From: an uncultured Eubacteriales bacterium
GTDB taxonomy: Bacteria; Bacillota; Clostridia; Oscillospirales; Oscillospiraceae
NCBI GenBank assembly: GCA_900319695.1
Contig: ONPN01000031.1
Location: 1-40,481 of the forward strand
DNA: 40,481 bases
Direction: 5' to 3'
Program-made: the position numbers and the translations under genes
The notes under the pieces: model-generated
Told to the model about the DNA's origin: nothing
Databases searched by the model: none
Seen by the model: only the letters and a program-made list of their open reading frames with translations
Part shown: positions 1 to 40,481 of the stretch, one piece after another
Numbering within the stretch: the first letter of the stretch is position 1
Layout: each line of letters opens with the position of its first letter

Positions 1-1
1 G

Positions 2-139
2 GTCGCGACCATCAGCAAGGAAGACGTCCGCAAGATCGCCGAGCAGAAAATGCCCGACCTCAACTGCACGGACATCGACTCCGCCATCAGCATGATCGCA
101 GGCACCTGCCGCTCCATGGGCGTCATCGTCGGCGACTGA
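2..139 (+). CDS. rplK: 50S ribosomal protein L11, C-terminal part (cut by window edge)
   Basis: Only the last 45 codons are present; the gene begins before the window. The readable peptide contains KMPDLN and ends with [13 protein letters not shown], which matches the C-terminal, 23S-rRNA-binding domain of L11 (the family's KMPDLNA...GTARSMG region). L11 forms the stalk base of the large subunit near the GTPase-associated centre. The stop codon is TGA at 137-139, and rplA follows 82 bp downstream, the usual rplK-rplA order. Identification is firm from the conserved tail even though most of the protein is missing. Confidence 0.93.
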
Positions 140-221
140 TCGAATACGTGGGAGGATGACCGCTTCCTCGGAAGCAGTAAGAAAAAATCCGACTCAACCA
201 CATTTTTAGGAGGAAAACAAA

Positions 222-855
222 TTGTTTAGAGGTAAAAATTATAAAGAGAGCGCAAAGCTCATTGATAAACAGAATCTGTATGACCCCATGGACGCGCTGA
301 ACCTGGTCTGCCAGGCCAGCAAGGCCAAGTTCGACGAGACCGTCGAGCTGCACCTCAAGCTCGGTGTTGACGGCCGTCACGCCGACCAGCAGGTCCGCGG
401 CGCCATCGGTGGACGAGGCCCTCGCGGCCGGCGCCGACTATGCCGGCGGCATGGAGTACGTTGAGAAGATCCAGAAGGAGAACTGGTTCGAGTTCGACAC
501 CGTTATCGCCAACCCCAAGATGATGGGCACTGTCGGCCGTCTCGGTAAGATCCTCGGCCCGAAGGGTCTCATGCCCTCCCCCAAGGCCGGCACCGTCACC
601 CCGAACGTCTCCCAGGCCGTCAAGGAAGCCAAGGCCGGTAAGGTTGAGTACCGTCTGGACAAGACCAACATCATCCACTGCCCCATCGGCAAGGTCAGCT
701 TCGGCGCTGAGAAGCTGTACGAGAACTACGCTGCGCTGGTTGCGGCCGTCATCAAGGCCAAGCCCGCCGCTGCGAAGGGCCAGTACATCCGCTCCTGCGT
801 CACCGCCTCCACCATGGGCCCCGGCGTCAAGATCAACGCCCAGAAGCAGCTGTAA
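222..855 (+). pseudogene. rplA: 50S ribosomal protein L1 gene with internal deletion/frameshift
   Basis: L1 binds 23S rRNA at the mobile L1 stalk and represses its own operon in many bacteria. Translation would start at TTG 222 behind AGGAGG at 208-213. The first frame gives a normal L1 N-terminus up to ...[12 protein letters not shown] (about base 407). The rest of L1, from [13 protein letters not shown] through GRILGPKG-like ([17 protein letters not shown]) to [12 protein letters not shown], is in the next frame from about base 409. The segment normally linking these parts (the VLPHGTGK...VFAKG stretch, roughly 20 residues) is missing. Total length is 634 nt against about 690 for an intact gene, consistent with loss of about 59-62 nt plus a frame change. 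Either the gene is truly broken or the assembly lost a short piece; the rest of the reading is well conserved, which favours a recent event or an error. Confidence 0.85.
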
Positions 856-867
856 TTGAACAGAATC

Positions 868-906
868 AAAAATCGCCCCGGATCGCAACGATCCGGGGCG
901 ATTTTT
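868..906. terminator. Bidirectional intrinsic terminator after rplA
   Basis: A perfect 18-bp stem (AAAAATCGCCCCGGATCG, 868-885) with a CAA loop pairs with 889-906 and ends in TTTTT on both strands. It closes the rplK-rplA unit, so rplJ-rplL do not follow here. It could also serve the convergent uraA transcript. Confidence 0.9.
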
Positions 907-931
907 GCCTTTCCTCTCTGGGGGTATCAGG

Positions 932-968
932 CCGCACCGTCACCGCCGATTACGGCGGCGACGGTGCG
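932..968. other. GC-rich hairpin downstream of uraA
   Basis: The arms CCGCACCGTC (932-941) and GACGGTGCGG (959-968) enclose a second stem CCGCCG-ATTA-CGGCGG. It lies 17 bp beyond the uraA stop codon. There is no U-tract on the - strand side, so it may protect the uraA mRNA 3' end rather than terminate transcription. Confidence 0.55.
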
Positions 969-984
969 GGTTTTCGATTGCAGA

Positions 985-2322
985 TTACACCTTGAAGTTG
1001 ACGGCGGTGTCGCCCTGGGCGTCGACGCCGAACTCGTAGTCCTTGCCGGGGAGGATCGCGTTGAGCAGGATGCCAACAATGGAGGCCACGGCGAGACCGG
1101 AGAGGGAGACGATGCCGATCTGGATGGAGCCCGCGTAGTTGATGCCGATGGCGAGCACCAGGATCAGGGCGGCGATGATGACGTTGCGGGTGTTGGTGAA
1201 GTCGACCTTGTTCTCCACGACGTTGCGCACGCCGACCGCGGAGATCATACCGTAGAGGATGAGGCTCACGCCGCCGATGGTCGCGCCGGGCATGGCGGAG
1301 ACGAGGGCCGCAAACTTCGGGCAGAAGGAGAAGATGATCGCGAAGACAGCGGCGAGGCGGATGACACGGGGGTCATAGACCTTGCTCAGGGCCAGAACAC
1401 CGGTGTTCTCACCGTAAGTGGTGTTTGCCGGGGCGCCGAAGAGGGCCGCAAGAGAGGTAGCCAGGCCGTCTCCCAGGAGGGTGCGGTGCAGACCGGGGTC
1501 GACGAGGTAGTTCTGCTCGCAGGTGGAGGAGATGGCGCAGACGTCGCCGATATGCTCGACCATTGTGGCGAGGGACAGGGGTACGATGGTGAGGATGGCG
1601 GAGGTCAGCAGCGCACCGTCGATCTTGCCGGAGCCCAGCAGGCCGAAGACCGTGCGGTTCCAGTAGATGGGCAGGCCAAACCACTTGGCGGAGGCCACGG
1701 CGGAGGCCACGTTCGCGCGGGCGGCGGGGTCGACGATCACGGCGAAGAGGTAGGACACCACGACGCCCAGCAGGATCGGGATGATCTTGATCATGCCCTT
1801 GCCGTACATGTTTGCGCCGATGACGACGACGATGGCGACGATGGCGATCAGCCAGTTGGAGGAGCAGTTGTTGATGGCGGAGGAGCTCAGGTTCAGGCCG
1901 ATGGCGATGATGATGGGGCCGGTGACAATGGGCGGGAAGAAGCGCATGACCTTCTTGATGCCGTAGACCTTGAACAACGCTGAGAGGATCGCGTACATGA
2001 TGCCGACGCAGGCCACGCCGAAGCAGGCGTAGACAAGCAGATCAGCCTCGCCGTTGGGGGCGATGGCAGCGTAGCCGGGGATGAAGGCGAAGGAGGAGCC
2101 CAGGAAGGCCGGGACCTTTTTCTTGGTCAGGAAGTGGAACAGGAGCGTGCCGAGACCCGCAAACAGCAGGGTCGTCGCAACGTCCAGACCGGTCAGGGCC
2201 GGAACCAGCACGGTCGCGCCGAACATGGCGAACATGTGCTGCAGTCCCAGGACGATCATCCTGGAGGTGCCGAGCGCCCGCGCGTCATACACGGGGCCGT
2301 CGATGGTTTTTTTGTTGTTCAT
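985..2322 (-). CDS. uraA: Uracil permease (NCS2 family)
   Basis: A 445-residue polytopic membrane protein that imports uracil, probably with protons. The N-terminal stretch QHMFAMFGATVLVPALTGLD and the following GSSFAFIPGY are hallmark sequences of the UraA/PyrP branch of the nucleobase-ascorbate transporter family. About 14 hydrophobic segments run through residues 30-430. The length is normal for the family. ATG 2322 is preceded by GAGGG at a suitable distance. pyrR lies upstream on the same strand, separated by a palindromic repeat. The pair forms a pyrimidine-salvage operon likely controlled by the PyrR attenuator at 3052-3153. A xanthine permease is less likely given the neighbour. Confidence 0.93.
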   Translation of the reverse strand: MNNKKTIDGPVYDARALGTSRMIVLGLQHMFAMFGATVLVPALTGLDVATTLLFAGLGTLLFHFLTKKKVPAFLGSSFAFIPGYAAIAPNGEADLLVYACFGVACVGIMYAILSALFKVYGIKKVMRFFPPIVTGPIIIAIGLNLSSSAINNCSSNWLIAIVAIVVVIGANMYGKGMIKIIPILLGVVVSYLFAVIVDPAARANVASAVASAKWFGLPIYWNRTVFGLLGSGKIDGALLTSAILTIVPLSLATMVEHIGDVCAISSTCEQNYLVDPGLHRTLLGDGLATSLAALFGAPANTTYGENTGVLALSKVYDPRVIRLAAVFAIIFSFCPKFAALVSAMPGATIGGVSLILYGMISAVGVRNVVENKVDFTNTRNVIIAALILVLAIGINYAGSIQIGIVSLSGLAVASIVGILLNAILPGKDYEFGVDAQGDTAVNFKV

Positions 2323-2390
2323 TCAATTTCCCTCTCTCTGTAGTTTTTTAATTGAAATCTATCGCAATCGGCGTATGCCGAAATGCAAAC

Positions 2391-2501
2391 GTGAGCGGAG
2401 TGTTAGAGCGGAGAGTGGAGTTTTGGTGTCGCTTTGCGGCGATTATAATCATCCCCCGAAGGGGATACATTAACTTCACTCTTCACTCTCCACTCTTCAC
2501 A
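2391..2501. repeat. Heptad-arm palindromic element, copy 1
   Basis: The left arm is purine-rich (GGAGAGTGGAGTT) and the right arm pyrimidine-rich (CTTCACTCTTCACTCTCC), built from 7-bp units. The core contains TCGCTTTGCGGCGA and CCCCGAAGGGG hairpins followed by ATTAACTTCACT. It occupies the pyrR-uraA gap and its right end abuts the pyrR stop codon at 2502-2504. Confidence 0.85.
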
Positions 2502-3050
<549 letters not shown>

Positions 3051-3051
3051 T

Positions 3052-3153
3052 CAGGAAAAAGAAAAATCTTGCCGATTACGGCAAGACAGCATAATGAGGC
3101 CGCGCAATAGCAGCCTGCGATATGACGATCTTGCCGGTCTCTCTGTACCGCGC
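3052..3153 (-). promoter_or_regulatory. PyrR-responsive attenuator in the pyrR leader
   Basis: On the - strand RNA, the terminator stem TCTTGCCG-TAAT-CGGCAAGA (3086-3067) is followed by TTTTTCTTTTT (3066-3056), ending about 18 nt before the pyrR start. Upstream, the RNA reads GGUACAGAGAGACC (3149-3136), resembling the PyrR-binding loop with its conserved CAGAGAGRY. It runs directly into a second CGGCAAGA (3136-3129), identical to the 3' arm of the terminator. The left terminator arm UCUUGCCG can therefore pair with either copy. The upstream pairing would be the antiterminator, and PyrR binding would block it. This is the known pyr attenuation logic; the pairing is visible in the sequence and the function is inferred. 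Confidence 0.83.
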
Positions 3154-3177
3154 TTAAAAATCCTTTGTTCGCCTGTG

Positions 3178-3206
3178 AGTATAACGGGGGAGGCGATAAA
3201 ATGCAA
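3178..3206 (-). promoter_or_regulatory. sigma-A promoter of pyrR-uraA
   Basis: On the - strand, TTGCAT (3206-3201), a 17-bp spacer, then TATACT (3183-3178). It would start transcription around 3171, giving a leader of about 130 nt that contains the whole attenuator. Confidence 0.8.
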
Positions 3207-3285
3207 GAGGGAAAATGTTTTTCGGAGGGACTATAGAATTTGCACAGAAGCGCAAGTCCGGATTTGTGCAGCATTTCCGTTTTTC

Positions 3286-3314
3286 TTGACGAGGGCCCGC
3301 CGCAGTGCTACCCT
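3286..3314 (+). promoter_or_regulatory. Possible promoter of the lipoprotein gene
   Basis: TTGACG (3286-3291), a 17-bp spacer and TACCCT (3309-3314) on the + strand. The -10 is weak. The leader to the start codon at 3493 would be about 170 nt and contains a chimeric repeat. Confidence 0.45.
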
Positions 3315-3389
3315 GTAAAAGAAGGGAACTATTGAGCCTGCCGCGCGTCATAAAGGATGAGAGGCCCGGAAGACGGTGCAGAACCCGAG

Positions 3390-3478
3390 CTTGCTCTCTC
3401 GGCTCCGGTGTGCGCACCGGCGACAGCTCCCCTCTTTTTCCCCGAAGCGGATACGACAACTCCACTCTCCACACTTTT
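3390..3478. repeat. Chimeric repeat: part of the 100-bp family joined to a half heptad-arm element
   Basis: Bases 3396-3436 contain CTCCGGTGTGCGCACCGG and GACAGCTCCCC, resembling the hairpin-rich family seen at 11638 and 12197. From 3441, CCCGAAGCGGATACGACAAC followed by TCCACTCTCCACAC matches the core end and right arm of the heptad-arm family, with no left arm. It lies directly before the lipoprotein ribosome-binding site. The 454-bp gap 3039-3492 otherwise holds only the pyrR leader and the two promoters. Confidence 0.65.
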
Positions 3479-3492
3479 TAAAGGAGCCCGCC

Positions 3493-4053
3493 ATGAAAAA
3501 AAGAATCGCCGCTATACTCGCGCTGTGCATGATATTCACTCTCGCGGCCTGCGGGAAGAAGGCCCCCGAACCCACACCCGCGCCGACGCCCGTACCGACC
3601 GCTGCTCCCGCGCCTACCCCCGCGCCCACGCCGGACCCGACGCCGGTGCAGACGCCGGAGCCCCTGCCCATTCAGCCCGATCTGCCCGCCGTACACGACG
3701 AGGCGCTCAACCAGATCTTTGAGGCTGTGCTGGGCGTGTACCCCGGCTCGGCAGGCTGTTCCCTGCGGGCGGCCCGGTGCGCGGCGTGGCTTCTGGACTG
3801 GGGCGCGGAGACGAAGCTCACGGACGACGACATCTACTCCGCCGTCGGCTGCTGGCTCGATGAGCAGGACGACGAGCGCCTGCACCTTTTCCTCGAGAGT
3901 ATCCTCTCGGTCTACGACCGCTGCTATGATCTCCGGGGCGAGCACGCGCAGGACCTCATGTCCGACGCCGGGGTCGAATCCAGCCTCTATCCCTGGAACG
4001 ACCGCGCCTTCCGCGCCGTGGAGATGGTCTGCTATGGCTGCGGACTGAGATAG
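3493..4053 (+). CDS. Small lipoprotein with Pro-Thr linker, function unknown
   Basis: 186 residues. The N-terminus is a type II signal peptide: KK-R charges, a hydrophobic stretch, then the lipobox LAAC with Cys19 or nearby, so the mature protein should be lipid-anchored outside the membrane. Residues about 22-60 form a low-complexity (P-T/A-P)n linker. The rest is an acidic, mostly helical domain with several cysteines (CSLRAARCAAW, CYGCGLR at the end) that I do not recognise. ATG 3493 is chosen because AGGAG sits 6 nt upstream and the signal peptide begins there, although the frame is open further upstream. It stands alone between pyrR (divergent) and a convergent foldase gene. Confidence 0.8.
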   Translation: MKKRIAAILALCMIFTLAACGKKAPEPTPAPTPVPTAAPAPTPAPTPDPTPVQTPEPLPIQPDLPAVHDEALNQIFEAVLGVYPGSAGCSLRAARCAAWLLDWGAETKLTDDDIYSAVGCWLDEQDDERLHLFLESILSVYDRCYDLRGEHAQDLMSDAGVESSLYPWNDRAFRAVEMVCYGCGLR

Positions 4054-4063
4054 TCCATATAAA

Positions 4064-4094
4064 GAAAGAACCGCCCGGCCCGGGCGGTTCTTTC
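4064..4094. terminator. Bidirectional terminator between lipoprotein and foldase genes
   Basis: A 14-bp stem GAAAGAACCGCCCG / CGGGCGGTTCTTTC with a GCC loop lies in the 54-bp gap between the convergent stop codons. There are short T-runs on both sides. Confidence 0.87.
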
Positions 4095-4107
4095 CTTCTA
4101 TGGGGAA

Positions 4108-5331
4108 TTACTCCACGATATACTTTGTCAGGTCCAGCTCCTCCAGGCCCTCAATATAAGTCGCCGGATGGGCTGCGAAGTAGGCGTCGAGCTGCTCGGT
4201 GATGCCCTCCTGGGCTACGCTGCGGCGGGCTTTCAGGGGTGTGCCGGTGGCGGTGGAGAGGAGGCTCTCGGCGCTCAGCGGCAGACGCATGATTACGTGC
4301 AGGCCGTAAGAGGTCTGGACGGGCTCGGACACCTCGTAATCGCCCATGGACTTGACCGCACTCTCAAACTCCTGGACCATGGTGCCGGGGGTAAAGGTGT
4401 AGCCGTCGGGGTAGATCTCCTTGCCGGTGTCCTCACAGTACTGCTCCTTGAGCTCGGCAAAGCGCTTGACGAGCTCCTCCGGATCCTCAATGGCGCGCAG
4501 CTCCTTGACGACGGCCTCGGCCTGCTCGCGCTTGGCGGCGATGGTCTCGGCGTCCAGTTCCTTGCCGGTCATGGGGTCGATGGTCATAAAGAGGATGTGC
4601 GCGGCGGAGAGATAGCCCTTGGCCTCCAGCGTGTCGATGACCTCCTCTTCCGTGAGCTTCTCGCCGCCCTCGCCGTAGAGCTCCTTGAAGAGCTCGGCAT
4701 AGAGCATGATCGTCTCGCTGTAGAAACGGTAATTGTCCACCGTCATGTGGCTGGTCTCCTCGAGCCTGGCGGCGAGGTCCTCAAGCGTCGCGTCCTCTCC
4801 GACGATATCGACGGCCAGATGCTCGGGCGAAATCTCCGCGAGGGTTTCCGCGTCAAGCTCCACGCCCTTCTCCTTCGCAAAGGCGCGGATGGAGAGGAAG
4901 CTCCCGATGGTGTCGTTGGTCTCGCTCAGAAGGCCTTCGGCGTAGGTCATGCCGCTGCCGTCTCCCATGGAGCCCTTCCAGTCGGCGGCTACACCGTAGT
5001 ATGCGCCCATCTGGCGGAAGTATTCCTCATACTGCATACCGTTGGTGCGGATCCAGTCGGCGTAGTCGCCCCAGTTCACGCTCTCGCCTTCAACGGTGAC
5101 AGCGGCCTCGTCGGCAGGGTGAAGGGCACGGATCGCCTCGTAGTCAAGGCTGTGAACCTCGGGCGGGGCCGGGGTCTCGGCGGGCGCGCTCTCTGCTGCG
5201 GGAGCGGCGACCGCATCGGCGTTGGACGCCTGAGCGCTCTGCACAGGCTTGGACGCTGGCTGCTGATTGAAGGTGATGACAGCGCCGAACAGGATCAGCA
5301 CGGCCACCAGGCCGAAGATGAGTTTTTTCAT
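4108..5331 (-). CDS. Secreted parvulin-type peptidyl-prolyl isomerase (PrsA/SurA-like)
   Basis: 407 residues. A hydrophobic N-terminal segment (residues 4-20, LIFGLVAVLILFGAVITF) is followed by an Ala/Pro-rich linker, a helical SurA-like N-terminal region and a C-terminal PpiC rotamase domain. The domain shows AAHILF (about 245-250) and YGLHVIMRL near residues 345-355. Such proteins help exported proteins fold outside the membrane. Unlike Bacillus PrsA there is no lipobox cysteine, so it is probably membrane-anchored by an uncleaved helix or secreted. ATG 5331 has AAGGAG about 8 nt upstream. It lies downstream of mfd on the same strand, an arrangement known in Clostridia. Confidence 0.88.
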   Translation of the reverse strand: MKKLIFGLVAVLILFGAVITFNQQPASKPVQSAQASNADAVAAPAAESAPAETPAPPEVHSLDYEAIRALHPADEAAVTVEGESVNWGDYADWIRTNGMQYEEYFRQMGAYYGVAADWKGSMGDGSGMTYAEGLLSETNDTIGSFLSIRAFAKEKGVELDAETLAEISPEHLAVDIVGEDATLEDLAARLEETSHMTVDNYRFYSETIMLYAELFKELYGEGGEKLTEEEVIDTLEAKGYLSAAHILFMTIDPMTGKELDAETIAAKREQAEAVVKELRAIEDPEELVKRFAELKEQYCEDTGKEIYPDGYTFTPGTMVQEFESAVKSMGDYEVSEPVQTSYGLHVIMRLPLSAESLLSTATGTPLKARRSVAQEGITEQLDAYFAAHPATYIEGLEELDLTKYIVE

Positions 5332-5408
5332 AAGTAAATCTCCTTGGGTTTGAAAATTTCAACAGCGCTATAATAGCACCAATTTATGAACGAAACAAGC
5401 TAAAACAG

Positions 5409-5538
5409 TGTTGAGTTTGGAGTGTGGAGTTGAAGAATCTCTTTTGGGACAATGATAGTCGTCGCGAAGCGACACCTTAACTTCACTCTTCACTCTTCAC
5501 TCTTCACTCTTCACTCTCCACTCTCCACTCTCCACTCT
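5409..5538. repeat. Heptad-arm palindromic element, copy 2 (longest right arm)
   Basis: The left arm is GAGTTTGGAGTGTGGAG and the core contains GTCGCGAAGCGAC and CCTTAA. The right arm (5481-5536) is an exact tandem array of eight heptads, five CTTCACT then three CTCCACT. The mfd stop codon (5539-5541) lies in what would be the ninth unit. Confidence 0.9.
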
Positions 5539-8500
5539 TTACGCGCTCCAGTCCCGTACAAAGCGCCGCGCCTCGTCGATGACGCGGGCTTTGTTCTGAA
5601 TCTTTACGCTGAGACAGGGCTTGGACCCGGCCTCCACGCGGAGGCGTCCCTTGTACTCCGGCTGCGCGTAGAGGGCGGAGACCTTCTCCATATCAAAGTC
5701 CGAGACGGTGTAGCGCAGACAGCCCGCCTTCTGGGAGATGTCGGTGATCCCGGCCTTACCCGCCTCGCCCCTGAGCAGAGCGACGTGGATGAGGGCGTTG
5801 ACTCCCGGCGGGGTGTCGCCGAAACGGTCGATGAGCTCGTCGGTCAGATCGTCCGCCTCCTCCTCGGTGCGGATAGCGGCGATGCGGCGGTAGATGTCCA
5901 TGCGCTGTTCGGCCGAGGCGATATAGCGCTCGGGGATGTTGGCGGCGACGGCGAGGTCGGCGGAGCAGTCCGCGCGCTGCGGGACCTCAATGCCCCGGGC
6001 CTCAAGCACTGCCTCGCTCAGGAGCTTCATGTACATATCATAGCCCACGTCCACCATGTGGCCGGACTGCTCCGCGCCGAGCAGGCTGCCCGCACCACGG
6101 ATCTCCAAATCGCGCATGGCGATCTTCATGCCGGAGCCGAAGGCTGCAAAGTCGCGGATGGCGTTGAGGCGCTTTTCGGCTACCTCGGTCAGTACCTTGT
6201 CGCGGCGGAAGGTGAGGTAGGCGCTGGCCCGTCTGGTCGAGCGGCCGACGCGGCCGCGGATCTGGTGCAGCTGGGCGAGGCCCAGCTTGTCGGCGTCCTC
6301 GATGATGAGTGTATTGACGTTCGGAATGTCTATGCCGGTTTCGATGATGGTGGTGCATACCAGAACCTGGGTCTGGCCCGTGACCACCGAGTCCATCACC
6401 TGGGCCAGCATGTTTTTGTCCATCTGCCCATGGGCCACAGCGACAGTGGCGTCCTCCAAGAGATCGCGCAGCTTGATCGCCGTGCGCTCGATGTCCTCGA
6501 TGCGGTTGTGCAGGTAGTAGACCTGGCCGCCGCGCTGGAGCTCGCGCCGTATCGCGTCCGCGATCACGCCCCAGTCGTGCTCAAGCACGAAGGTCTGGAC
6601 CGGCAGGCGGTCCTCCGGCGGCTCCTCGATGTTCGACATGTCGCGGATGCCGGACATGGCCATATTGAGCGTGCGGGGGATCGGCGTTGCGGTCAGGGTC
6701 AGCACGTCCACGCCCTTGGACAGCTCCTTGATGTGCTCCTTGTGCGTCACGCCGAAGCGCTGCTCCTCGTCCACGACCAGCAGACCGAGGTTTTTGAACT
6801 TTACGTCCTTGCCCAAAAGCCGGTGCGTACCGATCACAAGGTCGAGCTTGCCGGATTCGAGATCGCGCAGGGTCTTCGTCGTCTGCGCGCCCGCGCCGAG
6901 ACGGCTCAAAACCCCGATCTCCACCGGGAAGCCGAAGAATCTTTGCAGGGCGGTCTGGTAGTGCTGCTGGGCCAGGACCGTGGTGGGCACGAGAATTGCA
7001 GCCTGCTTGCCGTCCAGCACGCATTTCATAATGGCGCGCAGGGCGACCTCGGTCTTGCCGAAGCCCACGTCTCCGCACAGGAGACGGTCCATGGGCACGG
7101 AGGACTCCATGTCAGCCTTGATCTCGGCCACGCATCTCAGCTGATCGTCCGTCTCGGTATAGCCGAAGTTTTCCTCAAACTCCCGCTGCCACTCACTGTC
7201 AGGCGAGAAGGCATGGCCGGGCAGGCGCTGACGCTGGGCGTAGAGCTTGATCAGGCGCTCTGCCATGTCTTTGGCGGAGGCTTTCGCGCGGCTGCGGGTC
7301 TTGGCCCAGTCCGCGCCGCCCATCTTTGAAAGGCGCACGGGCTTTTCCTCGCCCGCGCCGGTGTACTTCGTCACCATGTCGAGCTGAGTCGCCGGGACAT
7401 AGAGCGTATCGCCGCCCGCGTAGTCGAGCTTGATATAGTCCTTGTCGAAGCCGTCCACCTGCATGCGCACGATGCCCGCGAACTTGCCGATGCCGTGATT
7501 TTCGTGCACCACGAAATCCCCCGGTGAGAGGTCGGCGCAGGAGTCGATGCGCGCTCTGTTGGGCGGCAGCTTCTTGGAGGCTTTCGCCTGCTTGCCCCGG
7601 GCGCGCACCAACTGCGAATCGGTCAGCACCGCGAGCTTGAGGCTCGGGTATTCGTAGCCCGCCGAGACCGCGCCCACGCCGATGCGGCACTGTCCGGGCC
7701 CGGGCAGCTTCTTGAGCGTCGGGTCGATCAGGGCGTCAACGCCTTTGTCTTTGAAGAAGTCCTGTAAGGTCCTGGCGCGCCTCTCGTCCCCGGCGAGGAC
7801 GACGACGCGGTAGCTCTGCTTGAGGTAGGCGGCCACATCCTCGCACGCCGCCTGGGCGGAGCCGCCGTAGCTCGGGAGCTGCTTGGCGGCAAGACTCGTG
7901 AGCGTGCGCGGCGGGACGGGAGAGCGGCCCACGGTAAAGGCGTCCGCCATGTAGAGGGGGAAGTCCGGCAGGGCCTTGAACAGCTTTTCAGCCGAGAGCC
8001 GAAAGCCCTCCGCCGTCATGGCGAGCATGGCGCGCTTCTGAAGCTCCGTCACATCCTCCGCAAGCTGCTTTTCAAAGGCCTTTCCCCGCTCGGAGCAGCG
8101 CCCCGGCTGGTCGAGGAAGACCAGCGCGTTTTCGGGGATGTAATCAAAACCGCTCGCCTCCGGGTAGAGGATGGGCAGATAGCGATCCGCGTCGGAGAGA
8201 ATGACGCCGTTGCCCAGTTTTTCCGCGTCGGCGCGCATGTTGGCCGCGAGCTGCTGGGCGTTTTCGCCGCGGCGGCGTTTGCTGTAAGTGTCAGCAAAGC
8301 GCGTGATCTCCCGCGCCACCGCGCCCGCGCCGCCGGTGGCGAGACTCGGCAGCGCCTCCACCGCCGGCAAGATGCGGCAGCGGTCGAGGCTGTCCCCGCG
8401 GCGCTGGCTCTGCACATCGAAGCGAGCCATGGAGTCGATGTCATCGCCCCAGTACTCCACGCGGACAGGCTCAAGCTCGCCGGGGGAGAAAAAGTCCAGG

Positions 8501-9036
8501 ATGCCGCCGCGCCGCGCATACTGGCCGGGGCCCTCCACCTGATCGCAGCGGACATATCCGCAGCGGATCAGGGCGTCCTCAACCTCCTCTGGCGGGTGGT
8601 TCCCGCCGTCGGTGATCTCATAGGCCGCGCGGAGCAGGAGCTCCGGCGGGAAGGTCCGCTGCATGAGGCCGGAGATCGACGCAACGGTGATCTCACTCTC
8701 GCCCTTTGCGAGCCTGTAGAGCGCCGCGATACGCTTCTGCTCGGCGGGGCGTGACACGGCCTCGGCGGGGTAGAAGACAAAGTCGCGCATACCGAGGACG
8801 GTGATCTCTCTGCCAAGCATGGCGGCGAGATCGCGTCCAAAGCTCTCCGCGGCGGTGTCGTCCGGGCAGATCACGAAGAGCGGGGTCTGTATCTGATTGT
8901 ACAGCGCCGCCGCGAGGTTTGCCCGGTGCACCGGCGAGAGGCCGGAAATGAGCGCGGGAAGACCTCCGCTCTCGACCAAAGAGGGGAGGGCGGCGGCTTC
9001 CTTGTGGGTGAGTATTTGATTGATGAGTTGTTCCAT
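5539..9036 (-). CDS. mfd: Transcription-repair coupling factor Mfd
   Basis: 1165 residues, the usual length. Mfd removes RNA polymerase stalled at DNA lesions and recruits UvrA. Visible in order: a UvrB-homology N-terminal module (residues about 20-290), an RNA-polymerase-interaction domain with GDFVVHENHGIGKF (near 510), and SF2 translocase motifs. These include Walker A CGDVGFGKTE (about 655), DEEQ box (about 757) and the motif with TATPIPRTLNMAMSGIRD. Helicase motif VI is QIRGRVGRS, followed by the C-terminal TRCF autoinhibitory domain. ATG 9036 has only a weak AAGG upstream. The C-terminal end lies against a heptad-arm repeat. Confidence 0.97.
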   Translation of the reverse strand: MEQLINQILTHKEAAALPSLVESGGLPALISGLSPVHRANLAAALYNQIQTPLFVICPDDTAAESFGRDLAAMLGREITVLGMRDFVFYPAEAVSRPAEQKRIAALYRLAKGESEITVASISGLMQRTFPPELLLRAAYEITDGGNHPPEEVEDALIRCGYVRCDQVEGPGQYARRGGILDFFSPGELEPVRVEYWGDDIDSMARFDVQSQRRGDSLDRCRILPAVEALPSLATGGAGAVAREITRFADTYSKRRRGENAQQLAANMRADAEKLGNGVILSDADRYLPILYPEASGFDYIPENALVFLDQPGRCSERGKAFEKQLAEDVTELQKRAMLAMTAEGFRLSAEKLFKALPDFPLYMADAFTVGRSPVPPRTLTSLAAKQLPSYGGSAQAACEDVAAYLKQSYRVVVLAGDERRARTLQDFFKDKGVDALIDPTLKKLPGPGQCRIGVGAVSAGYEYPSLKLAVLTDSQLVRARGKQAKASKKLPPNRARIDSCADLSPGDFVVHENHGIGKFAGIVRMQVDGFDKDYIKLDYAGGDTLYVPATQLDMVTKYTGAGEEKPVRLSKMGGADWAKTRSRAKASAKDMAERLIKLYAQRQRLPGHAFSPDSEWQREFEENFGYTETDDQLRCVAEIKADMESSVPMDRLLCGDVGFGKTEVALRAIMKCVLDGKQAAILVPTTVLAQQHYQTALQRFFGFPVEIGVLSRLGAGAQTTKTLRDLESGKLDLVIGTHRLLGKDVKFKNLGLLVVDEEQRFGVTHKEHIKELSKGVDVLTLTATPIPRTLNMAMSGIRDMSNIEEPPEDRLPVQTFVLEHDWGVIADAIRRELQRGGQVYYLHNRIEDIERTAIKLRDLLEDATVAVAHGQMDKNMLAQVMDSVVTGQTQVLVCTTIIETGIDIPNVNTLIIEDADKLGLAQLHQIRGRVGRSTRRASAYLTFRRDKVLTEVAEKRLNAIRDFAAFGSGMKIAMRDLEIRGAGSLLGAEQSGHMVDVGYDMYMKLLSEAVLEARGIEVPQRADCSADLAVAANIPERYIASAEQRMDIYRRIAAIRTEEEADDLTDELIDRFGDTPPGVNALIHVALLRGEAGKAGITDISQKAGCLRYTVSDFDMEKVSALYAQPEYKGRLRVEAGSKPCLSVKIQNKARVIDEARRFVRDWSA

Positions 9037-9072
9037 AGTCTACCTTATGCGAATGAAGTTTGGATTATGCGG

Positions 9073-9191
9073 GGAATGGAGTGGAGTGTGGAGAGTGAAG
9101 AGTGGAGTTGTGGAGTCCGCTTCGCGGACAATTTTTAAATATGTGTCGAAGACACACCATAACTCCACTCTCAACTCTTCACTCTTCACTC
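9073..9191. repeat. Heptad-arm palindromic element, copy 3, overlapping the GNAT gene end
   Basis: The left arm GGAGTGTGGAGAGTGAAGAG is followed by a core hairpin TCCGCTTCGCGGA, then GTGTCGAAGACAC, ACCATAACTCCACTC and the right arm. The right arm extends into the GNAT reading frame and supplies its last codons (KSEE) and its TGA stop at 9179-9181. Confidence 0.85.
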
Positions 9192-9754
9192 TTTTTTATC
9201 TCCAGCATCCCCCACAGGGCGTTGGCGGAGAGGAAGCGCGAATAGAAGTCCGGGAGAATGCGGTGAGCGATAGGGGCGATGTCGGCGCGGCCCTGTATGG
9301 GTTTGACCAGGAGGTTGGCTTTGACGCCGCGGATGGTATAGTCGCTCTTGATCTCCTCGTAACCGAAGCGATTGAAGAACTTGCGCAGCTTCCGCAGGCG
9401 GTCGGGGTCCGGGTCGGGAAACTCGGTGAGCTCCGCGATGATGCCCTGGGTGTCGGCGTAGCGGCGGTTGAGCTCCCGCATGAGCTGGATGCCGAGACCG
9501 CGGCCGCGAAACCAGGGCATGACGGCCATGTACTTCAGATCGACATAGCCGTAGAGGTTTTTTGTCAGCAGGAGCGCATAGCCCGCGTCCATGAGGCTGT
9601 CCGTGTCGCGCAGAACCAAAAGCTCAATGCTGCCGTTCAGCATCCCCTTGTGTATAGCGAGGCGGGACAGCATCTCCTCGCTGTCAAAATCGGTCTCCAT
9701 CAAAGGATAGTAACGCTCAAGGTCGCGGTGACCGACTTTCATTAAACTCAACAT
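9179..9754 (-). CDS. GNAT-family N-acetyltransferase
   Basis: 191 residues. The acetyl-CoA-binding motif A is visible as WFRGRGLGIQLM (about residues 81-92) with the preceding beta-strand VDLKYMAVMP; together these define the GNAT fold. The substrate cannot be told from sequence. ATG 9754 is chosen because AGGAGG lies 7 nt upstream; the frame upstream of it runs into a palindromic repeat and is not coding. The C-terminal four residues are encoded by the arm of a heptad-arm repeat, so the natural end of the protein may have been replaced. It lies between the ABC exporter and mfd, all on the - strand. Confidence 0.85.
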   Translation of the reverse strand: MLSLMKVGHRDLERYYPLMETDFDSEEMLSRLAIHKGMLNGSIELLVLRDTDSLMDAGYALLLTKNLYGYVDLKYMAVMPWFRGRGLGIQLMRELNRRYADTQGIIAELTEFPDPDPDRLRKLRKFFNRFGYEEIKSDYTIRGVKANLLVKPIQGRADIAPIAHRILPDFYSRFLSANALWGMLEIKKSEE

Positions 9755-9780
9755 GTTGTTACCTCCTGTAGGTTTATGAT

Positions 9781-9862
9781 CCGTAGGGGTCGATCCCCTG
9801 ATCGACCCGAAACCATGTATGCTAAAAAAGCCGCGGGCCGATGAGGGCATCGGCCCCTACGG
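9781..9862. repeat. GTAGGGG-bounded palindromic element, copy 1
   Basis: 82 bp. The ends CCGTAGGGGTCGAT and ATCGGCCCCTACGG are inverted repeats with one mismatch. Each end is itself a hairpin (GGGTCGATC-CCCT-GATCGACCC and GGGCCGATG-AGGG-CATCGGCCC). It lies between the ABC exporter stop and the GNAT ribosome-binding site. There is no coding capacity. Confidence 0.85.
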
Positions 9863-9872
9863 GTTAAGCCGA

Positions 9873-11615
9873 TTACAGCTTCTGCGCCGCGCAGAGCTTC
9901 GCGTATACGCCGTCCTTTGCGATCAGCTCGTCGTGGGTGCCGTATTCGACGATGTGCTCGTTTTCCACCACGGCGATGTGGTCGGCGTTTCTCACGGTGG
10001 AGAGGCGGTGGGCAATGATGATGCCGGTGCGGCCCCGGCTCAGCTCGTCGAGACTTGCCTGGATGCGCTGTTCGGTCACGGTGTCGAGGGCGGAGGTGGC
10101 CTCGTCCAGAATCAGAACCCTCGGATTTTTGAGAAATACCCGCGCAATCGACAGGCGCTGCTTCTGCCCGCCGGAGAGCATGATGCCGCGCTCGCCGATG
10201 TAGGAGTCATAGCCGTCCGGCATCTGCATGATCTCGTCATGGATCTGGGCGCGGACAGCGGCCTCCACGATCTCCGCATCGGTGGCGTCCGGGCGGCCGT
10301 AGCGGATGTTCTCGCGGATGGTGCCCGCGAACATGAAGACCTCCTGCTGAATAACGCCGATCTGTCGGCGGAGACTCGCCTGCGTCACCGCACGCACGTC
10401 CTCGCCGTCCACCAGCACCGCGCCGCCGGTCACGTCGTAAAAGCGGGGGAGAAGACTCACCAGCGTGGTCTTTCCGCCGCCGGAGGGGCCGACCAGCGCA
10501 AGGGTCCGGCCCGGTTCGATGCGGAGATTGATGTGCTCCAAAACCGGTACGCCGTTTGAATAGGCAAAGCTCACGTCCCGGTACTCCACCTCGCCGCGCA
10601 CGTCTCCCAGTTCCTTCGCATCCGGCGCGTCGGTGACGGCGGGTTCGGTGTTCATCACTTCCAGAAAGCGTGTGAAGCCCGCCATGCCCTGCATGTAGAT
10701 TTCGCTGAACTGCGTCAGACGGCGGATGGGGTTGATGAAGACGGAGATGTACAGGGAGAAGGTGATGAGATCCACATAGTCCATGCTGCCGCCCATGATG
10801 AGCAGGCCGCCGACCGCGATGACCACCACCTGCGCGATGCCGGAGGAAAACTCCATGCCGCTCATAAACCCGGCCATGGCGCGGTAGTACTCGACCTTCG
10901 CGCCGCGGAAGAGAGCGTTGGCCGCGTCAAACTTCTCGCTCTCCTTCTCCTCGTTGGCAAAGGCCTTTGCCGTGCGGATGCCGGAGATCGACGACTCGAT
11001 GGCGGCGTAGATCTCGCCTGTCTTGCGCTTGACCTCAAGATTGGCTTTTTTCATGCGCACGCGCTGGGCGATGGTGAACCACAGCGTAAGGCCGAGCACC
11101 ACAGCCAGAGCTAGGGCGAGGCGCCAGTTGATCGTGAGCATCACGATCATGGAGCCGAAAAAGGTCAGACCGCAGATCAGCAGATTTTCAGGCCCATGGT
11201 GGGCAAGCTCCGTCACGTCGAAGAGGTCGGAGGTGATGTGGCTCATCAGGACGCCGGTGCGGTGGTGATCGTAATAAGAAAAGCTCAGGCTCTGCATGTG
11301 CTCGAAAATATCGCGGCGCATGTCGGATTCGGTCAGCACGCCGAGTCGGTGGCCGTAAACCGTGATCGCATACATGAGCGCCGCCTTGAGTACATAGGCC
11401 GCCGCCATCAAAGCCATGACCGAAAAGAACGCGCCGTAAAGCTTATCTGGCAGGAGGCGGTACATGGACAGGCGCGAGACGTAGGGGAAGATCAGGTCGA
11501 TCAAAGCGACCGCGACCGAGCAGCCCATATCCAGCGCAAAAAGCCCCCGATGCCGCGCGAGGTACTGCGCGAAAATCTTCAGGGGCGAGGCTTTGTAGTT
11601 GATGTTGTTTGTCAT
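9873..11615 (-). CDS. ABC exporter, fused membrane and ATPase domains (MsbA/LmrA type)
   Basis: 580 residues: an N-terminal six-helix ABC transmembrane domain (about 15-310) and a C-terminal ATPase. The ATPase has Walker A GPSGGGKTT (about 375), Q-loop VIQQEVF, signature LSGGQKQR (about 480), Walker B VLILDEATSALD and the H-loop IAHRLSTV. It is a half-transporter that should work as a homodimer, or with an unseen partner, exporting lipids, drugs or peptides; the substrate is not evident. ATG 11615 is preferred (GGGTGA upstream) over an in-frame TTG at 11627. It is flanked by two different palindromic repeats. Confidence 0.93.
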   Translation of the reverse strand: MTNNINYKASPLKIFAQYLARHRGLFALDMGCSVAVALIDLIFPYVSRLSMYRLLPDKLYGAFFSVMALMAAAYVLKAALMYAITVYGHRLGVLTESDMRRDIFEHMQSLSFSYYDHHRTGVLMSHITSDLFDVTELAHHGPENLLICGLTFFGSMIVMLTINWRLALALAVVLGLTLWFTIAQRVRMKKANLEVKRKTGEIYAAIESSISGIRTAKAFANEEKESEKFDAANALFRGAKVEYYRAMAGFMSGMEFSSGIAQVVVIAVGGLLIMGGSMDYVDLITFSLYISVFINPIRRLTQFSEIYMQGMAGFTRFLEVMNTEPAVTDAPDAKELGDVRGEVEYRDVSFAYSNGVPVLEHINLRIEPGRTLALVGPSGGGKTTLVSLLPRFYDVTGGAVLVDGEDVRAVTQASLRRQIGVIQQEVFMFAGTIRENIRYGRPDATDAEIVEAAVRAQIHDEIMQMPDGYDSYIGERGIMLSGGQKQRLSIARVFLKNPRVLILDEATSALDTVTEQRIQASLDELSRGRTGIIIAHRLSTVRNADHIAVVENEHIVEYGTHDELIAKDGVYAKLCAAQKL

Positions 11616-11637
11616 GGGATCACCCAAATCAAAATAT

Positions 11638-11737
11638 GGCTCCCCTGAAAGGGGAGCTGTCAGCCGTCAGGCTGACTGAGGGGTTAACCCCTCCGCCCCA
11701 GTGTGCGCACTGGGGCACCTCCCCTTTCAGGGGAGGC
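11638..11737. repeat. Intact 100-bp hairpin-rich element (third repeat family)
   Basis: The termini GGCTCCCCTGAAAGGGGAG and CTCCCCTTTCAGGGGAGGC are near-perfect inverted repeats, and each is internally palindromic. Inside are three more stems: GTCAGCC-GTCA-GGCTGAC, the 16-bp palindrome GAGGGGTTAACCCCTC, and GCCCCAGTG-TGCG-CACTGGGGC. The whole can fold as a multi-arm structure. It sits directly after the rnhA stop (11740). An interrupted copy flanks the DUF559 gene 460 bp away. Confidence 0.9.
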
Positions 11738-11739
11738 GT

Positions 11740-12177
11740 TTACGCAAATTTCTCCCGCTCTTCAACCGCCATCTTGTCGCAGCGGTTGTTGAACTCGTTG
11801 TCGGCGTGGCCCTTGACCCAGTGGTAGCGCATCTCATGCTGGCGCGTCAGGTCTAAAAGCGTTGCCCAGAGGTCGGGGTTGAGGGCGGGCTTTTTGTCGG
11901 ACTTGACCCAGCCCTTCTTGCGCCAGCCCCAGGCCCAGCCCTTTTCCAGCGCGTCGATGACGTACTTGGAATCGGAGTACAGCTCGACCGCACAGCTCTC
12001 CTTAAGGGCCAGAAGCGCCTGGATCACAGCGGTGAGCTCCATGCGGTTGTTGGTGGTCATGGCCTCCCCGCCGGAGAGGCATTTCTCGGCGCCGTTATAA
12101 CGCAGAATCGCCCCCCAGCCTCCCGGCCCGGGGTTTCCGCTGCAAGCGCCGTCGGTATAGATTTCGACTGTTTTCAT
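11740..12177 (-). CDS. rnhA: Ribonuclease HI
   Basis: 145 residues. It degrades the RNA strand of RNA:DNA hybrids. The catalytic set is complete: Asp9 (YTDGACSGN), Glu47 (NNRMELTA), Asp69 (YSDSK) and Asp134 (NNRCDKMA), with His124 in KGHADN. The basic handle region ([11 protein letters not shown]) is present, as in E. coli RNase HI. ATG 12177 has AGAGG 6 nt upstream, supporting an independent start. The reading frame is nevertheless open upstream without a stop through a repeat and into the DUF559 gene, so a 291-residue fusion is possible. Confidence 0.95.
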
Positions 12178-12615
12178 TCCAATCCTCTTCCTTATAGGCT
12201 CCCTTTCGAAAAGGGAGCTGTCAGCGAAGCTGACTGAGGAATCGAACCCAGTTCCTGCGCCATCCCCCGTGCGCTTCTGAAGCTCAAGATCAATATACTC
12301 ACAGACGCCGTAAAAGTTTTTGTTTACCTCATTATTTGGAATCCGTAAAACCTTTATTCCGTAAGTTGAGAGCACATGATCTCGCTCTCTGTCATATTTT
12401 GAACCTTCTGGTTCAAAATGCTGAGAGCCGTCCAGTTCGATAACGAGCTTCGCCGCTGCGCAGTAGAAATCGACGATATAATGATCAATCGGACGCTGAC
12501 GCATGATTCTCAGTGGGTAAGTCCGCAGAAACTCATACCAGAGCTTTCGCTCTTCTGGCGTCATATTCTTTCGCAGATCACGCGCATGTTTTATTTGTGT
12601 GCTGTCGTACTTCAT
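12178..12615 (-). CDS. DUF559 endonuclease-like protein, open in frame into rnhA
   Basis: From ATG 12615 the product has a complete DUF559 domain (residues about 5-118), related to the Vsr/PD-(D/E)XK nuclease fold. The motif RQRPID-YIVDFYC gives Asp49, and [10 protein letters not shown] gives Glu60 and Asp62, the expected metal-binding residues. The end given here is the last base before the rnhA ATG; there is no stop codon. Residues 116-146 ([18 protein letters not shown]...) are a translation of the repeat half at 12197-12250. No clear ribosome-binding site precedes 12615, because the sequence there belongs to the other repeat half. An alternative start near 12702 would lie wholly in the repeat. 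Function in the cell is unknown. Confidence 0.75.
12197..12254. repeat. Left half of an interrupted 100-bp element
   Basis: GGCTCCCTTTCGAAAAGGGAG, then GCTGTCAGCGAAGCTGAC and TGAGGA, match the left half of the intact copy at 11638 up to the centre. The match then stops at ATCGAACCC, where DUF559-associated sequence begins. Confidence 0.85.
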
Positions 12616-12635
12616 AATATGGTGCCGCTGCGCGG

Positions 12636-12700
12636 CGATTGAACCCGATCCCTCCGCCCCAGTGTGTGCACTGGGGCACCTCCCTTTTCCAAAGGGAGGC
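12636..12700. repeat. Right half of the interrupted 100-bp element
   Basis: Starting near GATTGAACCCGATCCCTCCG, this continues as GCCCCAGTGTGTGCACTGGGGC and ends in CTCCCTTTTCCAAAGGGAGGC, the right half of the family. Just inside it, 12621-12640 (GGTGCCGCTGCGCGGCGATT) resembles the core hairpin of the heptad-arm family. Confidence 0.85.
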
Positions 12701-12705
12701 ATAGG

Positions 12706-13506
12706 TCAATGGTAGTCCTCCGGGATCTCGAGCTCGCAGTAGCGCTCCTTCATAATCTTATACTCAGCCTTGTCGATGAGGCCGGCCTTGAGGTAGCTGT
12801 CAAGCTGCTGGATGTACTTTTCCTTGCCCGTCAGGTGCTGGCAGGTGATGGCCTCCTCGGTCTCGTCGCTGTGGCGGAGGATCGCGGCGGTCTGCTTTCC
12901 GGTCTTCGGGGTGGGGAAGGGCCGGTTGAGCTCGACCGTCTGTTTCTTCGCGCCGTTTTTGTTTGCCGTCATTTTGTTGGCCACGGTGGTGATAATCAGG
13001 ATGGCCGTGACGATTATCATGGTCGCGACCGCGGGGATGATTGCATCCTCGGCCCCGTTGTTGGCTATGGCAAAGGCCATGATGGCCGCAACAATGACCC
13101 ATATAATCGTCGCGGTACCCTTGGTGAGCGGCTGCTGGTTTTTCTTGTTGTTTCTCATCGGGACGCCTCCTTTTTCGGTGACGCTTGGCTGTGGCGGTAT
13201 ATTGGCTGGGGTTTTCTCTTTCTCACGCGCAATGCGGAAAGTCAGTGACGGGATGCCAAGCAGGCAGCTCAGGTTCAGCAAAGCCAGCCCCGCAAAAATG
13301 GCCAGCCCGATCACCTGCCCCCGGCTTCTCACCCAAAGGATTTGCAGGCCGTGCTCAAGGCCGCGCGTTTGCAAAAACGCCAGCGTATCCATCAGCAATT
13401 CCTTTGGCAACATATAGAGGAAAAACGCGGAGATCACCAGAAAAGCCCAGCAGAGGCTGCGCCGCTCGCGCAGCTTATCTGCTTTTGTCCGTGTTTTGGC
13501 GTTCAT
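12706..13506 (-). CDS. Membrane protein with C-terminal SHOCT-like motif; possible two-start gene
   Basis: 266 residues. Two hydrophobic helices lie in the N-terminal half (about 18-40 and 65-88) and two more around 132-175. A C-terminal SHOCT-like helix pair follows (EKYIQQLDSYLKAGLIDKAEY), a short oligomerisation-type motif found at protein ends. ATG 13506 is preceded by AGGGGG. A second in-frame ATG at 13158 (codon 117) is preceded by a strong AAAGGAGG, and the frame begins a new basic N-terminus there (MRNNKKNQQP). Either a 150-residue second product is made, or two neighbouring genes have fused by loss of a stop. No function can be assigned. Confidence 0.7.
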   Translation of the reverse strand: MNAKTRTKADKLRERRSLCWAFLVISAFFLYMLPKELLMDTLAFLQTRGLEHGLQILWVRSRGQVIGLAIFAGLALLNLSCLLGIPSLTFRIAREKEKTPANIPPQPSVTEKGGVPMRNNKKNQQPLTKGTATIIWVIVAAIMAFAIANNGAEDAIIPAVATMIIVTAILIITTVANKMTANKNGAKKQTVELNRPFPTPKTGKQTAAILRHSDETEEAITCQHLTGKEKYIQQLDSYLKAGLIDKAEYKIMKERYCELEIPEDYH

Positions 13507-13527
13507 GCGGCGTACCCCCTTGAATCA

Positions 13528-13622
13528 GTGTGGAGTTTGGAGTGTGAAGTGTGGAGTTGAGGTGTCCGCTTCGCGGACGAATTATACTCTTCGCCGAAGG
13601 CGCTCCATAACTCCACTCTCTA
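13528..13622. repeat. Heptad-arm palindromic element, copy 4
   Basis: The left arm is GTGTGGAGTTTGGAGTGTG. The core has GTCCGCTTCGCGGAC and CTTCGCCGAAGGCG hairpins, then CCATAACTCCACTC. It ends four bases before the gyrA stop codon at 13626. Confidence 0.85.
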
Positions 13623-13625
13623 AAC

Positions 13626-16139
13626 TTATTCTTCGCTCTCGTCCGTCTCGACCGGCTCGGCGTTCTCTTCCGCCGGATTCTTGTCCGTGCACTCGATGGA
13701 GATGACGCGGCTGCCCTCAATGAGGCGCATGAGGCGCACGCCCTGAGTGGCGCGGGAAAGAAGGGAAATGTGATCCACCGCCATGCGGATGATGGTGCCG
13801 TCGTCCGTGATGACGAGCAGATCCTCATCCCCGGTGACGAGCTTCACGTCCGCAATGAGGCCGGTCTTGTCGGTGCAGTTGTAGTTTTTGATACCGAGGC
13901 CGCCGCGGCCGTGGACTGCGTACTCGCTGAGATCGGTGCGCTTGCCGTAGCCTTTTTCGGTGACGGTCAGCACCTCGCCGCCCTGCTCCGAAGAGCCGGC
14001 GCCGATGACGAAGTCGCCGTCGCGGAGTCTGATGCCGCGCACGCCGACGGCCACACGTCCCATCGCGCGCACGTCGGATTCCTCAAAGCAGACGGCCATG
14101 CCGTTCTTGGTGGCGATGAAGATATTCTCATGTCCGTTGGTGGAGAGGACGGAAATCAGCTCGTCCCCCTCGTCGAGGGTGATGGCGCGGATGCCGTTGG
14201 AGCGGATGTTTCTGAGGGCGGTCTGTTCGATGCGCTTGACCGTGCCGTTGCGTGTAACGAAGAAGAGATAGCTCTCCTCCTCCATGCCGCGGCCGCGGAT
14301 CATGGCGCTGACCTTCTCCGGATTCTCGCCGTTCTCCACGGGGATGATGTTCACGATATTGGTGCCCTTGGCGCTGCGTCCCGCCTCGGGGATGTGGTAG
14401 CCCTTCTTGATGAAGGCACGGCCCTTGGAGGTGAAGAAGAGGATATAGTCATGGGTTGAGGCCGTGAAGACCGTCTCCACATAGTCCTCCTCCTTGGTGG
14501 CCATGGCGCGGATGCCCTTGCCGCCGCGGCCCTGGGCGCGGTACTCCGAGACCGGGGTGCGCTTGATGTAGCCGCCGTGGGTCAGGGTAAAGACGCACTC
14601 CTCTTTCTCGATGAGATCCTCAATGTCGATCTCATCGGCCACGTCCTGAATCTCGGTGAGGCGTTCGTCGCCGTACTTGTCGCGCAGGGCGATGAGCTCG
14701 TCCTTCAGCACGGCCTTGACCTTTTCGGGGTCGGCCAGCAGCTCCTGGAAGTAGGCGATGCGCTCCTCCAGCTCCTTGTATTCGTTCTCCAGCTTCTCGC
14801 GGTTGAGACCCTGCAGGGCGATCAGGCGCATGTCGCAGATGGCCTGGGCCTGCACGTCGTCAAGGCCGAAGCGCTGCATGAGGCGCTGCTTGGCGTCGTC
14901 GTAGGAGGTGCGGATGATGTGAATGACCTCGTCGATGTTGTCCTGGGCGATGAGCAGGCCCTCCAGCAGATGGGCGCGCTCCTGAGCCTTGCGGAGGTCG
15001 AACTTCGTCCGGCGGACGATGATCTCCTCCTGGAACGTGAGGTATTCGTCCAGGATGTGGCGCAGGGAGAGGATCTTCGGCTGGCTCTGGTTGTTGACGA
15101 GGGCCAGCATGTTGATTGAAAAGCTGGTCTGCATGGCGGTCTGGGCGAAGAGGCGGTTGAGCACCACCTGGGGATTGGCGTCCCGTTTCAGCTCGATGAC
15201 CATGCGCATGCCGTTGCGGTCGGTCTCGTCGCGCAGGTCGGAGATACCCTCGAGCCGCTTGTCGTGGACCTGGTCGGCAATGTTCTTGATGAGTTGGCGC
15301 TTGTTGACCTGGTAGGGCAGCTCCGTGACAATGATGCGGGTGCGGTTCTGGCCGAACTCCTCAAACTCGGCGCGGGCGCGGACGATGATCTTGCCGCGGC
15401 CGGTGAGGTACGCCTGGCGGATGCCGCTGCGGCCCATGATGATGCCCCTTGTGGGGAAGTCCGGGCCGGTGATGTGCTGCATCAGATCGGCGAGCGTCGC
15501 GTCGGGATTATCCAGCACGCAGACACAGGCGTTGATGACCTCGGTGAGGTTGTGGGGCGGGATGTTCGTCGCCATGCCGACCGCAATGCCCGAGGAGCCG
15601 TTGACCAGCAGGTTCGGGAACTTGGAGGGAAGGACGCGGGGCTCCTTGCGGGTCTCGTCAAAGTTGGGGTCCCAGTCGACGGTCTCCTTGTCGATGTCGC
15701 GCAGCATCTCGTTGGAGATTTTTGACAGTCTCGCCTCGGTGTAGCGGTAGGCGGCCGGGGGATCGCCGTCCACGGAGCCGAAGTTGCCGTGGCCGTCGAT
15801 GAGCATCATGCGCATCGAAAAGCTCTGCGCCAGTCTCACCATCGCGTCGTAGACGGAGGCGTCGCCGTGGGGATGGTAGCGGCCCAGCACGTCGCCCACG
15901 CAGGTCGCGGACTTTTTAAACGGCTTGTCGGCGGTCAGGCCGTCCTCATAGAGCGTATAGAGAATACGCCGGTGCACGGGCTTGAGGCCGTCGCGCACGT
16001 CCGGCAGGGCTCTGCCGACAATGACCGACATGGCGTAGTCGATATAGCTGGTCTGCATTTCGCCCACCAGCTCGGATTCGGTAATGGCCTGATTTGGGAA
16101 CGCAATGTCCTCAGGCTTGTAGTCTCTTTTATGTGCCAA
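13626..16139 (-). CDS. gyrA: DNA gyrase subunit A
   Basis: 837 residues. The breakage-reunion domain contains the catalytic tyrosine Tyr133 (YRYTEARL) and the [10 protein letters not shown] quinolone-binding stretch (89-98). The C-terminal beta-pinwheel has a GyrA-box-like QGRGGKG. The start is TTG 16139, supported by GGGAGG 9 nt upstream. At the residue equivalent to E. coli Ser83 this protein has Ala94. It is transcribed with gyrB, though separated from it by a 230-bp gap filled by a repeat. It introduces negative supercoils as an A2B2 tetramer. Confidence 0.98.
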
Positions 16140-16159
16140 GTTCAGTTCCTCCCGTTATT

Positions 16160-16370
16160 GGAGTTTTATAGGGTGGAGTTTTAATAGTTTGGAGTTTGGA
16201 GAGTGGAGTGTGGAGTTAAGGTGTCGCTGCGCGACGATTGATATTTGAAGGAGACGATGTCCCAATATTCTTGCCTTTCACACAGGGAGAGTCAGAAAAT
16301 ATGGTGTTATCAAATCATCCGCGAAGCGGATACCATAACTCCACTCTCCAAACTCCACACTCCACACTGA
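16160..16370. repeat. Heptad-arm palindromic element, copy 5 (long core)
   Basis: The left arm (GGAGTTTGGAGAGTGGAGTG) and right arm (CTCCACTCTCCAAACTCC) flank an unusually long core of about 120 bp. The core starts with GGTGTCGCTGCGCGACGATT and ends with TCCGCGAAGCGGATACCATA. It fills the gyrB-gyrA gap and stops exactly at the gyrB stop codon (16371). Confidence 0.85.
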
Positions 16371-18302
<1,932 letters not shown>

Positions 18303-18365
18303 ATAAATCTCCTAATTGAAGAAAGAATATACTATATTGCAACGATAACTGTTATTGCTTTTTTC

Positions 18366-19538
18366 TTATTTCTGTTTCAAATCAACAATCACTATTTTTC
18401 TGGAAAACAATCGCTTGAAAATCGGTCTTGTCATCATCTTATACAGGTAGTGAACCATCGTGCAGATCAGAATTATTCCGACTGCTGACAGTATGATATG
18501 CGCGCACATGATCAGTGTATTTCTTTGGACAAAACGCCAGGCTCCGACAAGGATGATCATACTGCCATGCAGAAGATAGACAGAATAAACAGCAGCTGAG
18601 ATTGTGTTAATGCCTTTTTTATAGCCTATATCCATATTCAGAAAGAGCAGTAAAATGCTTATTGCTTCACATATCACAAAAGGATTGCTATACATAAAGC
18701 ATGCTCTGTCTGATATTTCAATTTTTTGAAGGTCAGAAAAAATATCGGGCAGTTTCTCTTCTATGAAGTACCATATCATAATCATAAAAGTACTAAGTAA
18801 AAAGGTTGCCGCCAACATTCTTTTTGATTTGAATCGCTCTTTGATTTGAAACTTTCTCAGAAAAGCTCCTGTTGTATACATCATCATAAAGTTGACGATG
18901 TTATATCCCATCTGACTGCCATACATGCCCACAGAGTCCAAACCGATAATCTGCTCCCCTTTGATGTTGCACAGCATCTTTACAAACGTGGCATAAAAGG
19001 AAAAACAGGAGAAAAGAATAATCATCAGGCGCAAAGCAGTCTTAAATGACAGCGAATCCAGCAGCTTATTTACATAAGGCGAAAGAATATAGATTACACA
19101 GTAAAAAATGACAAAATAATTATTCGGAATGAAACATTTAAGAAAAGCTCTTAATGTGAGTGGAGTTCCCCATAGCGGACTGGTCACAGAAAGGGTAAGT
19201 ATATTAAACACAATGAGTTGAATAATCAGCTCCAAAGGTTTGCGAATTTCCCGTTTATAGGACGAGGCCATAAAATAGCCTGAGATCATATAAAACAAAT
19301 CAACCGCACATATGCTTATTGCATTAAGAAAACACAGGATCAGGTAATTGAATGAACCCGGAACTGCAAATCTCAAACCTCCGCCGACATTGGGATTACT
19401 ATAGTGAAGGATGATTACGCCCACTATTGCGATAATTCTCAGTAATTCAATATTGGATTGTCTGTTGGCATTCACTGACAGCTCATTCTTGTCATTTTTT
19501 ACTGAACTCAAAATCTCTTTTCTCGTATTATCACTCAT
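18366..19538 (-). CDS. Acyltransferase family 3 membrane protein, likely acquired
   Basis: 390 residues with about ten hydrophobic segments. The N-terminal signature SNIELLRIIAIVGVIILHY (with the family's active-site-region His) is typical of the OafA/WecH-type acyltransferase 3 family, which transfers acyl groups to surface glycans. Codon use and base composition are much more AT-rich than in the genes on either side. The ATG overlaps the remB stop (ATGA), so translation may be coupled. Position inside the conserved dnaA-gyrA cluster and composition together suggest horizontal acquisition. The precise substrate is unknown. Confidence 0.88.
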   Translation of the reverse strand: MSDNTRKEILSSVKNDKNELSVNANRQSNIELLRIIAIVGVIILHYSNPNVGGGLRFAVPGSFNYLILCFLNAISICAVDLFYMISGYFMASSYKREIRKPLELIIQLIVFNILTLSVTSPLWGTPLTLRAFLKCFIPNNYFVIFYCVIYILSPYVNKLLDSLSFKTALRLMIILFSCFSFYATFVKMLCNIKGEQIIGLDSVGMYGSQMGYNIVNFMMMYTTGAFLRKFQIKERFKSKRMLAATFLLSTFMIMIWYFIEEKLPDIFSDLQKIEISDRACFMYSNPFVICEAISILLLFLNMDIGYKKGINTISAAVYSVYLLHGSMIILVGAWRFVQRNTLIMCAHIILSAVGIILICTMVHYLYKMMTRPIFKRLFSRKIVIVDLKQK

Positions 19539-19792
19539 TGTTCCACACTTCGTTTTAAAAGTGTCGCAGTGTTCATAGGGCTGAGTACGAGCTTGTGCCC
19601 GCCCTGTCCCTTACAGACGACGAAGGACTTGGGCAGTTCTTCCGCGGCAGCGGCTTCGACCTGTCCGGCCTTTTCCGCCGCAGCGAGGTATTTGCGCGTC
19701 AGGTGCGACTGGCTGGTCACGTCCAGATCAAAGACGCCCACGATCTCATCGTCGCGCACGACGCAGCCCTTTCCGAGGTGCAGATAGTTCAC
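19535..19792 (-). CDS. remB: RemB-type regulator (DUF370, YaaB)
   Basis: 85 residues, beginning [19 protein letters not shown], the DUF370/RemA-RemB fold. Bacillus RemB lies in the same place between recF and gyrB and has been linked to extracellular matrix gene control; a similar role here is inferred only from family and position. The start overlaps the recF stop (ATGA), and its own stop overlaps the acyltransferase start. Confidence 0.88.
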   Translation of the reverse strand: MNYLHLGKGCVVRDDEIVGVFDLDVTSQSHLTRKYLAAAEKAGQVEAAAAEELPKSFVVCKGQGGHKLVLSPMNTATLLKRSVEQ

Positions 19793-20889
19793 CGTATTCT
19801 CCCGCCTTCCACAAACAGCACGCGGCCGCCGGTTTTTTGGGAGATACCCTCGTCCTCGCAGCAGGTGATGAGGGTCTGGCCGCCGCCGATGCGGTTGAGC
19901 ACAAACTCCTGACGCCGCGCGTCGAGCTCCGACAGTACGTCATCGAGCAGAAGGATCGGATATTCTCCGGTTTCTTTCAGGAAAATCTCCCGCTCCGCGA
20001 GCTTCAGCGACAGAGCTGCCGTGCGGGTCTGACCCTGTGAGGCAAAGGCGCGGGCATTCCTGCCGTTGACCTCGATCTCCAAATCGTCCTTGTGCGCGCC
20101 GGTAAGACACTGGGCGCTCTCAAGCTCTGCGTCGCGATGGCGCTCCTGGTGGTCGCAGATATCATAATAGATTTCTTTGGCCGAGGCGAAGGGATCGCGC
20201 ACCGTGCTGACTGTTCTGTAGTGTATATCCAGCTCCTCAAGCCCGTCGGAGAAATCCCGGTGGATGGGGGCAGCCGCCTCCTTTAATCGAAGCGAAAAGG
20301 CCGCGCGGTAGCGGATAAGCTGGGCGGAGGCGCGGGCCATCCCGTCGGAGAACTCGTCCAGCGTATCGAGCAGAGACGGCTTGTCTCGCCAGTCCTTAAG
20401 GATGCGGGTCTTGTTCTCGTAGAGCTTGTTGAAGTCGGACAGAATCTCGGCGTAGCGGGGCCTGATCTGGCTGATGGCGTTGTCCATGAGACGCCGCCTT
20501 ACCGCCGCGCCCTCTTTGATGAGGTTGAGGTCATCCGGGCAGAAGAGAACGGTATTGACTGTGTCGGCTAACTCTCCGGCGCTCTTCTTGACGGAGTTTA
20601 CCAAAATGCGCTTGGGCTTGCCGGGCGTCAGACGCAGGTTAATCGTCTGCTCGCGTCCATGACTTGAGACATCCGCCAGAATGTCGGCGCTGTCCGTACC
20701 GAAGCCGACGAGCTCTTTGTCGAACCTGGTGCGGAAGCTGCGCCCGGTGGAGAGCATATACACAGCCTCAAGCAGATTCGTCTTGCCTTGAGCATTGCGG
20801 CCGCAGATGACATTGGTACCGGCGTCAAAGTCCGCCGTCTCAAAGCCATAGTTGCGAAAACCGTTGAGGGCGATGCGCCGTACGATCAT
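19789..20889 (-). CDS. recF: DNA replication and repair protein RecF
   Basis: 366 residues. Walker [15 protein letters not shown] (about 32-45) and the ABC/SMC-type Walker B and D-loop [14 protein letters not shown] near 312 are present. RecF helps load RecA at single-strand gaps with RecO and RecR. The start ATG overlaps the yaaA stop, and its own stop overlaps remB, so the three genes are translationally coupled. Confidence 0.97.
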
Positions 20890-21098
20890 GCTTTGACGAC
20901 TTCGAGCACCGCGCCCTGAAAGTCCACCCGGTCACCGGGATAGAGCTTTTTGCCGCGCATGGTGCAGGTCTCTCCGTTGACGCCCACAAGCCCGTCGGAA
21001 ATGACCTGCTTGGCCTCGCCCCCGGTTCCGACCAGGGCGGCGAATTTTAAAAAAGCGTCGAGCTTGATAAACTCGGTTGTGATTGCGATTTGTTCCAT
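20886..21098 (-). CDS. yaaA: S4-domain protein YaaA (RNA binding)
   Basis: 70 residues, an S4-like RNA-binding domain: [11 protein letters not shown]...[18 protein letters not shown]...GDRVDF. The standard place of this small gene is between dnaN and recF. ATG 21098 is chosen because the frame upstream translates a repeat (the SIRGSTPT stretch). The ribosome-binding site is weak. Confidence 0.9.
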
Positions 21099-21114
21099 AA
21101 TATCAATCCATTCT

Positions 21115-21186
21115 GTAGGGGTCGATCCCCTGATCGACCCGCTCTTCAATATCCGCTGCGGGCCGATGAGGGCATCGGCCCCTACG
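21115..21186. repeat. GTAGGGG-bounded palindromic element, copy 2
   Basis: 72 bp with ends GTAGGGGTCGATC and GGCCCCTAC. It carries the same paired hairpins as copy 1 around a short different centre. It occupies the dnaN-yaaA gap, just upstream of the yaaA start and 10 bp from the dnaN stop. Confidence 0.85.
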
Positions 21187-21196
21187 ATTTATAGTA

Positions 21197-22306
21197 TTAA
21201 GCGTGCAGCCTGACCGGCAGCACCATGTAGGTAAACCCGTCGCTGCCATCGGCTGCTTTGATGATGCAGGGAGAGGAGGCGGTGTTGACGCAGAGCTTCA
21301 GTTCATCCGTTGAGGCGGCCTTGAGCGCGTCCTTCATATAGCGGTCGTTAAAGCCGATCAGCAGACCCTCGCCGTTGCCCTCACAAGTGCAGACGTCCTC
21401 GGCCCGGCCTATGGGCGTGACGCAGAGGCAGTCGATGGTGCCGTCGTTGACGGTCATGCGTACGGGACTGGAGTTTTTTTCGCTGACGATGAGCGACACA
21501 CGGTCAATGGAAGCCATGAACTCTCCCCGGTCGACCTTGAGCTCATATTTGAAGTTCTCCGGAATGGAGCGGCGATAATTAAGAAATTCACCCTCAAGCC
21601 GTCTGGTGACCACTACGGTGTCACCGATCTCAAAGGATATATGCTTCTGACCGACGCTGATGCTGACTGTGCCGTCCTCATCGTCCGTGCAGACCTTCTC
21701 TACGTCGCTCAGAGCGTTGCCGGGCACGACGAAGCTGCACTTGTCGAGTTTGGAATTATCCAGCTTCTCAGTCCGCTTGGCAAGACGGTAGCCGTCGACG
21801 GAGACAAGGGTCAGCCTCTTTTCCTCCACCTCAAAGAGAGTACCGGTATAGATGGGGCGCACCTCATCGGTGGAGACAGCGAAGATGGTACGATTGATCA
21901 TATCCTTGAGGATATGCTGCGGCAGGCACACGGAGTTGAGCGCGTCAAAGTGCGGCAGTTCCGGATAATCCTCCGCGCTGATGCCGAGTATATTGAATTG
22001 GCTCTTGCCGCACTTGACGCTGATGTTGTCCCTGTCGTCGCTTGAGACAGATACAAAACCGTCCGGCAGGCGTCGGATCATCTCGCCGAAAAGCCTCGCG
22101 CTGACCACGACGGTGCCGCGCTGACTGATTTCGGCCTCGACACCGGTGACAATGCCTTTCTTTAGATCGTACCCCTTGACGTAGAGCTTGTCCTCACAGC
22201 TCAATTGCAGACCCTCCAGCGCGGGGATGGGACTCTTGGATGCGGCAGCACGGGAGGCGATGGCACAGGCGGCCTGGAGCTTATATTTTTCGCAGCTGAA
22301 CTTCAT
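21197..22306 (-). CDS. dnaN: DNA polymerase III beta subunit (sliding clamp)
   Basis: 369 residues in three similar clamp domains. Recognisable stretches are FNILGISAEDYPELP (domain 1-2) and RPIYTGTLFEVE...VSVDGYRLAKR (domain 2), with the C-terminal TYMVLPVRL pocket. It encircles DNA and tethers polymerase III. ATG 22306 follows GGAGGAATCCACC. It lies downstream of dnaA with a 410-bp intergenic region. Confidence 0.98.
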   Translation of the reverse strand: MKFSCEKYKLQAACAIASRAAASKSPIPALEGLQLSCEDKLYVKGYDLKKGIVTGVEAEISQRGTVVVSARLFGEMIRRLPDGFVSVSSDDRDNISVKCGKSQFNILGISAEDYPELPHFDALNSVCLPQHILKDMINRTIFAVSTDEVRPIYTGTLFEVEEKRLTLVSVDGYRLAKRTEKLDNSKLDKCSFVVPGNALSDVEKVCTDDEDGTVSISVGQKHISFEIGDTVVVTRRLEGEFLNYRRSIPENFKYELKVDRGEFMASIDRVSLIVSEKNSSPVRMTVNDGTIDCLCVTPIGRAEDVCTCEGNGEGLLIGFNDRYMKDALKAASTDELKLCVNTASSPCIIKAADGSDGFTYMVLPVRLHA

Positions 22307-22318
22307 GGTGGATTCCTC

Positions 22319-22540
22319 CGATTTAAAAATTCTCTCTTAGAAGAGAAAGAAAGATATATTTTTTAGTAAAAACAGTAGTAGGCATTTTTTTTGTGGAAAA
22401 GTCCCGCAAAGCCCTGATATACAGGCATTTTGAATGTGAGCATTTTTGTGGAAAATCTTTTGCTTTTTAACAGCCCATAAACTTTCAAAAATCTCAACAA
22501 TTGCCTTTCCACTTTTCAACAGAAAAATGTTGATATTTGT
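22319..22540. other. Probable oriC segment between dnaA and dnaN
   Basis: AT-rich DNA with DnaA-box-like 9-mers: TTTTCCACA on the - strand at 22400-22392 and 22455-22447, plus TTTTCAACA (22513-22521), ATCTCAACA (22491-22499), CTTTCCACT (22505-22513) and, on the - strand, ATATCAACA (22536-22528). A and T runs at 22350-22392 could unwind. In Bacillus the unwinding region lies between dnaA and dnaN, so this is the best oriC candidate in the window; none of the boxes is the perfect TTATCCACA. Confidence 0.65.
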
Positions 22541-22700
22541 GCGGCGTTAAGGTGTCTTATTTGCCTTGCCGCTTTCTTTTGAAACTCCATAGGGCAACAC
22601 CGCACAATACGCCTGCGGCATCTTCCGGAAAAACCGTGCCCTGATCTCGTCACTTTTTCTTGCAATACACAAAGTATTCCGGCGAAAAACTGCCTTCATC
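22537..22700. repeat. Palindromic repeat next to oriC candidate
   Basis: TTGTGCGG (22537-22544) and CCGCACAA (22600-22607) form an 8-bp inverted repeat around a 71-bp unit. Sequence further right to about 22700, including TTGCAATACAC and CCGGCG, looks like part of the same unit. It has no gene. I believe this is a dispersed element in this bacterial group from general familiarity, but only one copy is in the window. Confidence 0.5.
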
Positions 22701-22716
22701 AGAACCCGAGTGCTCC

Positions 22717-24039
22717 TCAGATGCTTTCCCTATCGTTGGAGTTGATATTGGATGTGATATCGCGCACAATCGTGGCAGTTTTATGGTCGGTCTGCAAAAG
22801 GTTTTCGACTTTGCGGATGGAGCTTAAGACGGTGGCGTGGTTTCGTCCCTCATATTGTTCGCCGATTGCCTGGAGAGAGAGATCGGTAAGCGTACGGATC
22901 AGGTACATTGAGATCTGACGCGCCATGGCCGTATTCTTGGAACGGCTCTGGCCCCGCAGTTCTTCCTCACTGAGTTGAAAGTAGCGTGCGGTCTCGCGAA
23001 TAATGATCTCCGGTGTCGGGGTAAAGATACCCTCTTTCAACACGTCCTTAATTGCGCGTTTGACGGAGTCGATCGTAATGACCTCGTTGAGAATCTCTTT
23101 ATAGGCGGTCAGCTTTTTAATGACGCCCTCAAGCCTTCTGATATTGGAGGTAATGTTGTCAGCAATATAGAAGACCGCGTCGTCTGAGAGGATGAGGCCA
23201 AGCTGGGCGGCCTTATTTCTCGTGATCGCCATGCGTGTTTCAAGATCGGGCGGCTGAATATCCGCCATCAGACCCCACTCAAAGCGGGTGCGCAGACGAT
23301 CATCCAGCGTGGCCATCTCCAGCGGCGGCCGGTCGGAGGTGATAACGATTTGGTTACCGGCCTCATAGATGCTGTTGAAGGTGTGGAAGAACTCGTTCTG
23401 CGTCTGCTGTTTGCCGGCGATAAACTGAATGTCGTCGACAAGGAAGAGGTCCACATTGCGGTATTTATTATGAAAGTCCTCTGTGGTTCCGTTTTTAATG
23501 GCACGCACGAGCTGATTGGTAAATTCGTCGCCTTTGATGTAGACGATGCGCTTTTTCGGTTCCTTCTCGTGAATGGAGTTTCCGATCGCAAGCAGCAGGT
23601 GTGTCTTACCGAGGCCGGAGTTACCGTAGATAAAGAGAGGATTGTAGGTCTTGCCCGGATTGTCCGCCACAGCGACGGCGGCGGCGTGGGCAAAGCGGTT
23701 GGAGTTGCCGACAATAAAGTGGTCAAAGGTGTAACCTGCCATCTCCGGGAGGGAGTTGTTGCGGTCTTTTTGAGAGGAGTGTTCGACCAATTCGTCCTCG
23801 GTGAGAACCAGAAGCTCAAAATCTGTTGCAAACAGGTCGTAAAGAGCGGCTTTAATGCGATCCCCAAAACGGCGGGTGATAATGTCCTGTTTAAACTCGG
23901 ATGTGGTGGACAGCACCAGGCGGCAGTCGTCAAGCTCTACCGGAGCACAGTCCTGAAACCAGGTCTCCATAGCCGTGGGCGTGAGCTGCTGCGCCAGAAT
24001 ATCCAGAATTTTTTGCCATATATCTTTGACGGAATTCAT
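22717..24039 (-). CDS. dnaA: Chromosomal replication initiator DnaA
   Basis: 440 residues from ATG 24039. Domain I starts MNSVKDIWQKIL; the AAA+ domain has Walker A GNSGLGKT (139-146) and Walker B LFLVDDIQF. The C-terminal helix-turn-helix carries the DnaA signature EGRNHATVLSSI. DnaA-ATP binds boxes at oriC and opens the duplex. ATG 24039 matches the usual start of the family; an in-frame GTG at 24051 is also possible. The promoter at 24081-24109 contains a DnaA-box-like sequence, suggesting autoregulation. Confidence 0.98.
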   Translation of the reverse strand: MNSVKDIWQKILDILAQQLTPTAMETWFQDCAPVELDDCRLVLSTTSEFKQDIITRRFGDRIKAALYDLFATDFELLVLTEDELVEHSSQKDRNNSLPEMAGYTFDHFIVGNSNRFAHAAAVAVADNPGKTYNPLFIYGNSGLGKTHLLLAIGNSIHEKEPKKRIVYIKGDEFTNQLVRAIKNGTTEDFHNKYRNVDLFLVDDIQFIAGKQQTQNEFFHTFNSIYEAGNQIVITSDRPPLEMATLDDRLRTRFEWGLMADIQPPDLETRMAITRNKAAQLGLILSDDAVFYIADNITSNIRRLEGVIKKLTAYKEILNEVITIDSVKRAIKDVLKEGIFTPTPEIIIRETARYFQLSEEELRGQSRSKNTAMARQISMYLIRTLTDLSLQAIGEQYEGRNHATVLSSIRKVENLLQTDHKTATIVRDITSNINSNDRESI

Positions 24040-24080
24040 AGTCTTAACCACACTCCCGTACTCTGTCGTCTAACTTAGCC

Positions 24081-24109
24081 ATTATATCAGATTATCAACA
24101 ATCTTTCAA
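24081..24109 (-). promoter_or_regulatory. dnaA promoter with embedded DnaA-like box
   Basis: On the - strand, TTGAAA (24109-24104), 17-bp spacer, TATAAT (24086-24081). The spacer holds TGTTGATAA, i.e. TTATCAACA on the + strand at 24092-24100, one base from the consensus TTATCCACA. Confidence 0.85.
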
Positions 24110-24190
24110 GGTTTTAGAAGAGCTAAATATAAATATAGTAGAGAATATGTGCGTAGAACGGCATTTTTAAGATTTATACTTGTCTCCCAT

Positions 24191-24211
24191 AAAACGGCTT
24201 AAAGCCGTTTT
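24191..24211. other. Palindrome AAAACGGCTT/AAGCCGTTTT
   Basis: A 10-bp inverted repeat with a one-base centre lies in the 269-bp dnaA-mscL gap, followed by TTTTAACGAAAAAC. The TTTTAACGAAAA tail recurs in a hairpin at 30833-30863. It may be a terminator remnant. Confidence 0.5.
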
Positions 24212-24265
24212 AACGAAAAACAGTATTATCCGGAAGAAGACATTATATCTTCATTCTTTTCACTA

Positions 24266-24304
24266 ATAACAATGGACAACGCACTTGACGTTGTCCATTG
24301 TTAT
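24266..24304 (-). terminator. Hairpin downstream of mscL
   Basis: A 16-bp perfect stem ATAACAATGGACAACG / CGTTGTCCATTGTTAT with a 7-nt loop starts 5 bp after the mscL stop. The U-tract is short (TTATTAG), so termination may be partial. Confidence 0.65.
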
Positions 24305-24308
24305 GTAT

Positions 24309-24749
24309 TTACTTCTTTGCTTTGAGCTCTTCGAGGATAGCGGTGAGTAGTTCTTCCGTGGTGGGCTTGGGCGGCTCCTCGGCGGCAGCGGCGGCTTCTT
24401 CCTCTTCCTTCTTCTTGGCGAGCTTATCAGCCAGTTCCTTGGCCTTGTTCATGGCCTTGATGACCGAGAAAAGCACCAGAGCAATGACAAGGAAGTTAAT
24501 GACGGCCCCGACAAAGGTGCCGAGTCCGAGGACAATGGCCTCGTTCTCTCCCTCGGCAGCACGCAGCGTGATATTGAGCGCGTCGGTGTTCGGGGATTTG
24601 AACAACACAGCCAGCAGCGGAGTGACAACGTTCGTGACCAGGGAAGTGGTGATAGCGCCAAAGGCTCCGCCGACGATAACGCCGACGGCCATGTCCATCA
24701 CGTTGCCGCGGGAGATGAATTTTCTGAACTCTTCAAAGAACTGTTTCAT
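24309..24749 (-). CDS. mscL: Large-conductance mechanosensitive channel
   Basis: 146 residues. The N-terminal amphipathic helix MKQFFEEFRKFISRGNVMDMAVGVIVGGAFG leads into TM1, with TM2 at about 75-98 (GAVINFLVIALVLF). A charged C-terminal helix (KKKEEEEAAAAAEEPPKP) follows. A homopentamer opens under membrane tension to release solutes. ATG 24749 is chosen because the canonical MscL N-terminus begins there with AAAGGG upstream; the longer frame translates a repeat. Confidence 0.96.
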   Translation of the reverse strand: MKQFFEEFRKFISRGNVMDMAVGVIVGGAFGAITTSLVTNVVTPLLAVLFKSPNTDALNITLRAAEGENEAIVLGLGTFVGAVINFLVIALVLFSVIKAMNKAKELADKLAKKKEEEEAAAAAEEPPKPTTEELLTAILEELKAKK

Positions 24750-24778
24750 GCTTGATCGACCCTTTCTTAATATTTTTT

Positions 24779-24890
24779 GAGTGAAGTTTGAAGAGTGAAG
24801 TTTGAAGTTGAGGAGTCGCTTTACAAATTTTAAAAGATACTCCGAAGGAGACACCATAACTCCGCATTACACTCTAACGCTCTTCACTCT
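24779..24890. repeat. Heptad-arm palindromic element, copy 6
   Basis: The left arm is GTGAAGTTTGAAGAGTGAAG; the core contains CTCCGAAGGAG and ACACCATAACTCC; the right arm, ending CGCTCTTCACTCT, is partly degenerate. It ends three bases before the serS stop codon. Confidence 0.8.
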
Positions 24891-24893
24891 GAA

Positions 24894-26213
24894 TTACTTT
24901 TTCGGTGTGAGAACCTTCGTACCGCCCATGTAAGGCCAGAGAACCTCGGGGATGGTGACGCTTCCATCAGCCTGGAGATGATTTTCCAGGAAGGCGATCA
25001 GCATGCGGGGGGGTGCGACGACCGTGTTGTTGAGCGTGTGAGGCAGGTAGGTGCTGCCATCGTCGCCCTTGACGGTAATTTTGAGCCTGCGCGCCTGCGC
25101 ATCGCCGAGGTTTGAGCAGGAGCAGACCTCAAAATACTTCTGCTGCCTCGGGCTCCAGGCTTCAATATCGCAGGATTTGACCTTGAGATCGGCCAGATCG
25201 CCGCTGCAGCACTCGAGCTGACGAACGGGAATTTCCATGGAACGGAAGAGCTCGACGGAGAAACGCCACATCTTCTCATACCAGGCCATGGAATCCTCGG
25301 GCTTGCAGACAACGATCATTTCCTGCTTTTCAAACTGGTGGATACGGTACACGCCGCGTTCTTCGAGTCCGTGTGCCCCCTTCTCCTTGCGGAAGCAGGG
25401 GCTGTAGCTGGTAAGCGTCTGGGGCAGAGCGCTCTCCGGGATGGCCTGATTGATGAACTTACCGATCATGGAGTGCTCGCTGGTGCCGATGAGGTAGAGA
25501 TCCTCACCTTCAATTTTGTACATCATGGCGTCCATGTCGGTCTGGCTCATGACGCCCTCGACCACGTTTCCGTGGATCATGAAGGGCGGGATGCAGTAGA
25601 TAAAGCCCTTGCCGATCATGAAGTCGCGCGCGTAGGCCAGTACGGCGGAGTGCAGACGCGCAATGTCGCCCATCAGATAATAGAAGCCGTTGCCGGAGAC
25701 CCGGCCCGCAGCGTCCATATCGACGCCGCTGAAGCTCTCCATGATGTCGGTGTGGTAGGGGATCGGATAATCAGGGACGACAGGCTCGCCAAACCGCTCA
25801 ACCTCGACATTGGCGGAATCGTCCGGGCCGATGGGGACGGAGGGGTCAATGATATTCGGGATGGTCAGCATGATACGATGGAGCTTTTCGGCGTATTCCT
25901 TCTCCAATACTTCAAGCTCCGCAAGGCGATCGTCGTTGGCCTTGACGACGGCCATGTTCGCGTCGATCTGGGCCTGAATGGCGGCCTTCTCCTCCTCGGA
26001 GGCTTTCCTGAGCTTCCCAAACAGAGGGCCGTTCGCCTTGGAATACTTGTTTCTCTGTGCGCGCAGATCACTGGCCTCTGTGATGGCAGCGCGATTGAGA
26101 CGGTCAAGCTCAATGGCCTCGTCCACCATGGGCAGCTTCTGATCCTGAAATTTCTTTTTGATGTTCTCTTTGACGATTTTGGGATTCTCCCGGACAAATT
26201 TAATGTCGAGCAT
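24894..26213 (-). CDS. serS: Seryl-tRNA synthetase
   Basis: 439 residues. The N-terminal coiled-coil arm that grips the tRNA (about 30-105) is followed by a class II catalytic core. Visible are motif 2 CFRKEKGAHG...RGVYRIHQFEKQE (about 275-300) and motif 3 near the C-terminus (NNTVVAPPRMLIAFLENH). It charges tRNA-Ser and tRNA-Sec. ATG 26213 has AAGGAAGG upstream. It is only 54 bp downstream of parB, so it likely belongs to the parAB transcript; no T-box fits in this gap. Confidence 0.97.
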   Translation of the reverse strand: MLDIKFVRENPKIVKENIKKKFQDQKLPMVDEAIELDRLNRAAITEASDLRAQRNKYSKANGPLFGKLRKASEEEKAAIQAQIDANMAVVKANDDRLAELEVLEKEYAEKLHRIMLTIPNIIDPSVPIGPDDSANVEVERFGEPVVPDYPIPYHTDIMESFSGVDMDAAGRVSGNGFYYLMGDIARLHSAVLAYARDFMIGKGFIYCIPPFMIHGNVVEGVMSQTDMDAMMYKIEGEDLYLIGTSEHSMIGKFINQAIPESALPQTLTSYSPCFRKEKGAHGLEERGVYRIHQFEKQEMIVVCKPEDSMAWYEKMWRFSVELFRSMEIPVRQLECCSGDLADLKVKSCDIEAWSPRQQKYFEVCSCSNLGDAQARRLKITVKGDDGSTYLPHTLNNTVVAPPRMLIAFLENHLQADGSVTIPEVLWPYMGGTKVLTPKK

Positions 26214-26267
26214 ATATGTTTCCTTCCTTATGTTATTATAATATCTATCGTAGGGTCGACTTTACAG

Positions 26268-27125
26268 TCAAGATTTTAAGCTCTCAAGCGCTTCAATCAG
26301 CGCTTCGCGGTCGTCGGCGCCGTAGAACTCAATCTCAATGCGACCAATTTTCTTACCGTCGACGAGCTTAACTTTACGGCCGAGACTCTGACTGAGACGA
26401 TTCGCGACCTCGGCGCAGTAATCCACGCTGATGCCGCTGTCTATTTTTGGCTGTTTGGGAGGTTTGGTGAGCTTGGCGGCGAGCTGTTCAGTCTGACGCA
26501 CGGAGAGTCCCTTTTCCACAACCTCATTGGCCGCTGCGGTCTGTAGCTTGTCGTCTAAAATCGGCACCAGAGCCCTTGCGTGACCGGCTGAGAGCTTGCC
26601 TTGCTCTACCAGTTCCAGTACAGCCGGGCAGAGACTCAGCAGGCGCATGGCGTTGGTGATCGCCGGGCGGGATTTGCCGACACTTTTGGCGGCCTCTTCC
26701 TGGGTAAGACCATACTCTTCGATCAGAGAACGAAAGCCTCTGGCTTGCTCAATGGGATTGAGGTCCTCACGCTGTAAATTTTCTACAAGCGCAAGCTCTG
26801 CGGTTCGGCGGTCGTCAGCCTCAATCACACGGACGGGAATCTCGGTAAGACCGGCGAGCCTTGCCGCGCGCCAGCGGCGTTCGCCTGCTATGATTTGATA
26901 GTATCCGCTGTCCAGCTTTCTGGCAGTGATCGGCTGAATCAGACCATACTGCGCGATGGACTCGGAAAGCTCTTGCAGGCTCTCTTCGTTGAAAATCTCA
27001 CGAGGCTGGTCAATTCTGGGTTCAACTTTGGAAATCGGCAGGTACTGCAATTCGCTGTCTTCAATCTCGTCCGATCCAAACAAGGCGTCCAGACCGATAC
27101 CGAGACCTTTTTTATCCTTGGACAT
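26268..27125 (-). CDS. parB: Chromosome partitioning protein ParB (Spo0J)
   Basis: 285 residues. The N-terminal ParB/CTPase domain has VEPRIDQPR and the arginine box GERRWRAARLAG (about residues 77-88); the helix-turn-helix (GLTQEEAAKSVGKSRPAITNAMRLL) follows, then a C-terminal dimerisation region. ParB loads at parS as a CTP-dependent clamp and works with ParA in origin segregation. parS sites lie 900 bp away at 28001 and 28079. The start has AAGGAG 7 nt upstream. Confidence 0.97.
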   Translation of the reverse strand: MSKDKKGLGIGLDALFGSDEIEDSELQYLPISKVEPRIDQPREIFNEESLQELSESIAQYGLIQPITARKLDSGYYQIIAGERRWRAARLAGLTEIPVRVIEADDRRTAELALVENLQREDLNPIEQARGFRSLIEEYGLTQEEAAKSVGKSRPAITNAMRLLSLCPAVLELVEQGKLSAGHARALVPILDDKLQTAAANEVVEKGLSVRQTEQLAAKLTKPPKQPKIDSGISVDYCAEVANRLSQSLGRKVKLVDGKKIGRIEIEFYGADDREALIEALESLKS

Positions 27126-27180
27126 GCACTTCTCCTTTAAAAATTGTGTGGACTTTGAATGATAGTTGACTCAAACTTTT

Positions 27181-27939
27181 CTATCCTTCGTTGCGTTTCA
27201 GAAACTCCACAGCGAGCGCCATGTAACCCTTGCTGCCGCGGTTGACGCGGTCGTAAACTACGCCGGGAATGCCGTGGCTGGGCGCCTCGGAGAGACGGAC
27301 GCTGCGTGGAATAACAGTGGTATAGACCTTGTCGCCCAGGTGTTTTCTCAGCTCATTTTCCACCTGCGTGGTGAGATTGGCGCGGGAGTCGTACATAGTC
27401 AGCACAATGCCCTCAATTCCGAGACGTCGGTTGAGACGGCGGGAACACATCTTGATGCTGGTCAGAAGATCCGCAATACCCTCCAGCGCGTAGTATTCGC
27501 ACTGCATGGGGATCAGCACGCTGTCCGCCGCAACCAGGGCATTTACGGTCAGCAGTTCCAGAGACGGGGGACAGTCAATGAATATGTAGTCGTACTCACT
27601 GTAAAGTGCTGAGATTTTGTCCTTGAGTACATATTCACGGCGATCAGCGTTGATCAATTCTACCGAAGCGGCAGCAAGCTCCTTGGAGGCCGGAATCACA
27701 TCACCGTACTCGGTTTCGCTCACACACTCGGAGGCCGTCTTGCCGCCAATCAGCATATCATAGGTGTTAGGGCGGGTGGTTTTCGATACTCCCATACCGG
27801 AGCTGGCGTTACCCTGTGGATCGCAGTCTACCAGTAAAACTTTCTTTCCCATCAAGCAGAGTGCGGCGGAGAGATTGACACTGCTCGTTGTTTTGCCAAC
27901 GCCGCCCTTTTGATTTGCAATAGCGATTATTTTTGCCAT
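27181..27939 (-). CDS. parA: Chromosome partitioning ATPase ParA (Soj)
   Basis: 252 residues, a deviant-Walker ATPase of the MinD/ParA type. KGGVGKTT with the signature lysine is at residues 11-18, the switch I region is DCDPQGNASSG and Walker B DYIFIDCPPSLELL. ParA-ATP dimers bind DNA nonspecifically and are stimulated by ParB. In Bacillus, Soj also modulates DnaA. The gene is 55 bp upstream of parB. Its promoter (27972-28000) abuts a parS-like site. Confidence 0.97.
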   Translation of the reverse strand: MAKIIAIANQKGGVGKTTSSVNLSAALCLMGKKVLLVDCDPQGNASSGMGVSKTTRPNTYDMLIGGKTASECVSETEYGDVIPASKELAAASVELINADRREYVLKDKISALYSEYDYIFIDCPPSLELLTVNALVAADSVLIPMQCEYYALEGIADLLTSIKMCSRRLNRRLGIEGIVLTMYDSRANLTTQVENELRKHLGDKVYTTVIPRSVRLSEAPSHGIPGVVYDRVNRGSKGYMALAVEFLKRNEG

Positions 27940-27971
27940 AGGCTTTAGCCCTTTCTGTTTAATGCAAAGAT

Positions 27972-28000
27972 ATTATAACGCTATCAGAACAAGTTTGCAA
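27972..28000 (-). promoter_or_regulatory. parA promoter
   Basis: On the - strand, TTGCAA (28000-27995), 17-bp spacer, TATAAT (27977-27972). The -35 box touches the parS-like site at 28001-28016, so ParB binding there could affect transcription. Confidence 0.8.
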
Positions 28001-28016
28001 TGTTTCACATGAAACA
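28001..28016. promoter_or_regulatory. parS: parS-like site (one mismatch)
   Basis: TGTTTCACATGAAACA is a 16-bp near-palindrome differing at one central base from the parS consensus TGTTNCACGTGAAACA. Confidence 0.85.
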
Positions 28017-28045
28017 ATTTTGCGTGCTTAAAGTAATCAATAATT

Positions 28046-28074
28046 GTATGGGCAACAGCAAGAGTTGCCCATAC
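28046..28074 (-). terminator. Hairpin between the two parS sites, possible gpr terminator
   Basis: A perfect 11-bp stem GTATGGGCAAC / GTTGCCCATAC with a 7-nt loop lies 64 bp downstream of the gpr stop. Only a weak AT-rich tail follows on the - strand, so termination is inferred. Confidence 0.5.
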
Positions 28075-28078
28075 TCAA

Positions 28079-28094
28079 TGTTTCACGTGAAACA
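28079..28094. promoter_or_regulatory. parS: parS site (perfect)
   Basis: TGTTTCACGTGAAACA is a perfect 16-bp palindrome and matches the bacterial parS consensus bound by ParB. It lies 63 bp from the first site, between parA and gpr. Confidence 0.96.
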
Positions 28095-28137
28095 AAACAT
28101 GTTCTACAGTTCCATACTCGATTTATTGCAGCACACG

Positions 28138-28971
28138 CTATCCAACCAGTGCGTCGACGTCGGCAATGTCAATTCCTGTATGCAGAGCAAGATTCAGCGC
28201 ATAGCCGATCAAACGCCCGCCTGCACGGACAAGACTGTCCACGTCACGTGGTGTGACAAACATACCGCGAAACTCGCCGCCCCCAAAAAAACTCGCGTCG
28301 ATCACGGTTGGCATACCGACGGTGAGCACCGGAACGCCGAGGGTATGACGGCTTAATTCCTGCCGGTCATTGCCGACACCGGAACCGGGAGAAATGCCTG
28401 CGTCTGATACTTGAACGCAGCGGCAGAGCTGTTCCGCCTCGGCCCCGGCCAGAGCGTCGATCACCACCACAAGCTGTGGCCGCAGTGCTTCGCATAGTGT
28501 TGCAATCTGTCTGGCAGATTCAATACCCGATGTGCCCAGCACGCCGGGGCGGCAGAGAGCCAGAGAACAGAAGCGCGAAAACTGTTCAGGGTCTTGCTCC
28601 TTGAGGTGTCGTGTCACCAGCAGGGAAGATGCCGTGAGCGAGCCCAGAGCATCCGGCGTAATGTCAGGATTGCCGAGAGCCGCAGCCAGCACCTCGTCAT
28701 GCTCTGGGGGCAGGCAGCGCCCAATCAGCTCAGCCAGCGACCGGACCGCCTCCTCAAAACCATCCGCACCGCGGTCAAACCAGCGGGGGAGAGTCAGTGT
28801 GTAATACTGTCCCTGCGGCTTGCCAAGCGCCTTCTCGCCTTCTATATTTAATACGTCAACCGCAAAGACCGAAAGTCCCCGCAGCGTCTCTTCGTGACAG
28901 CGTACCCCGGGCAGTTCTCCAACGTGCTGCCGTTTAAGTTCGTCGGCCATATCGGTGCGGATTGAATACAT
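28138..28971 (-). CDS. gpr: Germination protease GPR (spore protease)
   Basis: 277 residues, slightly shorter than Bacillus GPR (about 370). Family motifs are clear: YSIRTDMADE at the N-terminus, LGNPDITPDALG (about 104), PGVLGTSGIES, VVVIDALA and SDAGISPGSGVGNDR...LGVPVLTVGMPTVIDA. GPR cleaves small acid-soluble spore proteins during germination, so its presence indicates an endospore former. ATG 28971 has AGGAGG 7 nt upstream. It is divergent from rpsT, as in several Firmicutes. Confidence 0.95.
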   Translation of the reverse strand: MYSIRTDMADELKRQHVGELPGVRCHEETLRGLSVFAVDVLNIEGEKALGKPQGQYYTLTLPRWFDRGADGFEEAVRSLAELIGRCLPPEHDEVLAAALGNPDITPDALGSLTASSLLVTRHLKEQDPEQFSRFCSLALCRPGVLGTSGIESARQIATLCEALRPQLVVVIDALAGAEAEQLCRCVQVSDAGISPGSGVGNDRQELSRHTLGVPVLTVGMPTVIDASFFGGGEFRGMFVTPRDVDSLVRAGGRLIGYALNLALHTGIDIADVDALVG

Positions 28972-29044
28972 GAAAAACCTCCTGAATATAAAAATATCTA
29001 ATTTGTTTGGTCAGCCTAAGCAATCGCCCTAAAGGTAAATACTA

Positions 29045-29056
29045 ACTATATATAGT
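29045..29056. other. 12-bp AT palindrome in the gpr-rpsT divergent region
   Basis: ACTATATATAGT, near the middle of the 237-bp gap 28972-29208. Apart from this and the rpsT promoter I see no further element in the gap; a sigma-G-type promoter for gpr could not be recognised. Confidence 0.35.
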
Positions 29057-29123
29057 ATAGTATGTCCAAATTGACCACTACCCATAAGTACCAGAAAAAA
29101 GTGAAAAATATTTTAAAAACCAC

Positions 29124-29152
29124 TTGATTTTTAGAATCTTCTTTGATATACT
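29124..29152 (+). promoter_or_regulatory. rpsT promoter
   Basis: TTGATT (29124-29129), 17-bp spacer, TATACT (29147-29152), giving a leader of about 50 nt ahead of the strong GGAGGAGG near 29188-29195. Confidence 0.8.
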
Positions 29153-29208
29153 TACAAAACGCGAGCAAAGAGCGAGCAATTTTTATAGGAGGAGGTGGCG
29201 ATTGAAAC

Positions 29209-29472
29209 ATGGCCAACATTAAATCTTCTGCAAAGAGAGATCTCAAGTCCAAGGAACTCAGAGCCAAGAACCGTGCCGATAAGACCGAGCTCAAGACCAT
29301 GGTGAAGAAGTTTGACGCAGCCGTTGCCGAAGGCAACAAGGATAATGCCGTCAACGCCTATAAAGTTGCTGTTAAGACAGTCGACCGTGCGGCCGCAAAG
29401 GGCCTGCTGCACAAGAATAACGCAGCCCACAAGAAGTCCGCGATGGCAACCAAGCTCAACGAGCTGGCTTGA
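29209..29472 (+). CDS. rpsT: 30S ribosomal protein S20
   Basis: 87 residues, starting MANIKSSAKRDLKSKELRAKNR, the standard S20 beginning, and ending HKKSAMATKLNELA. It is highly basic and helical and binds 16S rRNA. It has its own promoter and terminator, so it is monocistronic. The first gene of a run of + strand housekeeping genes. Confidence 0.98.
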   Translation: MANIKSSAKRDLKSKELRAKNRADKTELKTMVKKFDAAVAEGNKDNAVNAYKVAVKTVDRAAAKGLLHKNNAAHKKSAMATKLNELA

Positions 29473-29485
29473 TATTGGATTAATG

Positions 29486-29520
29486 AACCGGGAAGGATAC
29501 CTTCCCGGTTTTGGCTTTTT
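29486..29520 (+). terminator. rpsT terminator
   Basis: Stem AACCGGGAAGG-ATA-CCTTCCCGGTT (29486-29510) followed by TTGGCTTTTT. Confidence 0.9.
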
Positions 29521-29538
29521 ATAGGGTATGACTCTCCC

Positions 29539-29567
29539 TTGACTCTTCAAGCGGAAAAAACTATAAT
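29539..29567 (+). promoter_or_regulatory. Promoter of the diacylglycerol kinase gene
   Basis: TTGACT (29539-29544), 17-bp spacer, TATAAT (29562-29567). Confidence 0.85.
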
Positions 29568-29628
29568 ATAGGCAAATCTGATCACCGTTCGTAATCAGTA
29601 AATTACAAATTGTAAAAGAGAGGCTGTT

Positions 29629-30519
29629 ATGGACAAAAAGCTCATGCTGATCGTCAACCCCATGGCGGGGCGGGGCGCATATAAGAACGGATTTGCCGAG
29701 GCTATGCAGGTACTGGCAAACGGCGGGTACAATACAACGCTGTTTTTCACCAGAGGCCGTGGGGACTCCACTTGCTACGCCGCCGAGCATGCCAAAAATT
29801 TTGACGCCGTGGCCTGTATCGGAGGCGACGGAACACTCAGCGAAGTGCTGGCCGGACTCATGCAGGTGGACAATCCGCCCCCCGTGGGTTACTTCCCGAT
29901 GGGCACCGCCAACGATGTAGCAACCACGCTGGGCCTGCCGAAGAACGATGTGCTCTCCGCGGCGTACCGTCTGCTCAGGGGCACGCCCCATCCCTTTGAC
30001 GTCGGCGGCTTCGGAGACAGCGAATATTTTTCCTACGTGGCGGCCTTCGGCGCCTTCACGGAGGTGAGCTACGCCACGCCGCAGGATCAGAAAAAGGTAC
30101 TGGGACACCTGGCCTATGTTCTCCAGGGTATGCAGCAGCTGCCGAAGATTGAGCCCATCCACACCCGCGTCGAATACGACGGCGGCGTATTTGACGGAAT
30201 GCTGCTCTACGGCAGCGTCACAAACTCCACCTCTGTCGCCGGCATCGTGCGCCTGCCGGAGGAAATGGTCAGCCTCGGCGACGGCGTGAGCGAACTGGTC
30301 CTGGTGCGTGATCCCGGCAATGTCGCCGCCTTTGCCGAGATCGTGAGCTCAGTGCTGTCCGAGCGCTTTGACAGCGAATACCTTCTCATTCTGCAAACAA
30401 AACGCGCGGCCTTCCACTTTGACAAGCCCGTGGCCTGGACCCGCGACGGAGAAGAGGGCGGAACCTACACCGATATTGAGATCGTCAACCACAAATGTCC
30501 GGTGCAGCTTATTTTCTGA
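29629..30519 (+). CDS. Diacylglycerol/lipid kinase (DagK/YegS family)
   Basis: 296 residues. The phosphate-anchor motif VNPMAGRG (9-16) and the nucleotide-binding GGDGT (65-69), followed by GTANDVATTLG (about 102-112), define the DAGK catalytic family. It probably phosphorylates diacylglycerol to phosphatidate, recycling it into phospholipid synthesis as DgkB does in Bacillus; other lipid substrates are possible. ATG 29629 follows GAGAGG. It has its own promoter and terminator. Confidence 0.92.
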   Translation: MDKKLMLIVNPMAGRGAYKNGFAEAMQVLANGGYNTTLFFTRGRGDSTCYAAEHAKNFDAVACIGGDGTLSEVLAGLMQVDNPPPVGYFPMGTANDVATTLGLPKNDVLSAAYRLLRGTPHPFDVGGFGDSEYFSYVAAFGAFTEVSYATPQDQKKVLGHLAYVLQGMQQLPKIEPIHTRVEYDGGVFDGMLLYGSVTNSTSVAGIVRLPEEMVSLGDGVSELVLVRDPGNVAAFAEIVSSVLSERFDSEYLLILQTKRAAFHFDKPVAWTRDGEEGGTYTDIEIVNHKCPVQLIF

Positions 30520-30529
30520 TAAAACATGA

Positions 30530-30570
30530 GAGACGAGGCTCCCAATAAGCGGGGGAGCCCCGTCTCTTTT
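30530..30570 (+). terminator. Terminator of the lipid kinase gene
   Basis: Stem GAGACG-A-GGCTCCC pairs with GGGAGCC-C-CGTCTC, followed by TTTT at 30567-30570. Confidence 0.88.
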
Positions 30571-30639
30571 CTCATGGAGGCAGAAAAACGATACATCCGT
30601 TTTGACCATATAAATCTCCGTATCTTCTCCCTCCTGCGC

Positions 30640-30668
30640 TTGACAGTCCCGGCCCGGTTTATTATAAT
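30640..30668 (+). promoter_or_regulatory. Perfect-consensus sigma-A promoter
   Basis: TTGACA (30640-30645), 17-bp spacer, TATAAT (30663-30668), all twelve positions matching consensus. It lies only 8 bp before the readable part of a truncated small gene, leaving no room for a leader and start codon. Confidence 0.9.
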
Positions 30669-30676
30669 TTGGTCAG

Positions 30677-30826
30677 ATCATCCACTACCCCATCGCGGTC
30701 GGCTTCTTTGTCGTCGCGGTCGGCGTCGTGATCTTCTCTCTGCTCAACCAGCGGAAGATCAACAAGCGGGAAGCGGAGGCCCTGGCCAAAGCCGGAGCCG
30801 GTGCAACGGACTTCCCCCAGGAGTAA
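30677..30826 (+). pseudogene. Small single-pass membrane protein missing its start
   Basis: Forty-nine codons read IIHYPIAVGFFVVAVGVVIF followed by SLLNQRKINKREAEALAKAG and an acidic end FPQE, then TAA. This looks like a real small membrane protein: one hydrophobic helix then a charged tail. No ATG, GTG or TTG lies in frame between the upstream stop (TAA at 30665-30667, inside the -10 box) and the helix, and there is no ribosome-binding site. A short segment carrying the leader and the first codons appears to be deleted between promoter and gene. Family not recognised. Confidence 0.6.
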
Positions 30827-30832
30827 TACTGT

Positions 30833-30863
30833 TTTTCGTTAAAACAGCTCGTTTTAACGAAAA
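30833..30863 (+). terminator. 13-bp hairpin after the small gene
   Basis: TTTTCGTTAAAAC (30833-30845), loop AGCTC, GTTTTAACGAAAA (30851-30863). A perfect stem right after the stop; T-rich only on its 5' side, so function as a + strand terminator is uncertain. Two further stems follow: GGCATCGCGC-AAG-GCGCGCTGCC (30864-30886) and GTTTTGTGCCC-TC-GGGCACAAAAC (30888-30911). Confidence 0.55.
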
Positions 30864-30925
30864 GGCATCGCGCAAGGCGCGCTGCCAGTTTTGTGCCCTC
30901 GGGCACAAAACACGTCTCATAGGTA

Positions 30926-31063
30926 GTAGGGGCGACCCTTGCGATCGCCCTCCTTTCTGACAACAGACAAACGCACGGTAAATTCGCAGCTTGTACGAAT
31001 TTGCCGTGCACTTTTTGTCAATCAAGGTCCTGCCGCGCGGGCGACCGCAAGGGTCGCCCCTAC
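30926..31063. repeat. GTAGGGG-bounded palindromic element, copy 3 (long core)
   Basis: The ends GTAGGGGCGACCCTTGCG and CGCAAGGGTCGCCCCTAC are inverted repeats of each other (30926 and 31063 outermost). The core contains an imperfect stem GCACGGTAAATTCG / CGAATTTGCCGTGC at about 30974-31010. With the preceding hairpins it makes a 230-bp stretch of consecutive stem-loops and no gene between the small gene and the KDPG aldolase gene. Confidence 0.82.
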
Positions 31064-31091
31064 AGTACAAGACTTGCGTGGAGGCGCATAC

Positions 31092-31739
31092 TTACGCCTC
31101 TTGTACCGCCTGGACGTATTCCTTCGCCAGGGCGGTGATCTTGTCCCACTCGCCGTCGGCGATCCACTGCTTGTTCACAAGGCTGCCGCCGACGCCGAGG
31201 CCGACGCAGCCTGCGCGCAGGAACTCGGCGGCGTTCTTCTCGTTGATGCCGCCCACCGCGAGCAGGGGGATGTGCGACAGCGGCGCGCGCACCGCCTTGA
31301 TATAGGACGGCCCGAGGGCGGAGGCGGGAAAGACCTTGACCCCGTCCGCGCCCGCCTCATAGGCGGCTAAAATCTCGGTGGGGGTGAACGCGCCGGGGAA
31401 GAGCCCGAGGCCGAGGGCCTTGCCCATTCTGATGATCTCCGGCTGTGTCGCGGGGGTGACGAGGTAGCGCCCGCCCGCGTCGTAAGTCATGCGCACCTGC
31501 TCGGGGCGTATGACCGTGCCCGCGCCGACCGTCAGGCGCTCGCCAAATTCCTTCGCCAGCGTTTCGATCGCGGCGGCAGTGTCGCCCCAGGTCTCGGGCG
31601 CGGACTGGTTGTAGGTGACCTCCATCATGCAGACGCCGCCCTCTTCGAGGGCGTGGCCGAGATTCAGCATGTGTCTCGGCGGCAGGCCGCGGACAATGGC
31701 GATGATCTTTTTCTCTTTGACGACTTCCAGCGGCGTCAT
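31092..31739 (-). CDS. eda: 2-keto-3-deoxy-6-phosphogluconate (KDPG) aldolase family protein
   Basis: 215 residues, a class I aldolase TIM barrel. Glu40 (MMEVTY) and the Schiff-base lysine Lys135 (GADGVKVFPAS) are in place, together with TVGAGTV and the phosphate-binding GGIN and GVGGSL stretches. It splits KDPG to pyruvate and glyceraldehyde-3-phosphate, or 2-keto-4-hydroxyglutarate to pyruvate and glyoxylate. It lies 16 bp downstream of an FAH-family gene, suggesting a sugar-acid catabolic pair. ATG 31739 has GGGGAGG upstream. Confidence 0.92.
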   Translation of the reverse strand: MTPLEVVKEKKIIAIVRGLPPRHMLNLGHALEEGGVCMMEVTYNQSAPETWGDTAAAIETLAKEFGERLTVGAGTVIRPEQVRMTYDAGGRYLVTPATQPEIIRMGKALGLGLFPGAFTPTEILAAYEAGADGVKVFPASALGPSYIKAVRAPLSHIPLLAVGGINEKNAAEFLRAGCVGLGVGGSLVNKQWIADGEWDKITALAKEYVQAVQEA

Positions 31740-31755
31740 GGCTTTTCCTCCCCTT

Positions 31756-32625
31756 TCAGGCGTCCTGAATCGTGGCGGTCAGCTCGCCGATCGTGTCCTC
31801 GCGCACGGTGATCACATCGCCGGGCTGCAGCCAGTCCTGCTGATCCTCGGGCCTGCCGAGAATGACGCCGGAGGGCGTGCCGGTGAGGATCACGTCGCCG
31901 GGCTCCAGTGTGAGGCAGCCGGACAGAAAGCTCACGAGTGTGGGAATATCGTGGATCATGTCCGTGCTGTGTCCCTCCTGGCGCAGCTCCCCGTTTTTGT
32001 AGCCGGTCAGGTGCATCTGATTGTATTTCAGTTCATCTGCCGTTACGACGCAGGGGCCGAGAGGGCAGAAGGTGTCGCAGCTCTTGCCGGGAATCCACTG
32101 GGTGGTGGCCTTCTGCAGATCGCGGGCGGATACATCGTTTGCCAGAGTGTAGCCGAAGATGTAGTCCTCGGCCTCGGCAGGCGTGATATAGGCGGCGCGT
32201 TTGCCGATCACGACGGCGATCTCCGCCTCGTAGTCGTGCTTTGTGGAATTGCGGTTGCGGATGACGACGCCCTTGTGCGGCGCAAGGGTATTGCGGAATT
32301 TTGCAAAAATGGTGGGGGAAACGGCCGGAGTGAAGCTGCCCTCCGTCTCCTCAATGTGGGCACGGTAGTTGACCCCGGCACAGAGGATCTTCTCGGGCAC
32401 GTCTACCGCCGGAGCGTAGCTGATCTCCCCCTCGTCGAGATAAGTGTCGGCCTTGTCGACCGCCGCACTCAGCAGCGGCAGAGCCTTTTCGCGGCCCATG
32501 CGCACCGCCTCCATCATGGTAGTGGGCAGTCCCTGCACGTTTACCGCGGCCGTGTCGATCACGCCGCGCTCCGTCAGAATACCGAGGCGCGCTTCGCCGT
32601 TTACATACATATTGATTAATTTCAT
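31756..32625 (-). CDS. Fumarylacetoacetate hydrolase (FAH) family protein
   Basis: 289 residues. The FAH fold is shown by GVNYRAHI (84-91), the metal ligands Glu133 and Glu135 (HDYEAEIAVV) and Asp164 (GYTLANDVSARD), and LTGTPSGV near the C-terminus. Such proteins cleave C-C bonds or decarboxylate 2-oxo acids in aromatic or deoxy-sugar-acid breakdown. Being in an operon with a KDPG-type aldolase, a role in 2-keto-3-deoxy sugar acid degradation is a reasonable inference. ATG 32625 has AAGGGAG 6 nt upstream; sequence before it is not coding. No dedicated transporter or regulator lies next to it. Confidence 0.9.
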   Translation of the reverse strand: MKLINMYVNGEARLGILTERGVIDTAAVNVQGLPTTMMEAVRMGREKALPLLSAAVDKADTYLDEGEISYAPAVDVPEKILCAGVNYRAHIEETEGSFTPAVSPTIFAKFRNTLAPHKGVVIRNRNSTKHDYEAEIAVVIGKRAAYITPAEAEDYIFGYTLANDVSARDLQKATTQWIPGKSCDTFCPLGPCVVTADELKYNQMHLTGYKNGELRQEGHSTDMIHDIPTLVSFLSGCLTLEPGDVILTGTPSGVILGRPEDQQDWLQPGDVITVREDTIGELTATIQDA

Positions 32626-32773
32626 GTCTGCTCCCTTCTGCCCGGCGGTCTCCGCCGGACGCTCTGAATCAAAAATGAATCCCCGTGTCCGCAGGGAAGG
32701 ATGTACTGCGTTTATTATACAGGAAGCCTGCCCCGCTGTCAAAAGCTCTGTGCGTCTGGCGGGATAAAAAAAC

Positions 32774-32802
32774 TTGCAATCTCCCGCTGAACTCTATATA
32801 AT
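32774..32802 (+). promoter_or_regulatory. asnS promoter
   Basis: TTGCAA (32774-32779), 17-bp spacer, TATAAT (32797-32802). The leader is about 65 nt, too short for a T-box. The remaining gap 32626-32773 shows no other clear element. Confidence 0.85.
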
Positions 32803-32874
32803 ATAAAGCCGTTGATTCATTCGACAGGTATTGTTTGTTAACGCGCGTTTCGCGCAAGGAAAGGAACGTTGTCT

Positions 32875-34269
32875 ATGAAGCGTCAGAAAATTGCCGGCAT
32901 CTATGCCGATCAGAGCGCCTTTGACGGGCAGGCCATGACCGTCTGCGGCTGGGTCCGCACCGTGCGCGATATGAAGAACTTCGGCTTTATCGAGCTCAAC
33001 GACGGCTCCTGCTTCAAATCCCTGCAGGTCGTCTTCGAGCGCGGCAAGCTCGAAAACTATGACGAGATCGCCCGCCAGAACGTCGGCGCGGCCCTGATCG
33101 TCCACGGCACGCTGGTGCTGACGCCGGGCGCAAAGCAGGACTTTGAGCTCAAGGCCGACGAGATCACCGTCGAGGGCGCGTCCACCCCGGACTACCCCCT
33201 GCAGAAGAAGCGCCACAGCGTGGAGTTTCTGCGCACCATCCAGCACCTCAGACCGCGCACCAATCTCTTCTCCGCCACCTTCCGCGTGCGCTCCGTCGCC
33301 GCCCAGGCGGTGCACGAGTTCTTTCAGCAGCGCGGCTTCGTCTATGTCCACACCCCGCTGATCACCGGCTCCGACTGTGAGGGCGCGGGTCAGATGTTCC
33401 GTGTCACCACGCTGGACCCCAAAAATCCCCCGCTCAAGGAGGACGGCAGCGTCGATTTCAGCCAGGACTTCTTCGGCAAGCCGACCAGCCTCACGGTCTC
33501 CGGCCAGCTCAACGCCGAGAACTTCGCCATGGCCTTCGGCGACGTCTACACCTTCGGCCCCACCTTCCGCGCCGAGGTCAGCTATACCCAGCGCCACGCC
33601 GCCGAGTTCTGGATGATCGAGCCGGAGATGGCCTTCGCCGATCTCAACGACTACATGGATACCGCCGAGGCGATGGTCAAGTACATCATCAACCGCACCC
33701 TCGAGCGCTGCCCGCAGGAGATGCAGTTCTTCAACTCCTTCGTGGACAAGGGGCTGCTGGACCGCCTGCACAACGTAGTCTCCAACGACTTCGGCCGCAT
33801 CACCTACACCGAGGCGGTGGACATCCTCAAAAAGAGCGGCCAGAAGTTCGACTACCCTGTGGAGTGGGGCATCGACCTCCAGACCGAGCATGAGCGCTAT
33901 CTGACCGAGAAGGTCTTCAACAAGCCGATTTTCGTCACCGACTACCCCAAGGAGATCAAGGCTTTCTACATGCGCCTCAACGACGACGGAAAAACCGTCG
34001 CGGCGGCGGACTGCCTGGTCCCCGGCGTGGGTGAAATCATCGGCGGTTCCCAGCGCGAGGAGCGTCTTGACGTGCTCGAGGCGAGAATGGACGAGCTCGG
34101 CCTCAACAAGGAGGACTACTGGTGGTACCTCGATCTGCGCCGCTACGGCTCCTGCCGCCACGCGGGCTACGGCCTCGGCTTTGAGCGCATGGTCATGTAC
34201 CTCACGGGCGTTTCCAACATCCGCGACGTGGAGCTCCATCCCCGTACCACCGGCAACGCGGACTTTTAA
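32875..34269 (+). CDS. asnS: Asparaginyl-tRNA synthetase
   Basis: 464 residues. An OB-fold anticodon-binding domain ([23 protein letters not shown]) is followed by a class II catalytic core. Visible are [22 protein letters not shown] (motif 2 region, about 225-245) and the C-terminal [20 protein letters not shown] (motif 3). It charges tRNA-Asn directly. ATG 32875 is preferred; an in-frame TTG at 32869 is closer to AAGGAAAGG and cannot be excluded. The unit is monocistronic, with its own promoter and terminator. Confidence 0.96.
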
Positions 34270-34270
34270 T

Positions 34271-34312
34271 AAACCACAAGACGGAGGCCGAAGGGCTTCC
34301 GTCTTGTGGTTT
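34271..34312 (+). terminator. asnS terminator
   Basis: AAACCACAAGACGGA (34271-34285) pairs with TCCGTCTTGTGGTTT (34298-34312), nearly bidirectional, two bases after the stop codon. Confidence 0.9.
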
Positions 34313-34379
34313 AAAGCGGAGTCAGGCGCTCAGCGACAAAAATGAAAAAGGCTGGAAATTTGTCGTACACAGGTCGATA

Positions 34380-34476
34380 CTATAAAAGCTGACGCCTTTA
34401 TAGTATTATTTGAGTGTGCGAAATCCCCATGAATCAACTTTTATTCATTGTGGCGAGGCTTGCCTCATGGGGATTT
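34380..34476. other. Structured intergenic segment, possible small RNA or element
   Basis: Bases 34380-34403 are the inverted repeat CTATAAA-(10 nt)-TTTATAG, whose loop AGCTGACGCC is identical to the start of the rRNA operon leader at 40351-40360. Bases 34421-34432 (AAATCCCCATGA) and 34465-34476 (TCATGGGGATTT) form a perfect 12-bp stem with inner branches. No protein is encoded. Confidence 0.4.
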
Positions 34477-34536
34477 ACTGTGCTTTGTGCCTAAATCGCA
34501 ACAGCGGCGACCGCCTTTTGCACGGCGCGCCCGTGG

Positions 34537-34629
34537 ATGCTGTACCTGCGCAAGACAGGCGATGAGGAAGTCTGCGATGAACCCAGCGCCAGCGAAAAGT
34601 TCCATAATCTGTTCAATAAGAAGAAATAA
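34537..34629 (+). pseudogene. C-terminal remnant of a small gene
   Basis: Thirty codons from ATG 34537 read MLYLRKTGDEEVCDEPSASE then KFHNLFNKKK, charged and protein-like. The frame opens only a few codons earlier, at a TAA, and no ribosome-binding site is present. A strong terminator follows 12 bp later, as expected at the end of a real transcription unit. Probably the tail of a gene whose front has been lost; family unknown. Confidence 0.35.
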
Positions 34630-34640
34630 GCAAAAAGCAC

Positions 34641-34679
34641 AAGCCGGCGGACTCGCAAAAGTCCGCCGGTTATTTTTTG
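34641..34679 (+). terminator. Intrinsic terminator after the gene remnant
   Basis: AGCCGGCGGACT, loop, AGTCCGCCGGTT, followed by ATTTTTTG (34672-34679). Confidence 0.88.
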
Positions 34680-34768
34680 ATAAAAATTAGTAAAAAAAAC
34701 AGTGGCAATTTCGACATCGGCGTATTATACTGTGCGCTGTGCAAAAATGGAAAAGAGGTATATTTATA

Positions 34769-35949
34769 GTGGAATCTTTATTGGCAACTTCAACTGCACT
34801 CCTGGCAGGGCTTCTTATGACCCGTGTATTCAAACTGATCCATCTGCATTTCCCGGATGTGACGGCATTTCTTCTGGCAGGGCTTCTGGTGGGGCCTTTG
34901 CCATCGGAAAGGAATTTCGGCTGTCACAGCTTAAAGCCACCGGTAAGCAGGCTACGGTGATTGGTATTATTCAGGCGGTAACGGCTACTGCATTGGTGGA
35001 TCTGGCCCTTGTCGGACTGCATTTCTGCCTCGGAGAAGACACGCTCTCCCTTCCTGCAGCCATTACGCTGGGGGCGATCGCCGCAGCTACTGCACCCGCG
35101 GCCACTTTGATGGTTGTCCGGCAGTATAAGGCAAAGGGTGAAGTAACGGATCTTCTGCTGCCGATCGTCGCGCTTGACGATGCAGTAGGGCTTATTATCT
35201 TCGCTGTATCCTTTGGAATCGCGCAGGCTTTGAAGGGCGGAGAATTGAATGTATACGCCATCATTGTCAATCCGATTCTGGAGATCATCTGCTCTCTGAC
35301 CCTTGGAGGGATACTCGGCGCGCTTCTCACGGAGCTGGAAAAGCTGTTCTTCTCCAACTCCAACCGTTTGTCTCTTTCGATTGGCTTTGTTGTGCTGACG
35401 ATTGCTTTGGCCTCAATCAGGATCCCCCTGGGAGCGATCGAGATATCCTTCTCTTCTCTTCTGGTGTGTATGATGCTGGGAACCGTGTTCTGCAATATGA
35501 GTGAATATTCGACAGATATTATGAACAGGGCGGACAAATGGACAGCGCCCCTGTTCGCCACGTTCTTTGTCATCAGCGGCGCAGGGCTGGAACTCAGTGT
35601 ATTTCGGTATCCGGCGGTTCTTTTGATCGGACTTGTCTATATCGTGACCCGGTGTCTTGGAAAGTATTTTGGGGCTTCCTTCAGCAGCACGATTACGGGA
35701 TGCAGTGAGAACGTCAGAAAATATCTGGGGATTACGCTGTTTCCACAGGCAGGTGTGGCTCTTGGAATGGTGGTGATGGCGCAGTCTCTGGGCGGAAGTG
35801 AGGCATCACTGATCCGGAACGTAATTCTTTTCAGCGTGCTGGTTTATGAAATCGCAGGCCCGATGATGACCAAGATGGCACTCAACGCTGCCGGCGAGAT
35901 CGATTCGATCCCGGCCCAGAAGAAGACAAGGGAACGTTTTGTACATTGA
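34769..35949 (+). pseudogene. Cation/proton antiporter (CPA2-like) with internal deletion and frameshift
   Basis: GTG 34769, with AGAGG upstream, starts a typical antiporter N-terminus: VESLLATSTALLAGLLMTRV, then the helix VTAFLLAGLLVGP, up to about 34894. The rest (FAIGKEFRLSQLK..., the DD-like ALDDAVGLIIF, and eight or more helices ending PMMTKMALNAAGE) is in the next frame from about 34894. The linking piece of roughly 35-40 residues is missing, so helix 2-3 connections are lost. The base composition is somewhat less GC-rich than neighbours. If real, the gene is inactive unless a second start is used; if an assembly error, the gene is intact. Confidence 0.8.
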
Positions 35950-36042
35950 GAAAGGCCGAAAGAGCGGAATGGGAACAGAATCATAAATTGTATGTCCCGG
36001 TTTGCTCGTGCGCGGCAGCGATAAAGATACAGAAAAAATGCA

Positions 36043-36091
36043 GGCCCTCGGCGAATTCGCAGCATTGTGCGTTTTCGCCGAGGGCCGTTTT
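36043..36091 (+). terminator. Terminator after the antiporter gene
   Basis: GGCCCTCGGCGAA (36043-36055) pairs with TTCGCCGAGGGCC (36074-36086), then GTTTTC. Confidence 0.85.
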
Positions 36092-36120
36092 CATTATGAT
36101 ATAAGACTGTTCTGCGCAGA

Positions 36121-36149
36121 GCCGCCCGCCCGGGCGGCCTTTATTTTTT
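36121..36149 (+). terminator. Second + strand terminator, overlapping the gerB end
   Basis: GCCGCCCG-CC-CGGGCGGC (36121-36138) then CTTTATTTTTT. The T-run lies inside the last codons of gerB on the other strand, so it protects gerB from read-through. Confidence 0.8.
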
Positions 36150-37244
36150 CCAGGTGCCGATTATATACAATAAAGGCAAAAATACTAACACAAAGGTGAA
36201 ATTCGCGGCGGGGATATAGACGGTCGACCAGCGCTCTAAGGACGCGGGTTCCCGGGCAAGAAAGAGAGCCAGCACCGTCGCCGCCGCGCCGAAGGCCCAG
36301 GTCAGGACCCGGCCCTCAGAGAAATCGAGGCGCGCGCGGGGCTGATCGTCCGGATGAAAGCCGCACAGCAGGCGCAGACTGTATTGCCCCGCCCAGAGAA
36401 AGAGGGCGGTGATCAGAAAATCCGGGAAAATCCACAGCATCACCACCAGCGCCTCCACGCGCTCCACCGTGCGGAAAAAGCTCAGCGTGCGCACCAGCAC
36501 GAAGAAGGGTCTCGCCAGCTGCGCGGTCAGCGGCGCGCCGAAGGCGCCGGTCACAGCGGCACAGAGCAGGGACGTGAGCACGCACAGCCCCGCCGCCCAG
36601 ACGGAAAAGCGGGAGAAGCGCAGCCCCTCGTCCTTCACGCCGCCCGCCAGAAAGCACAGAGCCGTCCCCGTTCCGGCGAGGATGTCCAGCGGCATGGGCG
36701 TCGCTTTGAGAACCAGCCAGACATCTGATACTCCAACGGGCAGGAGGTTGCCGAGGTCGACAGAGGTAAACGCAAAGAACAGCAGCAGCGCCAGCACCCC
36801 GTATAAAATCGGCAGCAGCATGCGCCCTATCCGCGCAAGCGTGCGGGGCGTGGACAGGGCGGCCAGCAGGGCAATCAGGCCCATGAGCTGGCTGAACAGC
36901 GCAGGGGAGGCCCCGGGGTAGACGGTGCCCACCAGGCGGTCGGCTCCGGAGCGCAGCACGAACGCCGCGTAGAGAAAGGTCCAGCCCGTGAAAAGCGAAA
37001 GAGCGGGCTTGCCGCCGAGGCGCAGAATCAGGTCGGGGAAGTGTTCACCTGGCTTCAATCGCTGCAAAAAGCGCGTCATGCCCCAGGCCCATGCGACGCC
37101 GAGCGGGAGCGCCGCCAACGGAGTCAGCCACCCGGCACGGCCCACCAGCGCCGCCGACTGCGACGGGTAGAGCCGCAGTATCGGCGTCAGCGCAATCACC
37201 GCCCCGAGACTGAAAAGCTGGCGGGAGTTATAGGTTTGTGACAT
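36141..37244 (-). CDS. gerB: Spore germination permease, GerAB family
   Basis: 367 residues with ten predicted hydrophobic helices, an APC-superfamily fold as in GerAB/GerBB. The N-terminus SRQLFSLGAVIALTPILRLYP matches the family's opening helix, and IFPDFLITALFLWAG lies in helix 8. In other sporeformers this subunit binds the germinant. ATG 37244 has AGAAGG upstream; the longer frame translates the neighbouring repeat. It is the last gene of the operon, separated from gerC by a repeat. Confidence 0.88.
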   Translation of the reverse strand: MSQTYNSRQLFSLGAVIALTPILRLYPSQSAALVGRAGWLTPLAALPLGVAWAWGMTRFLQRLKPGEHFPDLILRLGGKPALSLFTGWTFLYAAFVLRSGADRLVGTVYPGASPALFSQLMGLIALLAALSTPRTLARIGRMLLPILYGVLALLLFFAFTSVDLGNLLPVGVSDVWLVLKATPMPLDILAGTGTALCFLAGGVKDEGLRFSRFSVWAAGLCVLTSLLCAAVTGAFGAPLTAQLARPFFVLVRTLSFFRTVERVEALVVMLWIFPDFLITALFLWAGQYSLRLLCGFHPDDQPRARLDFSEGRVLTWAFGAAATVLALFLAREPASLERWSTVYIPAANFTFVLVFLPLLYIIGTWKK

Positions 37245-37265
37245 CGTGGACACCTTCTCTCCTAA

Positions 37266-37410
37266 AAGAGTGGAGTGTGGAGAGTGAAGAGTGGAGTAAT
37301 GGAGCGCCTTCGGCGCGGATAATAAATGGCTGCCTCTCTGAAGAAATCTTGCCTGATTCATCCGCAAAGCGGATACCTTAACTTCACTCCCAACTCTCCA
37401 CTCTCCACAC
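37266..37410. repeat. Heptad-arm palindromic element, copy 7
   Basis: The left arm GGAGTGTGGAGAGTGAAGAG equals that of copy 3. The core has GCGCCTTCGGCGC and TCCGCAAAGCGGATACCTTA. The right arm is CTCCACTCTCCACACTC. It lies in the gerC-gerB gap, touching the gerC stop at 37411. Confidence 0.87.
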
Positions 37411-38553
37411 TCATTTCATGTCGTTCATCTGATTGAGTCTCGCGCTGACCGTGATCTCCAGCTCAAGCTCGGGCAGAAGATCGACAAACTCCCGGCCGAG
37501 CGCGCGGAAGGCCGCGGGATTGTCGCGCTCGACGATCTCCCCGAGACACAGAAAGTCGGCCTTGAGCTCCTTGCTGGCCTGCAGCGCTGACGACAGATAC
37601 TCCGCGAGCTGCTTTTCAAGCTGCGCGACAAGGTAGTCCGTGTCCTGCGTCCCCTTGAGTGCGCCGCGTCCGCCGAGCTCCAGGAGGCTTGCCCGCGCGT
37701 CGCAGTCAATTTGAAACCCGCGCAGGGTCCCGGCTTCCCAGAGGGGGCGTATATCGCAGCTGCCGCCGTTGAGCTCCAGAACGGCATTGCTCCCGTAGCG
37801 GTCGCGGACCTCCATCGTGCTCAGACCCGCCTCACCGCGCAGAAAGCCGACCGCGATGGCCTCCTCCCGCGTCAGATAGCGGCAGAGCCGTCCCTCGCGG
37901 ATCACCGCATAGCCCATCGGCGCGAGACTGCGGCCCTCGGGCTCGCCCGCCCCGGCGTCGTCCAGGGTCTCGCTTGCCCGACCGAGGTCCAGGGCGCAGA
38001 TCAGGGCGCTGCCGCAGCGGGCGGTATCCCGCAAAACCTGCGCCGCTGTGGTCAGACCGGATTCACCCCGCCGGCGCGCATCCTGCTCCACAATGCGCAT
38101 CACGTCGCAGATGCCGCGCTTGCCCGTACCGACCGTGAGCATCGCGTCCTCCGCCCGGCCATCGCGCACAACAAACAGCGGCATGTCCAGGCGCAGATCG
38201 GGCGAGCGGCTGATATACGCAAGGGCACTCTCAATCCCTTTCTCTGCGGCTTTCTCGCCCAAAAGCAGACGCCCGATGTGCGGGGTGAAGAGCTCCTCCT
38301 CATAGGAATAGCCACGGATGCGATCCATCGCAGCCGTGATGGAGATTCCGTCTGCCGTCAGACGCGGCACGCCCTTGTCCTCATCCGCCGAGCCCGCGAG
38401 CGTCAGCGTCACCCCAGCGGGGAAGTCGTCGAGGCCCATGGTCTGGACCACCAGGAGCTGTTCCACCTCGCGGCTGTTGCTGCGCAGTCCGCTTCCTTCG
38501 GCAAAGAGCAGGAGCTCGGCGGCACAGATCAGCAAAACAAGCAGCCGTCTCAC
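37411..38553 (-). CDS. gerC: Spore germination protein, Ger(x)C family
   Basis: 380 residues. GTG 38553 follows GGGAGG at 9 nt and overlaps the gerA stop (GTGA). The Ger(x)C pattern is visible: REVEQLLVVQTMGLD, a middle region with HIGRLLLGEKAAEKG, and a C-terminal three-domain region. GerC proteins are normally lipoproteins with a Cys after the signal peptide (LTGCWD-like). Here the region reads LLLFAEGSGLRSNSREVEQ with no such cysteine; the only early Cys (residue 10) is in a poor lipobox. The protein may be anchored by its N-terminal helix instead. Confidence 0.87.
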   Translation of the reverse strand: MRRLLVLLICAAELLLFAEGSGLRSNSREVEQLLVVQTMGLDDFPAGVTLTLAGSADEDKGVPRLTADGISITAAMDRIRGYSYEEELFTPHIGRLLLGEKAAEKGIESALAYISRSPDLRLDMPLFVVRDGRAEDAMLTVGTGKRGICDVMRIVEQDARRRGESGLTTAAQVLRDTARCGSALICALDLGRASETLDDAGAGEPEGRSLAPMGYAVIREGRLCRYLTREEAIAVGFLRGEAGLSTMEVRDRYGSNAVLELNGGSCDIRPLWEAGTLRGFQIDCDARASLLELGGRGALKGTQDTDYLVAQLEKQLAEYLSSALQASKELKADFLCLGEIVERDNPAAFRALGREFVDLLPELELEITVSARLNQMNDMK

Positions 38554-40028
38554 GGTTTCTCGCCTCCCTCTGCGCCGCTGCCCTTGAGCAGGAGGCGCCG
38601 CAGGGGTTTGCGCTCTCCGTCGGAGAGCGGCGCGGTGTAATTGCAGCCCAGGCTGTCCATCTCCGCCAGGTGCAGAAGCAGCAGGCACAGCGCCGCGCCC
38701 ACGCCGAAGAGCCCCGCCGTCACCGCCGCAATTACCAGCGCCATGCGCAGGAGCCGCAGGGCGGAGCCGAGATCCTGGCTCGGCAGCGTGTAGCCCGCGA
38801 TGCCAGCAAAGGCGACCACGATGATCGCAATTGGCGAGACCACGCGCGCCTCCACCGCCGACTGCCCCACGATCAGCGCCCCGATGATCGACACCGTGTC
38901 GCCGATGGGGTTCGGCAGGTGCAGACCCGCCTCCTGCAATAGTTCAAAACTTAAAAGCATTCCGATTACTTCCAGCGCGGTGGAGAAGGGGACGCGCTGC
39001 TTGGCCTCAATGACGCTCAGCAGCAGGCGCGTCGGGATCATCTCCTGATGGTAGAGGGCGATCGCCACATACAGCGCAGGCAGCAGCAGGCTCAGGCAGA
39101 ACGCCAGCCAGCGAAGCCCGGAAAGGGCCGTCGCAATCAGCCAGCTGCTCGCGCTGTCCGCCGAGGAGCGCATGAAGTCCGACAAGCTCACTGGCCCGGC
39201 GAGCCCGATGGGCAGACCGTCTACCAGAAGACCAACGCGCCCTTCCATTATATATTGTGCGAAGCGATCGGGGCGCTCCGTGTGCAGCAGCTGCGGAAAG
39301 GGGGAGCGCGGCGCGTCGGTCAGCCCTTCCTCAAGCACCCCGGTGGCGAGCAGACCGTCGGCGTTAAGCTCGTCCAGGCGACGCGACAGCTCCGCCACCA
39401 CTGTGGGGTCAGCGGCACCCTCCAGGAACAGAAGCGCCACCCGCGTCACCGAGCTGCGGCCGACGCTGGATTCAATCAGCTTGAGCCGCGGTGTGCAGAG
39501 CCTCCGCCGTACCAGAGCCGTATTGACACGCAGGGTCTCGACAAAGGCGTCCTTCGCGCCCTTGATGGATTTCTCGAGCGTCGGTTCGCTTACTGCCCGC
39601 TGAACCTCGCTGCGCGCCTCAAAGCTGACGGCACGTCCTGCCTCCGGGAAGAGCAGCACGCAGCAGCCGTGAGTCAGATCATCCACGGCCTCGTCGGTGG
39701 TCTCGCGCAGACGCACTGTGCAGTTGTAGACCGCCCCGGCCAGAATGCGCAGAAGGCTTTGGCGACCGCCGGCCTCCTCCGGCAGACGCGACAGACTGGT
39801 GAGCGGACGGATCACATCCTCGGTCAGCATCCGCGACGAGACCAGACCGTCAATCCAGAAAACTGTGACGTGCTTATCGGGATCGAGGCCGAGCAGCAGG
39901 CTTCGTTTTTGAAAATCGGCGCAGGCGGAGAAGATTTCTTCCAGGGCGCTCTGCGTTAAAAGAATCGGATAGCGCGGCGTGCGGCGTGAAACCGCCCCCG
40001 CGCGAAAGTCAGGTGTATCGGTATACAT
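38550..40028 (-). CDS. gerA: Spore germination protein, GerA family (GerAA-like)
   Basis: 492 residues. A large N-terminal soluble domain (about 1-250; e.g. HVTVFWIDGLVSSRMLTEDVIRPL) is followed by four to five C-terminal membrane helices. Within these are FSTALEVIGMLLSFELLQEAG, LPNPIGDTVSIIGALIVGQSAVEA and VVSPIAIIVVAFAGIAGYT, the signature of the GerAA subunit. It forms the germinant receptor with GerB and GerC. ATG 40028 is chosen; an upstream in-frame TTG (40058) is possible and neither has a good ribosome-binding site. It is divergent from the rRNA promoters. Confidence 0.92.
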   Translation of the reverse strand: MYTDTPDFRAGAVSRRTPRYPILLTQSALEEIFSACADFQKRSLLLGLDPDKHVTVFWIDGLVSSRMLTEDVIRPLTSLSRLPEEAGGRQSLLRILAGAVYNCTVRLRETTDEAVDDLTHGCCVLLFPEAGRAVSFEARSEVQRAVSEPTLEKSIKGAKDAFVETLRVNTALVRRRLCTPRLKLIESSVGRSSVTRVALLFLEGAADPTVVAELSRRLDELNADGLLATGVLEEGLTDAPRSPFPQLLHTERPDRFAQYIMEGRVGLLVDGLPIGLAGPVSLSDFMRSSADSASSWLIATALSGLRWLAFCLSLLLPALYVAIALYHQEMIPTRLLLSVIEAKQRVPFSTALEVIGMLLSFELLQEAGLHLPNPIGDTVSIIGALIVGQSAVEARVVSPIAIIVVAFAGIAGYTLPSQDLGSALRLLRMALVIAAVTAGLFGVGAALCLLLLHLAEMDSLGCNYTAPLSDGERKPLRRLLLKGSGAEGGEKP

Positions 40029-40102
40029 GTAGTGGAGTATGCCCAGAAAAAAGCGCAATATTTAGTGCCAAAAAAATCCTGAACATTTTTTGAAAAAAAG
40101 TG

Positions 40103-40131
40103 TTGACATTTGGCTTTTTCGGTGCTATATT
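40103..40131 (+). promoter_or_regulatory. rRNA operon promoter P1
   Basis: TTGACA (40103-40108), 17-bp spacer, TATATT (40126-40131), preceded by A-tracts (40094-40099) that could act as an UP element. Confidence 0.85.
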
Positions 40132-40207
40132 AGCCGAGCGCTCGAGAGAAGGGCGGCTGAGTCAAAAGAGAACTGAAAAAAAGATTCTGGCGAATCAAAA
40201 AAAGTTC

Positions 40208-40236
40208 TTGACAAAGCAAAGCGACTTTGCTATAAT
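40208..40236 (+). promoter_or_regulatory. rRNA operon promoter P2
   Basis: TTGACA (40208-40213), 17-bp spacer, TATAAT (40231-40236), a full consensus match. The spacer contains the inverted repeat GCAAAG-CGA-CTTTGC (40216-40230). Confidence 0.93.
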
Positions 40237-40316
40237 AACAAAGCTGCTCGCCCAGAGGTCGAAGACTTGGGTCGAAAAGAGCTTCAAAAAAATTCAAAAG
40301 AATTTGAAAAAAGTTC

Positions 40317-40345
40317 TTGACAAACTCAAACAGCTTTGATATAAT
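40317..40345 (+). promoter_or_regulatory. rRNA operon promoter P3
   Basis: TTGACA (40317-40322), 17-bp spacer, TATAAT (40340-40345), a full consensus match. The spacer holds TCAAA-CAGC-TTTGA. P2 and P3 share about 15 bp upstream (AAAAAAGTTCTTGACAAA), indicating duplication. Confidence 0.93.
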
Positions 40346-40481
40346 AAAAAAGCTGACGCCGATAAGGTGAGACGCACTGAGCACCTTGAAAATTGAACAA
40401 TGTAAGAACAGCTTATGCAAAATAAGCACCAAGAAAAGGGTTCTTAAAGTCAGAAATGACTATAAAGATTTCTTTGAGAGC
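40346..40481 (+). ncRNA. Leader of an rRNA operon (16S lies beyond the window)
   Basis: After P3 the sequence runs AAAAAAGCTGACGCC, then a stretch with CACCTTGAAAATTGAAC typical of rRNA leaders and spacers, and short stems AGTCA-GAAA-TGACT (about 40448-40461) and AAAGA-TT-TCTTT. No mature 16S start can be recognised before the window ends, so the operon assignment is inferred from promoter strength and leader style. Confidence 0.7.

What the first reader, a model, noticed from the sequence alone, without database searches (positions are those of the whole stretch)
11638..12700. DUF559 nuclease-like gene lies inside an interrupted copy of a palindromic element, with an intact copy next to it
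An uninterrupted 100-bp hairpin-rich element (11638-11737) lies on one side of rnhA. On the other side the same element is split: its left half is at 12197-12254 and its right half at 12636-12700. Between the halves is a DUF559 gene with intact D49, E60 and D62. The break is near the element's central GAGGGGTTAACCCCTC palindrome, where the split halves read ATCGAACCC and GATTGAACCC instead. This suggests the nuclease gene travels with, or inserts into, this repeat family, as homing endonucleases or transposon-encoded nucleases do. The split and the domain are seen in the sequence; mobility is inference.
Basis: partly seen in the sequence, partly recalled or inferred. Interest (0 to 1): 0.75.

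Follow-up and report, generated by a model that had tools for sequence, protein, structure and literature searches.

The report
Nuclease gene inside paired hairpin repeats
In many gut bacteria a small gene for a predicted DNA-cutting enzyme sits between two mirror-image halves of a hairpin-forming DNA repeat, and gene and repeats appear to move around genomes together, which looks like a new sort of simple mobile element.

Summary
A covariance model of the half-element (tag + two hairpins) finds four strong copies in the window: a solo inward-facing pair (11638-11738) and two copies bracketing the DUF559 gene (12198-12242, 12648-12699). The two copies are of different subfamilies.

In the genus and order relatives 62/90 DUF559 loci have matching inverted flanks against 31/3000 control placements. 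Of 74 named loci, mostly Clostridia, 41 have inward halves on both sides and 2 have none nearby. In 197 genomes of the order, 49/51 with a DUF559 match of 70 bits or more carry halves, against 38/146 others. Related copies with unrelated flanks share sequence starting at the outer repeat edge. Left and right tags agree in 63 of 77 typed genes, nuclease type tracks tag type, and the gene starts a median 7 nt after the tag. Orthologous gaps exist empty, solo or filled. No target duplication was found.

Best reading: a REPtron-like mobile unit whose Vsr/EDxHD-type nuclease acts on its own folded ends. Co-travel is well supported; that the nuclease drives it is inferred. Solo spacers do not look DUF559-derived. 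Ten literature searches found no report of the link.

The parts
11638..11738 (.). Solo element: two inward-facing half-elements (11638-11684 on -, 11687-11738 on +), tag GAGGGGT subfamily, contiguous centre
   Evidence: R1 matches 49.9 and 53.7 bits; fold z -10.4; present in sister genome G091
12198..12242 (-). Half-element downstream of DUF559 (tag GAGGAAT, hairpin II TCAGC-GAA-GCTGA, hairpin I CTCCCTTT..AAAGGGAG)
   Evidence: R1 51.4 bits; fold z -5.0
12271..12615 (-). DUF559 (PF04480) Vsr/EDxHD-like PD-(D/E)XK nuclease gene; invariant D49, E60, D62, H66, D75; no stop before rnhA
   Evidence: PDB relatives 3hrl (E 3e-21) and 3r3p 'Mobile intron protein' (E 0.0015)
12648..12699 (+). Half-element upstream of DUF559 (tag ATCCCTC; hairpin II CCCCAGTG-TGTG-CACTGGGG; hairpin I CCTCCCTTTT..AAAGGGAGG)
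   Evidence: R1 51.3 bits (a training sequence of R1); fold z -6.5
11740..12177 (-). rnhA (RNase HI), in frame with DUF559 through the repeat half (320-aa open frame)
   Evidence: neighbour used for the empty/solo/filled comparison

Best explanation
The DUF559 gene and its two half-elements form one small mobile unit, built and probably working like a REP/REPIN-RAYT system (REPtron) but with an unrelated enzyme. Each half is a 7-8 nt tag, a hairpin of free sequence (II) and a family-specific hairpin (I); the tag is a shifted copy of the hairpin I arm. The gene lies between two inward-facing tags. Solo pairs with short unrelated spacers are non-autonomous relatives. The nuclease, of the Vsr/EDxHD type, most likely recognises tag plus hairpin I in folded or cruciform DNA and nicks or cuts there, so that unit or solo pair is copied into new intergenic sites, often A/T-flanked, without target duplication. 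SHOWN: architecture, register, enrichment, left/right and nuclease/tag matching, shared sequence starting at the outer repeat edge, presence/absence at orthologous sites. INFERRED: that the nuclease cuts its own ends and drives copying.
For: Flanks: 62 of 90 loci (genus plus some order relatives) with inverted flank match score >=14 vs 31 of 3000 control placements; >=20: 31 of 90 vs 7 of 3000; flanks of two different loci paired at random reach 20 in 9%. 49 of 74 named loci vs 8 of 1240. R1: inward halves on both sides in 41 of 74, none nearby in 2 of 74, density 4.2/kb next to the gene vs 0.18/kb elsewhere. Not selected on flanks: 49 of 51 genomes of the order with DUF559 >=70 bits carry halves vs 38 of 146 others (Fisher p 7e-20); 22 of the 150 listed half-elements lie within 200 bp of one of 80 DUF559 genes, expected 0.02. 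Unit: related copies with unrelated flanks align from the outer edge of the left half (AAAAGCCTCCC or AAAAGCCTTCC) and in families B and E to the outer edge of the right half. Tags agree left/right in 63 of 77 genes typed on both sides, of 185 with flanks (shuffle mean 15.7, max 32 of 2000); nearest protein relative has the same tag in 53 of 63 (mean 12.3). Same-genome copies with different tags are 54% identical (8 pairs), same-tag copies in different genomes 66% (378 pairs), different tag and genome 53% (1565). Register: start codon a median 7 nt after the tag, n=121 of 179. Hairpin II covaries (pair 13-30 changed on both sides in 17 of 29). Tag shares 5 or more nt with its own hairpin I arm in 84% vs 38% across families (101 halves). 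Sites: miaB-mutS gap holds DUF559 in 13 of 94 genomes, 6 changes on the tree, 5 forced by supported branches.
Against: No cleavage, excision or movement was seen. 28 of 90 loci fall below the flank threshold, among them the second DUF559 gene of the window's own genome (the threshold of 14 was read off the control distribution). 31 of 74 named loci lack a correctly oriented half on one or both sides although one is near. Solo spacers do not resemble DUF559 ends (0 of 29), so solos are not simple deletion derivatives. 11 of 54 non-carrier genomes still hold 20 or more halves. The genus co-occurrence (p 4e-9 uncorrected) is not significant on independent pairs (median p 0.125). In family A the shared sequence runs about 130 nt beyond the right half and in family D beyond the left half; one family B copy (L115_29) has a different right half. 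Several mutS-site genes show no right half, by eye. A PD-(D/E)XK nuclease alone is not known to join DNA (recalled).
Confidence: 0.6

Rival explanations
1. Homing: the solo pair is the target. DUF559 cuts the centre of an intact pair and the break is repaired from a filled copy, with the half-elements as homology arms, so the gene spreads through an existing population of repeats.
For: Solved relatives include, weakly, a mobile intron protein (3r3p, E 0.0015); EDxHD homing enzymes are described in PMC3943268 (passages), and PMC9403480 (passages) counts a cyanobacterial DUF559 gene among them. The gene sits between inward tags. Solo and filled states occur at the same orthologous gaps, and solo pairs also lie beside the gene in some filled gaps.
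Against: Solo centres are variable (0-60 nt, unrelated sequence), not a fixed target. Filled copies in unrelated flanks share hairpin I and tag with each other. The mutS gaps that hold only a solo element (G080, G072, G108) lie in a clade with no filled gap.
Confidence: 0.17
2. Passenger: the half-elements are moved by another enzyme (for example an IS200/RAYT-type Y1 transposase) and DUF559 is cargo or a regulator.
For: PF01797 occurs in 56 of 102 genus genomes; halves persist in non-carriers; no target duplication, as in IS200-type elements (the property of IS200 is recalled).
Against: No PF01797 match in the window's genome (79% complete), where all 59 half-element candidates scored are matches. 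In held loci all 57 inward pairs with a 251-600 bp gap hold DUF559, though these loci were mostly chosen for DUF559. Nuclease type tracks tag type.
Confidence: 0.13
3. Host repair gene: DUF559 is a Vsr-like repair nuclease and repeats merely accumulate around it.
For: Caulobacter VsrA carries a DUF559 domain and a repair role is proposed (PMC12907096, passages). DUF559 lies next to mutS in 13 of 94 genus genomes.
Against: Random gene-sized placements rarely show paired inverted flanks (31 of 3000). Patchy, multi-copy distribution: 48 of 102 genomes, one of them (G079) only by a long protein, and up to five strong matches per genome. Shared sequence starts at the repeat edge in unrelated flanks.
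Confidence: 0.07

Closest known systems
REP/REPIN-RAYT (REPtron) systems (PMC3733652, passages; PMC8266576, abstract and outline)
   Same: High-copy intergenic hairpins, often as inverted pairs; enzyme gene flanked by inverted copies; enzyme and repeat sequence co-segregate; short tag next to the hairpin
   Different: Enzyme is a Vsr/EDxHD-like PD-(D/E)XK nuclease, not a HUH Y1 transposase; tags seen are GAGGGAT, GAGGGGT, GATGAGG, GGGGGAT, GAGGGAGT or GAGAGGG, not GTAG or CGTC; each half has two hairpins
EDxHD homing endonucleases such as I-Bth0305I (PMC3943268, PMC9403480, passages; that PDB 3r3p is this enzyme is recalled)
   Same: Distant sequence relative of the catalytic domain; small stand-alone nuclease linked to its own spread
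   Different: Not in an intron or intein; flanked by its own hairpin repeats; no second domain found in Pfam; solo spacers are not a fixed target
Vsr and DUF559 proteins such as Caulobacter VsrA (PMC12907096, passages) and E. coli YcjD (PMC1189080, PMC12817139, passages)
   Same: Same domain family
   Different: Those are discussed as repair or hypothetical genes; no link to repeats in the passages read
MITEs and DDE insertion sequences (recalled)
   Same: Inverted terminal repeats; short copies without the gene outnumber gene-bearing ones
   Different: No target-site duplication found; no DDE transposase in the unit; solo centres not derived from the gene

Membership tests
REPtron (REP + RAYT) | HUH Y1 (PF01797) transposase gene between the repeats | tested here: not met
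   The gene is PF04480; no PF01797 match in the window's genome
REPtron (REP + RAYT) | Inverted palindromic repeats flank the gene | tested here: met
REPtron (REP + RAYT) | GTAG (or CGTC) tag beside the hairpin | tested here: not met
   Tag families were set by eye from printed flanks and used; none is GTAG or CGTC; 80 of 185 left and 79 of 185 right flanks stayed untyped
REPtron (REP + RAYT) | Many solo repeats, often as inverted pairs with a variable spacer | tested here: met
REPtron (REP + RAYT) | Enzyme cuts single-stranded folded repeat | not testable with these tools
   Biochemistry needed
EDxHD homing endonuclease | Catalytic domain of the family | tested here: inconclusive
   3r3p E 0.0015 with profile A1, not reported at E <= 0.01 with profile A3
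EDxHD homing endonuclease | Lies in a self-splicing intron or intein | tested here: not met
   Intergenic; no Rfam match in 11500-13700
EDxHD homing endonuclease | Empty allele is the target | tested here: inconclusive
   Solo and empty alleles exist but solo centres vary
DDE MITE / IS | Target-site duplication | tested here: not met
   Scan of 83 elements, lengths 2-9, offsets 0-8, no consistent repeat
Vsr (very short patch repair) | Linked cytosine methyltransferase gene | not tested
   Not searched

The most novel reading that the evidence does not exclude
A single-gene class of mobile element, found in several bacterial phyla, in which a Vsr/EDxHD-like nuclease with no transposase mobilises hairpin repeats that it recognises by a tag plus hairpin. 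DUF559 would be the missing partner enzyme of many orphan palindromic repeats: the Deinococcus copies flanked by CACCCCTCTCCC-type hairpins and similar repeats beside E. coli ycjD hint at this.
Probability: 0.35. Interest if true: 0.92.

Novelty: new variant of a known kind. Interest (0 to 1): 0.8.

Why it matters
REP-like palindromes are common repeats in bacteria, and how they spread is poorly understood (PMC8266576, abstract); PMC3733652 (passages) notes that CGTC repeats lack a known transposase. This finding ties one large family of such repeats to a protein family that Pfam still lists as of unknown function (DUF559) by position, sequence matching and co-occurrence. It gives a small, testable pair (a 115-aa protein and a 45-55 nt hairpin) and a possible function for a widespread protein family.

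Tried and rejected
Internal-deletion origin of solo copies: tested and not supported (0 of 29 spacers exceed 40 shuffles each). Target-site duplication: none. Phylogeny-aware co-occurrence in the genus: same direction but not significant. All DUF559 alike: rejected; the eleven divergent 48-63-bit genes checked from the phylum search (L274-L281, L284, L286, L288) scored 7.5-10.5, and of three ~100-bit loci from that search L273 scored 25.5 (171-bp right flank), L271 8.0 and L272 (47-bp left flank) 6.0. Two-sided flanking outside Clostridia: of eight phage or plasmid records fetched three passed score 14 (L300 48.5, L301 20.5, L305 28.0); Azospirillum, Sinorhizobium, Picosynechococcus, E. coli and phage scaffold L304 scored 9.0-12.5, although hairpins lie beside several. 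G091, the closest relative by rnhA, has other repeats in the rnhA gap, so there is no clean empty allele for the window copy itself. Exact empty sites in Deinococcus were too diverged to read the insertion point. Known RNA family: none. Defence system: only weak PADLOC matches. In one search the PDB matches other than 3hrl and 3r3p (E 0.0029 and above, among them toxin B subunits at E > 0.4) were taken as chance and not pursued. Selection to bear in mind: R1 was built from 29 halves picked by hand from 115 distinct two-hairpin halves (of 190 candidates), one from the window and others from loci counted; genome searches scored about 59 or 30 candidates per genome and listed only the best matches, so counts are lower bounds. 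Rows dropped for short flanks: 9 of 99 segments, 6 of 80 named loci. Tallies of rnhA-gap states were made by eye, on about 62 of the 96 genomes with rnhA.

Full report
OBSERVATION. A covariance model of one half-element (R1) has four strong matches in 40 kb: 11638-11684 (-) and 11687-11738 (+), a solo inward-facing pair, and 12198-12242 (-) and 12648-12699 (+), one on each side of a DUF559 gene; the last is one of R1's 29 training sequences. Folding as DNA is far better than shuffles (z -10.4, -5.0, -6.5). The DUF559 domain scores E 5e-29 with D49, E60, D62, H66 and D75 invariant in a 29-row alignment. Its frame runs through the repeat into rnhA, giving one 320-aa open frame; nine rnhA rows show open frames of 294-415 aa (a tenth long frame, in G073, is a 45%-identical paralogue). 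The two copies are different subfamilies (GAGGGGT solo, GAGGGAT filled), so the solo copy is probably not the unsplit twin of the other. The genome's second DUF559 gene (L032) lacks matched flanks (score 7.0).

GRAMMAR OF THE ELEMENT. Each half reads, from the gene outwards: tag (7-8 nt), hairpin II (free sequence, about 4-10 bp), hairpin I (about 8 bp, family-specific), then C and a T-rich stretch. 115 distinct halves with two hairpins were extracted from 190 candidates. In 29 of these, chosen by hand, hairpin II is kept by covariation: pair 13-30 is changed on both sides in 17, unchanged in 11 and broken in 1. The tag is a shifted copy of the hairpin I arm: 5 or more nt shared in 84% of 101 halves, 38% across families, 28% with shuffled tags. 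The start codon follows the tag by a median 7 nt (121 of 179 genes measurable), so the GGAGG of many left tags is placed to serve as the gene's ribosome-binding site (inference).

ENRICHMENT. In the genus PF04480 matches 48 of 102 genomes, one only by a long protein, with up to five strong matches per genome. From these and some order relatives, 90 of 99 unique DUF559 segments had enough flank; 62 of 90 show an inverted match between left and right flank at score >=14, against 31 of 3000 same-sized placements elsewhere in the fetched loci, and 31 of 90 against 7 of 3000 at >=20. In 74 of 80 named loci from a separate collection, mostly Clostridia, it is 49 of 74 against 8 of 1240. With R1, 41 of 74 have inward halves on both sides, 31 more have some half nearby and 2 have none; density is 4.2 per kb beside the gene and 0.18 per kb elsewhere. 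The cleanest test used 197 genomes of the order, drawn without regard to flanks: 49 of 51 genomes with a DUF559 of 70 bits or more carry R1 matches, against 38 of 146 others (Fisher p 7e-20) and 2 of 9 genomes whose only DUF559 match is weaker than 70 bits; 22 of the 150 listed R1 matches lie within 200 bp of one of the 80 DUF559 genes, where 0.02 are expected. In the genus, carriers have a median 38.5 matching halves against 1 in non-carriers (p 4e-9, uncorrected), but on phylogenetically independent pairs this is not significant (median p 0.125).

ONE UNIT. All-against-all comparison found close DUF559 relatives with unrelated outer flanks (the pairs L035/L036 and L198/L217 share one flank and are orthologues). 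Printed side by side, copies of families A, B and E share sequence from the outer edge of the left half (AAAAGCCTCCC or AAAAGCCTTCC); two rows of family A lack that half. Families B and E also share it to the outer edge of the right half, except that L115_29 has a different right half; family A continues about 130 nt further on the right, and family D beyond the left half. Hairpin II differs even between close copies while gene, tag and hairpin I stay. Left and right tags are of the same family in 63 of the 77 genes that could be typed on both sides, of 185 with flanks (shuffle mean 15.7, max 32 of 2000), and the nearest relative by protein has the same tag in 53 of 63, still 45 of 63 when only relatives under 75% identity count. 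Copies in one genome with different tags are 54% identical (8 pairs), copies with the same tag in different genomes 66% (378 pairs). So nuclease type follows repeat type rather than host.

SITES. In the rnhA gap (about 62 of 96 genomes fetched, states by eye, DUF559 rows) the DUF559 unit is present in 11 genomes and solo elements in about five; others are empty, hold remnants or hold other repeat families. In the miaB-mutS gap, 13 of 94 genomes hold DUF559, one of them frameshifted (G101) and one at a contig end (G063), and 47 of the 86 gaps measured are 70 bp or shorter and lack it; the tree needs six changes, five forced by well-supported branches. Solo copies in that gap in G080, G072 and G108 are of three different families, by eye. 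In the Deinococcus hpa operon the gene sits in different gaps in different species and is absent from the stretches fetched of D. deserti, D. ficus and D. radiodurans; D. proteolyticus has 56-bp inverted flanks with three mismatches. The closest relative of the window's genome lacks the unit at this site and carries other repeats there.

WHAT SOLO COPIES ARE. Inward pairs in the held loci, of the tag families searched, fall into two main size classes: 38 with gaps up to 60 bp and 57 with 251-600 bp, all 57 holding DUF559; 8 lie between and 3 are longer. Most held loci were chosen for DUF559, so the 57 of 57 says what the cargo is, not how common it is. Solo spacers of 12-60 nt show no likeness to DUF559 ends (0 of 29). 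That argues against plain deletion derivatives and against a fixed homing target, and resembles REPINs, where two inverted repeats hold a variable spacer (that property recalled). No target-site duplication was found in 83 elements; the outer edges are A-rich on the left and T-rich on the right.

THE ENZYME. Profile searches link it to 3hrl (endonuclease-like protein, E 3e-21) and weakly to 3r3p (mobile intron protein, E 0.0015); the second did not reach E 0.01 with the other profile. PMC3943268 (passages) describes the EDxHD homing family, and PMC9403480 (passages) places a cyanobacterial DUF559 gene in it, so a link of DUF559 to homing enzymes is in print. PMC1189080 (passages) reports that the YcjD profile detects Vsr, and PMC12907096 (passages) names a DUF559 protein VsrA. 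The predicted structure was not ready.

MECHANISM. Most likely (0.6) this is a REPtron-like unit: the nuclease recognises tag plus hairpin I in folded DNA and cuts there, and repair or replication copies unit or solo pair into new intergenic sites. Homing into solo pairs (0.17), transport by another enzyme (0.13) and repeats piling up around a repair gene (0.07) remain. Architecture, matching and presence/absence are shown; cutting and movement are inferred.

NOVELTY. Ten literature searches over open-access PubMed Central listed no paper that, by title, abstract start or the passages read, links DUF559 to palindromic repeats. Of the 14 papers that mention DUF559 I read passages of three and only the listing of the rest. 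Subscription papers and preprints were not searched.

CAVEATS. Most genomes are metagenome bins; the Anaerolineaceae locus L216 may be a binning error, since its repeats are of the clostridial type. R1 was trained partly on loci later counted. Capped scoring makes repeat counts lower bounds.

Noticed in passing
window 13532-13625; L383, L376, L404, L361, L387 (miaB-mutS gaps): A second, parallel arrangement: a gene of the 23S_rRNA_IVP type (PF05635, shown for L383 and L404) flanked by a different inverted repeat family (AATTCGGAATTCGG.. or GTGTGGAGTG..); a solo copy of such a repeat at window 13532-13625 is absent from sister genome G091.
   Followed up: partly
miaB-mutS gap in 13 genus genomes (e.g. 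L126, L135, L147, L152): DUF559 lies upstream of and co-directional with mutS, mostly with an intact frame, and in several the repeat half on the mutS side is not seen, which may mean co-option beside a mismatch-repair gene.
   Followed up: partly
window 11740-12702 and rnhA loci: DUF559 is open in frame into rnhA; nine rnhA rows have open frames of 294-415 aa, so a fused protein is possible.
   Followed up: no
L300, L301, L308, L312 (Deinococcus plasmids): DUF559 inserted antisense in different gaps of the hpa operon with halves in reverse order (hairpin I inside); G435:C14:123287 in the order search shows a similarly reversed orientation.
   Followed up: partly
L307 and the E. coli genome collection: ycjD (DUF559) lies between sapF and fabI; 3361 of 5426 E. 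coli genomes hold a place covering at least 80% of that query. A CCCTCACCCCAACCCTCTCCC hairpin lies on one side; PMC12817139 (passages) reports eefRABCD in its place in other lineages.
   Followed up: no
L198, L200, L203, L204, L217, L232 (family A): The shared unit extends about 130 nt beyond the right half, with a terminator-like hairpin and a conserved tail around CTGTCCTTTAGAGT; a larger composite element may exist.
   Followed up: no
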